Notes under the pieces: generated by a model | What the model was told of the DNA's origin: nothing | Databases searched by the model: none | What the model saw: only the letters and a program-made list of their open reading frames with translations | Position numbers and translations under genes: made by a program | In this document: one piece after another, positions 1 to 64,000 of the stretch | Layout of the letters: the number at the start of each line of letters is the position of its first letter | Position numbering within the stretch: position 1 is the stretch's first letter | Origin: Acidimicrobiaceae bacterium | GTDB lineage: Bacteria; Actinomycetota; Acidimicrobiia; Acidimicrobiales; RAAP-2 | Assembly: GCA_003164095.1 (NCBI GenBank) | Contig: PLRX01000154.1 | Span: forward strand, 1-64,000 | Length of the DNA stretch: 64,000 bases | Direction: 5' to 3'

Positions 1-20
1 TGCGGGAGGAGCGGCGCTGA
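1..20 (+). CDS. possible 3' end of an upstream gene
   Basis: One plus-strand frame runs from the window edge to a TGA at 18-20, encoding only a few basic residues (R-E-E-R-R). It could be the tail of a gene lying outside the window, but there is too little to identify it or to be sure it is coding. Confidence 0.2.
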
Positions 21-31
21 GCCGGCATCGG

Positions 32-37
32 TAGGCT
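32..37 (+). promoter_or_regulatory. -10 box TAGGCT upstream of the serine hydrolase
   Basis: TAGGCT matches the actinobacterial TANNNT -10 consensus and lies 39 bases before the start at 77. A purine-rich run (aagggggatg) lies just before the start, so this would be a leadered transcript. Inference from motif only. Confidence 0.4.
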
Positions 38-76
38 GCGCGTGCCGGTCGGACGCCTCCGACCAGCGGAAGGGGG

Positions 77-1318
77 ATGCGTATGCCGACCTTCGAGGTC
101 CAGGTGGATCCGTCCGAGGTCGGGTTCGACGCCCGGCGGCTCGACCGGATCGACGAGCACTTCCGGGCCTACGTCGACGACGGCCGCCTGACCGGTTGGC
201 TGGTGCTACTCGCCCGCCGTGGTGAGGTGGTCCACCTGTCCACCTACGGTCGGCGCGACGCGGGCGCCGACCTCCCCATGGAGCACGACACCATCTTCCG
301 GATGTACTCCATGTCGAAGCCGGTCACGTCGGTGGCGGCCATGATGCTCTACGAAGAGGGAGCGTTCGAACTCAAGGACCCGGTGAGCCGGTTCATCCCC
401 TCGTTCGCGGACACACGTGTGTTCCGCGGTGGGAGTGCCGTGCAACCGGTGACCGAGCCCGTGACCGAACCCATGCTGATCTGGCACCTGCTGACCCACA
501 CCGCGGGACTCACCTATGGCTTCCAGTACTCCTCACCGGTCGACGCCATCTACCGGTCCGCCGGTTTCGAGTGGGGCACACCGCCCGGGCTCGACCTGGC
601 CGGCTGCTGCGACCGCTGGGCGTCGCTGCCGCTCCTGTTCCAGCCCGGGACGGAGTGGAGCTACTCGGTGGCCACCGACGTCCTCGGCCGTGTCGTGGAG
701 GTGGCGTCGGGCAGGTCGCTCGACGAGTTCCTGGCCGAGCGCATCTTCGGCCCACTGGGCATGGTCGACACCGGGTTCCAGGTGCCGGCTGCCGACGCAG
801 GGCGCCTGGCCGCCCTCTACATGCCGGACCCGGTGACCGGTGCCGCGGCCCAGCAGGACGGTCTCGGGGCCGCTGCTCTCCAGCCCCCTGAGGTGCTGTC
901 CGGGGGCGGTGGCCTGGTCGGGACCGCGGCGGACTACCACCGGTTCACCGAGATGCTCCGCCGGGGTGGCGAGTTGGACGGTGTCCGCCTGCTCGGCACG
1001 CGGACCGTCGACTACATGACGCGCAACCACCTGCCCGGGGGCGCGGACCTGGAGGAATTCGGGCGACCCCTCTTCGCCGAGACCACGTTCGACGGCACCG
1101 GATTCGGACTCGGGTTCGCCGTCGTCGACGACCCAGTGAAAGCCAAGGTCCTCGGCACGGCCGGCTCCTACCTGTGGGGAGGTGCGGCCAGCACGGCATT
1201 CTGGGTGGACCCGGTCGAGGAGATCACCGCGCTGTTCCTCACGCAGCTCCTCCCCTCGAGCACCCACCCCATCCGGTCACAGCTGAACCAGCTGGTGTAC
1301 CAGGCACTCGTCGACTGA
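77..1318 (+). CDS. serine hydrolase of the beta-lactamase class C / esterase family
   Basis: The 413-residue protein has the fold signature of serine beta-lactamase-like hydrolases (Pfam Beta-lactamase). The S-x-x-K nucleophile motif S-M-S-K falls at residues 78-81. A tyrosine motif Y-S-V sits near residue 200, where the family has Y-x-N, so the third residue differs. A glycine-rich block follows near residue 275. There is no clear signal peptide, so a cytoplasmic esterase or transesterase is more likely than a periplasmic beta-lactamase. Family members include carboxylesterases such as EstB and lovastatin acyltransferase LovD. The substrate cannot be read from sequence. ATG at 77 follows a purine-rich ribosome site. 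Confidence 0.85.
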   Translation: MRMPTFEVQVDPSEVGFDARRLDRIDEHFRAYVDDGRLTGWLVLLARRGEVVHLSTYGRRDAGADLPMEHDTIFRMYSMSKPVTSVAAMMLYEEGAFELKDPVSRFIPSFADTRVFRGGSAVQPVTEPVTEPMLIWHLLTHTAGLTYGFQYSSPVDAIYRSAGFEWGTPPGLDLAGCCDRWASLPLLFQPGTEWSYSVATDVLGRVVEVASGRSLDEFLAERIFGPLGMVDTGFQVPAADAGRLAALYMPDPVTGAAAQQDGLGAAALQPPEVLSGGGGLVGTAADYHRFTEMLRRGGELDGVRLLGTRTVDYMTRNHLPGGADLEEFGRPLFAETTFDGTGFGLGFAVVDDPVKAKVLGTAGSYLWGGAASTAFWVDPVEEITALFLTQLLPSSTHPIRSQLNQLVYQALVD

Positions 1319-1366
1319 CCCACCGTCGGGCGGGGTCGGAACGGTGACGCCCCGGTGACCACCGGA

Positions 1367-1579
1367 TCAGGAGCAGCAACCGCCCCCGCAGCACCCGCCG
1401 CCACCGGACGGCGCCGGTGCCGGTGCCGACGCGGCGCCTGTCGTGACGAACATCGGGAGCAGTCGGACCGCACCCACGTGGCCGTCCGGGCAGGCGGCTG
1501 GCGCGTCGGCCTCGGCCATGGGCCTCGAGACCTCGTAGGTCTGGTCACATGTCCTGCACCGGAAGTCGTAGCGCGGCAC
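1367..1579 (-). CDS. FmdB-type zinc-ribbon protein
   Basis: This 70-residue protein starts with the typical FmdB/CxxC_CxxC_SSSS pattern M-P-R-Y-D-F-x-C-x-x-C (Cys8 and Cys11). The second half of the expected zinc site is C-P-D-G-H rather than C-P-x-C, so the fourth ligand may be histidine. The C-terminus is a flexible Ala/Pro stretch ending in a Gly/Cys-rich tail with two C-C pairs. A GTG start at 1579 is chosen because GAGGAG lies seven bases before it. Family function is poorly defined, with roles proposed in regulation or metal handling. It overlaps the end of the 86-residue gene upstream by 35 bases. Confidence 0.75.
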   Translation of the reverse strand: MPRYDFRCRTCDQTYEVSRPMAEADAPAACPDGHVGAVRLLPMFVTTGAASAPAPAPSGGGGCCGGGCCS

Positions 1580-1805
1580 GGATCACTCCTCGGTCGGTGG
1601 GGGCTCGTCGGTGACAGCGTAGCGACGCGGCCAGGGGTCCGGCCTCAGCTGCCGGCACGGCCACACGGGGGCGGTGCAGCTCGGGATGGAGATCGGCGGC
1701 CACGGCGAGCGCATCATCGGGATCGAATGCCTCCACGATCTCGGCCGTGAACAGGGGTTTGCCCATCTGCCCCCAGAGCACGAGGAAGCGGTGGAGCCCG
1801 GCCAC
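1545..1805 (-). CDS. small protein of unknown function (86 aa)
   Basis: I do not recognise this protein. The frame is longer at its 5' end, but a GTG at 1805 preceded at six bases by TACGCT (1812-1817) gives a leaderless start like those of many neighbours, and an 86-residue product. The first 50 residues (G-L-H-R-F-L-V-L-W-G-Q-M-G-K-P-L-F and so on) look like an ordinary folded protein with an acidic D-P-D-D turn. The C-terminal 20 are basic and overlap the fmdB-like start, so the true end could be coupled to that gene. No transmembrane segment or cysteine cluster is visible. Confidence 0.5.
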   Translation of the reverse strand: MAGLHRFLVLWGQMGKPLFTAEIVEAFDPDDALAVAADLHPELHRPRVAVPAAEAGPLAASLRCHRRAPTDRGVIRAALRLPVQDM

Positions 1806-1811
1806 ATCCGG

Positions 1812-1817
1812 AGCGTA
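1812..1817 (-). promoter_or_regulatory. -10 box TACGCT, leaderless start of the 86-aa gene
   Basis: TACGCT reads on the minus strand from 1817 to 1812, six bases before GTG at 1805. There is no room for a ribosome-binding site. Confidence 0.55.
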
Positions 1818-1923
1818 GCGGGGGCAGCCCCGGGCGACCGATGCCCGCCCGCGGCCGGTAGGTTCTGGCAGGTTCCCCCGTCGGGCCCCGGTCCCGGCGC
1901 TGTCGACCGAGGAGATCCTGCAC

Positions 1924-2667
1924 GTGCACCCACTCGACAATCCGGTCTGGGCGGCGCTCACCGGCCCCCAGCGGGCCGTCGCCGAGCGGGTCGGGTCCGT
2001 CGCCCGCTACCTTCCTGGCGTGTCCCCGTTCGGCGCCTTCGCCGAGCCGCCGGGTCCGGATGACTGGCGGGCCATGGAGCGGCTGGTCGGACCGGGTGCG
2101 GTGGCCATCGTGACGGGCCACACGGGTCACCCACCCGACGGATGGGCCCTCGAGTACGACGGCCAGGGGATCCAGTTGACGGCGGCCCACCTGCTAGCGG
2201 GCACGGCGGACGTCGCCGCCAACCGTCCCGACATCGACGTCGTGCCGCTCGGCGCTGCGGAAGCCGACGAGATGGTGGCCTTGGTGCAGCTGACACGCCC
2301 GGGCCCGTTCTCGCCCCGGACCTTCGAGCTCGGCGGCTACGTCGGCGTCCGCCATGAGGGGGTGCTCGTCGCCATGGCCGGCCAGCGGTTCCGGCCCGAG
2401 GGCTGGTGTGAGATCAGCGCCGTGGCGACCCACCCCGACCACCGGCGCCAGGGACTCGGCGAGCACGTCGTCCGGATGGTGGCGGCCGGGATCGCCGCCC
2501 GGGGCGAGACGGCCTTCCTCCACACGGCGGCCGACAACACCAACGCCATCCGGCTGTACGAGGCGATGGGCTTCACGCTCCGCCGACGGGTGCGCTTCGT
2601 TGCCGCACGGGCCCCGGGCGACGCCACGGGTATCCCTCCGCCGACACTGCCCCCCGCCCGCGGCTGA
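1924..2667 (+). CDS. GNAT-family N-acetyltransferase
   Basis: The 247-residue protein carries a C-terminal GNAT domain. The acetyl-CoA loop appears as H-P-D-H-R-R-Q-G-L-G-E-H around residues 170-181, after a beta-strand ending in S-A-V-A-T. The later A-D-N-T-N-A-I-R-L-Y-E-A-M-G-F motif, also family-typical, follows. The N-terminal 90 residues (L-D-N-P-V-W-A-A-L) match the DUF-type N-lobe of FR47-like acetyltransferases, which often act on amino acids or small amines. Substrate unknown. GTG at 1924 follows GGAGATC; a TAGGTT box at 1858-1863 is a possible promoter. It converges with the lipoprotein gene, leaving 16 bases between stop codons. Confidence 0.85.
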   Translation: MHPLDNPVWAALTGPQRAVAERVGSVARYLPGVSPFGAFAEPPGPDDWRAMERLVGPGAVAIVTGHTGHPPDGWALEYDGQGIQLTAAHLLAGTADVAANRPDIDVVPLGAAEADEMVALVQLTRPGPFSPRTFELGGYVGVRHEGVLVAMAGQRFRPEGWCEISAVATHPDHRRQGLGEHVVRMVAAGIAARGETAFLHTAADNTNAIRLYEAMGFTLRRRVRFVAARAPGDATGIPPPTLPPARG

Positions 2668-2683
2668 GCGCGGTCCCCCCCGG

Positions 2684-3691
2684 TCAGGACGAGGCGGCGG
2701 ACCGGGTCACCACCACCGCGGCCGGTATGCCGGTGAGAGCGACGGTCCGGACCACCCTGCCCGTCGTGAGCGCGACCTCGACGAGCGCGCCGTCGCCGCT
2801 GCACACCCATGCCCGACCAGCGGGCCCGGACGCGATGCACTGGGCGGGCACGCCCAACGGGATCGCGGGCCCCACCGGCGCCCCGGTCAGCGACACGGGG
2901 GTCACGCCGTCCCCGGCGCTCACCCAGGCCACGGTGCCACCGGTTGGGATGGCGATGCCGGTCGGGTCGGCCCCGACGGGGATGGCGGGGCCGGGGGTGA
3001 GTGAGGGAAGCCCGACCGGCGTCAGGTCGCCGGTCTGGAAGTCGGCCACCAGTGCCTCGGCGCCCGACGAGGGGATGGCCAGGGCGACGGGCTCCGAACC
3101 GACGGGTACCGCGGGGCCGGTGGTGAGCGAGGGGAGCGCGACCGGCGTGAGGGTGCCGTCCTGGAAGTTGACGACGAGCGCCTGGTGTCCGTCGGGGGCC
3201 ACGGCCACGGCCACCGGCTGGCGGCCGACCGGGATCGTCCTGCCTGCGACGAGCGACGGCAGGTGTACCTCGGTGACGGTGTTGTCGCCGAAGTTGGCCA
3301 CGAGGGCCGTCGATCCGTCGGGGGTCACGGCGACAGCGTCGGGCTCGAGGCCGACACCGACCTTCTTGACGATCTTGCCCGTGGTGGTCGACACCTCGAC
3401 GAGGTCGTCCTCGGCCTTGACCGCCACCAGGAGCGAGGTGTCGTCGGGCAGCAGCGCGACGGCGGACGGGAGCGTCCCCACGACGATCGGCCGACCGACC
3501 TTGCCGGTCGACGTGGCGACCGGGGACACCGAGTCGCCGGGGGTGGCGGCGTTCGAACCGACCGCTGCGTAGGCCACCGGGGCGCCGGGTGCCGGGGTCA
3601 CGGTCGGCTTCGAGCAGCCCGCCAGGCCCACGGCCACGAGGACGACCAGCGGCACCACGGCAATGGCGGATCGGCCGTCGCGTCGACTCAC
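2684..3691 (-). CDS. YncE-like beta-propeller lipoprotein
   Basis: The 335-residue product has a lipoprotein signal: a short basic N-terminus, a hydrophobic run, then the lipobox L-A-G-C near residue 26. After a 40-residue linker come at least six repeats of about 42 residues with the pattern P-x-A-V-A-V-x-P-D-G-x-x-A-L-V-A-N, typical of YncE/YVTN beta-propellers. It should be anchored on the outer face of the membrane as a binding or scaffold protein; the ligand is unknown. GTG at 3691 is preferred over the upstream ATG at 3805, since GGAGG sits seven bases before it and the signal peptide then begins correctly. Lipidation would need Lgt/LspA, and Lnt is encoded at 53489-55237. Confidence 0.8.
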   Translation of the reverse strand: MSRRDGRSAIAVVPLVVLVAVGLAGCSKPTVTPAPGAPVAYAAVGSNAATPGDSVSPVATSTGKVGRPIVVGTLPSAVALLPDDTSLLVAVKAEDDLVEVSTTTGKIVKKVGVGLEPDAVAVTPDGSTALVANFGDNTVTEVHLPSLVAGRTIPVGRQPVAVAVAPDGHQALVVNFQDGTLTPVALPSLTTGPAVPVGSEPVALAIPSSGAEALVADFQTGDLTPVGLPSLTPGPAIPVGADPTGIAIPTGGTVAWVSAGDGVTPVSLTGAPVGPAIPLGVPAQCIASGPAGRAWVCSGDGALVEVALTTGRVVRTVALTGIPAAVVVTRSAASS

Positions 3692-3735
3692 GTCACGCCT
3701 CCGTCGCTGGTGGTCTGCCCCCGGCGCACCGGGTG

Positions 3736-3741
3736 ATCGTA
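3736..3741 (-). promoter_or_regulatory. -10 box TACGAT upstream of the lipoprotein gene
   Basis: TACGAT reads from 3741 to 3736 on the minus strand. It would give a leader of about 40 bases containing the GGAGG site. Confidence 0.4.
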
Positions 3742-3764
3742 GGTGCGCTCGGCCGGTCCACCGA

Positions 3765-5210
3765 TCATCCGCGCGAGCATGCGGCACCGAGTTCGGAGGC
3801 GGCATCGCGCCAGCCCGGCTCGTCGGTCACGGGGAAGAAGTCGCCGGTGGACACGTCCTGCACATAGGGGACGGGGGCGGGTTGCCCTCCGGCGAGGTCG
3901 GCCACAGCCGTGAGCAGGGCGTCGATGTCATCGCCCGAGGTGCCGAGGCCGGCGCTCGCACGCACCGCCCCCGGGACCCCCCGGTGGTCGCCGGACAGGA
4001 CCTCGCGGCGGTAGGTGTCGACGTCGGATTTGCCCATGCCGAGCAGCCGGACGACGTAGGGATGGGCGCAGAAGCACCCGTGGCGGACGGCGATTCCGTA
4101 CTCGGCGCTGAGACGGGCCGCCACCAGCGCATGAGGCATGCCCTCGACGGTGAAGGGCGCCACCGGGAGCGTGTCGACGCCCGGTACGCCGGCGCCGACC
4201 GGGCCGAGGAGTCGGACGCCGTCGATGGCGGCCAGACCGCCGAGGAGCCGGTCGGCCAGGGCCCGCTCGTGGGCCACGACGACGTCCCAGCCGATGGCGC
4301 CGACGGCATCGATGGCGGCGTGGAGGGCGATGGCGCCCACCACGTTCGGCGAGCCGGCTTCCTCGCGGTCGGGCGGAGCGGTCCAGATCACCTCGTCCAG
4401 CCCCACCAGGTCGACGGCACCACCACCGGCGAGGAAGGGGTCACCGGTCTCGAAGAGGGAGCGCGGCCCGATGAGGGCGCCCGAGCCGAAGGGCGCGTAG
4501 AGCTTGTGGCCGCTCAGGGCCAGGTAATCGGCCGTCGCCGGGAGCGGACGGTGCGGTGCGAGTTGGGCGCCGTCGATGAGCACCGGGACCCCTCGGGCGT
4601 GGGCCGCCTCGATCACGGCATCGATCGGCGGCAGCCATCCGGTGACGTTGGACGCGCCGGTGACGGCGAGGAGCGCCGGCGTGCGGCCACCGGGACCGTC
4701 GAGCGCGGCGATCACGTCGTCCACGTCGAAGGTCCCGTCAACGCCGCACTCGACGTACCGGCGCCGGGCGACCCGACCCCACGGGAGCAGGTTGGCGTGG
4801 TGCTCGACCACGGTGGTGACCACCACGTCGTCGGGGTCCAGGCGGAGCCGGTAGGCGAGCTGGTTGATGGCCTCGGTGGTGTTGCGGCACAGGATGGCCA
4901 CGTCGGTCCCGTCCGGGTCGCGACCGGCGAAGGCCAGGACGCCACGTCTGGCCTCCTCGTAGGCCTGGGTGGCCCGGCGGGACCGGAACCCGGCCCCACG
5001 GTGCACGCTGGAGTACCAGGGGAGGAACTCGGCGACCCGCTGGGCCACGTCGGGGTGGGCCTGGGTGGATGCCGCCTGGTCCAGCTCGACGGCCCGGCGC
5101 TCGACACCTCCGAGGCACGGGACGGACTGGCCGGATCCGACCAGCTCGGCCAGTGGGGCGGAGGGGTCGCGGGGGCCGGAAGCGGCCCCACCTGTCGCGG
5201 CGGTCTCCAC
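3765..5210 (-). CDS. class V aminotransferase, cysteine desulfurase-like
   Basis: The 481-residue PLP enzyme belongs to the Csd/SufS branch of class V aminotransferases. Visible motifs are N-T-T-E-A-I-N (phosphate site), V-V-E-H-H-A-N-L-L-P-W, D-G-A-Q near residue 245, and the Schiff-base lysine in S-G-H-K-L-Y-A-P-F-G. The catalytic-loop motif R-H-G-C-F-C-A-H-P matches the family R-x-G-x-x-C-A-x-P, so sulfur transfer is plausible. It is longer than SufS (about 410) through N- and C-terminal additions. There is no SufU or IscU neighbour, so it may serve thiolation or another pathway rather than bulk Fe-S assembly. GTG at 5210 has TAGGGT six bases upstream, indicating a leaderless mRNA divergent from the DksA-like gene. 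Confidence 0.85.
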   Translation of the reverse strand: METAATGGAASGPRDPSAPLAELVGSGQSVPCLGGVERRAVELDQAASTQAHPDVAQRVAEFLPWYSSVHRGAGFRSRRATQAYEEARRGVLAFAGRDPDGTDVAILCRNTTEAINQLAYRLRLDPDDVVVTTVVEHHANLLPWGRVARRRYVECGVDGTFDVDDVIAALDGPGGRTPALLAVTGASNVTGWLPPIDAVIEAAHARGVPVLIDGAQLAPHRPLPATADYLALSGHKLYAPFGSGALIGPRSLFETGDPFLAGGGAVDLVGLDEVIWTAPPDREEAGSPNVVGAIALHAAIDAVGAIGWDVVVAHERALADRLLGGLAAIDGVRLLGPVGAGVPGVDTLPVAPFTVEGMPHALVAARLSAEYGIAVRHGCFCAHPYVVRLLGMGKSDVDTYRREVLSGDHRGVPGAVRASAGLGTSGDDIDALLTAVADLAGGQPAPVPYVQDVSTGDFFPVTDEPGWRDAASELGAACSRG

Positions 5211-5216
5211 ACGGCA

Positions 5217-5222
5217 ACCCTA
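5217..5222 (-). promoter_or_regulatory. -10 box TAGGGT, leaderless start of the desulfurase-like gene
   Basis: TAGGGT reads from 5222 to 5217, six bases before GTG at 5210. It faces away from the box at 5245-5250, so both promoters share a 47-base gap. Confidence 0.6.
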
Positions 5223-5244
5223 CGGGATGGCCCGTCGGCGGGGG

Positions 5245-5250
5245 TACGCT
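5245..5250 (+). promoter_or_regulatory. -10 box TACGCT, leaderless start of the DksA/TraR-like gene
   Basis: TACGCT ends seven bases before ATG at 5258, with no ribosome site between. Confidence 0.6.
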
Positions 5251-5257
5251 CCGGACC

Positions 5258-5740
5258 ATGCAGACGCAGTGGTCCAACGGAGCGAGCGACGGGCACGGCG
5301 GCGGGACGGCTGGAGGTGCCACGACGGAGGAAACGAGGGCCGCCGACGCGCTCGGGACGGCCAGCCGGGATGGTGGGGTGAGCCCTGTGGACGGGCCGAC
5401 GGCCGAGGCAGTCGACGGAGGCGAGGGCGAGGAGGAGGCCCACCGCTCGGCCGTCGACGCGGTCGACGAGCTACTCGACGAGGTGGAGCTGGCCCTTGCC
5501 CGTCTCGACGACGGGACCTATGGGCGTTGCGAGGAGTGCGGGTCGCCGATCGACGACGCCCGGCTCGCCGGGTCGCCGATCGTCTGCACCTGCGGCGCCT
5601 GTGTGATCGGGGACTCGCGAGAAGCCGACGCCCTCGTCGCGACGCCTGGCCCGACCGGCACCTGGGTGCCGGTCGGCGCGGTCGCGTCGTCACCGGGGTC
5701 GGCCGGCCTCACGGCTACGACCGGCCCCGACGGCGACTGA
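5258..5740 (+). CDS. DksA/TraR-type C4 zinc-finger protein
   Basis: The 160-residue protein has a Gly/Thr-rich acidic N-terminus, an acidic helix (residues about 65-90), then the DksA/TraR finger D-G-T-Y-G-R-C-E-E-C-G with the second pair in C-T-C-G-A-C. Family members bind RNA polymerase in the secondary channel and modulate stringent-type control; actinobacterial members are often annotated simply as TraR/DksA zinc-finger proteins. The tail after the finger is Gly/Pro/Thr-rich and probably disordered. ATG at 5258 is chosen over the in-frame upstream ATG at 5069 because of the leaderless promoter and because upstream codons overlap the divergent gene. It stops seven bases from the sodN stop (convergent). 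Confidence 0.8.
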   Translation: MQTQWSNGASDGHGGGTAGGATTEETRAADALGTASRDGGVSPVDGPTAEAVDGGEGEEEAHRSAVDAVDELLDEVELALARLDDGTYGRCEECGSPIDDARLAGSPIVCTCGACVIGDSREADALVATPGPTGTWVPVGAVASSPGSAGLTATTGPDGD

Positions 5741-5747
5741 CGGGCAG

Positions 5748-6164
5748 TTACTTCTTCGACTCCCAGAACATGGCGTCGATCTCGGCGATCTCGCTCAGCA
5801 GACGGTCCGCCACGGCGACGTCACTGGTCTTCTTGGTCTCGCCGGCCGTCTTCGTGGCCTTCCAGAACAGGTCGTGGAGGTTCGGGAACTTCTCGAGGTG
5901 CTCGGGCTTGAAGTAGTCGGTCCACAGCACCCACAGGTGGTGCTTGACGAGGTCGGCCCGCTCCTCCTTGATGATGGCGGCGCGGATCTTGAACGACTCG
6001 TCGTCGGAGGCGTTGGACTTCTCGATGGTGGCCTTGACGGACTCGGCCTCGATGCGGGCCTGGGCCGGGTCGTAGACCCCGCACGGCAGGTCGCAGTGGG
6101 CGTGGACGACGGACGGGGGCGACACCCGGTCGACGAGTGCGAGCAGGTGGTCTGCGATGCGCAT
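5748..6164 (-). CDS. sodN: nickel superoxide dismutase
   Basis: The 138-residue protein contains the nickel hook H-C-D-L-P-C-G-V-Y-D-P starting at residue 23; in mature NiSOD the His becomes residue 1 and the Cys residues 2 and 6 bind nickel. The first 22 residues are therefore a leader to be removed, leaving the usual 116-117-residue mature enzyme. It dismutates superoxide to oxygen and peroxide. The rest (E-A-E-S-V-K, H-H-L-W-V-L-W-T-D-Y-F-K-P-E-H) is typical four-helix NiSOD. ATG at 6164 has GAGGAG closely upstream. The gene is divergent from its likely maturation protease sodX. Nickel-dependent control by a Nur-type repressor is known in Streptomyces but not demonstrable here. Confidence 0.97.
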   Translation of the reverse strand: MRIADHLLALVDRVSPPSVVHAHCDLPCGVYDPAQARIEAESVKATIEKSNASDDESFKIRAAIIKEERADLVKHHLWVLWTDYFKPEHLEKFPNLHDLFWKATKTAGETKKTSDVAVADRLLSEIAEIDAMFWESKK

Positions 6165-6259
6165 GGGGCTCCTCTTTCCTGGGATGGGATGGATTCCTGG
6201 CGCCGGACCGACCCGTGGGCCCGCCCGGCCCGGGCACGGCTCTCGCCGGGCCCGTCTGG

Positions 6260-6265
6260 TACAGA
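6260..6265 (+). promoter_or_regulatory. -10-like box TACAGA, leaderless start of sodX
   Basis: TACAGA lies seven bases before ATG at 6273. The last base deviates from T, but the spacing is that of the other leaderless starts. Confidence 0.45.
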
Positions 6266-6272
6266 GTGGGGC

Positions 6273-6749
6273 ATGGACCCCAACGTCGCCACCTTACCCA
6301 CGTCGCGGGCCACTCACTCCAGGCCCCGGCGGTGTCGTGGCGGCCGGCGGACCGCCGTCGTGACGACCGCCGTGGTGCTCGTGCTGACCCTCGTCGCCCG
6401 GTGCGTCCGACGGGTGGAGGTGACCGGCGGCTCGATGGCGCCCTCCCTCCTGGAGGGCGACCGGCTGGTGGTCGTCGCGCCGCCGTGGGGCACGCGGGTG
6501 GCCCCCGGGGACGTGGTCGCACTGCCCGACCCCCGGGCACCCGGGCGGCTGCTGGTGAAGCGGGTAGCCGGAGTGGACCGGGCCCGGGCCACCGTCGACG
6601 TGCGGGGTGACGCAGCGGAATCGAGCACCGACAGCCGGACGTTCGGCCCGGTGCCGCGTGCCTCCGTCGTCGGACGGGCCGTCTACCGCTACGCCCCGCC
6701 CGGCCGCACGGGCCCCCTGGCCCGGCCCACGGAGTACCATCGGGCCTGA
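6273..6749 (+). CDS. sodX: NiSOD maturation protease (S26 signal-peptidase-like)
   Basis: The 158-residue protein has a basic N-terminus, one transmembrane helix (residues about 27-43), then the S26 peptidase boxes: catalytic Ser54 in G-G-S-M-A-P-S and catalytic Lys96 in L-L-V-K-R-V. A D-S-R-x-F-G-P box follows near residue 125. It is shorter than a general signal peptidase I, and with sodN immediately divergent it fits the SodX protease that removes the NiSOD leader before H-C-D-L-P-C-G. ATG at 6273 is preferred to upstream in-frame ATGs because of the promoter spacing. Its stop overlaps the start of the rsiG-like gene (TGATG). Confidence 0.9.
   Translation: MDPNVATLPTSRATHSRPRRCRGGRRTAVVTTAVVLVLTLVARCVRRVEVTGGSMAPSLLEGDRLVVVAPPWGTRVAPGDVVALPDPRAPGRLLVKRVAGVDRARATVDVRGDAAESSTDSRTFGPVPRASVVGRAVYRYAPPGRTGPLARPTEYHRA
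6735..6740 (+). promoter_or_regulatory. -10 box TACCAT before the rsiG-like gene
   Basis: TACCAT lies inside the end of sodX, eight bases before ATG at 6749. The gene may be transcribed both from here and by read-through from sodX. Confidence 0.45.
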
Positions 6750-7291
6750 TGCCGAGCTCCCAGGAAGACCTCACCAGACTCCTCGACCCGGACTACCTCG
6801 CCGACGTCGACAGCCTGACGCTCGACGACACCCGGCGCATGCGCGCCGAGTGCCAGGAGGCCGAGGCGTCCCTGTCCTACCTTCGTCGCCTCATCCAGGG
6901 CCGGTTGGACATCGTGCACGCCTACATGGAGCGGCCCGAGGGCTCGGCGGCGCCGGACCTCTCGAGCGTGGTGGAGAACCTGGCCGGCATCCTGGCCGGG
7001 CCCGGCCGGCCGACCGGACCCAGCCGCAATCCCGTCCTCCACTCACCGGACACCGACCAGATGGCCGAGCTCACGGTGGAGCTCGACGCCATCCTGGGCG
7101 CGGACGACGTCGCCCGCCTGGCGACCCTCGACGACGCCCAACTGTCCGACCTGGCCGTCCGGCTGCGAGAGCTCGAGAACCGGGTGTCCACCGAGCGACG
7201 TGGGCTCTTCGACCGGATCGACACCCTCCAGGCCGAGCTGGTCGAGCGCCACAAGTCCGGGAACGCCTCGCTGGACGGTCTCCTGAGATGA
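6749..7291 (+). CDS. rsiG: RsiG-like c-di-GMP-dependent anti-sigma factor for WhiG
   Basis: The 180-residue, mostly helical protein matches actinobacterial RsiG (older name: aerial mycelium formation protein). The c-di-GMP signature E-x3-S-x2-R-x3-Q-x3-D is perfect at Glu39, Ser43, Arg46, Gln50 and Asp54, within L-S-Y-L-R-R-L-I-Q-G-R-L-D. A second copy lies in the C-terminal helix at Glu143, Ser147, Arg150, Phe154 and Asp158, with Phe in place of Gln. In Streptomyces, RsiG uses both helices to bind two c-di-GMP molecules and then sequesters the sigma factor WhiG. The residue 80-105 linker is Pro/Gly-rich. An XRE regulator overlaps downstream. No whiG is in this window. Confidence 0.85.
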   Translation: MPSSQEDLTRLLDPDYLADVDSLTLDDTRRMRAECQEAEASLSYLRRLIQGRLDIVHAYMERPEGSAAPDLSSVVENLAGILAGPGRPTGPSRNPVLHSPDTDQMAELTVELDAILGADDVARLATLDDAQLSDLAVRLRELENRVSTERRGLFDRIDTLQAELVERHKSGNASLDGLLR

Positions 7292-7764
7292 CCGAACCGG
7301 TCGGCCGCGACGGCGACCGGTTCGTCAAGGAGCTGCCTGAGCGCTTCAACGAACTGGGGTCGTTCATCCGTGAGCAGCGCAGCTCGGCCCGGCTGTCGCT
7401 GCGCCGGCTGTCCGAGTTGGCCGGCATCTCCAACCCCTATCTGAGCCAGATCGAGCGGGGCCTGCGCCGACCCTCCGCCGAGATCCTGCAACAGATCGCC
7501 AAGGCGCTGCGGATCTCGGCCGAGACCCTGTACGTCCAGGCCGGGATCCTCGAGCGCCCCGACGGCGACACCGACCTCTCCCGGCACATCTTCGCCGACC
7601 AGCACCTCACCGAGGAGCAGCGCCAGGCCCTGATGCGGATCTACCTGTCGTTCCGGCACGAGAACGAGGACCAGGTCGACACCGGGACCCAGCCGGCGGG
7701 CATCACCACCGAGGTGACCCCCGATGGCACGCCGTCGGCCGACGCCACCGCGGCCGCCGGCTGA
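7288..7764 (+). CDS. XRE-family helix-turn-helix regulator
   Basis: The 158-residue protein has an HTH_3 domain at residues about 25-80: L-G-S-F-I-R-E-Q-R, then L-R-R-L-S-E-L-A-G-I-S-N-P-Y-L-S-Q-I-E-R-G as helices 2-3, then P-S-A-E-I-L-Q-Q-I-A-K-A-L. The C-terminal 80 residues hold a helix (H-L-T-E-E-Q-R-Q-A-L-M-R-I-Y-L-S-F) and a Thr/Ala-rich tail; no ligand domain is recognisable. The arrangement resembles a widespread actinobacterial XRE regulator of unknown target. ATG at 7288 overlaps the rsiG stop, so the two are co-translated and may belong to one developmental or stress circuit. Confidence 0.85.
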   Translation: MTEPVGRDGDRFVKELPERFNELGSFIREQRSSARLSLRRLSELAGISNPYLSQIERGLRRPSAEILQQIAKALRISAETLYVQAGILERPDGDTDLSRHIFADQHLTEEQRQALMRIYLSFRHENEDQVDTGTQPAGITTEVTPDGTPSADATAAAG

Positions 7765-7778
7765 CGCGGCCCTCCCGG

Positions 7779-7784
7779 TAGGAT
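7779..7784 (+). promoter_or_regulatory. -10 box TAGGAT, leaderless start of mshA
   Basis: TAGGAT ends nine bases before ATG at 7794, and no purine-rich ribosome site is present. Confidence 0.55.
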
Positions 7785-7793
7785 CGTCCGGGC

Positions 7794-9056
7794 ATGAGGC
7801 GACTCGCCGTCCTATCACTCCACACCTCGCCCCTGGCCCAACCTGGCACGGGTGACGGCGGCGGCATGAACGTCTACGTGCGCGAGCTGTCCTCCGCACT
7901 CGCCCGGGCCGGCGTCATCTGCGACGTCTACACCCGGGCGTGGTCCGACGACCTTCCCGCCACCCTCGACATCGAGCCCGGCTTCCGCGTCCACCACGTG
8001 CCGGCCGGGCCGCCGGCGCCACTGGCCAAGGAGTCCCTCCTCGGGGTGGTCGACGAGTTCGCCGACGGGGTACTCAAGTCGATGACCTCGGCGGGTGCCC
8101 TCGGGTCCGACGACGACCTGCCGTTCGACGCCGTGCACGCCAACTACTGGCTCAGCGGGATCGCCGGCCACGCCATCAAGCATCAGCTCAACCTGCCGCT
8201 GGTGTCGACGTTCCACACGCTCGACCGGGTCAAGGCCGAGGCCAGCCCCGAGGAGGTCGAGGCCCACTCGTCGCACCTCCGGGCCGAGGCCGAGGCCGCC
8301 ATCATCCGCTGCTCGGACACCGTGCTGGCCTCCTGTTCGGTCGAGGCGGCCCAGATCTCCGACCTGTACGGCGCAGACCCGTCCCGTATCCGCATCGTGG
8401 CCCCGGGCGTCGACCATGCCTTCTTCGGCCCCGGTGACCGTGCCCAGGCCCGCCGGGCCATCGACCTGCCGGTCGCCGGGCCGCTCCTGCTGTTCGTCGG
8501 CAGGATCCAGCCGCTCAAGGGTGTGGCCGTCGCAGTGGCCACCCTCGCCTCGGTGGTGCGCGACCAGCCCGATGCCCGCCTGGTCATCGTCGGGGGCCCG
8601 AGCGGTCCCCACGGCGCCGAAGAGGTGGACCGCATCACGGACCTCGTCGGGTCGCTCGGCCTGGCCGACAAGGTCCTGTTCGTGCCGCCCCGTCCCCACG
8701 AACTGCTCTCGACCTACTACCGGGCCGCCGACGTGTGCCTGGTGCCCAGCCGGTCGGAGTCGTTCGGGCTGGTGGCACTCGAGGCCGCGGCCTGCGGTAC
8801 CCCGGTGGTGGCGTCCGATGTCGGTGGACTGCGCAGCCTCGTCGACCACGGCCGCACCGGCTACCTGGTGGAGGACGCCGACCCCGAGGCCTACGCCGCG
8901 TGGGTGCGCCAGATCCTGGCCGAGCCCCTGCTGGCCGAGCGTCTCAGCAGCGGCTCGGTGCTGCGGGCACGCCGCTACACGTGGGCGCGCGCCGCCCATC
9001 TGCTGGTGGACATCTACGCCGACCTGACCGCCGGGCGCCTCGTCGAGTGCACATGA
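7794..9056 (+). CDS. mshA: D-inositol-3-phosphate glycosyltransferase, mycothiol synthesis
   Basis: The 420-residue GT4 enzyme opens with the MshA hallmark S-L-H-T-S-P-L-A-Q-P-G-T-G-D followed by G-G-M-N-V-Y-V. The C-terminal GT-B half shows F-V-G-R-I-Q-P-L-K-G and the E-S-F-G-L-V-A-L-E-A-A-A-C-G-T-P-V-V nucleotide-sugar motif (residues about 320-337). It transfers GlcNAc from UDP-GlcNAc to 1L-myo-inositol 3-phosphate, the first step of mycothiol synthesis in the cytoplasm. Other msh genes are not in the window. The following YbjN-like gene overlaps by four bases, the same order as in mycobacteria (mshA, then a YbjN-domain gene). Confidence 0.95.
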   Translation: MRRLAVLSLHTSPLAQPGTGDGGGMNVYVRELSSALARAGVICDVYTRAWSDDLPATLDIEPGFRVHHVPAGPPAPLAKESLLGVVDEFADGVLKSMTSAGALGSDDDLPFDAVHANYWLSGIAGHAIKHQLNLPLVSTFHTLDRVKAEASPEEVEAHSSHLRAEAEAAIIRCSDTVLASCSVEAAQISDLYGADPSRIRIVAPGVDHAFFGPGDRAQARRAIDLPVAGPLLLFVGRIQPLKGVAVAVATLASVVRDQPDARLVIVGGPSGPHGAEEVDRITDLVGSLGLADKVLFVPPRPHELLSTYYRAADVCLVPSRSESFGLVALEAAACGTPVVASDVGGLRSLVDHGRTGYLVEDADPEAYAAWVRQILAEPLLAERLSSGSVLRARRYTWARAAHLLVDIYADLTAGRLVECT

Positions 9057-9559
9057 CCGACGACTGGGCGGGCATCCTCGGGTCCGCCGAGCGCGACGCG
9101 GTCTGCGGGCGCATCGATGGCTGGGCCGCACGCGAGCTGGCCGACGGCGGGGCACTCGTCGCCGTCGACCGTCAGGTCGGTGGTGACCCGGTCACCGGCG
9201 CCCCCCGCTGGTACCTGCGCCTCAAGGGGGAGGAGAAGGAGTTCGTCACGGTCTGGCTCACCCTCCGCCAGCGCACGCTCCGCCACGAGTGCCAGTTCAT
9301 GCCGGCTCCCGAGACCAACATCGAGGCGACGTGGCGGTACCTGCTCACCCGCAACGCCGACCTACTGGGGATGGCATTCGCCCTTGGCGACGAGGACGCC
9401 GTCTACCTGGTCGGCCGCGTGCCGGTCTCGCGTGTCGACGACTACGAGCTCGACCGCATCGTCGGCGCATCGCTGGCCTACACCGACGAGTGCTTCCCGA
9501 CGGCCATGTCGCTCGGCTACGAGGGCCGCTACCGCCGCAGGCCCCCGACGGAGCGCTGA
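9053..9559 (+). CDS. YbjN-domain protein
   Basis: The 168-residue protein matches the YbjN/T3SS-chaperone-like fold: an N-terminal helix, then an antiparallel sheet with W-Y-L-R-L-K-G, V-T-V-W-L-T-L-R-Q-R-T-L-R-H-E, and P-x-x-N-x-x-x-x-W-R-Y-L-L. The genes after mshA in mycobacteria encode relatives. Function is unknown; E. coli YbjN is linked to stress and motility regulation, which need not transfer. The start overlaps the mshA stop (ATGA), so the two are translationally coupled. Confidence 0.75.
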   Translation: MTDDWAGILGSAERDAVCGRIDGWAARELADGGALVAVDRQVGGDPVTGAPRWYLRLKGEEKEFVTVWLTLRQRTLRHECQFMPAPETNIEATWRYLLTRNADLLGMAFALGDEDAVYLVGRVPVSRVDDYELDRIVGASLAYTDECFPTAMSLGYEGRYRRRPPTER

Positions 9560-9579
9560 CACCGCACTGACGCCACCCA

Positions 9580-9594
9580 GGCCCCGACGGGGCC
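9580..9594 (+). terminator. short GC hairpin between the YbjN-like gene and proC
   Basis: GGCCCC (9580-9585) and GGGGCC (9589-9594) form a perfect six-base stem with a three-base loop and no T tract. It lies after the mshA operon and directly before the proC promoter. Confidence 0.4.
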
Positions 9595-9599
9595 GCTGG

Positions 9600-9605
9600 T
9601 AGCGT
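9600..9605 (+). promoter_or_regulatory. -10 box TAGCGT, leaderless start of proC
   Basis: TAGCGT ends six bases before ATG at 9612. Confidence 0.5.
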
Positions 9606-9611
9606 TCGGGC

Positions 9612-10403
9612 ATGGCACCCACACTCCTCCTGGTCGGCGGCGGAAAGATGGGCTCCGCCCTGCTCAGCGGGCTGGTAGCCGCCGGATGGGCCCCGCTCGG
9701 CGACCTTGCCGTCAGCGACACCGACCCCGCCCAGCGGGCCCGACTGGCCGAGGCCCATCCGGGGCTGACGGTGGTCGACGGGCCGGTCGAGGCCGCCGAC
9801 GTACTCCTGGCCGTGAAGCCCGACGTGGCCGAGGCCGTGCTGCGCACACTGGGTGCCACGCAGCCCCGCCGGGTGCTGTCGATCGTGGCCGGCATCTCGT
9901 CCGACCGGCTCGAGGCGGCGCTGCCCCCCGGTTCCGTCGTCGTCCGCGCCATGCCCAACACGCCCTCGCTCGTCGGCGCCGGTGTGGCCGGCCTGTCCGG
10001 TGGGGTCGGGGCCACCAAGGCCGATCTCGACTGGGCCGAGGGGATCCTCGCCGCGGTGGGCATCGTGGTGCGTGTCCCCGAGCGCCAGCTCGACGCCGTG
10101 ACCGGCATCTCCGGCTCGGGCCCCGCCTACGTCTTCCTCATGGCCGAGGCAATGATCGAGGCCGGGGTGATAGCCGGGCTGTCCCGCGACGTGAGCCACA
10201 CGCTGGTGGTCGGGACCCTGCTCGGCGCCTCGCGCATGTTGGACGAGACGGGCCAGGAGCCGGCCGCGCTGCGGGCTGCCGTGACCTCACCCGGGGGCAC
10301 GACGGCTGCCGCCGTGCGCACCTTGGAATTCAAGGCGGTCCGCTCGGCCTTCATCGAGGCGGTGGCCGCCGCCGTCGAGCGTTCGCGCCAGCTCGGCCGC
10401 TAG
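9612..10403 (+). CDS. proC: pyrroline-5-carboxylate reductase
   Basis: The 263-residue protein carries the N-terminal Rossmann motif G-G-G-K-M-G-S-A-L, the A-V-K-P-D strand, R-A-M-P-N-T-P and the C-terminal P5CR signature (T-G-I-S-G-S-G-P-A-Y-V-F, then V-T-S-P-G-G-T-T). It reduces 1-pyrroline-5-carboxylate to L-proline with NAD(P)H in the cytoplasm. Length is normal. It is followed by rex with its own promoter, an order also common in actinobacteria. Confidence 0.95.
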   Translation: MAPTLLLVGGGKMGSALLSGLVAAGWAPLGDLAVSDTDPAQRARLAEAHPGLTVVDGPVEAADVLLAVKPDVAEAVLRTLGATQPRRVLSIVAGISSDRLEAALPPGSVVVRAMPNTPSLVGAGVAGLSGGVGATKADLDWAEGILAAVGIVVRVPERQLDAVTGISGSGPAYVFLMAEAMIEAGVIAGLSRDVSHTLVVGTLLGASRMLDETGQEPAALRAAVTSPGGTTAAAVRTLEFKAVRSAFIEAVAAAVERSRQLGR

Positions 10404-10442
10404 CCGGGCGGGTCGGACAGGACGGGACCCGGTCGGTCGTCC

Positions 10443-10448
10443 TACGAT
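10443..10448 (+). promoter_or_regulatory. -10 box TACGAT, leaderless start of rex
   Basis: TACGAT ends seven bases before GTG at 10456. Confidence 0.6.
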
Positions 10449-10455
10449 CCTGGCC

Positions 10456-11211
10456 GTGCCCGTCGACGTCCCGCCTCCGAGCAGCGACAAGCCGACCGGC
10501 GCGGACGGGTCCGTACCCACGGGGCGCCGGATCCCCGAGGCGACCGTGGCCCGGCTGCCCGTCTATCAGCGCATCCTGGAAGAGCTCCTGCGGTCCGGCA
10601 CCTCGACGGTGTCGTCCGAGCTGCTGGGAGCCGCCGCCCAGGTGAACGCGGCCAAGGTGCGCAAGGACCTTTCGCTCCTGGGATCGTTCGGGACCCGGGG
10701 TGCCGGCTACGACGTGGCGTTCCTCGTCGAGCAGATCGACCACCAGCTCGGTCTCGACCGCGACTGGACGGTGGCGATCGCGGGGGTCGGCAACCTGGGC
10801 AGGGCGTTGGCCCGCAGCCAGGGGTTCGCAGCGCGCAACTTCGAAGTGGTGGCCCTGGTCGACACGGACGCGTCCATCATCGGTGAGCGGATCGACGGTG
10901 TGGAGGTCCGTCACCCCGACGACCTGCCGGCCATCGCCGAGTCGACGCCGCTGGCCATCGGCGTGATCACCACGCCGGCGCCGGTGGCCCAACGGGTGGC
11001 CGACCTGCTCATCGAGGCGGGCGTCCGGTCACTGCTCAATTTCGCGCCACGCGTCCTCGACGTGCCGGACGACGTGTTCCTGCGCTATGTCGATCTGAGC
11101 ATGGAACTCCAGGTCATGAGCTTCTACCAGGCACGGCGCCTCGACCACGAGGCCGGTGGGCGGATGCCGATCATCCGGTCGGTCGGCCTCTCGCCGGGCG
11201 GCCGGCGCTGA
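10456..11211 (+). CDS. rex: redox-sensing transcriptional repressor Rex
   Basis: The 251-residue protein has a winged-helix N-terminal domain (R-L-P-V-Y-Q-R-I-L near residue 34, then Q-V-N-A-A-K-V-R-K-D-L-S-x-x-G-S-F-G-T-R-G-x-G-Y) and a Rossmann domain with G-V-G-N-L-G-R-A-L at about residues 113-121. Rex dimers bind DNA until a high NADH/NAD+ ratio releases them, and typically control respiratory genes. Immediately downstream is hemA-hemC-cobA-hemD-hemB, the same association seen in Streptomyces, where rex is cotranscribed with hem genes. The complex I operon lies 11 kb away. I could not find a convincing full Rex palindrome near hemA. Confidence 0.95.
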   Translation: MPVDVPPPSSDKPTGADGSVPTGRRIPEATVARLPVYQRILEELLRSGTSTVSSELLGAAAQVNAAKVRKDLSLLGSFGTRGAGYDVAFLVEQIDHQLGLDRDWTVAIAGVGNLGRALARSQGFAARNFEVVALVDTDASIIGERIDGVEVRHPDDLPAIAESTPLAIGVITTPAPVAQRVADLLIEAGVRSLLNFAPRVLDVPDDVFLRYVDLSMELQVMSFYQARRLDHEAGGRMPIIRSVGLSPGGRR

Positions 11212-11304
11212 CCCTCGCGGCCCGGCGACTGGCGGTCGGCTCCGGCGGCCGCGAAGCTGGTGTGTCCTGCGTCCGCATCCGACCGGCGGGTCACCACCGA
11301 TCAG

Positions 11305-11310
11305 TAGGGT
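11305..11310 (+). promoter_or_regulatory. -10 box TAGGGT upstream of hemA
   Basis: TAGGGT would give a leader of about 105 bases before hemA (GTG at 11421). An imperfect inverted repeat, GGTCACCAC (11290-11298) with GTGGACC (11312-11318), brackets the box and might be an operator. Confidence 0.4.
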
Positions 11311-11420
11311 TGTGGACCGGGAACGGGTGTGCGCCGAACCGGGCCCACCGACGCCCAGACACCGAGGCAGTGTGACGTGACCCAACGAATCGACCAGGTA
11401 GTGAGTGAGGCGGTCGTCCC

Positions 11421-12704
11421 GTGTCGGTGATCGTCGTCGGCCTGGAGCAGAAGCGAGCCCCGCTCGAGCTGCTCGACCGGGTGTCGGTCACCGAGTCGGA
11501 CACTCCGAAGGCGCTCGGCCGACTGCGCGACCAGCCGAACCTCTCCGAGGCGGTCCTCCTGTCGACGTGCCTGCGGACCGAGGTCTACGCGGTGGTCGAG
11601 CGGTTCCACGACGGCGTCGACGAGATCCAGGAATTCCTGGCCGAGGTCAGCGGCAGTTCCGTCGAGGCCCTGTCCGACTACTGCACGATCCGGTTCGACG
11701 ACGACGTCACCGACCACCTGTTCTCAGTGGCCTCCGGCCTGGACTCCGCAGTCCTGGGTGAGTCCGAGGTCCTGGGCCAGGTGCGACGGGCGTGGGAGCG
11801 GGCCCAGGGCGAGCACGCCTCCGGGCCGGTGCTGGGCACCCTCTTCCGTCATGCCGTCGAGACCGGCAAGCGCGTGCGGTCCGAGACCGCCATCGCCCGG
11901 GGCATCACCTCGCTGTCCCACGGCGCGGTGGCCCTGGCGGCCGACCGGCGGGCCGGCGGACTCGACGGCACCCGCGTCGCCGTCATCGGCGCGGGGGAGA
12001 TGGGCGTGGGCGTGGCCCAGGCCCTGGACGGGCGGGGCGTCGAGCACCTGATCATGGCCAACCGGACGTTCGAGCGGGTCGAGTCCCTGGTCGCCGGACT
12101 GCCGGACACCGCGGCGGTCTCGGTCGAGGCACGTGACCTCGACGACCTCGTGACCCTGCTGGGCGAGGCCGACGTCGCCTTCACCACCGTCGGCACCTCG
12201 CACCCGATCGTGACCCGCGACCTCCTCGAGGCCGCGCTCACCCGACGGACCGGCCGGACCGACCTGGTGGTCGTCGACCTCGGCGTGCCCCGGAACGTGG
12301 AGCCGGTGGCGTCCACACTCGACGGCCTGGTCCTGCTGGACATGGACGACCTGCGCGCCGCGGTGGCCGACGCCATCACGGGTCGCCAGGATGAGGTGGC
12401 CGCGGCCACCGGCATCGTGTCCGACGAGGTCGAGCGCTACCGGGCGGCATCGCGTGCCCGCGACGCCGCCCCCATGGTGTCGGCCCTGCGGTCGCGTGTG
12501 GAGGAGGTCCGCCGCGCCGAGCTGGACCGCCAGCGGTCCAAGCGCTCCGACCTCGACGACGCGCAGTGGGAGCAGGTCGACGCGGTGACCCGGGCCATGG
12601 TGGCCAAGCTGCTCCACCAACCCTCGGTGACCCTCAAGGAGGCCGCCGGCACCCCGCGGGGGGAGCGCCTGGTCGAGTCCCTCCGCGCCCTCTTCGACCT
12701 CTGA
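11421..12704 (+). CDS. hemA: glutamyl-tRNA reductase
   Basis: The 427-residue enzyme makes glutamate-1-semialdehyde from glutamyl-tRNA with NADPH, the committed C5-pathway step. The catalytic cysteine is in L-S-T-C-L-R-T-E near residue 50, where most bacteria have L-S-T-C-N-R. The NADPH domain has V-I-G-A-G-E-M-G, followed by M-A-N-R-T-F-E-R. The C-terminal helical dimerisation domain has K-L-L-H-Q-P near residue 397. GTG start with a weak upstream G-rich site. It heads the first heme block; hemC follows after 20 bases, and hemL, which consumes its unstable product, closes the block. Confidence 0.96.
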   Translation: MSVIVVGLEQKRAPLELLDRVSVTESDTPKALGRLRDQPNLSEAVLLSTCLRTEVYAVVERFHDGVDEIQEFLAEVSGSSVEALSDYCTIRFDDDVTDHLFSVASGLDSAVLGESEVLGQVRRAWERAQGEHASGPVLGTLFRHAVETGKRVRSETAIARGITSLSHGAVALAADRRAGGLDGTRVAVIGAGEMGVGVAQALDGRGVEHLIMANRTFERVESLVAGLPDTAAVSVEARDLDDLVTLLGEADVAFTTVGTSHPIVTRDLLEAALTRRTGRTDLVVVDLGVPRNVEPVASTLDGLVLLDMDDLRAAVADAITGRQDEVAAATGIVSDEVERYRAASRARDAAPMVSALRSRVEEVRRAELDRQRSKRSDLDDAQWEQVDAVTRAMVAKLLHQPSVTLKEAAGTPRGERLVESLRALFDL

Positions 12705-12724
12705 ACGGTGCCCGGGCGTCCGGC

Positions 12725-13678
12725 ATGACCCCACCGACCGGCCGCCTCCGGCTGGCCACCCGAGGATCGCCGCTGGCCGTCTGGCAGGCCGAGCGGGTCA
12801 CCGCCCTGCTGGCCGCGGTCGGTGTCGAGGCCGAGTTCGTGGTCGTCGACACCGAAGGCGACCGCCGCACCGACGTCCCGCTGGCCCGGCTCGGTGGCCA
12901 GGGGGTGTTCGTCAAGGAGGTCCAGGCAGCCGTGGCCCGCGGCGACGCGGACGCCGCCGTGCACTCGGCGAAGGACCTGCCGGCCTCCGAGGAGCTGGCC
13001 GCACCCGGCCTGGTCCTGGCCGCCTTCCCCGAGCGGGGTGACCCCCGGGACGTGCTGGTGGGTGGCCGCCTCGACGACCTGGCGACCGGCGCCACGGTGG
13101 CCACCGGCTCGGCCCGGCGCCGTGTGCAGCTGGCCAACCTGCGGCCCGACCTCATCTTCGCCGACCTCCGCGGCAATCTGGCGACGCGTCTGGCCCGGGC
13201 GGGGGTCGACGGGGTGACCGCTGTGGTCGCGGCCCGAGCCGCGCTCGACCGGCTGGGGTGGGCACCGCCGACCGGCGTGGCGACCGAGACCCTGGACCCG
13301 GGCGCGATGGTGCCCCAGGTGGCACAGGGCGCGCTGGCCGTCGAGTGCCGGGCCGACGACGACGCCACGCGGGCGGCGCTGGCGGCCATCGACGACGGCG
13401 CCGTGCGCCGGGTGGTCGAGGCGGAGCGGGCCTTCCTGGCGGAACTGGGCGGTGGCTGCACACTGCCCGTCGGCGCGCACGCGGTCGACGCCGTGTCGGA
13501 CGGCCGACCGGACGGCGACCTCGAACTGACCGGCATAGTGGCGGGCGCCGACGGGCACGTCGTACTCCGCCACACCCAGCGCGGGGCCGATGGCCCGGCG
13601 CTGGGGCGGGCCGTGGCCCGGTACCTGTTGGACGATGCCGGCGGAAGCGACCTCGGGCCGTGGAGGCCGGAGTCGTGA
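12725..13678 (+). CDS. hemC: hydroxymethylbilane synthase
   Basis: The 317-residue porphobilinogen deaminase shows L-A-T-R-G-S-P-L-A-V-W-Q at the start, the active-site block H-S-A-K-D-L-P, R-G-N-L-A-T-R-L, and the cofactor cysteine in L-G-G-G-C-T-L-P-V-G. It condenses four porphobilinogens into hydroxymethylbilane on a covalent dipyrromethane cofactor. ATG at 12725 is chosen because the family N-terminus begins just after it. Its stop overlaps the GTG of cobA. Confidence 0.96.
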   Translation: MTPPTGRLRLATRGSPLAVWQAERVTALLAAVGVEAEFVVVDTEGDRRTDVPLARLGGQGVFVKEVQAAVARGDADAAVHSAKDLPASEELAAPGLVLAAFPERGDPRDVLVGGRLDDLATGATVATGSARRRVQLANLRPDLIFADLRGNLATRLARAGVDGVTAVVAARAALDRLGWAPPTGVATETLDPGAMVPQVAQGALAVECRADDDATRAALAAIDDGAVRRVVEAERAFLAELGGGCTLPVGAHAVDAVSDGRPDGDLELTGIVAGADGHVVLRHTQRGADGPALGRAVARYLLDDAGGSDLGPWRPES

Positions 13679-14403
13679 GCGTCGCCCTGGTCGGTGCCGG
13701 CCCGGGCGACCCGGGGCTCCTGACGCGACGCGGCGCCGAGCTGCTGGCCGAGGCCGACGTCGTCGTCTACGACCGCCTGATGGCCCGTGAGCTACTCGAC
13801 CTCGCGCCCGAGGCGGCCGTGCGGATCGATGTGGGCAAGGGCCCAGGCCAGTCGGGCCTGCAGGCGGACATCAACGAGCTGCTCGTGCAGCACGGCCGGT
13901 CGGGACGCCGGGTGGTCCGGCTGAAGGGTGGCGACCCGTTCGTGTTCGGTCGCGGGGGTGAGGAGGCCGAGGCCCTCCGCCGTGCCGGCATCGAGGTCGA
14001 GGTGGTGCCGGGAGTCAGCTCGGCGTTTGCCGCACCGGCCGCCGCCGGAATCCCGGTGACGCACCGGAACGTGTCGACGTCGGTCACCGTCGTGACCGGT
14101 CACCTGGGAGACCCGACGCTGCCCGGCGTCGACTGGGACGCGCTCGGACGGATCGACGGGACGCTGGTCGTCCTCATGGGCATGGGCGCCAGGTCGGTGA
14201 TCGCAGCGCGGCTGCAGGCCGCAGGACGTCCGGCGTCCACGCCGGTGGCCGTCGTCCATTGGGGTACCACCGACCGCCAGCAGGTGGTGCGCACCGACCT
14301 CGCCCACCTGCCGGACGTCGATCTCCCGGCGCCGGCCGCCATCGTCATCGGCGCCGTCGCCGGGCTCGACGTGACCGCCGCGGCCGACGCGACGGGTGCC
14401 TGA
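13675..14403 (+). CDS. cobA: uroporphyrinogen-III C-methyltransferase
   Basis: The 242-residue SAM-dependent methyltransferase begins V-A-L-V-G-A-G-P-G-D-P-G-L-L-T and contains R-L-K-G-G-D-P-F-V-F-G-R-G-G-E-E and V-P-G-V-S-S, the diagnostic SUMT motifs. It produces precorrin-2, the branch to siroheme and cobalamin. In many actinobacteria this domain is fused to HemD; here it is a separate gene two bases upstream of hemD. The sirohydrochlorin-specific CysG dehydrogenase domain is absent. GTG overlaps the hemC stop. Confidence 0.94.
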   Translation: MSVALVGAGPGDPGLLTRRGAELLAEADVVVYDRLMARELLDLAPEAAVRIDVGKGPGQSGLQADINELLVQHGRSGRRVVRLKGGDPFVFGRGGEEAEALRRAGIEVEVVPGVSSAFAAPAAAGIPVTHRNVSTSVTVVTGHLGDPTLPGVDWDALGRIDGTLVVLMGMGARSVIAARLQAAGRPASTPVAVVHWGTTDRQQVVRTDLAHLPDVDLPAPAAIVIGAVAGLDVTAAADATGA

Positions 14404-14405
14404 GC

Positions 14406-15245
14406 GTGCACGACCACGGCAGCGCACCACCGTCCCACCAGGACGTCCCCGCGCCGCCGCCCGGGGCGCTGACCGGTCGCACCGTCGTCGTCACCCGGGC
14501 CCGGGCGCAGGCATCGGACCTCGTGCGGCGGCTGACCGGGCTCGGGGCGTCGGTCGTGGAGCTCCCGGTCATCGCCATCGAGGACGCAGCCGACGGGGGG
14601 GCGGCACTGGCGGCGGCGGTCGATCGAGCGGTGGGCGGTGCCTACGAGTGGGTCGTGGTCACGTCGGCCAATGCCGTATCCAGGATCGTGGACGCCCTCG
14701 GGGGCCGCGCGCTGCCGGCGTCGACCCGTTGGGCCGTGGTGGGCACGTCCACGGCCAAGGCACTGATGACGCGGGGCATCGTGCCCGACCTGGTGCCCGG
14801 CGAGGCGGTCTCGGACGCGCTGGTGGCGGTCTTCCCGACGGCCCCGTCACAGGGCACGGCATCCGCGCGGCCTACGGAGGAAGGGGCGGCGCTGTTCGTC
14901 CGGGCCGAACGGGTACGTGACGTGGTGGTCACCGGGCTGGTGGCCAAGGGATGGCGGGTGGACGAGGCCGTCGCCTACCGCACGGTGGCCGGGTCCGTGG
15001 ACCCCGGCGCCGTGGCGCGTGCCCGTGCCGCCGATGCCGTGGCGTTCACCTCGTCGTCGACGGTCGAGCGCACCGTCGACCTGCTCGGGATCGACGGCGT
15101 CCCCCGTGTCGTGGCGTCGATCGGCCCGGTCACGTCGGGCGCCGTCCGGGCGGCCGGCCTCGAGGTCGCCGCCGAGGCGCCGGTGCACACCCTCGACGGG
15201 CTGGTGGCCGCGCTGGCCGACGCACTCGGCACCGGCGGCAGCTGA
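14406..15245 (+). CDS. hemD: uroporphyrinogen-III synthase
   Basis: The 279-residue protein is a HemD family member: G-R-T-V-V-V-T-R-A-R-A-Q-A at the N-terminus, W-V-V-V-T-S-A-N-A-V near residue 85, and A-V-A-F-T-S-S-S-T-V in the second lobe, then S-I-G-P-V-T-S. It cyclises hydroxymethylbilane with inversion of ring D. HemD diverges greatly, so the assignment leans on these motifs plus position between cobA and hemB. Residues 1-20 are Pro/His-rich and probably disordered. Confidence 0.92.
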   Translation: MHDHGSAPPSHQDVPAPPPGALTGRTVVVTRARAQASDLVRRLTGLGASVVELPVIAIEDAADGGAALAAAVDRAVGGAYEWVVVTSANAVSRIVDALGGRALPASTRWAVVGTSTAKALMTRGIVPDLVPGEAVSDALVAVFPTAPSQGTASARPTEEGAALFVRAERVRDVVVTGLVAKGWRVDEAVAYRTVAGSVDPGAVARARAADAVAFTSSSTVERTVDLLGIDGVPRVVASIGPVTSGAVRAAGLEVAAEAPVHTLDGLVAALADALGTGGS

Positions 15246-15281
15246 CCGCCCCACACGGGGCCGGGCGCAGCGGCGGTGCCG

Positions 15282-15287
15282 TAGGCT
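15282..15287 (+). promoter_or_regulatory. -10 box TAGGCT, leaderless start of hemB
   Basis: TAGGCT lies eight bases before GTG at 15296, although hemB sits inside the heme block. It suggests an internal promoter for hemB-hemL. Confidence 0.55.
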
Positions 15288-15295
15288 GGGGAGCC

Positions 15296-16309
15296 GTGCC
15301 CGACCTCCTCCCGCCTCCCGGATTCCCGGCCCGCCGCCTGCGCCGCCTGCGCCGCACGCCGGCCCTCCGTCGGCTGGTGGCCGAGACCGCACTCTCGGTC
15401 GACGACCTCGTGGCACCCCTGTTCGTGGCCGACGGACTGGACGCCCCCCGACCGGTGGGCTCGCTGCCCGGGGTGGTGCAGCACACGGTCGACTCGCTGG
15501 TCGTCGAGGCCCGCCGTCTGGTCGGACTGGGCGTGCCCGGAGTCATCCTGTTCCCGTTGCCACGCCCCGAGGACAAGGACGCCACCGGTTCGGCCGCCCT
15601 GGCCCCCGACGGCATCACCATGCGGGCCATCGGGGCCGTCCGCAGCGCGGTGGGCGACGACCTGGTGGTCATGGCCGACTGCTGCCTCGACGAGTTCACC
15701 GACCACGGCCACTGCGGCGTGCTCGACCCGGGCACCGGCGACGTCGACAACGACGCGACCGTCGAGCTGTATGCCGACCTGGCGGTGGTCCAGGCGACGG
15801 CCGGTGCGCAGGTCATCGCCCCCAGCGGGATGATGGACGGCCAGGTGGCGGCCATCCGCACGGCCCTCGACCGGGCCGGGCAGACCGGGACCGCCGTGCT
15901 AGCCTACGCCGCCAAGTACGCCTCGGCCCTGTACGGACCGTTCCGCGAGGCCGCCGACGTGACCATCGTCGGCGGGGGCGACCGGAAGGGCTACCAGCAG
16001 GACTACCGCAACCGACGTGAGGCGCTGGCCGAGGTCGCCCTCGACGTGGCCGAGGGCGCCGACATGGTCATGGTCAAGCCGGCACTCTCCTACCTCGACG
16101 TGCTCGCCGACGTGCGGGCCGCCGTGGACGTGCCCGTCGCCGCCTACCACGTGTCCGGCGAGTACGCGATGGTCAAGGCCGCAGCCGAGCGCGGCTGGAT
16201 CGACGGGCCGGCGGTGGCCCTCGAGCAGATCACCGCGGTCAAGCGGGCGGGCGCGGACTTCGTCCTCACGTACTTCGCCGCCGAGCTGGCGGAGGTGCTC
16301 GGTGGCTGA
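15296..16309 (+). CDS. hemB: delta-aminolevulinic acid dehydratase (porphobilinogen synthase)
   Basis: The 337-residue enzyme condenses two 5-aminolevulinates to porphobilinogen. The Schiff-base lysines are in A-A-K-Y-A-S and M-V-K-P-A. The metal-site stretch reads A-D-C-C-L-D-E-F-T-D-H-G-H-C-G. Relative to zinc-type enzymes (C-x-C...C), the middle ligand position is Asp; relative to magnesium-type enzymes (A-x-D...D), the outer positions are Cys. The S-G-M-M-D-G-Q-V and G-D-R-K-x-Y-Q-x-D-Y blocks are intact. The start is fixed by the leaderless promoter; hemL overlaps the end by eight bases. Confidence 0.96.
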   Translation: MPDLLPPPGFPARRLRRLRRTPALRRLVAETALSVDDLVAPLFVADGLDAPRPVGSLPGVVQHTVDSLVVEARRLVGLGVPGVILFPLPRPEDKDATGSAALAPDGITMRAIGAVRSAVGDDLVVMADCCLDEFTDHGHCGVLDPGTGDVDNDATVELYADLAVVQATAGAQVIAPSGMMDGQVAAIRTALDRAGQTGTAVLAYAAKYASALYGPFREAADVTIVGGGDRKGYQQDYRNRREALAEVALDVAEGADMVMVKPALSYLDVLADVRAAVDVPVAAYHVSGEYAMVKAAAERGWIDGPAVALEQITAVKRAGADFVLTYFAAELAEVLGG

Positions 16310-17648
16310 CGTGACGCCCGCTCCCACCGCGCCCTCCCACGACGTGTCCGAGGCGCTGTTCACCCGTGCCGCCGACGTGATCCCGGGCGGGGTCAACTCG
16401 CCCGTGCGGTCGTTCCGGTCCGTCGGTGGCCACCCGTACTTCGTGGCCCGGGGCGAGGGCGCCTACGTGTGGGATGCCGACGGCAACAGGCTCCTCGACT
16501 ACGTCCAGTCGTACGGAGCGTCACTGCTCGGACACGCGCACCCAGCCGTGGTGGACGCCGTCCGCGAGGCGGCAGGTCGGGGGACCACCTTCGGCGCTCC
16601 GACGGAGGGTGAGGTCCTGCTGGCCGAGGCGATCCGCGAGCGCGTCCCGGGCTGCGAGCAGGTCCGGCTGGTGTCGTCGGGCACCGAGGCCACGATGAGC
16701 GTGATCCGGGTGGCCCGCGGGTTCACGGGCCGGGACCGCATCGTCAAGTTCGCCGGCTGCTACCACGGCCACTCCGACGGGCTGCTGGCCGGCGGCGGCA
16801 GCGGAGTGGCCACACTGGGACTGCCCGACTCGGCCGGGGTGCCGGATGCCGCCGTTGCGGACACCGTGGTCGCTCCCTACAACGTGGTTCCCGAGCTCGA
16901 CGAGCGGGTGGCCTGCGTGATCGTCGAGGCGGTGGCGGCCAACATGGGCCTGGTGCCGCCGGCACCCGGCTTCCTGGCGGGGTTGCGGGCCGCATGCGAT
17001 GCGGCCGGCGCGCTGCTCGTCTTCGACGAGGTCATCACCGGGTTCCGTCTGGGTGAGGGGGGTGCCGCGGCCTGGAGCGGCGTGCAGCCCGACCTGTGGT
17101 GCTTCGGCAAGGTGATCGGCGGCGGCCTCCCCGTGGGCGCCTTCGGCGGGCGCCGGGACGTGCTGAAGGTCCTGGCGCCGCTCGGCCTCGTCTACCAGGC
17201 GGGCACCCTGTCGGGGAACCCGCTGGCGACGGCAGCGGGCCGGACCGTCCTCGAGACGGTGACCGCGCAGGACTATGCGGCGCTCTCGGCGTCGGTGGCC
17301 TCGTTCGGGGCCTCGCTCCGCGAGGTCCTCGACACCGCCCTCGACGCTGCGGGCACCACCGACGCGGTGGGCTGCCGGCTCACCGCCCGGGTCCCGGTAG
17401 TGGGCCCGCTGTTCGGTCTGTACTTCGTCCCCGAAGACGGGCCCGACGTCACGGACTACGACGGTGCGGTGGCCTCGGCCGACACCGGCCTGTACGCACG
17501 GCTCTTCCGCCAGATGCTCGACCGCGGCGTGGCGCTCGCCCCTGGCCCCTACGAGGTGGCCTTCCCGTCCCTCGCCCACGGCGCCGCCGAGTACGACCGG
17601 ACTCTGGCCGTTGCGGCCGAGGCCGCGGCGGCCGCCTTCGGGTCATGA
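16302..17648 (+). CDS. hemL: glutamate-1-semialdehyde 2,1-aminomutase
   Basis: The 448-residue class III PLP enzyme has P-G-G-V-N-S-P-V-R-S-F near the start, S-S-G-T-E-A-T-M-S, the D-E-V-I-T-G-F-R motif, and the PLP lysine in C-F-G-K-V-I-G-G-G-L-P-V-G-A-F-G. It converts glutamate-1-semialdehyde to 5-aminolevulinate, so with hemA it completes the C5 route. GTG at 16302 has GGAGG six bases upstream inside the end of hemB; a GTG at 16311 is an alternative. It ends the first heme block. Confidence 0.96.
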   Translation: MADVTPAPTAPSHDVSEALFTRAADVIPGGVNSPVRSFRSVGGHPYFVARGEGAYVWDADGNRLLDYVQSYGASLLGHAHPAVVDAVREAAGRGTTFGAPTEGEVLLAEAIRERVPGCEQVRLVSSGTEATMSVIRVARGFTGRDRIVKFAGCYHGHSDGLLAGGGSGVATLGLPDSAGVPDAAVADTVVAPYNVVPELDERVACVIVEAVAANMGLVPPAPGFLAGLRAACDAAGALLVFDEVITGFRLGEGGAAAWSGVQPDLWCFGKVIGGGLPVGAFGGRRDVLKVLAPLGLVYQAGTLSGNPLATAAGRTVLETVTAQDYAALSASVASFGASLREVLDTALDAAGTTDAVGCRLTARVPVVGPLFGLYFVPEDGPDVTDYDGAVASADTGLYARLFRQMLDRGVALAPGPYEVAFPSLAHGAAEYDRTLAVAAEAAAAAFGS

Positions 17649-17650
17649 GA

Positions 17651-17683
17651 CAACCGGGGGTCGCCTCAAGGAAGGCCCGGTTG
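17651..17683 (+). repeat. perfect 8-base inverted repeat after hemL
   Basis: CAACCGGG (17651-17658) and CCCGGTTG (17676-17683) are exact reverse complements separated by 17 bases, right after the hemL stop. There is no T tract. The repeat overlaps the -35/spacer of the sigma28-like promoter, so it could be an operator as well as a weak terminator. Confidence 0.5.
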
Positions 17684-17691
17684 GTGCCGAT
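17666..17691 (+). promoter_or_regulatory. sigma28/WhiG-like promoter upstream of the 822-aa membrane protein
   Basis: TCAA at 17666-17669 and GCCGAT at 17686-17691 are separated by 16 bases, close to the FliA/WhiG consensus TAAA-N15/16-GCCGATAA. No TANNNT box of the kind used by neighbouring genes is evident near the start at 17878. The leader would be about 180 bases. Confidence 0.45.
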
Positions 17692-17747
17692 CTTCCCGGT
17701 GAGGGGACCGGTCCAACCATGCCGACCCCGGACTGGGGCAGAATGGC

Positions 17748-17774
17748 AGCGGCACGCAAACCCTCGGGGCGTGT
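17748..17774 (+). other. stem-loop in the long leader before the 822-aa protein
   Basis: GGCAC near 17750 can pair with GTGCC near 17774, with a C-rich loop between. The 230-base gap otherwise holds the promoter and repeat described separately and a ribosome site at 17865-17872. It does not match a riboswitch I know. Confidence 0.3.
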
Positions 17775-17877
17775 GCCGTACACCGGATGGCCCCCACCGG
17801 GGCATGTCGGGGGAGGGCCGGACCGCAGGGTGCTGTCCGGCCGAACTCAGCCGCCTCGGGCCACGAAGGAGAGATGG

Positions 17878-20346
17878 ATGACCGTCGGGATCACTGAGCT
17901 TCCTCCGGAGGGGATGCAGCTCCCCGGTGTCGCGCTTGCAGGCGACCCCGATCGCGGAACCAAGACGACCGAGGGCATCAGCCTGCTGTTCACCACCGCC
18001 GGCGTCACCGTCCAGGGCCCGCAGCCGCAGATCGAGCGGCTCCTGGTGTGGTCGGCCCTCGACTCGGCCACCTGCCGTGAGAACGTGCAGCTGCCCGACG
18101 GTCGCGAGGCCGCCATCATGGAGCTGACCTCGGGCGGCCAGTCGATCCGGTTCCTCCTGCCCAACGACAGCGTGTCACCCGGGCAGGCCGCCTACCTCGA
18201 TCAGGCCCTGCCGACGTGGTTGCTCCGCTACAAAGGCGCCTCGGCACCGACACCTCCACGCGCTGCGCCCGTCGCACCCGGTGCGCAGGATGCCACCGGA
18301 CCCGAGATCGGCGTCACGTTGCCGGCTCCCGGTCCCTCCGCCCCCGCGACAGCAGCCGCCGAGACTGCTCCGGCCCCGCCGGTGGAGGCGCCCGCCCCGG
18401 CATTCGCCGCCGCCGGTGCCGCCGGTGCCGCCGGTCCGGGCGCCGCCGCTCTGGCGGCAGACCCGACGAGTGGCAACGGCAACGGTCCAGGCGCACCTCA
18501 GCCGACCGATACCTCGCCCACGACCCAGTCCTCGCCGATGATGCAGGCCCCGCCGCTGGCCGCTCCGCCCGCCCCTCCGGCACCAGTCGCCCCGACCCTG
18601 CAGGCCCCACCCCCCCCGCCGCCGTCTCCGGCACCTGCGGCACCCCCCGCCCCGACCCTGCAGGCCCCACCGCCCACCCCACCGGCACCCGCCGCTCCGG
18701 CACCGGCCGCAGCTCCGCCGACCGGGTGGGACGACCCGCCGCTCGGGCTGACGGGGCCCGACGACATCGCGCCGCCAGCCCACGTCAAGAAGCCGCGGTT
18801 CGCGCTGACCCGCAAGAAGCTGCACGAGGCCGAGGCCGCATCCACCGCCGGTGCCACCGGCGCCGCCGTTGCTGCTGCGCCCGCCGCTCCGGCGCCTCCC
18901 GCACCGGCTCCGTCCTCACCGGCTCCGGCTCCGCTCGCCGACACGTCGCCGACGCCGGACGCCGACCCGGCCGCCGACGGAGCCCCGAAGCCGGCCAAGA
19001 AGCCCCGCTTCGCGTTGACCCGCAAGCAGCTGCGTGCCGCGGAGGCCGCTGCGGCCGCCACGGCGACCGGCGCAGTGGTCGCAGCTGCCGCGTCTCCGCC
19101 GGCTCCTCCTGCCGTTGCCGCTGCGCCCGCCCCGTCGGTCGACGACACGCCGCCCACGTCGGCCGCCACCCCGACCGCCGACACGGCCCCGAAGCCGGCC
19201 AAGAAGCCCCGCCTCGCGTTGACCCGCAAGCAGTTGCGTGCAGCGGAGGCGGCTGCGGCCGCCACGGCGACGGAGGCAGTGGTCGCCAACGCTGACGCAG
19301 CACCCCCGGCACCCCCAGCTGCAGCGCCCACCACACCACCGACGACCGCCTCGGTCGCAGCGCCACTCGCAGCGCCTCCCACTGCGCCACCCTCCAGCCC
19401 CGTCCCGCTGGCCGTCCAGCCGCCGCCGCCCGTGGCGGAGTGGGCCCACGCCCCGGATGCACAACCGACGCCGCCCGGTGGCGGCACCGCGCCGGCTGCT
19501 GGCCCGACCGACGGAACGTCGGGCTCGTCAGGCGCCGACGGTGTGGTCCTCGCCGACTCGGGGTCGAAGTCCGGCCGCCGAGGACTCATCGCGCTGGTGG
19601 TGCTCCTCGTGCTCGTCGTGGCGGGTGGCGGCTACCTGCTCACGAAGAAGAGCCCGTCGCCTGCCACCGTGACCGCACCGGCGGCCAACCCCGGCGCCTC
19701 GGGCGCGGCGGACACCGTGCTGGCCGGGTCGATCAACCTGCGCCTGGCGGACCTGCCGTCCGGTTGGAGCGCGACCCAGCCGGCCCAGGCCGTCATCCGG
19801 CCGCCGGTTGCCCCGGCCGTGGCCCAGGCCACCGCCACCAACGCCATGGCCTCGTGCCTCGACACCAGTTACGCCGTGGTGTCGGGCCTGTTCGCCTCCG
19901 GTTCACTGCCCGGCCAGACCAGCCTGGTCCAGTCGCCGGTGTTCCAGAGCGCCGCCGGGTCGTCCTTCGAGATGGGCTCGCGTACCACCGTGCTGTCGTC
20001 GCCGGGCCAGGTGCAGGCGCTCGAAGGCGTCTTCACGGACCCGAAGTTCGACTCCTGCTACCAGCAGTTCCGCCAGTCGCTGGCCACGGCCGCAGCCGCC
20101 GGGACCACGGTGGCGGTCCAGCCGGTGACGCTCTCGTCACCAAAGGACGTGACGACCTTCGGTGTGGTCAGCACCTACACGGTGCCGGGCTCGGGCAGCG
20201 AGGTGGTCGGCAACGCCTACCTCCTCGGTGGACGGATCGTCACCATCATCCAGCCGACGACCGACGGGGCGGCCATCCCGTCCAGTGTCTTCGCCCCCGC
20301 CTACGACGCGGTGGCCGCACGGGTGTCGACGGCAGCGACCAGGTAG
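17878..20346 (+). CDS. large Pro/Ala-rich single-pass membrane protein of unknown function
   Basis: I do not recognise this 822-residue protein. Residues 1-120 look like a compact beta-rich cytoplasmic domain. Residues 120-560 are Pro/Ala-rich and disordered. They carry a basic motif, K-K-P-R-F/L-A-L-T-R-K-x-L, followed by A-E-A-A, at residues about 304, 374 and 442 (spacing 70 and 68), plus two copies of A-P-T-L-Q-A-P-P near 240-265. One transmembrane helix follows at about 569-588. The outside domain (about 600-822) has two cysteines that could form a disulfide. ATG at 17878 follows GAAGGAGA. Topology: N-terminus inside, C-terminus outside. The architecture suits a cell-envelope or cytoskeleton linker, which is only inference. 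Confidence 0.85.
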   Translation: MTVGITELPPEGMQLPGVALAGDPDRGTKTTEGISLLFTTAGVTVQGPQPQIERLLVWSALDSATCRENVQLPDGREAAIMELTSGGQSIRFLLPNDSVSPGQAAYLDQALPTWLLRYKGASAPTPPRAAPVAPGAQDATGPEIGVTLPAPGPSAPATAAAETAPAPPVEAPAPAFAAAGAAGAAGPGAAALAADPTSGNGNGPGAPQPTDTSPTTQSSPMMQAPPLAAPPAPPAPVAPTLQAPPPPPPSPAPAAPPAPTLQAPPPTPPAPAAPAPAAAPPTGWDDPPLGLTGPDDIAPPAHVKKPRFALTRKKLHEAEAASTAGATGAAVAAAPAAPAPPAPAPSSPAPAPLADTSPTPDADPAADGAPKPAKKPRFALTRKQLRAAEAAAAATATGAVVAAAASPPAPPAVAAAPAPSVDDTPPTSAATPTADTAPKPAKKPRLALTRKQLRAAEAAAAATATEAVVANADAAPPAPPAAAPTTPPTTASVAAPLAAPPTAPPSSPVPLAVQPPPPVAEWAHAPDAQPTPPGGGTAPAAGPTDGTSGSSGADGVVLADSGSKSGRRGLIALVVLLVLVVAGGGYLLTKKSPSPATVTAPAANPGASGAADTVLAGSINLRLADLPSGWSATQPAQAVIRPPVAPAVAQATATNAMASCLDTSYAVVSGLFASGSLPGQTSLVQSPVFQSAAGSSFEMGSRTTVLSSPGQVQALEGVFTDPKFDSCYQQFRQSLATAAAAGTTVAVQPVTLSSPKDVTTFGVVSTYTVPGSGSEVVGNAYLLGGRIVTIIQPTTDGAAIPSSVFAPAYDAVAARVSTAATR

Positions 20347-20384
20347 CCGTCGGCCCCGGCGTCCGCCGGCGGCCGGGCGGTGGC

Positions 20385-21728
20385 TCAGATGCCCTCGGGG
20401 GCCAGGCGGGCGATGGCGGCCAGCGCCCGGTACGCGGCTTCGGCCGGGCCCGTCTCGTCGGGCCGGATGAGGTTGGACATGATCCGCAGGATCCATGACA
20501 TGAGGGTCTCGGAGTACATGCCGGTGCCCACGCACAGCTTCATCAGCTCCGGCCGGGAGATGACCCGGATGAAGGCCCTCGCCACCCGGTAGTACAGGCC
20601 GTAGGCCTCCTCGAGCCGGTCCTCGTACCGCAGCAGTGCGGCAAAGCCGTCACCCGAGAGGGCTTCACCCAGCGACGCCGCGGCCAGGCGGCCCGTCTCG
20701 TAGCCGTAGGAGATGCCCTCGCCGTTGAACGGGTTGATGGTGCCGGCGGCGTCGCCCACCACCAGGGTGGTGGCGCCCAGTCGGGGGCCGACCGACAGGC
20801 CCATGGGCAGTTTGCCGCCGGTGGGCGGGCCCAGGCACGTGGCAGGGGACAGTTCCCACTCCTTCGGCGCCCAGTTGACGAAGTGCTCCATCAGGGTGCC
20901 GGTGTTGATGCCCTTCCACCGCCGATCGGTGGACAGCAGTCCAACGCCGACGTTCACCCGTCCGTCGCCGAGCGGGAAGATCCATCCGTAGCCGGGCACC
21001 ACGCTGCCCTCGTCGTCCCGGATGTCGAGGTGCGACTCGATGAAGGGCTGGTCGTGGCCGGGAGACGTGTAATAGCCGCGCAGGGCCATGCCCATGGGCT
21101 GCGAGCGGTCCCGATTCGTGCCGAGTGCCCGGCCGAAGCGCGAGTTGGCGCCGTCGGCGACCACGACGTAGCGGGCACGCAGCTCGCGCCGGGCCCCGGT
21201 GGCCTTGTCCTTGACCACTGCACCCACGCACGACGGCAGCCCGGCGCCGGCGGGCCGACCCGCTCCATCGTCCAAGAGGGGCTCCGTGGCCTCGGTCCCC
21301 TGGAACACGGTGGCGCCGGCCTTGGCCGCACGCTCGTTGACCAGGGCATCGAGGTCGTGGCGGGTCACCACGTAGCCGTAGGACGGGAAGGAGGGGTGCT
21401 CGGGCCAGGGGAGGTCGAGCACCTTCCCGAAGGCATGGGCCCGGAGGCCGCTGTAGCGGTGGGCGCCGGCCAGCGACCCCTCGATGCCCATGTCGGCCAG
21501 CTGCCGGACCGACCGGGGCGTCAGGCCGTCCCCGCACGTCTTCTCGCGGGGGAAGACCTTCTTCTCGACCAGGGCGACGTCCCAGCCGGCCTCGGCCATC
21601 CAGTAGGCGCAGGAGGACCCGGACGGGCCGCCACCCACGATCAGGACGTCGTAGACGTGGTCGCCGGCGGCGGTCGCAGGGGTCGAGGACGGTGCAGAGG
21701 CGGAGGTGGGATCGGCCGGTGGGGTCAC
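20385..21728 (-). CDS. geranylgeranyl reductase family flavoprotein (menaquinone reductase-like)
   Basis: The 447-residue FAD enzyme has a dinucleotide motif V-L-I-V-G-G-G-P-S-G-S-S-C-A near residue 30, K-T-C-G-D-G-L-T-P, and the second FAD motif V-V-G-D-A-A-G-T-I-N-P-F-N-G-E-G-I, all typical of the GGR family. In mycobacteria the family member MenJ saturates one isoprene unit of menaquinone. The position, divergent from nuoA, fits a quinone-tail reductase, though archaeal-type lipid or chlorophyll reductases share the fold. The C-terminus (R-V-I-S-R-P-E-L-M-K-L) may be membrane-associated. GTG at 21728 has TAGCAT six bases upstream, so the mRNA is probably leaderless. Confidence 0.88.
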   Translation of the reverse strand: MTPPADPTSASAPSSTPATAAGDHVYDVLIVGGGPSGSSCAYWMAEAGWDVALVEKKVFPREKTCGDGLTPRSVRQLADMGIEGSLAGAHRYSGLRAHAFGKVLDLPWPEHPSFPSYGYVVTRHDLDALVNERAAKAGATVFQGTEATEPLLDDGAGRPAGAGLPSCVGAVVKDKATGARRELRARYVVVADGANSRFGRALGTNRDRSQPMGMALRGYYTSPGHDQPFIESHLDIRDDEGSVVPGYGWIFPLGDGRVNVGVGLLSTDRRWKGINTGTLMEHFVNWAPKEWELSPATCLGPPTGGKLPMGLSVGPRLGATTLVVGDAAGTINPFNGEGISYGYETGRLAAASLGEALSGDGFAALLRYEDRLEEAYGLYYRVARAFIRVISRPELMKLCVGTGMYSETLMSWILRIMSNLIRPDETGPAEAAYRALAAIARLAPEGI

Positions 21729-21734
21729 GCAGTC

Positions 21735-21740
21735 ATGCTA
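21735..21740 (-). promoter_or_regulatory. -10 box TAGCAT, leaderless start of the GGR-family gene
   Basis: TAGCAT reads from 21740 to 21735, six bases before GTG at 21728. Confidence 0.6.
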
Positions 21741-21833
21741 CGGGCGCCACAACCGGTTCGGCACACCGGGCCCAGTGGCCGGGGCCCGCCCTGCACGGGA
21801 CCAGCGGATGTGCCACGCCGGAGGGGTGCGTGA

Positions 21834-21839
21834 TAAAAA
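21834..21839 (+). promoter_or_regulatory. A-rich -10 region of the nuo operon
   Basis: TGATAAAAA (21831-21839) is the only A/T-rich run in this intergenic region and ends nine bases before the nuoA ATG. A TAAAAA run also precedes ctaE at 61375. No ribosome site is seen, so nuoA too may be leaderless. Confidence 0.45.
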
Positions 21840-21848
21840 CCACTTGCG

Positions 21849-22343
21849 ATGGACGACTACCTGCCGATCCTGATCCTGATCATCCTGGCCTTCCTATTCG
21901 CGTCGCTGTCCTTCGTGGGGTCGGCCCTACTGGCGCCCAGGAAGCGGCCGACGGCGGCGAAGGTCGCGCCGTACGAGTGCGGCATCGTCCCCGGCATCGA
22001 CCCGCCCACACGGTTCCCGGTGCGCTTCTACCTGGTGGCGATGATCTTCATCATCTTCGACATCGAGGTGGTCTTCCTCTACCCGTGGGCCGTGATCTTC
22101 CGGCAGCTGCGCTCCTTCGGCCTCATCGAGGTCATCGTGTTCGCCGCTGTGGTCTTCATCTCGTTCGTCTTCCTCGTGGGCAACGGTGCCCTCAACTGGG
22201 GCCCGTCCAAGCGCCTGCTGGGCGCCATGCCGGACCGCACCTCGAGTTCGACGATCGCCCGGATCAACGGCACGCCCGTCCCGACCACCGCAGACCCCGC
22301 GGTCCCGGTCACGTCGCCTGCCGGCCCCGGCCGCGCCGCCTGA
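21849..22343 (+). CDS. nuoA: NADH-quinone oxidoreductase subunit A
   Basis: The 164-residue subunit has three transmembrane helices and the conserved loop [11 protein letters not shown], which holds the Cys near the quinone channel, then [12 protein letters not shown]. It is part of the membrane arm at the junction with the peripheral arm. The last 40 residues (after N-W-G-P) are a Thr/Pro/Ala-rich extension beyond the usual length of about 120. First gene of a complete fourteen-gene operon. Confidence 0.97.
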
Positions 22344-22359
22344 GCGAGGGGACGCCGCC

Positions 22360-23007
22360 GTGGGACTCGAAGACCTCCAGCACAACTTCCTGACCGGCCG
22401 CCTGGAGGACCTGGTCAAGTGGGCACGCACGTACTCCATGTGGCCGGCCACCTTCGGCCTCGCCTGCTGCGCCATCGAGATGATGTCCGTCGGTGCGGCC
22501 GACTTCGACCTCGCCCGCTTCGGGATGGAGGTCTTCCGTGCCTCCCCCCGTCAGGCGGATCTCATGATCGTGGCCGGCCGGGTGTCCCAGAAGATGGCGC
22601 CGGTCCTCCGCCAGGTCTACGACCAGATGATGGAGCCCAAGTGGGTCCTGTCGATGGGCGTCTGTGCCAGCACCGGCGGCATGTTCAACAACTACGCCAT
22701 CGTCCAGGGCGTCGACCAGATCGTCCCGGTGGACGTCTACGCCCCGGGCTGCCCGCCGACTCCCGAGACGTTGATGCACGCCATTCTCACCCTCCACGAA
22801 AAGGTGCGGACGGACGACATCACCCGACGAGGGAATGGTCGGGGGCTCGAACTCGCACTCGACAACTCGCAGGGCCGCGACACCGACGACGCACGCGACC
22901 CGGGCGACGGCACGACCGGGTGGAACCCCGACCGTCCTGACGCCGTCCACCTCGGCACACCCAAGCGCAACCCGATCATCGCCCGCAGCGTGGGTGAGCC
23001 CCTGTGA
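22360..23007 (+). CDS. nuoB: NADH-quinone oxidoreductase subunit B
   Basis: The 215-residue subunit carries cluster N2, the last Fe-S centre before quinone: G-L-A-C-C-A-I-E-M, then V-C-A-S-T-G-G-M-F and A-P-G-C-P-P-T-P-E provide the four cysteines. Residues after about 160 form a polar Asp/Arg-rich C-terminal extension absent in short homologues. GTG start; its stop overlaps the nuoC GTG. Confidence 0.97.
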
Positions 23008-23522
23008 CCACCACGACCGACGGGGACACCGGTTCCGACGCGCCCGCGTCCGGTGGCTCGACCGCCCGCCGGCCACGGGGCGACGCCCAGGAGCTCCTCC
23101 TCCCGACCCGCGAGCAGTACCTCGAGGTCGTCGGCAACCTGCGCGACGGGGGATTCGAGACCTGCGCCGACCTGTGCGCCGCGGACTACCTCACGCATCC
23201 CGGTCGGCGGCTCCCGGAGGGAGTCGTCCCCCAGCGCTTCGAGGTCGTTGTCAACCTGCTGTCGCTCAGCCAGGTCCGTCGTGTCCGGGTCCGCGTCCAG
23301 GTGCCGGCTGACGATCCCGTGCTCCCGACCCTCTTCGACCTCTATCCGGGCACCGAGGCCATGGAGCGCGAGGCCTACGACCTGGTCGGTGTCGTGTTCG
23401 AGGGTCATCCGGACATGACCCGCATCCTCCTGCCCGAGGACTGGGAGGGGCACCCCCTCCGCAAGGACTACGGCGTGGGCCGGGTGCCGGTCCAGTTCAA
23501 GGGCGCACCGGGGCCACGATGA
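23004..23522 (+). CDS. nuoC: NADH-quinone oxidoreductase subunit C
   Basis: The 172-residue subunit contains the 30-kDa family signature around [17 protein letters not shown], followed by [17 protein letters not shown]. It is a structural part of the hydrophilic arm next to NuoD. The first 25 residues are Gly/Ser/Thr-rich. Overlaps nuoB by four bases and nuoD by four. Confidence 0.96.
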
Positions 23523-24952
23523 GCGACGCCACGACCACCGACGCCGGGGACAGCGTGCCGCACGCGGACACGGTGCTGCCCGACCCGGTCTCCGGTGCCT
23601 CCTACGAGGAGCCGTCGGCCACCGGCACCGAGCGGGGCCTCCTGATCGAGACCTCCGAGGGCGCCCAGGAGCTCTTCCCCCGGAACCGGACCGCCCCGGA
23701 CGAGCTGCGCCGCGAGGCCGGCGCCGTCCTGCGCCTGCCCGAAGGCGTGGTCGTCAACGCCGACGACATCGACGTCGAGCAGACCGACGACGAGACGATG
23801 ATCATCAACATGGGTCCGCAGCACCCGTCGACCCACGGCGTGCTCCGGCTCATGATGGAGCTCGACGGCGAGACGGTGCTGCGGACCAAGCCGATCATCG
23901 GGTACCTCCACACCGGCATGGAGAAGACGGCCGAGGAGCTCACCTACGTCCAGGGGTCGACCAACGTCACCCGGATGGACTACCTGTCGCCGCTACACAA
24001 CGAGCTAGTCCTGTCGCTCGCCGTGGAGGCACTGCTGGGCGTCGAGATGCCGGCCCGGTCCGACTGGATCCGCATGCTGCTCGTCGAGCTCAACCGGGTC
24101 TCGTCCCACCTCATGTGGATGGCCACCAACGGCATGGACCACGCGTCCACCTCGATGATGATCTACGGCTTCCGCGAGCGCGAGATGGTCCTGGCCTTCT
24201 TCGAGAAGACGACCGGCCTGCGGATGAACCACAACTTCATCCGGCCAGGTGGCACCGCCGCCGACCTGCCCGACGGGTGGGAGGACGACGTCTCGGTCAT
24301 CTGCGACACCGTCCTGCCCCGTCTCGACGAGTACGACGAGCTGCTCACCGGCCAGCCGGTCTTCCGCCAGCGCTCCGAAGGCATCGGCAACCTGTCCGCC
24401 GAGGAGGCCCTCGCCCTGTCGCTGACCGGCCCGCTCCTGCGGTCGACCGGCGTGGCCTGGGACCTGCGCCGCACCATGCCGTACCTCCGCTACGACGAAG
24501 TCGAGTTCGATGTCATCGTCGGCACCTACGGCGACAACTTCGACCGGTACTCGATCCGCCTCAACGAGATCCGCGAGTCGATCCGGATCATCCGCCAGAT
24601 CATCGACAAGATGCCGGCGGGTGACTACAGGGTCCAGGACAAGAAGATCACCCCGCCGCCACGCGGCCGCATCGACGAGTCGATGGAGGCACTGATCCAC
24701 CACTTCAAGGTCTTCACCGAAGGTTTCAAGGTGCCCGAGGGCGAGGTCTACGTGGCCATCGAGTCGCCCCGTGGCGAACTCGGCTGCTACCTGGTGTCCG
24801 ACGGCGGTCCCAAGCCCTACCGGATGCACATCCGGGGACCGAGCTTCGTCAACCTGCAGGGCTTGCCCCTCATGATGCGCGGCGGCCTGCTGGCCGACGC
24901 CGTCGTGGTGTGTTCGTCGGTCGACCCGGTGATGGGGGAGGTGGACCGATGA
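23519..24952 (+). CDS. nuoD: NADH-quinone oxidoreductase subunit D
   Basis: The 477-residue 49-kDa subunit forms the quinone site with NuoB. The core begins at N-M-G-P-Q-H-P-S-T-H-G (about residues 97-107), and the quinone-binding His is in this stretch. The preceding 96 residues are an acidic extension with no counterpart in the compact NuoD proteins I know. The C-terminus ends normally with V-M-G-E-V-D-R. The ATG overlaps nuoC and the stop overlaps nuoE. Confidence 0.96.
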   Translation: MSDATTTDAGDSVPHADTVLPDPVSGASYEEPSATGTERGLLIETSEGAQELFPRNRTAPDELRREAGAVLRLPEGVVVNADDIDVEQTDDETMIINMGPQHPSTHGVLRLMMELDGETVLRTKPIIGYLHTGMEKTAEELTYVQGSTNVTRMDYLSPLHNELVLSLAVEALLGVEMPARSDWIRMLLVELNRVSSHLMWMATNGMDHASTSMMIYGFREREMVLAFFEKTTGLRMNHNFIRPGGTAADLPDGWEDDVSVICDTVLPRLDEYDELLTGQPVFRQRSEGIGNLSAEEALALSLTGPLLRSTGVAWDLRRTMPYLRYDEVEFDVIVGTYGDNFDRYSIRLNEIRESIRIIRQIIDKMPAGDYRVQDKKITPPPRGRIDESMEALIHHFKVFTEGFKVPEGEVYVAIESPRGELGCYLVSDGGPKPYRMHIRGPSFVNLQGLPLMMRGGLLADAVVVCSSVDPVMGEVDR

Positions 24953-25635
24953 CCGAGTCCACTCCGGTGGCCGCACCCCGCCGCGCCGCACTGGCCCCGG
25001 CTGCGCCGACCCACCTGTCGGCCGACATCGTGGCCCGTGCCCGCGAGCTGATCGCCCTCTACCCCGAGCCACGCTCCGCCCTGATCCCCCTGTGCCACCT
25101 CGCCCAGGAGCAGGACGGCTGGCTCACACCCGAGGCCATGGTCGACATCGCCGGCCTCGTCGGGGTCACCCCCGGCGAGGTACTCGGGACGGCGTCCTTC
25201 TACGACATGCTCCACACCGAATCCGTCGGGAAGTACGTCGTGGCCGTGTGTACCAACATCGCCTGCCTGCTGGGCGGCGCCGCCGAGCTCCTCGAGCACG
25301 CGGAGGACTCGCTGGGCGTGGGCGCCGGCGGCACCACAGGCGACGGCACGGTCACCCTGGAGGAGGCCGAGTGCCTCGCCGACTGCGACCGTGCGCCCTG
25401 CGTCCAGGTCAACCACCGCTACGTCGGCGCCCAGACCCCCGAATCGTTCGACCAGCTGATCGACGAGCTGCGCTCGGGTGCCCGTGACGCCGACATCCCG
25501 GCCCACGGCACCCTGATCCGGGTGCGGCGCACGACCGGCATCGAGGCCGACCCGGCCGCCGTGGTCGAGGAGCGCCGGGCCGCCGCAGACGCCCGCGCCG
25601 CACGCGAGGCAGCGTCTGACGGGGGAGGCGCCTGA
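24949..25635 (+). CDS. nuoE: NADH-quinone oxidoreductase subunit E
   Basis: The 228-residue thioredoxin-like subunit binds the N1a 2Fe-2S cluster through C-T-N-I-A-C and C-L-A-D-C. The helical N-terminal part (L-I-P-L-C-H-L-A-Q-E-Q-D-G-W-L) is typical. The C-terminal 50 residues are an Ala/Glu/Arg-rich helix beyond the usual 24-kDa subunit length. ATG overlaps nuoD, and the stop overlaps nuoF as TGATG. Confidence 0.96.
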   Translation: MTESTPVAAPRRAALAPAAPTHLSADIVARARELIALYPEPRSALIPLCHLAQEQDGWLTPEAMVDIAGLVGVTPGEVLGTASFYDMLHTESVGKYVVAVCTNIACLLGGAAELLEHAEDSLGVGAGGTTGDGTVTLEEAECLADCDRAPCVQVNHRYVGAQTPESFDQLIDELRSGARDADIPAHGTLIRVRRTTGIEADPAAVVEERRAAADARAAREAASDGGGA

Positions 25636-26939
25636 TGGCCATCACCGATCCACCCAAGATCGTCACCTCCCGCATGGGCCACGACGACTCGCACACCCTC
25701 GAGCGCTACGTGGCGACGGGGGGCTATGAGGGCCTGCGGGCCGCCCTGGCCAGGATGCCCGAGGCCGTGGCCGCCGAGGTCGACGCGGCCAGCCTGCTCG
25801 GTCGTGGCGGTGCGGGGTTCCCGGCCGGCCGGAAGTGGTCGATGCTGCGCAAGAGCCCGGTCACCTACCTCGTCGTCAACGGTGACGAGTCGGAGCCGGC
25901 CACCTTCAAGGACCACCTGCTCGTGGAGCGCGACCCGCACCAGCTGGTGGAGGGCGTCGTGATCGCCGCCTATGCGCTGCAGGTCTCCCGCGTGTTCATC
26001 TTCCTCCGGGGCGAGTTCGCCCTGGGTCTCGAGCGTGTCCAGGCCGCCCTCAACGACGCCTACGCCCATGGCGCCGTGGGTCGGGACATCTTCGGCTCGG
26101 GGTTCTCCGTCGACGTGGTGGTGCACCCTGGTGCCGGCGCCTACATCTGCGGCGAGGAGACGGCGCTGATCGAGTCCCTCGAGGGCAAGCGCGGGTTCCC
26201 CCGCATCAAGCCCCCCTACTTCCCGGCGGCGATCGGCCTCTACGGGGCCCCGACCGTGGTCAACAACGTCGAGACCATGTCGAACCTGCCGTGGATCATG
26301 ACCAACGGCGGCGCGGCCTTCGCCGCCCTCGGCGGCGGCCGCTCGACCGGTACCCGATTGTTCGCACTGGCCGGCCACGTCGCCAACCCCGGCGTGTTCG
26401 AGCTCGAGATGGTCAAGACCACCTTCAACGACCTGATCAACGCGCCGGTCCTCGGTGGTGGCATCCCGCACGGCCGTGGCCTCAAGGCGTTCATCCCGGG
26501 TGGCGTGTCGGCTCCGTGGTTCGGGCCGGACCAGATCGACCTGCCGCTGGGCCAGGACGAGGTGGCCGAGGCCGGGTCCATGCTGGGCTCGGGCTCCGTG
26601 GTGGTCATGGACGACCACACCTGCGCGGTGCGGGCCGCCTGGCGCATCACCAAGTTCTTCTCCCGTGAGTCCTGCGGCCGGTGCACCCCGTGCCGCGAGG
26701 GCTCGGGCTGGTTGGAGCGGATCATGGACCGCATCGAACGGGGGGAGGGCCGCGAGGAGGACCTCGACCTGCTCATGGACGCCTGTGACAACATCTCGCC
26801 CGGCGTCGCCTGGCCGCCCCAGCAGACCACCATCTGCGTGCTCGGGCCGTCGATCCCGTCGTCGATCAGCTCGGCCATCACCATGTTCCGCGACGAGTTC
26901 CTGGTGCACATCAAGGAGGGTGGCTGCCCCTATGAGTGA
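25635..26939 (+). CDS. nuoF: NADH-quinone oxidoreductase subunit F
   Basis: The 434-residue 51-kDa subunit takes electrons from NADH. The NADH/FMN site is G-R-G-G-A-G-F-P-A-G-R-K-W near residue 56 and Y-I-C-G-E-E-T-A-L-I-E-S. The N3 4Fe-4S cluster is held by E-S-C-G-R-C-T-P-C-R-E-G plus a later Cys in T-T-I-C-V-L-G. It works with NuoE and NuoG at the tip of the hydrophilic arm. Confidence 0.97.
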   Translation: MAITDPPKIVTSRMGHDDSHTLERYVATGGYEGLRAALARMPEAVAAEVDAASLLGRGGAGFPAGRKWSMLRKSPVTYLVVNGDESEPATFKDHLLVERDPHQLVEGVVIAAYALQVSRVFIFLRGEFALGLERVQAALNDAYAHGAVGRDIFGSGFSVDVVVHPGAGAYICGEETALIESLEGKRGFPRIKPPYFPAAIGLYGAPTVVNNVETMSNLPWIMTNGGAAFAALGGGRSTGTRLFALAGHVANPGVFELEMVKTTFNDLINAPVLGGGIPHGRGLKAFIPGGVSAPWFGPDQIDLPLGQDEVAEAGSMLGSGSVVVMDDHTCAVRAAWRITKFFSRESCGRCTPCREGSGWLERIMDRIERGEGREEDLDLLMDACDNISPGVAWPPQQTTICVLGPSIPSSISSAITMFRDEFLVHIKEGGCPYE

Positions 26940-29631
26940 CCAGGCCACTCCCGTCACCGGGTCCGAGGGCGACGCCCCCGTCGAGGAGGTCGAGTTCACG
27001 CTCGACGGCCGGACGGTGCGCGCCCACAAGGGCGAGATGCTCATCGCTGCAGCGGAGCGCGCCGGCACCTTCATCCCGCGCTTCTGCTACCACCCGCGCA
27101 TGGAGCCGGTTGGCGTCTGCCGGATGTGCCTGGTCGAGGTCAGCGGCCCCCGCGGCGCCACCCTCATGCCCAGCTGCTTCATCGAGGCGGCGCCCGGCAT
27201 GGAGGTCGTCACCGACTCCGACAAGGTCAAGAAGGCCCAGGACGGGGTCCTCGAGTTCCTTCTCATCAACCACCCGCTCGACTGCCCGGTGTGCGACAAG
27301 GGCGGCGAATGCCCGCTCCAGGACCAGACCCTGGCCTACGGGCCGGGCGAGACCCGGTTCGTCGAGGAGAAGCGGCACTTCGAGAAGCCGATCCCCATCT
27401 CCGAGCTCGTGCTGTTGGACCGCGAGCGGTGCATCCAGTGCAGCCGCTGCACCCGCTTCGCCGACGAGGTGGCGGGCGAGGCCCAGATCGACTTCATCGG
27501 CCGGGGGGAGCAGCTGCAGGTCGCCACCTTTCCCGAGCTGCCCTTCACCTCCTACTTCTCGGGCAACACCGTGCAGATCTGCCCGGTCGGCGCGCTGACC
27601 GCCACGCCCTACCGGTTCGCGGCCCGCCCGTGGGACCTCGACCAGGTCGAGTCGACCTGCACCACCTGCTCGGTGGGCTGCCGGGTCGCCGTCCAGTCGT
27701 CGACCAACCGCCTCACCCGGCTGCTCGGCATCGACATCGACCCGGTCAACCACGGCTGGCTCTGCGACAAGGGCCGCTTCGCGGCCGACGCGGTCAACAG
27801 CGAGTACCGCCTGACCGAGCCGATGGTGCGCAAGGACGGCACCCTGGTCGCCGTGTCGTGGCACGAGGCCCTCGAGGCCGCCGCCACCGGTCTCCGCAAG
27901 GCCGCCGGCGCCGACCCGACGTCGGTGGCCGTGGTGGGCGGCGCACGCCTGACCAACGAGGGCGCCTATGCATGGGCGCGGGTGGCCAAGGGCGTGCTCG
28001 GCACCGATTCGGTCGACGCCCAACTCGGCGACGGCCTACCGGCGGAGACCGTGCTCGGCCTGCCCCGCGCCACCATCGACCAGGCCGCCGCTGCGTCCAC
28101 CGTGATCCTGCTGACCGGCGACGTGCGCGAGGAGCTGCCGGTCCTCTTCCTGCGGTTGCGCTCGGCCGCCGTCGACGGCGGCCTGTCCATCGTCGAGCTC
28201 TCGCCCCAGGCCACCTCGCTCACCGCACACGCTGCCGCCGCACTCCGTTACGGACCGGGTGGAGCCGCGGACCTGGTGGACGCACTCGTATCCGGCGGCA
28301 GCGCGCCCGCCACGGTGGACGCCGACGCCCTCGAGACCGCCCGCCGACTGGTGGGGGAGGGTCCGGTCGTCGTGGTCGTGGGCCGGCCGTCACTGGCCGA
28401 GGACGGCGAACTGGTGGCCGATGCCGCCCACCGGCTGGCAGCCGCCCTGCCCGACGCCCGCTTCCTGCCCGCCCTCCGGCGGGGCAACGTGCTCGGCGCC
28501 CTCGACATGGGTCTGGCCCCGGGCGTGCTGCCCGGCCGCGTGTCCCTCGACGCCGGGCGAGACTGGTACACCGCCGCCTGGGGCTCCGTCCCGGCCGCAC
28601 GGGGTCGCAGCACGGCCGGGATCCTGGCCGCTGCCGCGGGCGACCAGGCCGGTGGTGGCCCGGTGGACGCGCTGGTCCTCCTGGGTGCCGATCCGCTCAC
28701 CGACTTCCCCGACCGTCGACTCGCCACCAAGGCCCTGGAGGCCTGCAGCTTCGTGGTGGCGGTGGCCACGGCCCCGGGTGCCGTGCTCGACCACGCCGAC
28801 GTGGTCCTGCCGGCAGCGGAGGCCCACGAGCGCCCGGGCACCACGACGAACCTCGAGGGCCGGATCTTCCGACTGGGCCAGAAGCTGGTCCCGCCCGGAC
28901 AGTCGTGGCCCGACTGGATGATCGCCTCCGAGCTGGCCGTCCACCTCGGCACCGACCTCGGCTACGACTCGGTCGGCGCCGTGTGGGACGAGATCGAGCA
29001 GCTGGCACCGTCCCATCGCGGCATCACCCAGGCCGTCCTGGACAGCCACGGGGCAGCCGACGGCGTGGTGGCCCCGCTGAGCGCCGGCAGGGTCACGCTG
29101 GCCCGCCGCCCCGCCCCGCTCGACCCCATCGCCGTACCCGGCGTGGAGTCGGTGGAGCGCCAGGGCGCCAGTCTCCAGGCCGGGCTCGCCGCCTCGCCCA
29201 ACGCCAGGCCGGAGTCCGACGACACCGCCGCTCCGTCCGGACCGACGCGGCCGACCGTGCTGTCCGGTCCCGCCGACCTCGACGTGCCCCACGTGTCGCC
29301 GCCCGACAGCTACTCGGTACGCCTGGTGGCGTCGCGGGTCCTCTACGACGACGGGACCGCCGTGACGACGGTGCCGTCGCTGGCGGGCCTGGTGGCACCG
29401 GGTGCGCTCCGGGTCAATCCCCACGACCTCGACGACCTCGGTGTGGCCCCCGGCGGCACCGTGCTGCTGCGCTCGGCCACCACCACTGCGCTGGTGCCCG
29501 TCGAGCTCGATGCGTCGCTGCCCCGCAAGACCGTGGCTGCCGACTTCAACGTGCCCCTCGGCGACGGCACCGTGGCCGACCTGATCGACTTCGCCTTCCC
29601 GGTGGTCGACCTGCGGATGGAGACCCCGTGA
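26932..29631 (+). CDS. nuoG: NADH-quinone oxidoreductase subunit G
   Basis: The 899-residue subunit has an N-terminal ferredoxin domain (C-R-M-C-L-V-E-V and its partner cysteines for N1b), a C-P-V-C-D-K-G-G-E-C-P-L-Q-D block, N4/N5 ligands including C-I-Q-C-S-R-C-T-R-F, and an N7-like C-T-T-C-S-V-G-C-R-V at the entry of the molybdopterin-oxidoreductase-like domain. That domain (about residues 250-800) is expected to have no cofactor. ATG at 26932 overlaps the nuoF stop by eight bases. Confidence 0.96.
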   Translation: MSDQATPVTGSEGDAPVEEVEFTLDGRTVRAHKGEMLIAAAERAGTFIPRFCYHPRMEPVGVCRMCLVEVSGPRGATLMPSCFIEAAPGMEVVTDSDKVKKAQDGVLEFLLINHPLDCPVCDKGGECPLQDQTLAYGPGETRFVEEKRHFEKPIPISELVLLDRERCIQCSRCTRFADEVAGEAQIDFIGRGEQLQVATFPELPFTSYFSGNTVQICPVGALTATPYRFAARPWDLDQVESTCTTCSVGCRVAVQSSTNRLTRLLGIDIDPVNHGWLCDKGRFAADAVNSEYRLTEPMVRKDGTLVAVSWHEALEAAATGLRKAAGADPTSVAVVGGARLTNEGAYAWARVAKGVLGTDSVDAQLGDGLPAETVLGLPRATIDQAAAASTVILLTGDVREELPVLFLRLRSAAVDGGLSIVELSPQATSLTAHAAAALRYGPGGAADLVDALVSGGSAPATVDADALETARRLVGEGPVVVVVGRPSLAEDGELVADAAHRLAAALPDARFLPALRRGNVLGALDMGLAPGVLPGRVSLDAGRDWYTAAWGSVPAARGRSTAGILAAAAGDQAGGGPVDALVLLGADPLTDFPDRRLATKALEACSFVVAVATAPGAVLDHADVVLPAAEAHERPGTTTNLEGRIFRLGQKLVPPGQSWPDWMIASELAVHLGTDLGYDSVGAVWDEIEQLAPSHRGITQAVLDSHGAADGVVAPLSAGRVTLARRPAPLDPIAVPGVESVERQGASLQAGLAASPNARPESDDTAAPSGPTRPTVLSGPADLDVPHVSPPDSYSVRLVASRVLYDDGTAVTTVPSLAGLVAPGALRVNPHDLDDLGVAPGGTVLLRSATTTALVPVELDASLPRKTVAADFNVPLGDGTVADLIDFAFPVVDLRMETP

Positions 29632-30878
29632 CCCCGGGCGCCCTCCTGCTCGGCACCGACCCGCTCTTCGCCCACGGTGTGGGCTGGGTCGTGCTGCTCA
29701 TCGTGCTCGTCAAGGTGCTGGTGGTCTTCGGCGCCCTGATGGTGTCGGTGATGCTGATGATCTGGTTCGAGCGCAAGGTGATCTCGGACATGCAGAGCCG
29801 GATCGGCCCCAACCGGGCCGGCCCCTTCGGTATCGCCCAGACCTTGGCCGACGGGATCAAGCTGTTCTTCAAGGAGGACCTGCTGCCGGACAAGGCGGAC
29901 CGCTTCGTCTTCAAGCTGGCCCCCTACCTGACCATCATCCCGGCCTTCCTGGCGTTCGCCATCGTGCCCATCGGCGGCGAGGTCACCCTGTTCGGGCACA
30001 CGTTCGAACTGCAGCTCGCCGACCCGCCCATGGGGATCCTCTTCCTGCTGGCCATGTCGGCCATCGGCGTCTACGGCATCATGCTGGCCGGCTGGTCCTC
30101 GGGCTCCAAGTACCCGCTGCTCGGCTCGGTCCGCGCCTCGGCCCAGATGATCTCCTACGAGGCCGCACTCGGCATGACGATCGTGATGGTCGTCCTGGTC
30201 ACCGGGTCGCTCAGCACGCGATCGATCGTCAACGCCCAGGCCGGGCACCTCTGGGAGTGGAACGTCATCCGACTGGCCGTGGTGCCGTTCCTCATCTTCT
30301 TCATCGCCGTCGTGGCGGAGACGAACCGGCCCCCCTTCGACCTCGTCGAGGCCGACCAGGAGCTGGTCGGCGGGTTCGTCACCGAGTACTCGTCGATCCG
30401 GTTCGCCCTGTTCTTCCTGGCCGAGTTCATGAACACGATCACCATGTCGGCCATCACCGTGACGCTGTTCTTCGGTGGCCCCGACGGGCCCAAGCCGCAC
30501 ATCCCCCACACCCAGTGGATCTGGCCGATCCTCTGGTTCCTGGGCAAGACGATCGTGTTCCTGTTCGTGTTCGTGTGGCTCCGGGCCGCCCTGCCCCGGA
30601 TGCGCTACGACCAGCTCATGGACCTGGGCTGGAAGCGGCTCATCCCGCTGTCGCTGGGCTGGCTGCTGATCGTGGCCGGCTTCATCATCGACGGCTGGTG
30701 GGGTATTGGCATGGCCGCCGCCGTCGTGGCCGCCAGCTTCCTCCTGACACGCGCCTTCGCCGTCGGCGCACTGCGCGAGGAGACCCGCGCCGTGCTGCCA
30801 CCGATCGGCATCCGGCTCTGGAATCGGGCCGAGGAGCCGACCCCACCCGCCACCACCACCGAAGGAGGTGACCGCTGA
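29628..30878 (+). CDS. nuoH: NADH-quinone oxidoreductase subunit H
   Basis: The 416-residue membrane subunit (about eight helices) carries E-R-K-V-I-S-D-M-Q-S-R-I-G-P-N-R-A-G and A-E-T-N-R-P-P-F-D-L-V-E-A-D-Q-E-L-V-G-G, the charged loops that couple the quinone site to the membrane arm. GTG start overlaps nuoG; the stop overlaps nuoI as TGATG, with the ribosome site GGAGGTGA inside the nuoH end. Confidence 0.96.
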   Translation: MTPGALLLGTDPLFAHGVGWVVLLIVLVKVLVVFGALMVSVMLMIWFERKVISDMQSRIGPNRAGPFGIAQTLADGIKLFFKEDLLPDKADRFVFKLAPYLTIIPAFLAFAIVPIGGEVTLFGHTFELQLADPPMGILFLLAMSAIGVYGIMLAGWSSGSKYPLLGSVRASAQMISYEAALGMTIVMVVLVTGSLSTRSIVNAQAGHLWEWNVIRLAVVPFLIFFIAVVAETNRPPFDLVEADQELVGGFVTEYSSIRFALFFLAEFMNTITMSAITVTLFFGGPDGPKPHIPHTQWIWPILWFLGKTIVFLFVFVWLRAALPRMRYDQLMDLGWKRLIPLSLGWLLIVAGFIIDGWWGIGMAAAVVAASFLLTRAFAVGALREETRAVLPPIGIRLWNRAEEPTPPATTTEGGDR

Positions 30879-31780
30879 TGCCGACCCCCGAGCCGCCACA
30901 CGGCCGCCAGAACTTCCTGGGAGGGTTCAAGCTCACCCTCGAGCACCTCGGCCGCCCGCCGGTCACCCGGCAGTACCCCGAGGAGAAGCGTCCGAAGCAG
31001 CCCCGACAGCACGGCCGCCACGTCCTCAACCGCTACGAGGACGGCATGGAGAAGTGCATCGGCTGCGAACTGTGCGCCGGCGTCTGCCCCGCCGACTGTA
31101 TCTACGTGCGCGGCCTCGACAACCCGCCCGACCACCCGGTGTCGCCGGGGGAGCGGTACGGCTACGTCTACGAGATCAACTTCCTGCGTTGCATCCACTG
31201 CGACATGTGCGTAGAGGCCTGCCCGACCGAGGCCATCACCGAGTCGAAGCTGATGGAGTTCTCCTTCACCAACCGCAGCGACGCCATCTACGGCAAGGAG
31301 GAGCTGCTGGTCGACGACGACGGTCGACCGAAGCACCTGCCGTGGGAGGACTGGCGCGAGGGCGACGACCTCCACACCTCGGGCTGGATGCGGGCCACGT
31401 CGCCGGCCGGTGCCGCCGCGTTCGAGGGCCAGGTCCAGTGGTCGGGTGAGCTCGGCTTCGGCGTCCGGTCACCCGAGGGCGGCCAGAGCGGCAACCGCGA
31501 CGACGCGACGACCGGGTCGATTCCGTTGCGCCAGACCCTCGAACGCCACCTCCGCCCGGTCGACATGCCTGCCGCCAAGCGCGGTCCGCGGGGAGCCATC
31601 GGCCGTGCCCTGGAGAAGGCCGAGCGGTTCCGCCCGGGTTTCGGCAAGAAGCACAGGCTGGCGGCCGACGAGGCCTACGTCGACGCCAAGCGCGCCGGCA
31701 ACTCGGAGCGGGACGCAGTGGGCTCGACCACGCCGGCCCGGAACCCGTCCACCGACGACGACCAGGCGGTCGGCTCGTGA
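30878..31780 (+). CDS. nuoI: NADH-quinone oxidoreductase subunit I
   Basis: The 300-residue ferredoxin-like subunit binds two 4Fe-4S clusters through C-I-G-C-E-L-C-A-G-V-C-P and C-I-H-C-D-M-C-V-E-A-C-P. The core ends near residue 170. The remaining 130 residues form an Arg/Ala/Asp-rich extension, far beyond the usual 160-220-residue length, with no visible motif. The strong GGAGGTGA site upstream suggests high translation. Confidence 0.95.
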   Translation: MPTPEPPHGRQNFLGGFKLTLEHLGRPPVTRQYPEEKRPKQPRQHGRHVLNRYEDGMEKCIGCELCAGVCPADCIYVRGLDNPPDHPVSPGERYGYVYEINFLRCIHCDMCVEACPTEAITESKLMEFSFTNRSDAIYGKEELLVDDDGRPKHLPWEDWREGDDLHTSGWMRATSPAGAAAFEGQVQWSGELGFGVRSPEGGQSGNRDDATTGSIPLRQTLERHLRPVDMPAAKRGPRGAIGRALEKAERFRPGFGKKHRLAADEAYVDAKRAGNSERDAVGSTTPARNPSTDDDQAVGS

Positions 31781-32502
31781 CCGCCACGCTGCTGACCCTG
31801 GCCGCGTCGAGCGGTCACCCGACCATCCCCGACGTCGGCGTCTTTGCCGTCGCCGCGGCGATCATCATCGCCGGCGCCGTCGGCGTCGTGGTGGCCCGCA
31901 ACCCGGTCCACTCCGCGCTGATGCTGGTGATGACGCTGTTCGGCGTGGCCGTGATGTTCGTCCTCCAGCAGGCCGACTTCCTGGCCGCCGTCCAGGTGAT
32001 CGTCTACGCCGGCGCCATCGTCGTCCTGTTCCTGTTCGTCATCATGTTCCTGGGCGTCGACCGCCAGGAGGACATCCGCTCGGAGCCCCTACGTGGCCAG
32101 CGCCCACTCGCACTGGCGCTCGTGGTGCTCGGCACGACCGGGCTGCTGCTCCTCGGGCAGATCTCCAAGTGGACGACCGGCCAGCCGTCCGTGGCCGGCA
32201 GCGACACCGGCGCACCCAACGTCAACCTGCTCGGCAAGTCGCTCTACACGACCTACCTGTTCCCATTCGAGGCCACTTCGGCGCTGCTGATCATCGCCGT
32301 GGTCGGCGCCGTGGTCCTGGCCCGGCGACCGCCGGCCGCCACGAGTGACGAGGCCGTCGACGAGACCCCGCTCGACGAGCCGGTGATCGACCGCACCCCG
32401 GGTGCACCGACGGCACCGACCGGCGCGGCGGCGGACGTCGCCACGGGCGACAAGGCGGACGACGCCAACGACGCCGCCGAGGACGCGGAGGTGGACGCAT
32501 GA
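31777..32502 (+). CDS. nuoJ: NADH-quinone oxidoreductase subunit J
   Basis: The 241-residue subunit has five transmembrane helices with the conserved [11 protein letters not shown] near residue 45 and [20 protein letters not shown]. The last 60 residues are a Thr/Ala/Asp-rich acidic tail. It forms the junction between NuoA/H and the antiporter-like subunits. GTG start overlaps nuoI. Confidence 0.95.
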
Positions 32503-32804
32503 GCGTCAGCCCCGGCTGGTACCTCGGCCTCAGCACCGTGCTCTTCGCCATCGGCACCATCGGTGTGCTCGTGCGCCGCAACGTGCTGATCATGTTCATG
32601 TGTGTCGAGCTGATGCTCAACGCCGCCAACCTGGCCTTCGTGACATTCGCCCGGACCCTCCACGACATCGGCGGCCAGGTGCTGGTGTTCTTCGTACTGG
32701 TGGTCGCGGCTGCCGAGGTCGTGGTCGGCCTCGGCATCGTGGTGGCCATCTTCCGGCGCCGGGCCAGCGCCAACGCCGACGACCTGCATCTGATGAAGGG
32801 CTGA
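32499..32804 (+). CDS. nuoK: NADH-quinone oxidoreductase subunit K
   Basis: The 101-residue, three-helix subunit shows the family motif [14 protein letters not shown] with the proton-path Glu, and a second conserved Glu in [10 protein letters not shown]. Length is exactly typical. Overlaps nuoJ by four bases; nuoL follows after seven bases. Confidence 0.97.
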
Positions 32805-32811
32805 CCGGGCG

Positions 32812-34737
32812 ATGCTCCACCTGACCTACCTGATCATCCTGCTGCCACTGGTCGGCTTCGGCATCCTCCTGGCCGCCGGGCGGCGGCTGGGCGACCCCGC
32901 GGCGGGCTGGCTCGCCACGATCGCCGTGGGCGCCTCGTTCGTGGTGTCCGTCGGGGTCTACCTGTCGCTCCTCGGGGTGGACGCGCCGGTCCGCTCGTAC
33001 GGTCAGAACCTGTGGACATGGATCCCGGTGGACCGCCTGCAGGTCCACGCCGGCCTGTACGTCGACCCGCTGTCGATGACGATGGTGCTGTTCATCACCG
33101 GCATCAGCTCCCTCATCCACCTGTACTCGATCGGGTACATGAAGGGCGACAAGGACTTCCCCAAGTTCTTCCTCTACATGAACCTGTTCGTTGCCTCGAT
33201 GCTGATCCTGGTGCTCGGGTCGAACCTGCTGGTCACGTTCGTGGGCTGGGAGGGGGTCGGCACCTGTTCGTACTGGCTCGTCTCGTTCTGGTTCACCCGG
33301 GACTCGGCGGCCAGTGCCGGCAAGAAGGCCTTCGTCTACAACCGCATCGGTGACGTCGGCTTCCTCCTGGCCATCTTCCTCGTGTGGTCGAAGGTCCACA
33401 CGTTCGACTACCAGGCCATCTTCGCCAACATCGACAAGATCGGCTCGGCCAACATCACGGCCATCTGCCTCCTCCTACTCGTGGGCGTGATGGGCAAGTC
33501 GGCGCAGATCCCGCTGTTCCCGTGGCTGGCCGACGCCATGGAGGGCCCGACCCCGGTGTCCGCGCTCATCCACGCCGCCACCATGGTCACGGCCGGCGTG
33601 TACCTGCTGTGCCGGGTCAACCCGCTGCTGCACGCGTCGCCCTCGGCGGAGCTGACGATCGCCATCGTCGGCGCCGCCACCGCCTTCGTGGCCGCCACCA
33701 TCGCCTGTGCCCAGCAGGACATCAAGAAGGTGCTGGCCTACTCGACGGTCTCGCAGCTGGGCTACATGTTCTTGGCCATCGGGTGCGGCGCCTACACGGC
33801 GGCCATCTTCCTGATGGTGGCCCACGCCTTCTTCAAGGGCCTGCTCTTCCTCGGCGCCGGCTCGGTCATCCACGGCCTGCACGACGAGCAGGACCTGAAG
33901 CGCATGGGCAACCTACGGGCCTACCTGCCCATCACCTTCATCACCTTCGCCATCGGCTGGCTCTGCATCGCCGCCGTGCCGCCGCTCTCAGGCTTCTGGG
34001 CCAAGGGGGACATCCTGGACAACACCTGGGCGGCCCACCCGGCACTGTGGGCGGTCGGCATCGTGACCGCCGCCCTGACCGCGTACTACATGAGCCGACT
34101 GACCGGCCTCGCCTTCTTCGGCAAGGACCGCTGGGCGGGGGCCGACGGCGGCCCGACGCCGGACGCGGCGTACGCCCACCACGCCGACGGTCACTCGTCG
34201 GAGCCGCACGAGTCGCCGTGGATCATGACGGTGCCGCTGTGGATCCTCTCGTTCTTCGCCGCGGTGGCCGGCGTGATGGCCATCTCGGGCAGCCGGTTCT
34301 CGCTGGCCAACTGGGTCGATCCGGTGTTCGGCGCGAACCTGTTCCACAACAACCTGTCGTCGTCCGCGCTGTGGGTCCTGGCCGTCGTCGACGGCGTCGT
34401 CGCCGTCCTCTTCGTCCTCATCGGCCTGCGCCTCTGGTCGACCAGGTCGGAGCGCCCCGCCCTCGAGGCGTCGTTCCTGCGGGGAGCCTGGTACATCAAC
34501 GAGCTCTACGACACCGTGTTCGGCCGTCCGAGCGAGCGCCTGGCCGCCTTCTGCGCCGACGTGGTCGACCCCAAGATCATCGACGGCGCCGTCAACGGAG
34601 TGGCCGGGGCGTTCCGCGGCTCCGGCTCGCTGCTGCGCCGCACCCAGACCGGCTATGTCCGCAACTACCTGGTCGGCATCATGTTCGGTGCCGTGGTGAT
34701 CCTCGGGTTCATGCTGACGAGGATGTGGTGGGGCTGA
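32812..34737 (+). CDS. nuoL: NADH-quinone oxidoreductase subunit L
   Basis: The 641-residue antiporter-like subunit has the quinone/Mrp signature E-G-P-T-P-V-S-A-L-I-H-A-A-T-M-V near residue 245, G-W-E-G-V-G-T-C-S-Y-W-L with the key Glu, and the lysine-containing helices V-G-V-M-G-K-S-A-Q-I and Q-D-I-K-K-V-L-A-Y-S-T-V-S-Q. The C-terminal part forms the lateral helix. It pumps protons at the distal end of the membrane arm. Confidence 0.97.
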   Translation: MLHLTYLIILLPLVGFGILLAAGRRLGDPAAGWLATIAVGASFVVSVGVYLSLLGVDAPVRSYGQNLWTWIPVDRLQVHAGLYVDPLSMTMVLFITGISSLIHLYSIGYMKGDKDFPKFFLYMNLFVASMLILVLGSNLLVTFVGWEGVGTCSYWLVSFWFTRDSAASAGKKAFVYNRIGDVGFLLAIFLVWSKVHTFDYQAIFANIDKIGSANITAICLLLLVGVMGKSAQIPLFPWLADAMEGPTPVSALIHAATMVTAGVYLLCRVNPLLHASPSAELTIAIVGAATAFVAATIACAQQDIKKVLAYSTVSQLGYMFLAIGCGAYTAAIFLMVAHAFFKGLLFLGAGSVIHGLHDEQDLKRMGNLRAYLPITFITFAIGWLCIAAVPPLSGFWAKGDILDNTWAAHPALWAVGIVTAALTAYYMSRLTGLAFFGKDRWAGADGGPTPDAAYAHHADGHSSEPHESPWIMTVPLWILSFFAAVAGVMAISGSRFSLANWVDPVFGANLFHNNLSSSALWVLAVVDGVVAVLFVLIGLRLWSTRSERPALEASFLRGAWYINELYDTVFGRPSERLAAFCADVVDPKIIDGAVNGVAGAFRGSGSLLRRTQTGYVRNYLVGIMFGAVVILGFMLTRMWWG

Positions 34738-36368
34738 TGACCGCAGTGACGTTCCCCTACCTGACCTCCCTGGTGCTGGTGCCCGCGGTGGGCGCCGCCG
34801 TGGTGGCGATCGTGCCGAAGAAGGCCGTGGCCACCTGGTTCCACGAGGCGCTCGGCATCGTCGTGACCGTCGTCACCCTGGCCGTGGCCGCAGCCGTCCT
34901 GGTCGTCTTCAAGTCCGGCGTCGGCAGCTACCAGATGGTGAGCGACCACAACTGGGCCACCGGGCTCGGCATCCACTGGTCTCTCGGGATCGACGGCATC
35001 TCGCTCTTCCTGGTGGTGCTGACGGCCGTGCTCTTCCCCCTCACCATGCTGGGGGCCCGGGCCCGGCGCGACACCCGGTCGTTCGTGGCCTGGGTGCTGC
35101 TGCTCGAGTCGGCGTGCATGGGGAGCTTCGTCTCCCTCGACCTGATCCTCTTCTTCCTGTTCTTCGAGCTGACCCTGGTGCCCTCGTACTTCCTCATCGG
35201 CGGGTGGGGCTTCGCCCGCCGGGGGTACGCGGCGATCAAGTTCTTCGTGTACACGTTCGCCGGCTCGGCCTTCCTCCTGGTGGGCATCGTGGCGATCGCG
35301 TTCATCCACCAGTCCCAGACCGGTGTGCTGACCTTCGAGTTGCCGGCGCTCATGCACACGCACCTGTCGGGCACCGAGGGCGTGCTGCTGTTCTGTGCCT
35401 TCACCGCCGCTTTCGCCGTGAAGGCCCCGATCTTCCCGTTCCACACGTGGTCGCCCGACGCGTACTCCGAGGCCCCGACAGCCGGCGCCATCCTGTTGGT
35501 GGCGATCATGGCCAAGCTCGGCACCTACGGGATCATCCGCTTCGACCTCAACCTGTTCCCCCAGGCGAGTCGGACCCTGGCCCCGATCCTGCTCACCCTG
35601 GCGACCATCGGGATCGTCTACGGCGCCCTGGTGGCGTGCGCCCAGCGCGACCTCAAGCGCCTGCTGGCCTACTCGTCGCTCGCCCAGATCGGCTTCATCG
35701 CTCTCGGCACCTTCGCCCTCAACAGCCAGGGGCTGAGCGGCGGCGTGCTGCAGATGGTCAACCACGGCCTCGTCATCGCCACGCTGTTCATCCTGGTGGG
35801 CTGGATCTACGAGCGCCGCCGGACCTGGCAGATCGGCTCGCTCAAGGGCCTCCAATCGCCCGCCCCGGTGCTGGCCGGCGTGTTCACCCTGGCCATGATG
35901 GCCTCGATCGGCGTGCCCGGCCTCAACGGCTTCGTCGGTGAGTTCCTGATCCTCATCGGCACGTTCGTGGCCCACCGCTGGTGGGCGGTCGTCGCCACTG
36001 CCGGCGTGGTGATCGCCGCCGTCTACCTGCTCTGGGGCTACCAGCAGGTCTTCCACGGCGAGCCGACCGAGGAGGACGCGGCGACCGCCGACCTCACGAT
36101 CAACCAGCGCCTCATCGTCGCCCCGCTCATCGTCCTCATCGTCTTGCTCGGCGTGTTCCCGAAGCCGGTGCTCGACCGCATCACCCCGTCGGTCAACCGC
36201 CTGGTCATCCACGTGGACCAGGTGACCAACACCCCGGTCCCGGCCGACCTGCGGCCTGCGGTCGCGGCCAAGGCACCGTGCTCGCTCAACGGCGTGCACG
36301 TGTCCTGTTCGGTCCTCGCATCGGTGTCGCCGGGGGCGCCGACGGCGTTGAAGGGGGCCTCGAAGTGA
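34737..36368 (+). CDS. nuoM: NADH-quinone oxidoreductase subunit M
   Basis: The 543-residue antiporter-like subunit contains F-F-E-L-T-L-V-P-S-Y-F-L-I-G-G-W-G, P-F-H-T-W-S-P-D-A-Y-S-E-A-P-T-A-G and Q-R-D-L-K-R-L-L-A-Y-S-S-L-A-Q. The C-terminal 45 residues after the last helix are an unusual soluble tail with two cysteines (C-S-L-N-G-V-H-V-S-C), likely outside the cell and able to form a disulfide. ATG overlaps the nuoL stop by one base. Confidence 0.96.
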   Translation: MTAVTFPYLTSLVLVPAVGAAVVAIVPKKAVATWFHEALGIVVTVVTLAVAAAVLVVFKSGVGSYQMVSDHNWATGLGIHWSLGIDGISLFLVVLTAVLFPLTMLGARARRDTRSFVAWVLLLESACMGSFVSLDLILFFLFFELTLVPSYFLIGGWGFARRGYAAIKFFVYTFAGSAFLLVGIVAIAFIHQSQTGVLTFELPALMHTHLSGTEGVLLFCAFTAAFAVKAPIFPFHTWSPDAYSEAPTAGAILLVAIMAKLGTYGIIRFDLNLFPQASRTLAPILLTLATIGIVYGALVACAQRDLKRLLAYSSLAQIGFIALGTFALNSQGLSGGVLQMVNHGLVIATLFILVGWIYERRRTWQIGSLKGLQSPAPVLAGVFTLAMMASIGVPGLNGFVGEFLILIGTFVAHRWWAVVATAGVVIAAVYLLWGYQQVFHGEPTEEDAATADLTINQRLIVAPLIVLIVLLGVFPKPVLDRITPSVNRLVIHVDQVTNTPVPADLRPAVAAKAPCSLNGVHVSCSVLASVSPGAPTALKGASK

Positions 36369-38014
36369 CCACCCTCCTCGCCACGGCGGCGGCACCGACG
36401 ATCCACGTGCCCCACGTCGACTACCTGAGCATCCTTCCCATGCTGATCATGCTGGGTGGGGCGCTCCTGCTGATGCTCGTGTCGTCGCTGTTCAAGCGGA
36501 TCATGGACGTGCGGGCCGGCACCGTGGCCGCCGTCGTGGTGTCGCTGGCTGCCCTCGTCGCCGCCCTGGTGCAGTGGGACCACGTGGCCACCCACGGCCC
36601 GTCGGTCACCATCGCCGGGGCCATCGCCTACGACGGCTTCGACGTCTTCATCCAGGTGACCGTGTCGATCGCCATGCTGCTGACCGCGCTGGTCGGCGAC
36701 GGCTACCTGCGGCGCGAAGGCATCGAGGGCCCGGAGTACCTCGTCCTCGCCATGGTCTCGGCTTCCGGGGCGATGATGATGGGCGCGGCCAACGACCTGA
36801 TCGTGGTGTTCCTGGGCCTCGAGATCCTGTCGATCGCGCTCTACGTGCTGGCGGCCTTCAACCACAAGCGGGCCGAGTCGGGTGAGGCGGCGCTCAAGTA
36901 CTTCGTGCTCGGCGGGTTCTCGTCGGCCGTCTTCCTCTACGGCATCGCCCTCACCTACGGCGCCACCGGCACGACCAACCTGGTGCAGATCGCCAACTAC
37001 CTGTCGCGCAACATCATCGTCCACAACGGTGTGCTGCTCGGGGGCCTCGCCCTCCTGCTGGTGGGCTTCGGCTTCAAGGTCGCAGCGGTGCCGTTCCACA
37101 TGTGGTCGCCCGACGTCTACGAGGGCTCGCCCTCGCCGGTCGCCGGCTTCATGGCGGCCGTGGCCAAGGCCGGTGCCTTTGCCGCACTGCTGCGGATCTT
37201 CGTGACGTCGTTCCCGACCGTTCGGGTCGACTGGCAGCCGGTCGTGTGGATCCTGGCCCTGCTCAGCCTGGTGCTCGGCGCCGTGGTGGCGCTGAACCAG
37301 CGGGACGTGAAGCGCATGATGGCGTACTCGTCCATCAATCACGTCGGCTTCATCCTGCTCGGCGTGGAGGCGTGCACGGCCCGCGGCGTGTCGGCCTCGC
37401 TGTACTACCTGTTCACCTACATGTTCCTGGTCATCGGTTCCTTCGCCGTCATCAGCGTGGTGGCCGGCCCGGGCGACACCCGTTCACAGCTGACCGACTA
37501 CCGGGGCCTAGCCAAGCGCCAGCCGCTCCTGGCCCTGGCCTTCGTGGTGCTCCTGCTCGGCCAGGCCGGCGCACCGTTCACCACCGGGTTCCTGGCGAAG
37601 CTGGGCGTCATCGAGGCGTCCGTGTCCGTCCAGGGCTACGGCCTCGCAACGGTGGCCATGGCGTCGGCTGCGGTGGCCGCCTTCTTCTACCTGCGCCTGG
37701 CCGCGACCATGTTCTCGCCGGTCGGGGCGTCGGGCGATCCGCTCGATGGCAACCTGCCCGACACGGCACCCACGGCGGACGGTACGACGCCGGCCGCCAC
37801 CGACCGCGCCGACGGCAGCCAGCCGGTGGTCGGCCTCCAGGTGCTGACCGATGCCGCACCGTCGGCCGAGGTCGAGGCACGCGGTCCGGTGCCCGTGCCG
37901 CCGCTGACGGCGGTGGCGGTGGGGACGTGCGTGGCGTTCAGCGTGGTGTTCGGCATCATTCCCGGGCCGGTCATCGACTTCGCCCACCAGGCCACACTGC
38001 TGCTGCTGCGTTGA
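36365..38014 (+). CDS. nuoN: NADH-quinone oxidoreductase subunit N
   Basis: The 549-residue antiporter-like subunit carries L-G-L-E-I-L-S-I-A-L-Y-V-L, P-F-H-M-W-S-P-D-V-Y-E-G-S-P-S-P-V-A-G and Q-R-D-V-K-R-M-M-A-Y-S-S-I-N-H. Between the last two helices is a hydrophilic insert of about 60 residues rich in Asp, Thr and Pro. GTG start overlaps nuoM. Last gene of the operon. Confidence 0.96.
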   Translation: MTTLLATAAAPTIHVPHVDYLSILPMLIMLGGALLLMLVSSLFKRIMDVRAGTVAAVVVSLAALVAALVQWDHVATHGPSVTIAGAIAYDGFDVFIQVTVSIAMLLTALVGDGYLRREGIEGPEYLVLAMVSASGAMMMGAANDLIVVFLGLEILSIALYVLAAFNHKRAESGEAALKYFVLGGFSSAVFLYGIALTYGATGTTNLVQIANYLSRNIIVHNGVLLGGLALLLVGFGFKVAAVPFHMWSPDVYEGSPSPVAGFMAAVAKAGAFAALLRIFVTSFPTVRVDWQPVVWILALLSLVLGAVVALNQRDVKRMMAYSSINHVGFILLGVEACTARGVSASLYYLFTYMFLVIGSFAVISVVAGPGDTRSQLTDYRGLAKRQPLLALAFVVLLLGQAGAPFTTGFLAKLGVIEASVSVQGYGLATVAMASAAVAAFFYLRLAATMFSPVGASGDPLDGNLPDTAPTADGTTPAATDRADGSQPVVGLQVLTDAAPSAEVEARGPVPVPPLTAVAVGTCVAFSVVFGIIPGPVIDFAHQATLLLLR

Positions 38015-38076
38015 CCGCGCCGCCGGGGCCGCACGGCCTGGACGGCGTGATCCCGCAGGAGGCCCGGCCGCAGCGG

Positions 38077-38082
38077 TACTGT
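38077..38082 (+). promoter_or_regulatory. -10 box TACTGT upstream of the LapA-like gene
   Basis: TACTGT lies 34 bases before ATG at 38117, with GGAGG in the leader. Confidence 0.4.
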
Positions 38083-38116
38083 CGACCACGGCGGCCAACA
38101 CTCGGAGGATGACGGC

Positions 38117-38380
38117 ATGGCACAGGCACCAGACCGACCCGAGGGAACGTCCGCCGCAAAGCGGGACGTCCGGGAGATCGCCCGTCTGGTCATCGGGGCG
38201 GCCGGGTTGGTGCTTCTGATCGCCTTCGTCGTCGGGAATTCGAACGACGTCAGGGTCAACTACATCTTCGGCCACGCCACCACGAGCCTGATCTGGGTGA
38301 TCCTCGTGGCGGCCCTGCTGGGCGTGCTGGTCGACCGGTTGATCATCGCAATCGGCAAGCGACGCAAGAAGCAGCGCTAG
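38117..38380 (+). CDS. small LapA-like (DUF1049) membrane protein
   Basis: The 87-residue protein has two transmembrane helices (about residues 25-42 and 55-78) separated by N-S-N-D-V-R-V-N-Y-I-F-G, which is the LipopolysaccharideAssemblyA/DUF1049 pattern of V-x-F or V-x-Y in the loop, and a basic R-R-K-K-Q tail. LapA helps control LPS synthesis in E. coli, but an LPS-free actinobacterium must use the fold otherwise; role unknown. ATG at 38117 follows GGAGG. Confidence 0.8.
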   Translation: MAQAPDRPEGTSAAKRDVREIARLVIGAAGLVLLIAFVVGNSNDVRVNYIFGHATTSLIWVILVAALLGVLVDRLIIAIGKRRKKQR

Positions 38381-38454
38381 CCCGTCCGGCTACCAGGCAG
38401 GGCCTGAGCCCGAACCAGTCGTCGTCGACCGGGGCCGGGTGGAATGATGGGCCC

Positions 38455-39846
38455 ATGAGCATGGAGACTCCCGAGGAACGAGCAGCCCACGGACGCAAGG
38501 CGCGCGAGCTCGTACCCCGCTCGAAGCACGGTGACTGGGTCCCGCCGGCCGACCGTACCGACCCGCTCGAGATCCTGGCCCTCCAGGCCACGACCCGGGT
38601 CCCCGACCTGGTGCCCATCCGCTACGGGCGTATGGCCGCGTCGCCGTTCGCCTTCTTCCGGGGTGCGGCCGCCGTCATGGCCGCCGATCTGGCCCACGAG
38701 GTCCACTCCCACCTCGACGTCCAGCTCTGCGGTGACGCCCACCTGGTGAACTTCGGCGGCTTCGCCACGCCGGAACGGGACATGATCTTCGACGTCAACG
38801 ACTTCGACGAGACGCTGCCAGGGCCGTTCGAGTGGGACCTGAAGCGCCTGGCCGCCAGCATCGAGGTGGCCGCCCGCAGCCGGGGTTTCGACGACGCCCT
38901 GCGCACGAAGCTGGTGGGCCTGTCGTCGAGGGGCTACCGCGAGGCGATCCGGGACTTCGGTGGCATGCGCCAGCTCGACGTCTGGTACCTGCGGCTCGAT
39001 GCCGCCACCCTGCTGGACCGGTGGGGGACGGAGGCCGGCCAGACCGTCATCGAGGGGTTCCAGAAGCGGGTGGAGAAGGCCCACACCAAGGACCACCTGA
39101 AGGCCGTGGCCCGCCTGACCGAGGAGCGGGACGGCAAGCTGCACTTCCGTGCCGACCCGCCCCTGCTCACCCCCATCGACGACCTTGTCGAGGCCGGCCA
39201 CGAGGCCGAGACCATCGACAGCCTCGTGGCCGCCCTCGATGGCTACCGCGTCACGCTGACCGGGGACCGCCAGCAGCTACTCAGTCGCTACAGGTTCACC
39301 GACCTGGCACGCAAGGTCGTCGGCGTCGGCTCGGTCGGGACCCGCTGCTGGGTGGCCCTCTTCATCGGCCGCGACGAGGGGGACCCGCTGGTGCTCCAGA
39401 TCAAGGAGGCCGAGCACTCGGTGGCCGAGCCGTTCCTCCAGTCGAGCGAGTTCGCCAACATGGGCGAGCGGGTGGTCGAGGGCCAGCGCCTCGTCCAGAG
39501 CGCCAGCGACATCTTCCTCGGCTGGGACACCCTGCGCGGCATCGACGGGGTCACCCGCGACTTCTACTTCCGCCAGATGTGGGACTGGAAGCTGTCCCCC
39601 GACATCGACACCATGACGCCGGCCACCTTCGAGGTCTACGCCCAGATGTGCGGCTGGGTGCTGGCCCTCGGCCACGCCCGCTCGGGCGACGCCGTCGCCG
39701 TCGGTTCCTACCTCGGCGCCGGCACCCGGTTCGACGAGGCCATGTGTCGGTTCGCGTCGGCCTACGCCGACCAGAACGAGCTCGACCACCAGGCCCTCAA
39801 GTTCGCCATCGCCACCAACAAGATCCACGCCATCAGCGACGTCTAA
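38455..39846 (+). CDS. DUF2252 family protein
   Basis: The 463-residue protein is a DUF2252 member: the N-terminal R-x-R-M-A-x-S-P-F-A-F-x-R-G-A-A near residue 60, G-D-A-H-L-V-N-F-G, and D-V-N-D-F-D-E-T-L-P-G-P-F-E-W-D-L-K-R-L-A-A are the core of the family. These resemble the catalytic D-x-H-x-x-N and later Asp of kinase-like (APH-type) folds, so a phosphotransferase is possible but unproven. Cytoplasmic, no signal peptide. A second in-frame ATG lies two codons downstream. The promoter is unclear; an AATGAT run at 38443-38448 lies six bases before the start. Confidence 0.85.
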   Translation: MSMETPEERAAHGRKARELVPRSKHGDWVPPADRTDPLEILALQATTRVPDLVPIRYGRMAASPFAFFRGAAAVMAADLAHEVHSHLDVQLCGDAHLVNFGGFATPERDMIFDVNDFDETLPGPFEWDLKRLAASIEVAARSRGFDDALRTKLVGLSSRGYREAIRDFGGMRQLDVWYLRLDAATLLDRWGTEAGQTVIEGFQKRVEKAHTKDHLKAVARLTEERDGKLHFRADPPLLTPIDDLVEAGHEAETIDSLVAALDGYRVTLTGDRQQLLSRYRFTDLARKVVGVGSVGTRCWVALFIGRDEGDPLVLQIKEAEHSVAEPFLQSSEFANMGERVVEGQRLVQSASDIFLGWDTLRGIDGVTRDFYFRQMWDWKLSPDIDTMTPATFEVYAQMCGWVLALGHARSGDAVAVGSYLGAGTRFDEAMCRFASAYADQNELDHQALKFAIATNKIHAISDV

Positions 39847-39905
39847 CCAGGTGCCCGGCGCTGTCCGGACACCGAAGGGGCCAGGCGGGAGCGGTGGCGC
39901 GGGAC

Positions 39906-39911
39906 TACTCT
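39906..39911 (+). promoter_or_regulatory. -10 box TACTCT, leaderless start of gadB
   Basis: TACTCT ends seven bases before ATG at 39919. Confidence 0.6.
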
Positions 39912-39918
39912 CCGTTGC

Positions 39919-41319
39919 ATGCCCCTGCACAAGCACGAATCGATCCGCAGCGAGTTCCTGGACTCGGTCTACGCAGGCAAGGACCTGGTCACGACGCTCC
40001 CGTCCCACCTCTTCCCCAAGGACGAGATGCGCAGGGAAGACGCTTTCCAGGCGATCTCGGACGAACTCCTGCTGGACGGCAACGCGCGCCAGAACCTCGC
40101 CACCTTCTGCCAGACCTGGGAGGAGGACGAGGTCCACCAGCTGATGGACCTGTCGATCAACAAGAACATGATCGACAAGGACGAGTACCCCCAGACCGCC
40201 GAGATCGAGCGCCGCTGCGTGCAGATGCTGGCCGACCTGTGGAACGCTCCGGACGAGGGCGGTGCAGTGGGTTGCTCGGCCATCGGTTCCTCGGAGGCCT
40301 GCATGCTGGGCGGCATGGCCGCGCTGTGGCGGTGGCGCGCCAAGCGCAAGGCTGACGGCAAGCCCACCGACTCACCCAACTTCGTCTGCGGCCCCGTCCA
40401 GGTCGTCTGGCACAAGTTCGCCAAGTACTGGGACGTGGAGATCCGGGAGATCCCGATGTCCCCCGGCAGGTACTGCATGGACGCCGAGCAGATGCTCGCC
40501 CAGGTCGACGAGAACACGATCATGGTGGTCCCGACCTTCGGTGTGACCTACACCGGTGTCTACGAGCCGGTTGCCGAGCTGGCGGCAGCCCTCGACAAGC
40601 TGGCCGAGGACACCGGCCTCGACATCGACATCCACGTGGACGGTGCGTCGGGCGCCTTCCTCGGGCCGTTCTGCGCCCCCGACCTGGTGTGGGACTTCCG
40701 CATCGAGCGGGTGAAGTCGATCTCGACGTCCGGACACAAGTTCGGGTTGGCGCCCCTCGGTGTCGGCTGGGTGCTGTGGCGGCACGCGGACGACCTGCCC
40801 GACGACCTGATCTTCCACGTCACCTACCTCGGCGGCGACATGCCCGTGTTCCAGATCAACTTCTCGCGTCCGGCAGGACAGATCGTGGCGCAGTACTACA
40901 ACTTCGTGCGCCTGGGCCGTGCGGGGTACAAGGACATCCAGGACTCCTGTTACGAGACGGCCAAGTTCCTCGCCGACGAGATCGTGAAGCTCGGACCGTT
41001 CGAGCTGCTGTGCGACGGGAACCCGCTGACCGGGATCCCGTCCGTGGCCTGGCGGATCATCGAGGGCGAAGACCCCGGCTACACCCTCTACGACGTGGCG
41101 GACCGCCTGCGGGTGAAGGGGTGGCAGGTGCCGGCCTATCCGCTGACCGGGTCGGTGTCGGACATCTCGGTCCAGCGGATCCTGGTTCGCCAGGGTGTGA
41201 GCCGCGACCTGGCGTTCCTGCTGATGAACGACATCAAGGAGTCCATCGCCCACTTCGACAAGCACCCGGTGTCGGTGGCCATGACCCCCGAGGAGTCGGG
41301 CGGCTTCAGCCACCTGTGA
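39919..41319 (+). CDS. gadB: glutamate decarboxylase
   Basis: The 466-residue group II PLP decarboxylase matches GadA/Gad[15 protein letters not shown] near residue 55, [25 protein letters not shown], and the Schiff-base lysine in [10 protein letters not shown]. It turns glutamate into GABA with uptake of one cytosolic proton. The C-terminal F-S-H-L resembles the pH-switch tail (ending in H-T) of E. coli GadB, with one His. No glutamate/GABA antiporter is in the window. It is followed by a strong hairpin and then an ion-transport cluster on the other strand. Confidence 0.95.
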
Positions 41320-41340
41320 GCGGAGGTCGGTGACGGACGC

Positions 41341-41371
41341 GACGAACGGGCCCGTGGAGGGCCCGTTCGTC
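41341..41371 (+). terminator. strong 13-base hairpin after gadB
   Basis: GACGAACGGGCCC (41341-41353) and its exact reverse complement (41359-41371) flank a five-base loop. It lies between convergent genes and can act on both strands, although no T tract follows. Confidence 0.75.
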
Positions 41372-41385
41372 CGCGATGTGGTCGT

Positions 41386-41407
41386 CGTCCGGGACATTCC
41401 CCGGACG
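41386..41407 (-). terminator. second hairpin between gadB and the SHOCT gene
   Basis: CGTCCGGG (41386-41393) and CCCGGACG (41400-41407) form a perfect eight-base stem with a six-base loop, just after the stop of the minus-strand SHOCT gene. Confidence 0.65.
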
Positions 41408-41414
41408 GCATGGG

Positions 41415-41807
41415 TCAGCTGAGGAGCTTGGCCTTCTGGGCCTCGAACTCGGCGTCGGTGATGGCACCGCTCTGCTTCAGGTCGGCCAGCTTGGACAGCT
41501 GGTCGACGTTGCTGGCGCCACCGGCGGTCTGCTTGACGTAGCTGTCGAACGCCTCCTGCTGCTGCTTGGCCGCCTGCTCGGCGCGCTCGTGCATCTTGCC
41601 GCCGCGGGCGATGAGGTACACGAGGATGCCGAGGAACGGCAGGATGATGACGAACAGCACCCAGAGTGCCTTCACGCCACCACTCATGTCATGGCTGCGG
41701 AAGATGTCGCCGAAGATGATGACGAGCAGCCAGAACCAGATGAGGAAGACGAAGATGCCGAGCATGGTGCCGAACAGGTCGGCTAGGGGATAGGTGTACG
41801 CAAGCAT
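41415..41807 (-). CDS. PLDc_N/SHOCT small membrane protein, copy 1
   Basis: The 130-residue protein has two transmembrane helices (about residues 9-32 and 45-66), the PLDc_N-like motif S-G-G-V-K-A-L-W-V-L-F-V-I-I-L-P-F-L-G, then a cytoplasmic helix and a C-terminal SHOCT motif (L-S-K-L-A-D-L-K-Q-S-G-A-I-T-D-A-E-F-E-A-Q-K spread over residues about 105-126). SHOCT domains are oligomerisation motifs. ATG at 41807 is preferred to an upstream in-frame ATG because AAGGAGA precedes it. A close paralogue is at 44809-45201. Function unknown; it may organise or regulate the transporters it flanks. Confidence 0.8.
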   Translation of the reverse strand: MLAYTYPLADLFGTMLGIFVFLIWFWLLVIIFGDIFRSHDMSGGVKALWVLFVIILPFLGILVYLIARGGKMHERAEQAAKQQQEAFDSYVKQTAGGASNVDQLSKLADLKQSGAITDAEFEAQKAKLLS

Positions 41808-41842
41808 GAGAGGTTCTCCTTGGAGGTTGTTGATCACCTGAC

Positions 41843-41848
41843 AACATA
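41843..41848 (-). promoter_or_regulatory. -10 box TATGTT upstream of SHOCT copy 1
   Basis: TATGTT reads from 41848 to 41843 in an unusually AT-rich patch, giving a short leader with the AAGGAGA site. Confidence 0.45.
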
Positions 41849-41927
41849 ATGCAGCGGCGCTGGATGACCGGGTGACCGGCAGCTGGACACTCGTTCCCCG
41901 CCAGGCGCACCGGGTGGTGCGGACACC

Positions 41928-43124
41928 TCAGGTGTGGTCCGGCAGGCTCCAGTCCACCTTGATGGGCTTGTTGGTGACGAGGCGTGGCCGGCCCACGACC
42001 GCCGGGCGGTCGGTCGTCCAGGGGGCAGGTGTCGCCAGTGTGAGGCCGGCCAGGCCGCGCAGCGCCTGGTCGTAGGAGGAACGGGCCCAGGCGAACCGGC
42101 GCCAGGCCCCGTCGCGGTCGGCCGCCGCCGCGGGGATGACGTCGGCCAGACGGTCGATGGCCGCCTCGAACTCCGCCCGGGTCACCGAGATGGCGGGTGG
42201 CGGCTGCGCCTGATCGGGGATCAGTTGGGCCAGCCGGACGGGTGGGGGGATGGGCAGACCTGCGGCTAGGCCGATCTCCGAGATGGTGGGGATGCCGTGG
42301 GCGAGCATGAGCATCGGGCCCTGGTGCCGACTCGGCGTGTCGTCGGTCAACGACAGTGGCTCTCCGGACAACAGCAGCACCCCGGCATCGAGGAGCGCGC
42401 CCACCGAGGCCACCCAGGACTGGTCGCTGCTGGTTTCGGGGAAGTAGCAGAGGGCCGGGAACGAGCAGTGGGTCTGGTCGAGTTCCAGGAGCCAGGACGT
42501 CGCCGAACGCCACAGCTCGGGATTGTCCAGCGCGTCGAAGGCATGGAGGGTGGCGAGCAGGTCGACGCCCGATGCCGGAATCCCGGTGAACGGTTGCAGC
42601 GTGGTGATGCCCTTTTCGCGGTCGCGGTGGGCCGCATAGATGGTGGGGAGGTAGCTGATGAGCAGGGCCACCAGACCCAGCCCGATGATGGCCTCGATGA
42701 AGGCCACCCACGTGCGCGGCCCGCCCGTCGGGGCGGCGAACCCCAGCGTCGTCACCGACGAGCCGCTGATCTCGAAGGAGCGCTCGAGCGTGCCGGCGTC
42801 GATCCCCCAGAAGAGCAGGGTGAACCCGACGATGACCGTGAGCATCCATACCAGTGGCAGGCTCACCAGCGCCACCGGGCCGTAGAGGCCACGGAGGTTG
42901 TCGGCCCAGTCCTGGCTGCGCCACCGGTGGACCAGCAGGCGGTTGGTCACCGCGAACGTGGCCCGGGTGATCCTGGTGAAGCTGTTGCGGGGGAGCACCA
43001 CCGTCTCGACGGCCGACACCAGCACTGCGCCGATGATGACGAGGCCGACCACGATGGCGGCGATCTTCAGCCAACCGGGTGAGCCGCCCGTTGACGACGA
43101 TGCGAGCAGCAGTGCGCGACCCAC
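41928..43124 (-). CDS. pore-loop ion-channel-like membrane protein
   Basis: The 398-residue protein has an N-terminal helix (about 18-40), a second pair of helices around 85-110, then a pore-helix-like segment S-G-S-S-V-T-T-L-G-F-A-A-P before a final helix (W-V-A-F-I-E-A-I-I-G-L-G-L-V-A-L-L). This is the layout of two-helix potassium channels, but the filter is T-T-L-G-F rather than T-V-G-Y-G. The C-terminal 220 residues are cytoplasmic and carry no RCK (nucleotide-binding) motif I recognise. It is probably cotranscribed after clc, five bases downstream. Ion specificity unknown. Confidence 0.65.
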   Translation of the reverse strand: MGRALLLASSSTGGSPGWLKIAAIVVGLVIIGAVLVSAVETVVLPRNSFTRITRATFAVTNRLLVHRWRSQDWADNLRGLYGPVALVSLPLVWMLTVIVGFTLLFWGIDAGTLERSFEISGSSVTTLGFAAPTGGPRTWVAFIEAIIGLGLVALLISYLPTIYAAHRDREKGITTLQPFTGIPASGVDLLATLHAFDALDNPELWRSATSWLLELDQTHCSFPALCYFPETSSDQSWVASVGALLDAGVLLLSGEPLSLTDDTPSRHQGPMLMLAHGIPTISEIGLAAGLPIPPPVRLAQLIPDQAQPPPAISVTRAEFEAAIDRLADVIPAAAADRDGAWRRFAWARSSYDQALRGLAGLTLATPAPWTTDRPAVVGRPRLVTNKPIKVDWSLPDHT

Positions 43125-43129
43125 CCCTG

Positions 43130-44542
43130 TCAGGCCGCCGCCGGTGCTGGTGCGTCGTCAGGCGCCTGACGACCGCGGCGCAGCTCAGCGGGGAGCTGGG
43201 GCATCCGGGCGCTGAGCACGTAGGCGACGACGACGGCCACGATGACCAACGGGGTCACGCTGAGTCCATCGCTCGAGAACAGCAGGATGGCGAGCAGGGT
43301 CGAGGTCAGGGGCAGTTTCAGCATCACGGTGGCCATGGCCCCGATCCCCATGGCCACCGCCGGCACCAGCACCAGCCCGGGCAGGTGGGAACCGGCGACC
43401 CCGATGGCGGCGCCGATGAACACGGCCGGGAAGATGGGGCCACCGCGGAACGCGGACAGCGAGAAGGCATAGGCGATCGATTTGGCGATGGCCAGGACCA
43501 CGAGCGCACCCACCGTCCAGGTCGAGGCCTTGAGGACGAGGTCGGGCAGCGCGGACTGGCCGGAGAACAGCACCGTCTCGGCGCTCCGATGGGTGAGTTC
43601 GGCAAAGCCGACGGCCACCCCGGCCACCGCGAGGCCGATCACCGGGGTCCACGCCATGCGGTGCCGCACGACGACGGCCAGGAGGGCCAGCGACGTCAGC
43701 CGGATGGTGGTGCCGACGAGCACAGCGACCACGCCGATGGCGAGGGCCCACAGGAACAGCGCGACGGTCGGGTGGCTGAAGGTGGGCAGGCCCGGAATGG
43801 CGAGCGAGAAGGTGCCGAGCCCGGTCAGGTTGTCCAGGCCGACGAAGATGAGTGTGCCGATGCCGGCGGCCAGCAGCCCCGGGACGAGCACCAGTCCGAG
43901 CAGCGGCCCACCGAGACCGCCCGCCTCCATGAGGAGGAAGGCGCCGATGATCGGCGAGCCGAGCAGAGTGCTGATGGCCGCGAAGCTGCCTGCCGCCGCC
44001 ATCACCGTGCCGGCCATCGGGGGTGCGTCCTTGGCGGCGAGCTTGACGGCCAGCGCGCCCAGTCCGCCACCGATGGCGATCAGCGGCGCTTCGGGTCCGA
44101 GGACCACGCCGAGGGCCAGGGTGGCGAGCGAGGCGAGGACCACGCCCGGCAGTTCCGCGGCGGTCGGGGCACCGCCGCCCGTCTGGAAGCCGTTCGCCGG
44201 TTCGTGTCCCGAGGTTCCCGGCAGGTAGGAGATGGTGGCGGCCACCAGGACGCCGGCCACCAGCAGGATCGGGACGGGCCACCACACCGGTGTGCCGTGG
44301 AAGCCCAGGCCACTGGGTAGCGACTGGTAGATCCAGGTCTGGAGATGGCCGACCAGCGCCAGGTAGAAGTAGGCGACGGCCGACACGGGCACGCCGATGA
44401 CGGCGGCGAGCACGAGGAGCTGGATGTAGCTCTTCGACTTGAGCAGCTCCATCGGGTCTGCGGGGGTGGCCGGTGCAGTGGGTGCCGCAGGAGGTGCCGT
44501 GGTCGTCGATCCGGCCGGGGGAACGGCCCCGGTGTCACTCAT
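43130..44542 (-). CDS. ClC-family chloride channel/transporter
   Basis: The 470-residue protein has 10 or more helices and the ClC selectivity blocks in degenerate form: G-T-S-G-H-E-P (for G-S-G-I-P), G-P-E-A-P-L-I-A-I-G-G (for G-R-E-G-P, retaining the gating Glu) and G-G-P-I-F-P-A-V-F-I-G (for G-I-F-A-P). Retention of the external gate Glu allows Cl-/H+ exchange; the second, proton-internal Glu cannot be placed with certainty. The N-terminal 30 residues are Pro/Ala/Thr-rich. ATG at 44542 lies within the end of a 32-residue peptide gene, so translation is coupled. Confidence 0.85.
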   Translation of the reverse strand: MSDTGAVPPAGSTTTAPPAAPTAPATPADPMELLKSKSYIQLLVLAAVIGVPVSAVAYFYLALVGHLQTWIYQSLPSGLGFHGTPVWWPVPILLVAGVLVAATISYLPGTSGHEPANGFQTGGGAPTAAELPGVVLASLATLALGVVLGPEAPLIAIGGGLGALAVKLAAKDAPPMAGTVMAAAGSFAAISTLLGSPIIGAFLLMEAGGLGGPLLGLVLVPGLLAAGIGTLIFVGLDNLTGLGTFSLAIPGLPTFSHPTVALFLWALAIGVVAVLVGTTIRLTSLALLAVVVRHRMAWTPVIGLAVAGVAVGFAELTHRSAETVLFSGQSALPDLVLKASTWTVGALVVLAIAKSIAYAFSLSAFRGGPIFPAVFIGAAIGVAGSHLPGLVLVPAVAMGIGAMATVMLKLPLTSTLLAILLFSSDGLSVTPLVIVAVVVAYVLSARMPQLPAELRRGRQAPDDAPAPAAA

Positions 44543-44633
44543 CGTCGGGCCAGCTGTTGCGCCGGCTCCATTTCATGAAGAAGGCGACCACCAGCACGAT
44601 GGCGAGGCCCCCGAAGATGATGATGTAGAACAC
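44535..44633 (-). CDS. 32-residue single-helix membrane peptide upstream of clc
   Basis: This short gene was found by reading the clc leader. GTG at 44633 is preceded four bases away by GGAGGAG, and encodes M-F-Y-I-I-I-F-G-G-L-A-I-V-L-V-V-A-F-F, then a basic/aromatic cap K-W-S-R-R-N-S-W and an acidic end D-D-E. One transmembrane helix (residues 2-20) is clear. Its TGA falls inside the clc start region (overlap of eight bases), a normal coupling arrangement. It is therefore a candidate auxiliary subunit or leader of the ClC protein. Not recognised in any family by me. Confidence 0.65.
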   Translation of the reverse strand: MFYIIIFGGLAIVLVVAFFMKWSRRNSWPDDE

Positions 44634-44663
44634 GGCTCTCCTCCGCCGAGATGGACAAGGAGG

Positions 44664-44669
44664 AGACTA
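44664..44669 (-). promoter_or_regulatory. -10 box TAGTCT of the clc operon
   Basis: TAGTCT reads from 44669 to 44664, about 30 bases before the GTG of the 32-residue gene. Confidence 0.45.
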
Positions 44670-44746
44670 GGTCGTCCCGGACGCGCCGGAGTGTTGCACC
44701 ACAGTTGCAGGCCGGCGCGGTCACCGAACGGCCGTGCAGCGCCGGA

Positions 44747-44752
44747 TAGGGT
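44747..44752 (+). promoter_or_regulatory. -10 box TAGGGT upstream of SHOCT copy 2
   Basis: TAGGGT lies 56 bases before ATG at 44809 and is divergent from the clc promoter. Confidence 0.4.
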
Positions 44753-44808
44753 GAGTGCTGCTGCCGGACCCCGTGCAGCGTTCAAGACCGCGTAAGGAGT
44801 ACCGCCGC

Positions 44809-45201
44809 ATGCTCGCCTACAACTACCCGATCCTCGATCTCATTTGGACGATGTTCATGTTCTTCGTGTTCGTCCTCTGGATCTGGCTGCTCATCGCCGT
44901 GTTCATGGACGTCTTCCGGAGCCATGACCTGAGCGGTGGCGTCAAGGCCCTGTGGGTGCTCTTCATCATCATCCTGCCGTTCCTCGGCGTGCTGATCTAC
45001 CTCATCGCCCGTGGCGGCAAGATGCACGAGCGCGCCGCCGAGCAGGCGGTCCAGCAGCAGAAGGCCTTCGACACCTACGTCAAGCAGGCCGCAGGTTCGG
45101 GCAGCACGGCCGACGACCTGGCCAAGCTGGCCGACCTCAAGCAGAAGGGCGTGATCAGCGAGGCCGAGTTCGAGGCCCAGAAGGCGAAGATTCTCGCCTG
45201 A
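44809..45201 (+). CDS. PLDc_N/SHOCT small membrane protein, copy 2
   Basis: The 130-residue protein is a paralogue of 41415-41807: the same start M-L-A-Y-x-Y-P, two transmembrane helices, R-S-H-D-L-S-G-G-V-K-A-L-W-V-L-F, Y-L-I-A-R-G-G-K-M-H-E-R-A, and the C-terminal SHOCT motif ending E-F-E-A-Q-K-A-K-I-L-A. Identical length and opposite orientation suggest an old duplication that enclosed the channel genes. AAGGAG lies nine bases before ATG at 44809. A strong terminator hairpin follows. Confidence 0.8.
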   Translation: MLAYNYPILDLIWTMFMFFVFVLWIWLLIAVFMDVFRSHDLSGGVKALWVLFIIILPFLGVLIYLIARGGKMHERAAEQAVQQQKAFDTYVKQAAGSGSTADDLAKLADLKQKGVISEAEFEAQKAKILA

Positions 45202-45222
45202 GGCTCCAACGATCTGACGGCC

Positions 45223-45264
45223 CGGTGGCCGCCTCCTGTGCCGAGCGCACGGGGGCGGCCACCG
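45223..45264 (+). terminator. 14-base hairpin after SHOCT copy 2
   Basis: CGGTGGCCGCCTCC (45223-45236) pairs with 45251-45264 with a single T-G wobble; the 14-base loop contains a further GTGC/GCAC pairing. It lies 20 bases after the stop codon. Confidence 0.7.
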
Positions 45265-45363
45265 CCGCGTCCCGGCCCGTGGCCCGCGGCACCGAAGGTT
45301 GCTGGCACCCCGTCGGGTCGGCCGCGTGTCCCCGGTGTCCCCGGTGGCGCCGGAGCCCGCCGG

Positions 45364-45369
45364 TACAGT
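45364..45369 (+). promoter_or_regulatory. -10 box TACAGT, leaderless start of the 443-aa membrane protein
   Basis: TACAGT ends six bases before GTG at 45376. Confidence 0.6.
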
Positions 45370-45375
45370 GTCCGC

Positions 45376-46707
45376 GTGACCACCGAACCCCCGTCGGACG
45401 GCCAGGACGGAGCGCCCGACCTCGTCGAGCCCCTCGAGCTGACCAAGGAGAACGAGGCGCTCGAGCACGAGAACGAGGAGCTCCGACACGAGCTCGAGGC
45501 GAAGGGTCAGAAGAAGCGTGGCCGCACCATCGGGGCGTGGGTACTCCTGGTGCTGGCCTGCCTCCTCGCCATCACGTCGGTGGTCGTGGTCTACGCCCGG
45601 AACCAGCTGCTCAACACCGACACCTTCGTCTCCACGCTGGCCCCGTTGGCCTCGGACCCGGCGGTGCAGACTGCGGTCGCCACGAAGGTGTCGAACAGCC
45701 TGGTGCAGCAGACCGACCTCGAGCAGCGGGTCAAGAACGCGTTGCCCGCCCGGGCCGACTTCCTGGCCGATCCCATCACCTCGTCAGTCAAGTCCGCCAC
45801 CTACTCCATCACGCTCAAGTTGGTGCAGAGCTCCCAGTTCCAGAAGCTGTGGGAGCAGGCGCTGCGCCAGTCACACCAGCAGCTCGACAACCTGCTGACC
45901 GGACAGAAGGTCGGTGCCCTGTCCGCCGCCAACGGCCAGGTCACGGTCAACCTCACCCAGGTGGAGACCAAGGCCAAGCAGGTACTGGCCCAGCACGGCC
46001 TCTCGGTGTTCAACAAGGTGCCGCAGTACAACGGGGCACCCTACGTCCTCTTCCAGTCCAAGCAGCTGCTGAAGCTGCAGCGGTGGGTCAAGTTCCTGAA
46101 CAGCCTGGCGCTGGTGCTCCCGATCGTGTCGCTCCTGCTGTTCGCCGTCTCGGTCGTCCTGGCCCGTGACCGGAGGCGGGGCCTCGTGCACGCGGCAGCC
46201 GGTCTGGCGGTCTCGATGGCGGTCCTGCTCATCGCGGCGAACGTCGGGCGGAACCAGTACCTCGCGTCGCTCCTGCCGGGCCAGTCGAAGGACGCGACCG
46301 CGGCCGTCATCGACACGGTCGACGCCTCGCTCCTCGACTCGGTACGGACACTGCTGATCCTCGCCGCGGTCGTCGCCCTGGTCGCCTTCGTCGTCGGCCT
46401 CGGCCCGGTCCGCCGGTGGTGGTCGAATCGCACCGCGCCGACCTGGCTGACCTCGGGCCCGGCCCACGACGTGGTCGCCGCCCACCGCCGGGCCTTCCAA
46501 TGGCTCGCCCTCGGCGTGGGCCTGCTGGTGCTCGTCCTGTGGAACCAGCCGACGGTCAAGGTGGCCCTCATCGTGCTCCTGGTCACCTTCCTCTTCGTGA
46601 TCGTCGTCGGCGTGTACGGGCGGACCTCGCCCGGGTCCGCGACGACACCTCCGGAGGGTGGACCGCCGAGCGACACCGGCGTCCCGACCGGGGCTGCCGT
46701 CTCCTGA
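45376..46707 (+). CDS. membrane protein with N-terminal coiled coil, unknown function
   Basis: The 443-residue protein starts with a charged coiled coil (residues about 18-45, L-T-K-E-N-E-A-L-E-H-E-N-E-E-L), then a transmembrane helix (about 50-72), an extracytoplasmic domain of about 160 residues with many Gln/Val/Ser and no cysteine, and five more helices toward the C-terminus. The outside part resembles proteins annotated only as hypothetical actinobacterial membrane proteins. The start is fixed by the leaderless promoter. It is followed after 15 bases by the SCO6745-like gene. Confidence 0.75.
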   Translation: MTTEPPSDGQDGAPDLVEPLELTKENEALEHENEELRHELEAKGQKKRGRTIGAWVLLVLACLLAITSVVVVYARNQLLNTDTFVSTLAPLASDPAVQTAVATKVSNSLVQQTDLEQRVKNALPARADFLADPITSSVKSATYSITLKLVQSSQFQKLWEQALRQSHQQLDNLLTGQKVGALSAANGQVTVNLTQVETKAKQVLAQHGLSVFNKVPQYNGAPYVLFQSKQLLKLQRWVKFLNSLALVLPIVSLLLFAVSVVLARDRRRGLVHAAAGLAVSMAVLLIAANVGRNQYLASLLPGQSKDATAAVIDTVDASLLDSVRTLLILAAVVALVAFVVGLGPVRRWWSNRTAPTWLTSGPAHDVVAAHRRAFQWLALGVGLLVLVLWNQPTVKVALIVLLVTFLFVIVVGVYGRTSPGSATTPPEGGPPSDTGVPTGAAVS

Positions 46708-46722
46708 CCTGGTGACGACGCG

Positions 46723-47574
46723 GTGACCCTGCCGTCCCCTCGCGACTGGTGGCTGGCCGTCGAACCGGTGCACGCCGTCGTCTACTTCGATCCGGAGTGC
46801 CTGGCGGCCATGGACGGGCTCGGGTTCCGGGGCTTCTGGATGGGGTACTTCGCCGGTCGGGCCGCCCCGTTCGGCGCCGTCGGTCCCGACGTGGTGACCG
46901 CGACGTTCTTCAACTTCCATCCCGACCGGGTGGCCCGCGTCCTGCCCGACGCCTGGTCGCTGGCGTCGCCGGCGGACGTCTGGGCGACGCGGACGAACGC
47001 GGCGGCATCGACGCTGCGCAGGGTCGATCCGGCGGTGGTGACGACCGCCCGGACGTTGGTTCCGGGGCTGCGACAGCTGCTCGCCGGGGTACCCGATGCC
47101 GGCCGACCGCTCTTCGCCACCACCCGGGCCACGGGGGAGCCGGACGATCCCGTCGAGGCGCTCTGGTACTGGTGCTCCTGCCTACGCGAGCACCGGGGTG
47201 ACGGCCATGTGGCCGCGCTCACCGCGGCGGGTCTCGACGGGTGCGAGGCGCTCGTGCTGTTTGCCGCCGCCGGCGGGCCGCCCGCCGACCTGCTGCAGCG
47301 GTCGCGGGGGTGGTCTGCCGGCGAGTGGGCCTACGCCCGTGAGCGGCTCGAGCGGCGCGGCCTCGTGGAGGGCGACGTGGCGACGGACGCCGGGATCGAG
47401 TTGCGCCGGTGGGTCGAGGCGACGACCGACGACCTGGCCGGCATGGTGACGGGTCGGGCACAGGGCACCGACGGCGAGTCGCTCCACCGTGGACTGGCGG
47501 CCGTGGCGGCAGCGGTGCACTCGGCCGGCGTCATCCACTACCCGAATCCGATGGGGCTGCCCGAGGCCCGGTGA
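46723..47574 (+). CDS. SCO6745-family winged-helix-like protein
   Basis: The 283-residue protein shows the SCO6745 family pattern: E-P-V-H-A-V-V-Y-F-x-P-E near residue 14, G-F-R-G-F-W-M-G-Y-F-A-G-R-A-A-P-F-G, and F-N-F-H-P. The C-terminal half contains a winged-helix-like block (W-S-A-G-E-W-A-Y-A-R-E-R-L-E-R-R-G-L-V) ending in a conserved H-Y-P-N-P. It is annotated as MarR-like in some genomes, but DNA binding is unproven. Probably cotranscribed with the preceding membrane protein. It converges with the large fusion gene. Confidence 0.75.
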   Translation: MTLPSPRDWWLAVEPVHAVVYFDPECLAAMDGLGFRGFWMGYFAGRAAPFGAVGPDVVTATFFNFHPDRVARVLPDAWSLASPADVWATRTNAAASTLRRVDPAVVTTARTLVPGLRQLLAGVPDAGRPLFATTRATGEPDDPVEALWYWCSCLREHRGDGHVAALTAAGLDGCEALVLFAAAGGPPADLLQRSRGWSAGEWAYARERLERRGLVEGDVATDAGIELRRWVEATTDDLAGMVTGRAQGTDGESLHRGLAAVAAAVHSAGVIHYPNPMGLPEAR

Positions 47575-47601
47575 CGCCCGTGGGCCGTGCCGGCGGCCGC
47601 G

Positions 47602-50600
47602 TCAGTCCTGGGTCTGCACCGACGTCGGCCCGGCGGTCTCCTGGGCACGGGTGACCGGCCCGTCCGCCCCCGGCACCTGCACGCCGTCCTCGTCCCACCG
47701 GACGATGGAGGCCAGGAACTCGTCGGTTTCCGCCTGGGCAGCCAGCATCCGCTTCTCGGCGCCTGCGGCGAGGATCCGGCCGAGGACCGGGATCTCCCAC
47801 AGCGACTCGGCCCGCAGGATGGACATCACCACCGGCACCAGGTGCTCCGCCGTATCGAAGACGACGTAGCGGGGGAGCCACTCCGGCTCGTACTTGGCGT
47901 TGAACTTCCACAGCGACTCGATCTGGGCGAAGTTGGACAGCCGCTTGAGGAACCAGCGCTCGGCACGCTGCACGGTGCCGTCGCCCTTCTCGCCGGCCAG
48001 CGTGGAGCGCATGGCTGCGAAGTTGAGGCTGAGCCCCTCGAAGCCGCCTGCGGCCATGTGCTCGATGGTCGAGCAGAGGGCGAAGTCGAGCAACCCGTTC
48101 GGATGGTCGCCCGGGTCGCGTCGCATGAGGTCGAGGGAGTAGCCGTTGATGCCGGTCGACGGCACGAACTGGCACATGGCGGCGGCCTTGCCCTCGGGGG
48201 TGCGCACCACGGTCAGCAGGAGCCCGGTGTCGCGCGGGTCGAAGACCCGACCCAGCATCATCGAGAACCCCCGCTCGTGCTCTCCCTGGCGCGACAGGCG
48301 CATGAGATCGGTCAGCTCGTCGATGAGGGACGGGTCGATGTGGGACGGGTCGTGGAACGTGACGGTGTAGCCGTACTTCTTGATGCGGTTGTGGGCCTGT
48401 CGGAGCCCCTTCATGTGCTTGCCCGCCAAGCTGAACTCCTGCACCCGCACCACGGCCTCGTCGCCGAGGTAGATGTTGTGCATGCCCGAGTCGCGGTAGG
48501 TGGGGAGCCAGTCCTCGCCCGCTCCCATCACCGCAGTGGTCCACCCGTGTGCGTCGGCGAAGGCACGGAAGGCGCCCCACACCTGCTCGCGCTCGTTGCG
48601 GGGGCCGATGGGATCGGGGGAGATGAGACACACACCCCCGTAGACGGCGTAGGCCACGAGGCTGTCGCGGTGGAAGAACCACTTCTTGTCGGACCGCAGG
48701 GCGAAGTAGTCGAGTGTGGACGAGCCGTGACGGCGCACGATGTCGCGGGCCCGGAACTCGGCCGCCCGCCCCGAGCCCAGTCGGCGGTCGACGACCGGGC
48801 GGGTGAGCAGGAAGAGGGTGATGGCGGCCAGGCTCAGCCCGATGGCGAGCAGGGCCGGGGTGATGAAGCGGTCCGGCCGTTCCGGGAGGTCGATCGTGGT
48901 GATCCCGACGAACCGCTCGGACACGGCCCAGAACGTCGTCCACCACGGCAGCACGTCATGCGGGTGGTGGCGGATGTGGCTGAACAGCTCGAGCGACACG
49001 GTGGCGACGACGGCCACCCCCAGGGCCACCCCGGCCAGGGTGAAGAGGGCGGAGCGGACCGATGTGGCGTCGGAGGCGGCCTGGAACTCCTTGCGGTTGA
49101 CCACCAGGAACGTCAGCACCAGCCCGGCGATGAGCGACTCCTCGATGTCGGCCCCGGCCACGAGGTGGAGGAGGATGGTGCCGGCCAGGAGCACGACGGC
49201 CACCCGCCAGGCGCGGCGCTGACCCCGCAGGACGCCGCGACCGAGGGCGATGAGGGCCAGGCCGGCCAGGGCCACGAGTGCGCCGGCGGCCACGCTCGCC
49301 CGGAGGGGCAGGTACTCCTCGACGGCGTGGAGGCGGCCGCGCAGTGGCGGCGTGATGGAGTCGAGGAGGTCGATGATCCCGGTCACGAGGATGGCGCCTG
49401 CACCCCACCGGCGGACGCGTCGGGTTCGGCGATGGGCCTGGCGGAGATCGGGCGCCGGCGGCCACGACTCGCCTACCGGGTAGGAGGCGACCAGTGACGG
49501 GTGGAGCGAGCCCCCGACCCGACGCCGGGTGACCAACCGTTCGAGACGGCTGGGGGACGGGAGCTCGTTGTGGGCCAGGAGCAGGCGGACGTGGAGCTCT
49601 GCCCCGGACTCGATCTCCACCCAGCTCACCCACTGGCTGTGCAGGAACACGGGCGGCAGGCCGAGCCGGCCGCGGTGCTCGGCCACCACCTCGGCGGTGG
49701 CGCCGACGTTGGCGTAGAACCCGGTGCCCAGGTTGGTGAGCTCGGACCGGAAGGTGGCCGCCGTGATCAGCCCGGCGTAGCCCTGCGCCACCACCCGCCG
49801 CGCGTCGTCGCGCGCGGTGTCGTTGGCGCCGGCCTCGGTGCGCACCTCCTTGAGGGCGCCGCCGCCGAGGATCGACCACATCCTGCGGCTGAGCAGTCCG
49901 AGCACGACGGCCATGACGGCGAGGAGCACGACCGCGACGCCGAGGGCCACGACGAGCTGGTCGTTGAGGTCGGCGGAGTGTGCGTGGCGCACCACCCGGG
50001 CCGGCAGGCCTGCACCGATGTGGCTGAGCACCCACGGGGTGACGGCCACCCGCAGCAGTATGGCCACGGCGAACGGCACCAGCAGCCACCAGGCGTAGCG
50101 GCCGAAGCGTCGGTAGAGGGTGCGTGACACCACGAAGCGGGTCAGGCTCGACGGGTCGCTCAGCTGATCGGCCCCGTCGAGCCACGGCGCGTCCTCGGGT
50201 GACTCCTGGGCCACGGACCGCCAGTGCCGGCCGGCGGTCCGGCCCACGCCCGGCTTGGCGTCCGCCGTCGGCTCGTCGTCCGTTGCGTCGCCGTAGACGT
50301 GCACGCCGGGCTCGACACGGACCACCCGGAGGCCGGTGCCGGTCTGGACGTGGAGATCGACGGCGCCGAGGTGCTCGACGCCGGCGGCCGCCAACGTGGC
50401 CACTACGTCGGACGAGCCGGGGTCCACCCGGGGTCCCGCGGCGATGGACTCGGGCTCGTGGGTGCCCCGTTGGCGGAGGATCCGACGCTCGTCCTCCTGC
50501 AGGAACCGGAGGAAGGCGAGGGCCAGTGCCGGGTGGGCGTCGATGGCACGGCCCGCTGCGCCCAGCGGGTCGTCGCAACCCGTCAGGTCGAAGAGGTTGC

Positions 50601-50847
50601 CGGCGATGATGAGGATGCCCGGTCCGTCCCACGTGTCGAGGGCCTGGGCCAGCTCACCCGTCAGGGCCAGGCTCGAGGGCGTGGCCTCGGGGGTGAGCAG
50701 AAGATCGCTGACGACCATGATGCGGCGTCCGAGGGGCACGTGCACCCGTGTGCCGCCGGGGTCAGGGGTGAAGGTGTCGGGCTGCGCGACGACGACGGGA
50801 GCCGAAGGGGCCACCGCCGGGGCCTCGATGTCGGTGGTCGCGGTCAC
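47602..50847 (-). CDS. degenerate metallophosphoesterase fused to an MprF-like DUF2156 membrane protein
   Basis: This 1081-residue fusion has three parts. Residues about 40-230 have a metallophosphoesterase layout with S-D48-L-L, G83-N-L-F-D87 and G-T-H130-E131, where active enzymes have D-x-H, G-D-x-x-D and G-N-H-D/E. Thus His50, Asp84 and Asn129 equivalents are replaced while Asp48, Asp87 and His130 remain. Residues about 240-700 hold seven or more transmembrane helices with a cytoplasmic loop. Residues about 705-1035 are the DUF2156/LPG-synthase C-terminal domain ([14 protein letters not shown]), which in MprF transfers amino acids from tRNA to phosphatidylglycerol. A role in lipid modification is likely but unproven; no lysyl-tRNA synthetase domain is present. 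Confidence 0.8.
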
Positions 50848-50856
50848 AGCCCCTCC

Positions 50857-50862
50857 AGTCTA
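50857..50862 (-). promoter_or_regulatory. -10 box TAGACT before the MPE-DUF2156 fusion
   Basis: TAGACT reads from 50862 to 50857, nine bases before GTG at 50847; a G-rich run fills the gap, so either a leaderless or a very short-leader start is possible. Confidence 0.5.
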
Positions 50863-50877
50863 CGGCGCTCCCGGCGT

Positions 50878-50883
50878 TAGGCT
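50878..50883 (+). promoter_or_regulatory. -10 box TAGGCT upstream of acsA
   Basis: TAGGCT would give a leader of about 105 bases for acsA. The leader includes a perfect CCGGAC-GAA-GTCCGG hairpin at 50957-50971. Confidence 0.45.
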
Positions 50884-50995
50884 GAGGCGGTTGAGCCACC
50901 GTCCGCACGGCCGGGACCTGGGACGACACATGTCCCCGGTATCGGCAGCTGGCGCGCCGGACGAAGTCCGGACGGTCCGCAGCCAAGGGGGAACA

Positions 50996-53005
50996 GTGTC
51001 CGAAGCACCCAGGAACGAGCCGACGATCGAGGACTACTTCACCGAGGAGCGGGTGTTTCCCCCGCCGGAGGGCTTCCGGGAGCGGGCCGTTGTCACCGAC
51101 CCCGCCGTCTACGACGAGGCCGCCTCGCTCGGCCCCGACTTCTGGGCACAGCAGGCCGGCGCACTCGACTGGTTCCGCCCGTGGGACACCGTGCTCAGCT
51201 GGGACCTGCCGTTCGCCCGCTGGTTCGACGGCGGCACGCTGAACGTCTCGTACAACTGCCTGGACCGGCACGTGGCCGCCGGCCGGGGCGACAAGGTGGC
51301 GTTCCACTGGGAGGGCGAGCCGGGGGACACCCGCACCATCAGCTACGCCGACCTGCTCCTCGAGGTGTGCCGGTTCGCCAACGTGCTGAAGGGCCTCGGC
51401 GTGGGTCGTGGCGACCGGGTGGCCGTCTACATGCCGATGGTGCCCGAGCTGGCCGTCACCATGCTGGCCTGCACCCGGATCGGGGCGGTCCACTCGGTCG
51501 TCTTCGGCGGCTTCTCCTCGGACGCCCTGCGCGACCGGATCCTGGACGCCGAGGCCAAGGTCGTGGTGACGGCGGACGGCGGCTGGCGACGCGGCCAGGG
51601 TGTCGGCCTGAAGGGCAACGTCGACGTCGCCGTGGCCGAGACCTCGTGCGTCGACCACGTCGTGGTCGTGGAGCGGACGGGCGCCGACACGGTGGGCGGT
51701 CCGGTCGCCATGACGGAGGGCAGGGACCACTGGTGGCACGAGCTCATGACGGGCGAGGACCCGGCTGCCGGCGGTGCCCCGGACGACGCGTGCCAGCCCG
51801 AGCACATGGACGCCGAGGACCTGCTGTTCATCCTCTACACCTCGGGCACCACGGCCGCACCCAAGGGCATCATGCATACGACGGGCGGCTACCTGACCCA
51901 GGTGGCCTACACCCACCGGGTGGTGTTCGACCTGCACCCCGACGAGGACGTCTACTGGGCCGCCGCCGACATCGGCTGGGTGACCGGACACAGCTACATC
52001 GTCTACGGGCCGCTGGCGAACGGTGCGACGTCGGTGATGTACGAGGGCACGCCCGACGCGCCCGGCCGGGACCGCTGGTGGTCGATCGTCGAGCGCTACG
52101 GCGTGACCATCCTCTACTGCGCCCCGACCGCCATCCGGACGTTCATGAAGTGGGGGGCCGACGAGCCGGCCAAGCACGACCTGTCGAGCCTGCGCCTGCT
52201 CGGGTCGGTGGGCGAGCCCATCAACCCTGAGGCATGGATGTGGTACGCCGAGCACATCGGCGGGGGCAACTGTCCGGTGGTGGACACGTGGTGGCAGACC
52301 GAGACGGGGGCGATCATGATCGCCCCGCTGCCCGGCATCACGACCACGAAGCCGGGCTCGGCCACCTTCCCGCTGCCCGGGATCGGGGTCGAGGTGGTCG
52401 ACGAGGAAGGTCACGCCATCGAGCACGGCGGCGGCTACCTCACCCTGACGACCCCGTGGCCGGCGATGCTGCGCGGCATCTACGGCGATCCGGAGCGCTA
52501 CCGGGACACCTACTGGAGCCGCTTCGACGGCCGCTACTTCGCGGGCGACGGCGCCAAGATCGACGACGACGGCTACCTGTGGCTGCTCGGCCGGGTGGAC
52601 GACGTCATGAACGTGTCCGGACACCGCATCTCCACCACCGAGGTCGAGTCGGCACTCGTCGACCACTACCTGGTGGCCGAGTCCGCCGTGGTGGGGGCGG
52701 TCGACCCGACGACGGGTCAGGCCATCGTGGCCTTCGTCACGCTGGTGGCCGACGCCGGCGAGGCCAACGACGAGCGGGGCCAGGAACTCCGTGCCCACGT
52801 GGCCAGCAAGATCGGCCCGATCGCCCGCCCGAAGACGGTGATCTTCACCGACGAGCTCCCGAAGACCCGGAGCGGCAAGATCATGCGCCGCCTGTTGCGC
52901 GACGTCGCCGAGGGACGCGTCCTGGGCGACACGACGACCCTGGCCGACCCGGCGGTGGTGGAGGAGATCCGGCGGCTGTCGGCCACCTCGCCGGGCGAGG
53001 AGTAG
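50996..53005 (+). CDS. acsA: acetyl-CoA synthetase
   Basis: The 669-residue adenylate-forming enzyme activates acetate to acetyl-CoA through acetyl-AMP. Motifs: [10 protein letters not shown] near residue 177, the P-loop [18 protein letters not shown], the [11 protein letters not shown] hinge and the acetylatable lysine in [11 protein letters not shown] near the C-terminus. GTG at 50996 is chosen because AAGGGGG lies just upstream; an in-frame ATG at 50930 would add 22 residues. A HAD phosphatase gene follows four bases after the stop. Lysine acetylation control is a family trait, not shown here. Confidence 0.96.
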
Positions 53006-53009
53006 CGGC

Positions 53010-53498
53010 GTGGGGGATCCGGGCAACTGGGCCTGGCGCAACGGGAGGATCGATCAGCCGGGTGAGGCGGTGGTCTTCGACATGGACGGTGTCCTGTCCG
53101 ATGCCGTCGGTCGCCAGCACTTCATCGAGCAGGGCCGGCGCAACTGGGACGCCTTCTTCGACGCCTGCGGCGAGGACGCCGTCATCGGCGAGCTGGCCCG
53201 GGTGCTCGAGCTCCTCGACCCGAAGCTCCAGATCATCCTGCTGACCGGCCGGCCGATGCGGGTGCAGCCCCAGACGCTGGCCTGGCTCGAGCGCTACGAC
53301 CTGCGGTGGGACCTGCTGGTGATGCGGGCGCGGGGCGACTACTCCCAGGTGACCTGGTACAAGCGCGACTCGGTCGACGAGCTCCGCCACTTCGGGTTCG
53401 AACTCCGGTTGGCCTTCGAGGACGACCCCAACAATTTCGCCATGTTCCACGCCATGGGCATCCCCTGCGTGTACATCCACTCCGGCTACTACGAGTAG
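53010..53498 (+). CDS. HAD-superfamily phosphatase-like protein
   Basis: The 162-residue protein has HAD motif I at F-D24-M-D26-G-V-L-S, motif II T-G-R near residue 78, a lysine in Y-K-R-D and motif IV E-D-D-P-N-N. It has no large cap, so it resembles the polynucleotide-kinase 3'-phosphatase or LNS2-like HAD group, which act on nucleotides or nucleic acid ends. Substrate unknown. GTG start just after acsA, so probably cotranscribed. Its end overlaps the end of lnt (convergent) by ten bases. Confidence 0.8.
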   Translation: MGDPGNWAWRNGRIDQPGEAVVFDMDGVLSDAVGRQHFIEQGRRNWDAFFDACGEDAVIGELARVLELLDPKLQIILLTGRPMRVQPQTLAWLERYDLRWDLLVMRARGDYSQVTWYKRDSVDELRHFGFELRLAFEDDPNNFAMFHAMGIPCVYIHSGYYE

Positions 53499-55237
53499 GA
53501 CGCTCCGTCGGTCGGACCGTGCGCACCGGTCGGACGCCTGGGCCGTACGGCCAGCCACCAGCCGACGAGCAGGGCCGCGACGGACGCGACCAGCACGGGC
53601 GCGTCGCCGAAGCGCACGTAGACCGTCCATCCGTCCCGGAGGCCGAGCGTGGCGGGCACGATCTGGCGGACGCCGAGCACCGAGCGCTCCACCAGCACCC
53701 CTCGGTGGGTGATCCAGGCGGAGTACCCCGTTGGCGCCGCCTGCAGCAGGTCCCGGCCCTGCTGGACGGCCTGGACCTCACTCGCCGCGATCTCCTGGGT
53801 CGGGATCTGTGCCGAGCCGTACGACGAGGTGTTGGTGGGCACGATCAGCACCTGGGCCCCGGCCCGTACCGACGAGCGACCCCGGTCGGCGTAGAAGACC
53901 TCGTAGGAGATCATCGTCCCGAGCCGGCCGGCCGGCGTCGTGAGCATGCCCGACCCGGTGCCGGGCACGGCATCGAGCGGCACCGCCGACAGGTCGCCGA
54001 GATGTGCGAAGAACGAGCGGTAGGGGACGTACTCCCCGAAGGGGACCCGGTGCACCTTCTCGTACCGGTCGACGACGGCACCGTCGGGACCGAAGGCGAC
54101 CACCTCGTTCCTGAACGCGGTCGTCGACACCGTCTCGGTGACGCCGACCACCAGCGTCGCGTGCAGGGCGATGGCCAGGCGGGACAGCGCACCCTGTTCG
54201 GGATCGTCGGCCAGCGGCTGGTCGAGGGAGACCACGTCCTCGGGCCACAGCACCAGCGCCGGGGGGTCGGTCCCCTGGTGGGGGAGCAACCGGTCGGTGG
54301 CGGCCACCGCGGCGTGGAGCACGGTGGCCGGGTCGACCTGGGACTTCCGGAAGCCCCGTACCCCGCCACCCTGCACGGCCGCTGCGGTCACCCGCCGGAC
54401 CACCGGTCCGCCGTCGGCCGCGTGGTCGGCAATGGCTGCGGTGCCCGTCAGGGCCACGAGTGCCACGGCGCCGGTGACGGCCAACGACCCGAGGCCGACC
54501 ACGGCACGCCGCCAGACGGCCGGCCGGTCGGGCTCCGGGTGGAGCCGGTCGAACTCGATCACCCGGCGGTGGCTGCGCACCGCCCGGACACCGGCGAGGC
54601 AGAGCGCGCCCGTCGCCACCCCGCCCGCGTAGACGGCGGCGGTCAGCCCCAGCGGGCCGCCCAGCCGTGCCACGCCGAGCACGGGCCCGCCGGCCTGCCC
54701 GAGGAACACGCCGCCGATGGGGAGGCCGCCGAAGGGCCACGTCTGGCGGACGGCCTCGGCCAGGGTGAGGGCCGCCGGGAAGGCCAGGGCACGGGCCACC
54801 ACCGGCCCCCGTGGCACCGCCAGGCACGCCACCCCCATGAACAGCGCCTCGGCGAGGATGAGCACGACCGCGCCGGCCAGGGTGAAGGCCCGGGCGAACA
54901 TGAGCCCCGGCACGTAGCAGCCGAGGCCGGCCAGCCACCCGGCCCAGAGCCGGGTCCGTGGCCGGAGCCCGCCGAGCCGCCACCACAGCAGGCCGGCGGC
55001 CGGGAACGCCAGGGCCCAGAAGCCCCACGGGGGGAGCGACAGTGCGAGCCCGACCCCGGACGCCACCGCCGGCAGCGCCACGGCGCTCCGACGCGGGGTG
55101 ACCCGGTCCGGGTCGGTGCGTGACATGCGGAGTTTCGACGGGCGCCACGGCACGGTGTCGTCGGTCGCCGCCTCCGGTGGGGCTCCCATCGGAGGCGGCG
55201 GGGCGAGGGTCGACATGCCCTCCGGCCCCGTGGTCAT
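53489..55237 (-). CDS. lnt: apolipoprotein N-acyltransferase, catalytic Cys replaced by Ser
   Basis: The 582-residue protein has an N-terminal set of six or more transmembrane helices and a C-terminal nitrilase domain. Catalytic Glu (L-W-P-E-D) and Lys (Y-E-K-V-H-R-V-P-F-G-E-Y-V-P) are present. The nucleophile motif reads M-I-S-Y-E-V-F-Y, with serine where the family has cysteine (C-Y-E). Lnt adds the third acyl chain to lipoproteins after Lgt and LspA. The start overlaps the hemG stop (ATGA). The last 25 residues are a Pro/Gly-rich cytoplasmic tail. Confidence 0.88.
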   Translation of the reverse strand: MTTGPEGMSTLAPPPPMGAPPEAATDDTVPWRPSKLRMSRTDPDRVTPRRSAVALPAVASGVGLALSLPPWGFWALAFPAAGLLWWRLGGLRPRTRLWAGWLAGLGCYVPGLMFARAFTLAGAVVLILAEALFMGVACLAVPRGPVVARALAFPAALTLAEAVRQTWPFGGLPIGGVFLGQAGGPVLGVARLGGPLGLTAAVYAGGVATGALCLAGVRAVRSHRRVIEFDRLHPEPDRPAVWRRAVVGLGSLAVTGAVALVALTGTAAIADHAADGGPVVRRVTAAAVQGGGVRGFRKSQVDPATVLHAAVAATDRLLPHQGTDPPALVLWPEDVVSLDQPLADDPEQGALSRLAIALHATLVVGVTETVSTTAFRNEVVAFGPDGAVVDRYEKVHRVPFGEYVPYRSFFAHLGDLSAVPLDAVPGTGSGMLTTPAGRLGTMISYEVFYADRGRSSVRAGAQVLIVPTNTSSYGSAQIPTQEIAASEVQAVQQGRDLLQAAPTGYSAWITHRGVLVERSVLGVRQIVPATLGLRDGWTVYVRFGDAPVLVASVAALLVGWWLAVRPRRPTGAHGPTDGASYS

Positions 55238-56781
55238 CGACCGGTGCGGGCCGGTGCGGCTCCGTCGAGCGACCGCAGCACGGCCCGAGCGGCCGTGCGG
55301 CCGCTGCCGACCACCGCCGGGATCCCCACCCCGCGGTACGCGCTCCCGGCCACCGCCACGGCGGGCAGCTTGGCCACCGCCTGCTCGATCGTCGACGTCC
55401 GCGTCAGGTGCCCGACCTTGTACTGGGGGAACGCCCCGTCCCAGCGGGTGACCATCGACTCGCGGGGCGCCGCCGCCACGTCCAGGACGGCCGACAGTTC
55501 GGCCACGACAGCTGCGGTCAGCTCGTCGTCGTCAAGCGAGTCGGGGCGGTTGTCGCCGAGCCGGCCGACCGACAGCCGGATCAGCTCGTCGTCGGGACGT
55601 GCCAGGCCCGGCCACTTGCGGCTGAGGTACGTGCACCCGGTGATGAGCGCGGTGCGGCCGGCGACGGTCGAGGTGCGTGGGACGAGGAACCCGGTACCCA
55701 CGAGCTCGCTGCGGATGGCACCGGCCGGCATGGACAGGGTGATGACGGTCACCGACGAGAGCTCGATGTCCGACAGCAGGGACGAGGCCAGCGGGGCGTG
55801 GCCGCTCAGGAGTCCAGCGGCCTGCCCGGCAGGCACGGCGAGGACCACGGCGTCGACGTCCAGGGTTCGGACGGTGTCCGAGGAGCCCTCGGCGTCGGGC
55901 ACGCCGGCGACGTCGCCGGCCAGGCTCAGGCGCCAGGACGGTCCCGTTCCGACCGGCAGGCGGTCCATCGACTCGACGGCCACCCCGGTGTGGAGGGCGA
56001 CGCCCCGCGCTGCCAGGGCGGCGGCCAGCTCGGCGGGCAGGCGGGCGTTGCCGCCGTCGAGCGACCAGAACACGGGAGGTGGCGCCGCACCCGGTCGCGG
56101 GGGCGGTGCCGGCGGGGTCTGTCCGGGTGTCGGCGGTCGTCGGAGGGCGCGGATGAGGCTGCCGGACTGGCGGTCTGCGGCCAGGAGGGGCGGGAAGGTG
56201 GACTCGGCGCTGAGGTCGTCGACCCCTCCGGCGTGGATCCCACCCACCAACGGGTCGACCAGGCGCTCGACCACCTCGTGGCCGAGGCGCGATCCGACGA
56301 TGTCGCCCACCGACCGGTCCGCGGTGGCGCGCGGGTCGCCGCGGTGGGGTGTCACGAGGTCGAGGCCGGCCCGGGCGAGTCCCATCGGGCCGAGGATCCC
56401 GGAGCGGATCATCGGCCACGCCTTGGTCGGCACCCCGAGGTTCACCCCGTCGGGCATCATGCGCAGCCGCCCCCGCACCCACAGCGAGGCACCCGAGGCG
56501 CCGGGTGCGACCAGGGCCCCGGTCAGGCCGAGTTCGTCGCACAGCCGGGTCGCCTCCGGTCGGCGGGCCAGGAAGGCGTCGGCGGCGACGTCGACGATCC
56601 GACCGCAGAACTCCGTGGAGCGGACCTTGCCGCCGGCTCGGGCGCCGGCCTCGAGCACCACGACGCGGGGGACGGCACCATCGTCCCGTCCGGCGACGAG
56701 CTCCCATGCCGCCGACAGGCCGGCCATCCCCCCGCCGACCACGGCCACGACGGGCCCCTTCGGCGCAGGTACGTCGCTCAC
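55234..56781 (-). CDS. hemY: protoporphyrinogen/coproporphyrinogen III oxidase (HemG/HemY type)
   Basis: The 515-residue FAD enzyme begins V-V-A-V-V-G-G-G-M-A-G-L-S-A-A-W-E-L and ends with the flavin-binding R-G-V-G-I-P-A-V-V-G-S-G-R motif of the oxidase family. In actinobacteria this enzyme (CgoX) oxidises coproporphyrinogen III. A Pro-rich insert lies near residues 205-225. It follows hemH with a four-base overlap and precedes lnt with another. Confidence 0.93.
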   Translation of the reverse strand: MSDVPAPKGPVVAVVGGGMAGLSAAWELVAGRDDGAVPRVVVLEAGARAGGKVRSTEFCGRIVDVAADAFLARRPEATRLCDELGLTGALVAPGASGASLWVRGRLRMMPDGVNLGVPTKAWPMIRSGILGPMGLARAGLDLVTPHRGDPRATADRSVGDIVGSRLGHEVVERLVDPLVGGIHAGGVDDLSAESTFPPLLAADRQSGSLIRALRRPPTPGQTPPAPPPRPGAAPPPVFWSLDGGNARLPAELAAALAARGVALHTGVAVESMDRLPVGTGPSWRLSLAGDVAGVPDAEGSSDTVRTLDVDAVVLAVPAGQAAGLLSGHAPLASSLLSDIELSSVTVITLSMPAGAIRSELVGTGFLVPRTSTVAGRTALITGCTYLSRKWPGLARPDDELIRLSVGRLGDNRPDSLDDDELTAAVVAELSAVLDVAAAPRESMVTRWDGAFPQYKVGHLTRTSTIEQAVAKLPAVAVAGSAYRGVGIPAVVGSGRTAARAVLRSLDGAAPARTGR

Positions 56782-57740
56782 GGTCGCCCCGCCGGTCGGT
56801 CGGCGTCGGCGCCGGCCGCGTCGCGGACGACGTCGGCCAGCAGCGCCAGGAACGTCGGGTCGTCATTGAGCGACGTGGTGCGGGCGAAGGCGATCCCGAG
56901 GGAGTCGGCCCGGTGTTGGGCCTCGATGTCGAGGTCGTAGAGGACCTCGAGGTGGTCGGACACGAAGCCCACCGGGCAGACCACCACGGCGGTTGCGCCC
57001 TCTGCCGCCACCCGGTCCATCTCGACGAGGAGGTCGGGGCCGATCCACGGGTCGGCCGTGCGCCCGGCGCTCTGCCACGCCGTGCCCCACGTGACGGTCG
57101 GTTCTGTACCGAGGTCGAGCCGGGCCGCGATGTCGGCTCCGGACTCGGCCACCTGTTCCGGATAGGTGTCGCCCATGGCCACGACCCGGAGGGGGAGACT
57201 GTGCGCGGTGAAGAACACCGCCGTCCTCGTACGGGCCGCCGGGTCGAACCCGTCGAGTGCGGCGCGTGTGCGGGTGGCCAGGAGGTCGGCGAAGCCCTCG
57301 GCCCGGTGCCAGGAGGGGACGACCGTCATGCCGAGCGGCGGCACCGTCGCCGCCGCGGCGGCCTCGGCCCGGGCGAAGTACTCACCGGAGCCCATGGTCG
57401 ACTGGTGGGGGGTCAGGACGACGGCGACGATCCGGTCCACGCCCTCGGCCGACAGGTCGGTCACGGCCTGCTCGATGGTGGGCTCGACATACTTGGTCCC
57501 CAGACGGACCACGAACCGTCCCGGTGCGGCCGCCTCCAGCGCGGCGGCCAGGCCGTCGACCTGGGACCGGGTGCGCGCCGTCAGGGGGGAGGTGCCCCCG
57601 ATCGCCTCGTAGCGTCCGGTGAGCTCGTCGAGGAGCTCGGGTGTCGGAGGCCGCCCGCGGCGGATGCGCGTGTAGAAGGCCTCGATCTCCTCGGGTGTGC
57701 CCGGGGTGCCGTGGGCCATCACGAGCACGCCGATCGTCAC
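56778..57740 (-). CDS. hemH: ferrochelatase (coproporphyrin type likely)
   Basis: The 320-residue protein has V-L-V-M-A-H-G-T-P at the start, R-Y-E-A-I-G-G-T-S-P-L, F-F-T-A-H-S-L-P with the conserved His, and V-C-P-V-G-F-V-S-D-H-L-E with the conserved Glu. It inserts iron into the porphyrin; in the Gram-positive route the substrate is coproporphyrin III (CpfC). GTG at 57740 overlaps the hemE stop. Confidence 0.95.
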   Translation of the reverse strand: MTIGVLVMAHGTPGTPEEIEAFYTRIRRGRPPTPELLDELTGRYEAIGGTSPLTARTRSQVDGLAAALEAAAPGRFVVRLGTKYVEPTIEQAVTDLSAEGVDRIVAVVLTPHQSTMGSGEYFARAEAAAAATVPPLGMTVVPSWHRAEGFADLLATRTRAALDGFDPAARTRTAVFFTAHSLPLRVVAMGDTYPEQVAESGADIAARLDLGTEPTVTWGTAWQSAGRTADPWIGPDLLVEMDRVAAEGATAVVVCPVGFVSDHLEVLYDLDIEAQHRADSLGIAFARTTSLNDDPTFLALLADVVRDAAGADADRPAGRP

Positions 57741-58840
57741 GGCACCGGCTCCACGCCGGCGCGGCCCTCGGCGTGGACGAGCGCCGCCACCTCCTCGAGG
57801 ATGCCAGGGTCGGTCTCGGGCAGGACGCCGTGACCGAGGTTGAAGACGTGCCCGGGCGCGGTGCCGGCCAGCCCCAGCACCTCCCGGGTCTCGGCGGCGG
57901 CCACGTCCCAACTGCCGAGGCACATGGCCGGGTCGAGGTTGCCCTGGACGGCGGTGCCCGGCCCCACGCGCCGGCGGGCCTCGTCGAGCGGTACCCGCCA
58001 GTCGATGCCCACGACCGAGGTGCCGGCCGTGGCCATGAGGGGGAGCAGCTCGCCCGTACCCACACCGAACAGGATGGTGGGCGTGCCCGGGTGGGAGGCC
58101 TCAAGGTCGGCGAAGAGGCGCCGGGTGGCCGGTAGGACGAGCTCCTCGTAGTGCCTCGGGGTGAGGATCCCGGCCCAGCTGTCGAAGACCTGGATGGCCG
58201 AGGCCCCGGCGTCGAGCTGCGACCGCAGCGAGGCAAGTGCCATGTCGGTCAGCCGCTCGACCAGCGCCTGCCAGAGGGCGGGCTCGCTGAGCATGAGGGA
58301 CTTGACCTTGGTGAAGTTCTTCGACGGGCCACCCTCGACCAGGTAGCTGGCGACGGTGAAGGGACCGCCCGCGAATCCGATGAGGGGCACGTCGAGCGTT
58401 GCCGCAAGGAGTCGCACGGCCTCCACGACGTACGGGGTGTCGGTCTCGGGCTCGAGTGGACGGAGGCGTTCGAGGTCGGCGGCCGACCGGAACGGCTCGG
58501 ACACCACGGGCCCCGTGCCGGGTGCGACGTCGACGCCGAATCCCACCGCCGCGGCCGGTACGACGATGTCACTGAAGAAGATGGCGGCGTCGGTGCCGTA
58601 CCGGTCGACAGGCTGACAGGTGAGCTCGGCAACCAGCTCGGGCTGGTGGATGGCGTCCAGGATGCTTCCGGGGCCGCGGGCCGCCCGGTATTCCGGCAGC
58701 GACCGCCCGGCCTGGCGCATGAACCAGACCGGCACGTGGGGGACGGACTGCCCACGGCAGGCCCGCATGAACGGGGCGTCGTCGAAGCGGTCGGGCGCAT
58801 GGGCGGCCCCGCCGGGCGCACGGGGCACAGCGGTGGACAT
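57737..58840 (-). CDS. hemE: uroporphyrinogen decarboxylase
   Basis: The 367-residue enzyme shows P-V-W-F-M-R-Q-A-G-R-S-L-P-E-Y-R near residue 37, G-F-A-G-G-P-F-T-V-A-S-Y, and F-N-L-G-H-G-V-L-P-E near the C-terminus. It decarboxylates uroporphyrinogen III to coproporphyrinogen III. It heads the second heme operon, hemE-hemH-hemY-lnt. ATG at 58840 with TAGACT six bases upstream implies a leaderless mRNA. Confidence 0.96.
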   Translation of the reverse strand: MSTAVPRAPGGAAHAPDRFDDAPFMRACRGQSVPHVPVWFMRQAGRSLPEYRAARGPGSILDAIHQPELVAELTCQPVDRYGTDAAIFFSDIVVPAAAVGFGVDVAPGTGPVVSEPFRSAADLERLRPLEPETDTPYVVEAVRLLAATLDVPLIGFAGGPFTVASYLVEGGPSKNFTKVKSLMLSEPALWQALVERLTDMALASLRSQLDAGASAIQVFDSWAGILTPRHYEELVLPATRRLFADLEASHPGTPTILFGVGTGELLPLMATAGTSVVGIDWRVPLDEARRRVGPGTAVQGNLDPAMCLGSWDVAAAETREVLGLAGTAPGHVFNLGHGVLPETDPGILEEVAALVHAEGRAGVEPVP

Positions 58841-58846
58841 GGGCTG

Positions 58847-58852
58847 AGTCTA
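58847..58852 (-). promoter_or_regulatory. -10 box TAGACT, leaderless start of hemE
   Basis: TAGACT reads from 58852 to 58847, six bases before ATG at 58840. Confidence 0.6.
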
Positions 58853-58934
58853 GGAGCAGGGGGAGCGGCCCCCGGAGCGCCCGGACGCGGTCATGGCACC
58901 GGGACCTGCCGGAGCACCCCGCCCGTCGGGCGCC

Positions 58935-58940
58935 TACAAT
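58935..58940 (+). promoter_or_regulatory. -10 box TACAAT upstream of the HelD/HelR-like gene
   Basis: TACAAT is a near-ideal -10 box, about 75 bases before GTG at 59016, with a leader ending in AGGAGG. Confidence 0.5.
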
Positions 58941-59015
58941 CGAGGGTTCCCCTGAGCCGGTCGTGGGGCCGGACCACCCGTCCGGACGGACCCGGGAGCA
59001 GACAGGAGGTGGGGC

Positions 59016-61280
59016 GTGGAGTCGGAGCTGGAGGCGGAGCAGGAGTTCGTCGACCTCGCCTACGCGCGACTCGACGCCATGCGGGGCGACGCCAACTCCA
59101 TGCTCGAGGGCGTCCTCGACCTGGGGAGGGGCGGCACCTTCCAGTCGCGCACGGAGCGTGACGTCATCGTCCGCACCAGCCTGGCCCGGCTCGAGCAGCT
59201 CGACATCGGCGACCAGGCGCTGACCTTCGGTCGGATCGACCGGTTGACAGGGGGCGGTGCCGAGGCGCACGACGACGCCCCGACCGAGACCTTCCACATC
59301 GGGCGCCTGGCCATCCACGGGCCCGACCACGAGCCCCTGGTGGTCGACTGGCGCGCTCCCGTGGCCGAGCCCTTCTACCGGGCCACCGGTCGCGACCCCC
59401 TGGGCCTGGTGCTCCGCCGCCACCTGGCCCTGCAGGGCCGCAACGTGATCAGTGTGGAGGACGAGCGCTTCAACGCCCCGGGAGGACCGACCGACACCGT
59501 GGAGGGCGCCGACGGTGTGGCGCACCCCGGGGACCCGGGCGGCGAGCTGATCGAGGGCGACCTGCCCATCGGCGGCCCGGCGGCGCTCCTGGCCGCCCTC
59601 GACCGGGCCCGGTCCGGACGGATGACCGACATCGTCTCGACCATCCAGGCCGAGCAGGACGAGATCATCCGGTCGCCGCTGAGCGGCGTGCTCGTGGTCC
59701 AGGGCGGCCCCGGCACCGGCAAGACGGCGGTGGCCCTCCACCGGGCCGCCTACCTCCTCTACACCCACCGGTTCCCGCTCGAGCGGCAGGGCGTGCTCGT
59801 CGTGGGGCCCAATCCCCTCTTCCTTCGCTACATCGAGCAGGTGCTGCCGTCACTGGGGGAGACCGGCGTGACCCTGTCGACCATCGCCGGGCTCGTGCCC
59901 GAGATCAGGATCAAGGAGAACGATCCGGCTGACGTCGCGCGTCTGAAGGGTGACGTGCGCATGGCAAAGTTCGTGGCCCGTGCCGTCCGCACCCGCCAGC
60001 GGCCACTGGCCGAGGACGTCCTGGTGCCCTACGGCGCCCTGGTGCTCCGCCTGACCGCCGCCGACTCCCGCACCATCGTCGAGGGCGCCCGCCGCCGGCC
60101 CGGCACCCACAACGCCCGGCGCCGACTGGTCGAGCAGTCCGTGGCCCAGGTCCTGGCCGACCGGGCCCGCCAGACGCAGCAGCGCCTGGGGGTCGGCACC
60201 TCGGCGGTGACGGCCTTCCCGGGCTACGAGGACCCGTCGGAGCTCGACGACGACGAGTTCGACTTCGAGGACTTCTCGCGCAAGGTGCGCCGCGTGCCCG
60301 AGCTCGCCGCGGCGCTCGACCGGATGTGGCCCCGACTGTCGCCCCACGAGCTGCTCCACGACCTCTACGGCGCCCCGCCGCTGATCACGGCGGCGGGCCG
60401 GGGCATCCTGTCGGACGAGGAGCTGGCCCTGCTGAGGCGGCCCCGCTCGACGTCGTTCGACGACGTGGCCTGGTCGCCTGCCGACGCCGCCCTCGTCGAC
60501 GAGGCCCGCCACCTGCTCGGCCCTCGCAACGGCGGGTCCGAGGACGCGGTGCGCAAGTACGGGCACATCGTCGTCGACGAGGTCCAGGACCTGTCGCCGA
60601 TGCAGTTGCGGATGCTGACCCGACGGTCGCTGGCCGGGTCCATGACCGTGGTCGGCGACATCGCCCAGGCCACCGCCCCGTGGGCGCCCGCCTCGTGGGA
60701 CGACATCGTGGAGCACCTGCCACGCCGTCGGTCCGCCCGCACGGTCGAGTTGACGGTGAGCTACCGGACCCCGGCCGAGGTGCTGGCCGTGGCCGCACGG
60801 GTGTTGGCCGTCGCCGCCCCCGAGCTGACGCCGCCGCGGCCGGTGCGACGCACCGGGGTGGAGCCCCGAATGCTGCAGGTGACCGGTGACGGCGGGCCCG
60901 CCACCACGGGCGACCTGGCCCGCGCCGTGGCGCAGGCCGCCACTGAGGAGGTCGAAGCCGTCCGGCCCGGCCGGGTGGCGGTCATCGCACCCGACCAGCT
61001 GCGCCGGCTCCTGTCCGATGCCTTCGAGGCGTCCGGCACCCCGGTGGTCGACGCCCGCGACATGCGCAAGGGCGGTCTGTCCGAGCCCCTCGTGCTCCTG
61101 GCTGCCGACTCCGCGAACGGACTCGAGTTCGACTCGGTGGTGGTCGTCGAGCCGGCGGTCATCGCCGGGGAGACAGCACGGGGACTGCGTACCCTGTACG
61201 TGGCGCTCACGCGACCGACCCAGCGCCTGACGGTGGTGTCGCTCACGACCCCCCCCGCTGCACTCTCCACCCCGGGTTGA
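59016..61280 (+). CDS. HelD/HelR-type RNA polymerase-associated helicase
   Basis: The 754-residue UvrD-superfamily ATPase has an N-terminal helical arm (residues 1-60), the V-D-W-R-A-P-V-A-E-P-F-Y-R block, Walker A G-G-P-G-T-G-K-T near residue 232, D-E-V-Q-D-L-S-P-M-Q as Walker B, V-G-D-I-A-Q-A-T and a C-terminal Y-V-A-L-T-R. No primary DNA-duplex domain is evident, which fits class II HelD proteins that pry stalled RNA polymerase off DNA; in Streptomyces HelR gives rifamycin tolerance. GTG at 59016 has AGGAGG six bases upstream. A full rifamycin-associated element was not found in the leader. Confidence 0.88.
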   Translation: MESELEAEQEFVDLAYARLDAMRGDANSMLEGVLDLGRGGTFQSRTERDVIVRTSLARLEQLDIGDQALTFGRIDRLTGGGAEAHDDAPTETFHIGRLAIHGPDHEPLVVDWRAPVAEPFYRATGRDPLGLVLRRHLALQGRNVISVEDERFNAPGGPTDTVEGADGVAHPGDPGGELIEGDLPIGGPAALLAALDRARSGRMTDIVSTIQAEQDEIIRSPLSGVLVVQGGPGTGKTAVALHRAAYLLYTHRFPLERQGVLVVGPNPLFLRYIEQVLPSLGETGVTLSTIAGLVPEIRIKENDPADVARLKGDVRMAKFVARAVRTRQRPLAEDVLVPYGALVLRLTAADSRTIVEGARRRPGTHNARRRLVEQSVAQVLADRARQTQQRLGVGTSAVTAFPGYEDPSELDDDEFDFEDFSRKVRRVPELAAALDRMWPRLSPHELLHDLYGAPPLITAAGRGILSDEELALLRRPRSTSFDDVAWSPADAALVDEARHLLGPRNGGSEDAVRKYGHIVVDEVQDLSPMQLRMLTRRSLAGSMTVVGDIAQATAPWAPASWDDIVEHLPRRRSARTVELTVSYRTPAEVLAVAARVLAVAAPELTPPRPVRRTGVEPRMLQVTGDGGPATTGDLARAVAQAATEEVEAVRPGRVAVIAPDQLRRLLSDAFEASGTPVVDARDMRKGGLSEPLVLLAADSANGLEFDSVVVVEPAVIAGETARGLRTLYVALTRPTQRLTVVSLTTPPAALSTPG

Positions 61281-61374
61281 GACATCGGCCCGCCTGCGTG
61301 GACGGCGAACTCCCTGGTCGGGGGCGACGGGGGACGGGTTCGGCCTGAGTTGGCCCCCCGAGCGTCGGATCGGC

Positions 61375-61380
61375 TAAAAA
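61375..61380 (+). promoter_or_regulatory. -10 box TAAAAA, leaderless start of ctaE
   Basis: TAAAAA ends seven bases before GTG at 61388. Its sequence matches the A-rich box before nuoA. Confidence 0.55.
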
Positions 61381-61387
61381 GAACGCC

Positions 61388-62002
61388 GTGACCCAGGCTC
61401 TTGCCGCCGATCCGGCCATCACCGCCCCTCCGCCGCGGCACCTCCCCGACCGGCCCCCGATGCTGGCGGTGGGTGTCATCATCTGGCTCGGCTCCGAGGT
61501 GATGTTCTTCAGCTCGATCTTCGCCGCCTTCTTCACCCTGCGGGCCCACGCCTCCGTGTGGCCACCGCCCGGTGCCCACCTCGACACCATCCGCGCCGGC
61601 ATCTTCACGATCATCCTGGTGTCCTCCAGCTTCACGATGCAGAAGGCCGTCTTCGACCAGGAGCGCGGCAACCGCAAGAGCGCCAAGCTGTGGATCTGGT
61701 TCACCCTCGTCCTCGGCGCCGCCTTCGTGGGCAACCAGTTCTTCGAGTGGATCGACCTCTCCAAGAACCCGGCCACCAACCCCCTCCACACCGCCTACGG
61801 CTCGATCTTCTACATCTCGTCCGGCTTGCACGGTCTCCACGTGTTCCTGGGCCTTGCGGCAATGCTGTTCCTGCTGTTCCGGCTCCGCGGGCCGGCGGGC
61901 GACCCGGGGGAGACGGCGGTCTTCCAGGGCGTGAGCTACTACTGGCACTTCGTCGACGTGGTCTGGGTCGGCCTCTACTCCTGCCTCTTCCTGCTGAAGT
62001 GA
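61388..62002 (+). CDS. ctaE: cytochrome c oxidase subunit III
   Basis: The 204-residue subunit has five transmembrane helices with W-L-G-S-E-V-M-F-F-S near the start, G-N-Q-F-F-E-W, S-S-G-L-H-G-L-H-V-F-L-G and Y-Y-W-H-F-V-D-V-V-W near the end, all diagnostic for heme-copper oxidase subunit III. As in mycobacteria and Streptomyces it heads the qcrCAB cluster, the basis of the bc1-aa3 supercomplex. Its stop overlaps the qcrC start. Confidence 0.96.
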   Translation: MTQALAADPAITAPPPRHLPDRPPMLAVGVIIWLGSEVMFFSSIFAAFFTLRAHASVWPPPGAHLDTIRAGIFTIILVSSSFTMQKAVFDQERGNRKSAKLWIWFTLVLGAAFVGNQFFEWIDLSKNPATNPLHTAYGSIFYISSGLHGLHVFLGLAAMLFLLFRLRGPAGDPGETAVFQGVSYYWHFVDVVWVGLYSCLFLLK

Positions 62003-62934
62003 TGTCGAAGACCGCCCGCCGCTCCGTCACCGCCCGCCTCGCCGCGCCCGCAGCCCTCGTCGGCGTCGTCGCCGTCTTCAGCTTCGTCGCCTTCTCGTCG
62101 GGCTCGGCCCAGGCCGACACCACGACCAGCACCACGGCCCCGGTGACCGTGTCGACACTTCCCGACGCCCAGCCCGGCACCGTCCAGGCGGTGCCCACCG
62201 CCGTGTCCGCCGAGCCGTCGGCCTCGGCTACGGCGGACAGCGCCTCCAACCATTCCGGCATCTACTACACGGACCTTCCGGCATCGTTCATCAAGCCCGG
62301 ACAGGCGCTGTTCGCGGCCAACTGCTCGAGCTGCCACGGCAGCGAGGCCAACGGCAAGGCGGGAGTCGCCCCCAACCTCCAGGGCCTCGGCGCCGGAACG
62401 GTCGACTTCTGGGTGTCGACGGGCCGCATGCCGCTGGCGAACACCAGCGTCCAGGCCATCCGCAAGCCGCCCCGCTTCGACCGGATCCAGACGCTCGAGA
62501 TCGCCGCGTTCGTCCAGTCGCTGACCCCGGGCCAGGGCACGCAGGTCCCGCTGGTCAGGACGGCCGGCGCCGACCTCGAGAACGGCAACACCCTCTTCAC
62601 CCTCAACTGCGCCGCCTGCCACACCATCTCGGGTGCGGGTGACGCACTCGCCGAGGGCGCCTACGCCCCGAGCCTCCACCTGGCCACCCCGACTCAGGTG
62701 GTCGAGGCCATCCGGTCGGGTCCGGGCAACATGCCCCACTTCGGCCCCGGCAACATCACCAACACCGAGGCGCGCGACATCGCCGCCTACGTGACCGGCG
62801 TCCTCCAGCACCCGAACGACGCAGGCGGTGTCGGCCTCGGGGGCATCGGCCCCGTGGGTGAGGGATTCGTCGGACTCCTCATCGGCGTCGGACTCCTGAT
62901 GCTGGTCTGCTTCTGGATCGGAGATCGCGCGTGA
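62002..62934 (+). CDS. qcrC: cytochrome bc1 complex diheme cytochrome c subunit
   Basis: The 310-residue subunit has an N-terminal signal anchor, a Thr/Ala/Ser-rich linker, two heme-binding motifs C-S-S-C-H near residue 111 and C-A-A-C-H near residue 209, and one C-terminal transmembrane helix (about 285-306). Methionine ligands are plausible in G-R-M-P and G-N-M-P. It carries electrons directly to the oxidase in the actinobacterial supercomplex, so no soluble cytochrome c is needed. Overlaps qcrA by four bases. Confidence 0.95.
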   Translation: MSKTARRSVTARLAAPAALVGVVAVFSFVAFSSGSAQADTTTSTTAPVTVSTLPDAQPGTVQAVPTAVSAEPSASATADSASNHSGIYYTDLPASFIKPGQALFAANCSSCHGSEANGKAGVAPNLQGLGAGTVDFWVSTGRMPLANTSVQAIRKPPRFDRIQTLEIAAFVQSLTPGQGTQVPLVRTAGADLENGNTLFTLNCAACHTISGAGDALAEGAYAPSLHLATPTQVVEAIRSGPGNMPHFGPGNITNTEARDIAAYVTGVLQHPNDAGGVGLGGIGPVGEGFVGLLIGVGLLMLVCFWIGDRA

Positions 62935-63890
62935 GCGATAACAAACTCAGCCCGCCGCCTGCGACCCTCGACGACCCGCACCTGCAGCCCGCCACCAAGA
63001 ACCCCCAGCGGATGCAGAACCTGGCCATCCTGGCCATGGTCGTCGGCATGCTCGGGTTCATCGCCTTCATCTGGGTGTACTGGATCAACGCCAGCAACGA
63101 GTGGGAGGCCGGGACACTGGCCGTCGGCATGCTCGGCCTGGGCGTCGGCACCATCGCCTGGGGGAAGTACCTCATGCCCCAGGGGCCCTTCGTCGAGGAG
63201 CGCCACGACTTCCATTCCTCCGAACCCGAGCGCGCGGCCTTCAATGCCGCCATCACCGGGCGCGGTGGTCTCGAGGTCAAGCGCCGTGGCCTGCTCCTCG
63301 GGGTCTTCGCGGTCGCCGGCGGCATCATGACGCTCGCCCTGGCCGTCCCGGGGATCCGCTCGCTCGGCCCGAAGCCGGCCAAGTCCGACGACAACCAGGG
63401 CTCGACCGAGAACTCGCTGTTCACGACCAACTGGAAGAAGGGCACCAAGATCGTGACCGTCGACGGCCGGCAGGTGATGGTCGACGACCTCGAGGTCGGC
63501 GGCGTGCTGACGGTGTTCCCCCAGGGCTTCGAGGGCTCCTCACCGGATCAGGTGATCCTGATCCGCCTGGCCCAGCTCGGCCCGAACGACCCGCCGTACC
63601 CGATCTCACCTCCGGGCCACACGTCGTACGGCGTCCAGGGCTACGTGGCCTACTCCAAGCTGTGCACCCACCTCGGCTGCCCGGTCGGCCTGTACCAGGA
63701 GCGCACCCAGCAGCTGGTGTGTCCGTGCCACCAGTCGATCTTCAACGTCAACTCGGGCGCCATCCCTGAGTTCGGTCCCGCGCCCCGCCCGCTGCCGCAG
63801 CTGCCCATCACGGTGGATGCCACCGGGCAGATGCGTGCGAACGGCGGCTTCGACCAGGCCGTCGGCCCGGGATTCTGGGAGCGCCCATGA
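62931..63890 (+). CDS. qcrA: cytochrome bc1 complex Rieske iron-sulfur subunit
   Basis: The 319-residue protein has two transmembrane helices near residues 30-75, a third near 122-142, and the Rieske domain with C-T-H-L-G-C and C-P-C-H-Q-S-I-F. The three-helix N-terminus is the actinobacterial form rather than the one-helix mitochondrial form. It passes electrons from quinol to the cytochrome c subunit. GTG at 62931 overlaps the qcrC stop; qcrB follows with another overlap. Confidence 0.96.
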   Translation: MSDNKLSPPPATLDDPHLQPATKNPQRMQNLAILAMVVGMLGFIAFIWVYWINASNEWEAGTLAVGMLGLGVGTIAWGKYLMPQGPFVEERHDFHSSEPERAAFNAAITGRGGLEVKRRGLLLGVFAVAGGIMTLALAVPGIRSLGPKPAKSDDNQGSTENSLFTTNWKKGTKIVTVDGRQVMVDDLEVGGVLTVFPQGFEGSSPDQVILIRLAQLGPNDPPYPISPPGHTSYGVQGYVAYSKLCTHLGCPVGLYQERTQQLVCPCHQSIFNVNSGAIPEFGPAPRPLPQLPITVDATGQMRANGGFDQAVGPGFWERP

Positions 63891-64000
63891 TCGACAAGAG
63901 CCTCAACTGGATCGACGACCGACTGGGTGTCGCCAAGGGCGGTCGGTCGTTCCTCGACAAGATCTTCCCCGACCACTGGTCGTTCATGCTGGGGGAGATC
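63887..64000 (+). CDS. qcrB: cytochrome bc1 complex cytochrome b subunit, 5' part
   Basis: Thirty-eight codons from ATG at 63887 run off the window end. The N-terminus (W-I-D-D-R-L-G, then F-P-D-H-W-S-F-M-L-G-E-I) is the usual actinobacterial QcrB start just before the first helix. The product binds two b hemes and the quinol sites. Confidence 0.92.
   Translation, partial: MIDKSLNWIDDRLGVAKGGRSFLDKIFPDHWSFMLGEI

Follow-up and report, generated by a model that had tools for sequence, protein, structure and literature searches.

A predicted aminoacyl-lipid synthase of Acidimicrobiales with an N-terminal phosphoesterase fold that has lost its metal site

In the window, i.e., the entire 64,000-nucleotide stretch of DNA analyzed from a soil bacterium of the Acidimicrobiaceae, a single gene encodes an Acidimicrobiales aminoacyl-lipid synthase of the MprF/LysX type that carries an N-terminal calcineurin-type phosphoesterase fold. 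One of the seven metal ligands of this fold is left. MprF-type enzymes shape the surface charge of bacteria and their tolerance to antimicrobial peptides, and the N-terminal half of these enzymes is usually a flippase. Here, this half is replaced by a module derived from a hydrolase. The family offers a rare, well-sampled case of an enzyme becoming a non-catalytic part of another enzyme, with surviving versions that range from free-standing ones that look active, through fused ones with an intact, a partly degraded or a fully degraded domain, to ones in which the domain is lost. This series makes the conversion from enzyme to non-catalytic partner, as well as the partner's contribution to lipid aminoacylation, open to experiment. 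The features of the gene are as follows (residue numbers are those of the gene product, referred to below as the query).

47602-50847, minus strand: whole gene (1081-residue open reading frame), pseudo-phosphoesterase joined to MprF-type aminoacyl-lipid synthase
50128-50748, minus strand: predicted phosphoesterase fold, first part, residues 34-240 (AlphaFold2 model, VIA match to LpxH with Z about 15)
50698-50706, minus strand: D48-L-L, degenerate D-x-H motif in which only D48 is retained
50587-50601, minus strand: G83-N-L-F-D, degenerate GDxxD motif, N84 in place of the ligand Asp
50455-50466, minus strand: G128-T-H-E, degenerate GNHD motif, T129 in place of the ligand Asn, His130 retained
50305-50313, minus strand: E179-P-G, degenerate E-H-G motif, P180 in place of the ligand His
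50110-50136, minus strand: F-x2-S-R-x2-Y-R motif directly before the hairpin (conservation)
49843-50127, minus strand: membrane hairpin, residues 241-335, inserted between motifs 4 and 5 (hydropathy and structure model)
49750-49761, minus strand: A363-A-T-F, degenerate GHTH motif, A364 and F366 in place of the two ligand His
49498-49830, minus strand: phosphoesterase fold, second part, residues 340-450 (predicted structure)
48778-49440, minus strand: six-helix membrane region of the synthase half, residues 470-690, with PF16995 at 474-658 (aligned with MprF from its residue 336)
47797-48777, minus strand: tandem-GNAT aminoacyl-lipid synthase domain, residues 691-1017, core residues intact (Pfam, structure match and core sites)
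48118-48135, minus strand: L-D-L-M-R-R synthase motif (D906, M908 and R909 invariant in 54 fused proteins)

Architecture of the fused protein

The initial annotation had described a 1081-residue open reading frame at 47602-50847, in which a phosphoesterase-like domain is fused to an MprF-type synthase, and both the frame and the fusion are borne out, the latter by an LPG_synthase_C match (E 6e-72) and an LpxH-like fold. Pfam matches are restricted to the C-terminal half, where LPG_synthase_C covers residues 703-996 and PF16995, a lysyl-tRNA-synthetase-type membrane region, is found upstream. The N-terminal half was left unnamed by every library searched; Pfam gives no phosphoesterase in the query, a Metallophos match is absent from all 72 fused N-termini scanned, and a PDB sequence search with the N-terminal profile returned no credible match. 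The half is assigned as a phosphoesterase because intact relatives exceed the Pfam Metallophos (PF00149) cut-off (fused L018, E 7e-7; free-standing L153, E 5e-11) and the predicted fold agrees. In L018 the motifs SDLHL, GDILE, GNHD, EHGNNFD and GHTH occur in this order.

The structure model of query residues 1-476 has a mean pLDDT of 84.8, and the best structural match of the modeled N-terminal half is LpxH (UDP-2,3-diacylglucosamine pyrophosphatase; Z about 15, 181-206 residues, 14-18% identity), which is a calcineurin-type phosphoesterase with the same order of motifs. A Foldseek search with the N-terminal model gave a single match under 0.001, LpxH 5k8k. By these measures (pLDDT 85, LpxH Z 15, PF00149 matches of intact relatives), the modeled domain is a calcineurin-type two-layer phosphoesterase fold. 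The domain had initially been placed at residues 1-240; residues 40-230 do adopt the phosphoesterase fold in the model, but the true span is about 34-450, as the fold resumes after a two-helix membrane hairpin between metal motifs 4 and 5. The query differs from LpxH proper, which has an intact metal site, in its low identity (16-18%), in the loss of six of the seven ligands and in the hairpin, and even its intact relatives differ from LpxH in carrying GNHD. YkuE-like, Tat-dependent polytopic phosphoesterases (PMC5449189) have yet another layout: they contain four membrane helices, the fourth of which is preceded by a twin-arginine motif.

The hydrophobic helices of the hairpin are found by hydropathy at about residues 255-273 and 298-316. 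The insertion point in the query is presumably the place of the LpxH helical lid. In the motif that precedes the hairpin, fused proteins share S241, R242 and Y245 at a level of 98-99%; in free-standing relatives, these residues are likewise the most frequent (68-100%). Because arginines border the hairpin on its phosphoesterase-domain side, the positive-inside rule suggests that this domain faces the cytosol.

An assembly or frame artefact as the source of the fused domain can be ruled out, as many independent orthologs carry the same domain, and chance is excluded because more than 100 orthologs have the same fused layout.

The C-terminal half is that of MprF/LysX synthases (PF09924 and a six-helix part), with the same six-helix region and tandem-GNAT synthase. 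Membrane helices at 468-681 of the model align with those of MprF, residues 470-1015 match MprF cryo-EM structures (Z 26-30) and residues 687-1017 match isolated synthase domains (Z 29-30). All 19 core sites, defined as sites invariant in MprF/LysX outgroups and in fused proteins with a degenerate phosphoesterase, are kept in the query, and the core is intact or nearly so in other degenerate members. The annotation of a multi-helix region followed by a DUF2156 domain stands as regards the synthase, but its helices have to be divided, two belonging to the phosphoesterase hairpin and six to the synthase half. Production of lysyl-PG by MprF requires at least six membrane helices and the synthase domain (PMC8974105), and both are present in the query. 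The synthase half looks functional and is probably active.

In contrast to MprF and LysX, the query has neither flippase Subdomain 1 nor a lysyl-tRNA synthetase, and its N-terminus is the phosphoesterase fold instead. The flippase half (PF03706) of full-length bifunctional MprF was not found in the query chain by Pfam, and scores against the NCBIfam MprF and LysX models are far below the cut-offs (264 of 600 and 305 of 742 bits, respectively). The chain ends after the synthase, which also sets it apart from bifunctional LysX. The query gene is the sole PF09924 gene of the genome. Three PF03706 (MprF flippase-type) genes lie elsewhere in the same genome (G000 contigs C147, C53 and C52; L175-L177), one of them in a 947-residue frame; they are possible separate flippases.

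Loss of the metal site after fusion

The ligand set of an active calcineurin-type phosphoesterase (DxH, GDxxD, GNHD, xHG and GHxH) is not present in the query. The three degenerate motifs reported initially, D-L-L for D-x-H, G-N-x-x-D for G-D-x-x-D and G-T-H-E for G-N-H-D, all read as described, but two further lost motifs, E179-P-G and A363-A-T-F, had been overlooked. No intact ligand set was found elsewhere in the chain. The early doubt about N-terminal catalysis was thus justified, and with one of seven ligands left phosphoesterase activity is very unlikely.

The same loss is seen across the family. Among the 107 fused proteins of the main set, no ligand is retained in 25, one in 49 and two in 19, i.e., 93 proteins keep at most two; three are retained in seven proteins, four in three, five in one and all seven in three. 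A later search beyond the main set added L188, a fused protein in which the seven ligands and the synthase core are all intact, as well as L190, which is shorter. All seven ligands are present in each of 20 free-standing relatives.

A tree was built on the synthase half alone and rooted with an MprF/LysX-type outgroup. Intact or near-intact fused proteins (L018, L033, L034, L035, L013 and L019) lie near its base, while the query is placed deep among the degenerate ones; with some long branches in the outgroup and unsettled forks at the base, the exact basal branching is unsure. Because near-intact fused proteins are basal and degenerate ones lie above them, fusion came first, followed by stepwise ligand loss. 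On the unrooted tree, each of the seven ligands requires 1-7 state changes. The domain is wholly absent from two orthologs (L148 and L149), and a third (L150) lacks the domain center and the hairpin. No other copy was found in the L148 and L149 genomes, one of which is only 70% complete.

Pooled over 14 pairs of degenerate relatives, which are not fully independent of each other, the Nei-Gojobori dN/dS is 0.239 (0.219-0.261) for the degenerate phosphoesterase parts, 0.248 for the hairpin, 0.184 for the six-helix region and 0.096 for the synthase. The dead phosphoesterase domain is therefore still under purifying selection, where the ratio reveals the constraint rather than its cause.

Possible roles of the retained domain

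The explanation most likely to join the computed results (architecture and fold, loss of ligands, sequence of events, purifying selection and an intact synthase core) is one in which the synthase is active and the phosphoesterase module, on the cytosolic side, has a docking or lipid-presenting role. The synthase would join an aminoacyl-tRNA and a membrane lipid, probably phosphatidylglycerol, to yield an aminoacylated lipid on the cytosolic side of the membrane. The ancestor of the N-terminal half would be an LpxH-like phosphoesterase that stood alone, depended on metal, was anchored in the membrane and became fused to the synthase while still active; the metal center would then have been lost stepwise, while the fold, the membrane-interface motif and the hairpin were retained as a non-catalytic module. 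Located where MprF has its flippase half, this module probably docks the synthase on the inner leaflet and helps to present or retain the lipid. With moderate confidence, we consider the pseudo-LpxH module, still active when fused, to have been kept in an active synthase as a part without catalysis of its own, either a scaffold docked at the membrane or an element that handles lipid.

The persistence of S241, R242 and Y245 while the ligands vanish argues for a retained module. Docking is the least supported step of this explanation: MprF has its own six-helix membrane anchor and a second anchor is not obviously needed. The synthase can also dispense with the domain, since L148 and L149 lack it and L150 has lost its center and hairpin. 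The nearest precedent is found in the B-subunits of eukaryotic DNA polymerases, calcineurin-type nuclease subunits that were inactivated and now act as scaffolds (PMC4996933) and that appear among the structural matches of the query. In both cases a scaffold would have arisen from an active phosphoesterase joined to a different enzyme, but the B-subunit is a separate soluble subunit with an OB domain and an unrelated partner; the likeness is an analogy, not kinship.

A different role would be that of a ligand sensor, as proposed initially: the old active-site pocket would still hold a lipid phosphate or a nucleotide, with no metal involved, and exert allosteric control over the synthase. Within the query's clade (20 proteins), D48, L50, N84, D87, E131, P180 and A364 are fixed in all, and His130 and F366 are present in 19, as would suit such a pocket, but these proteins are fairly close relatives (66-83% identity to the query in the rows measured), so that little weight can be given to the fixation. 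When all fused proteins are compared, the residues of the pocket vary freely (the N3 position holds S, T, A, N, D, W, E, L or R), which is not expected for a shared ligand, and some members lack the domain altogether. We regard a sensor as unlikely. Similarly doubtful is the broader proposal of a bifunctional membrane enzyme, fused from lipid phosphoesterase and aminoacyl-lipid synthase, whose first half turned into a pseudoenzyme throughout most of an order and now controls the second half via a lipid or nucleotide bound in the former active site.

The domain could also be a passive relic that is being lost, with selection only preventing misfolding upstream of an important enzyme in the same chain. 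Complete or central loss of the domain about three times (L148, L149 and L150) and its evolution at more than twice the rate of the synthase are consistent with this reading; however, loss is rare although easy, and most orthologs retain the full fold, the hairpin and specific membrane-adjacent polar residues, which makes a relic improbable as well. Continued catalysis, whether with another metal, a single one or none, via D48, D87 and His130, which persist in the query's clade, is hardly credible, because six of the seven ligands are lost, including both GHTH histidines, the sequence list of clade-invariant residues holds no evident new cluster of conserved His, Asp, Glu or Cys, and in LpxG an Asp-to-Ala change in the first motif alone nearly abolishes activity (PMC4807358).

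Relatives and genomic neighborhood

Of 99 genomes sampled from the order, 39 gave a match to the query, a count that includes some distant MprF-type matches. Most of the 80 named loci belong to metagenome genomes of Acidimicrobiales/Acidimicrobiaceae; going by isolate names, these come from peat, permafrost and comparable habitats. An open literature search found no paper on the phosphoesterase-synthase fusion, which does not prove that none exists. Further families of the phylum have fused forms as well (G133, G187 and G281). In two of these (L160 of G187 and L183 of G281) the phosphoesterase metal site is full and the synthase has diverged, with the HPNGL motif lost and 3-4 of the 19 core sites changed. 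Mirror-image decay, i.e., a dead synthase, was considered and set aside in favor of divergence, as the Asp and Arg of LDxxRR are kept; the sequence pattern is possibly one of decay of the synthase half.

The analysis also brought to light a family of two-helix phosphoesterases in Actinomycetota. These free-standing proteins (e.g., L041-L059 and L141), from other families of the phylum, are about 450-500 residues long and are direct sequence relatives of the query, with the same whole-domain profile and hairpin; unlike the query, they keep the seven ligands and have no synthase domain. The four tested all match Metallophos, and none of these four matched an NCBIfam model above a cut-off. A PF09924 gene is absent from seven of nine checked genomes that carry a free-standing phosphoesterase, and in a Rosetta-stone test none of 24 free-standing loci had a PF09924-type gene nearby.

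In five of the free-standing loci (L158, L165, L159, L166 and L169) the phosphoesterase gene adjoins an MGDG-synthase-type glycosyltransferase gene, which could indicate a function in the metabolism of glycolipids or diacylglycerol; two of the five are near-identical relatives, which makes this neighbor-based lipid link weak. A second free-standing group (L153, L155, L156, L161, L164, L166, L172 and L173) adjoins a small conserved gene and a GET3/ArsA-type ATPase, and in several of these loci the next genes are, as we take them from their sequences, pdxS-like and YebC-like.

Next to the fused gene, positions 50927-58840 of the window hold acetyl-CoA synthetase-like, HAD phosphatase, Lnt (apolipoprotein N-acyltransferase) and haem genes. 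This order is kept in many relatives, and these neighbors look like shared chromosome order rather than shared function. On the other side, two paralogous small PLDc_N-SHOCT membrane proteins, encoded on opposite strands (41418-41837, minus; 44755-45198, plus), flank two membrane-protein genes.
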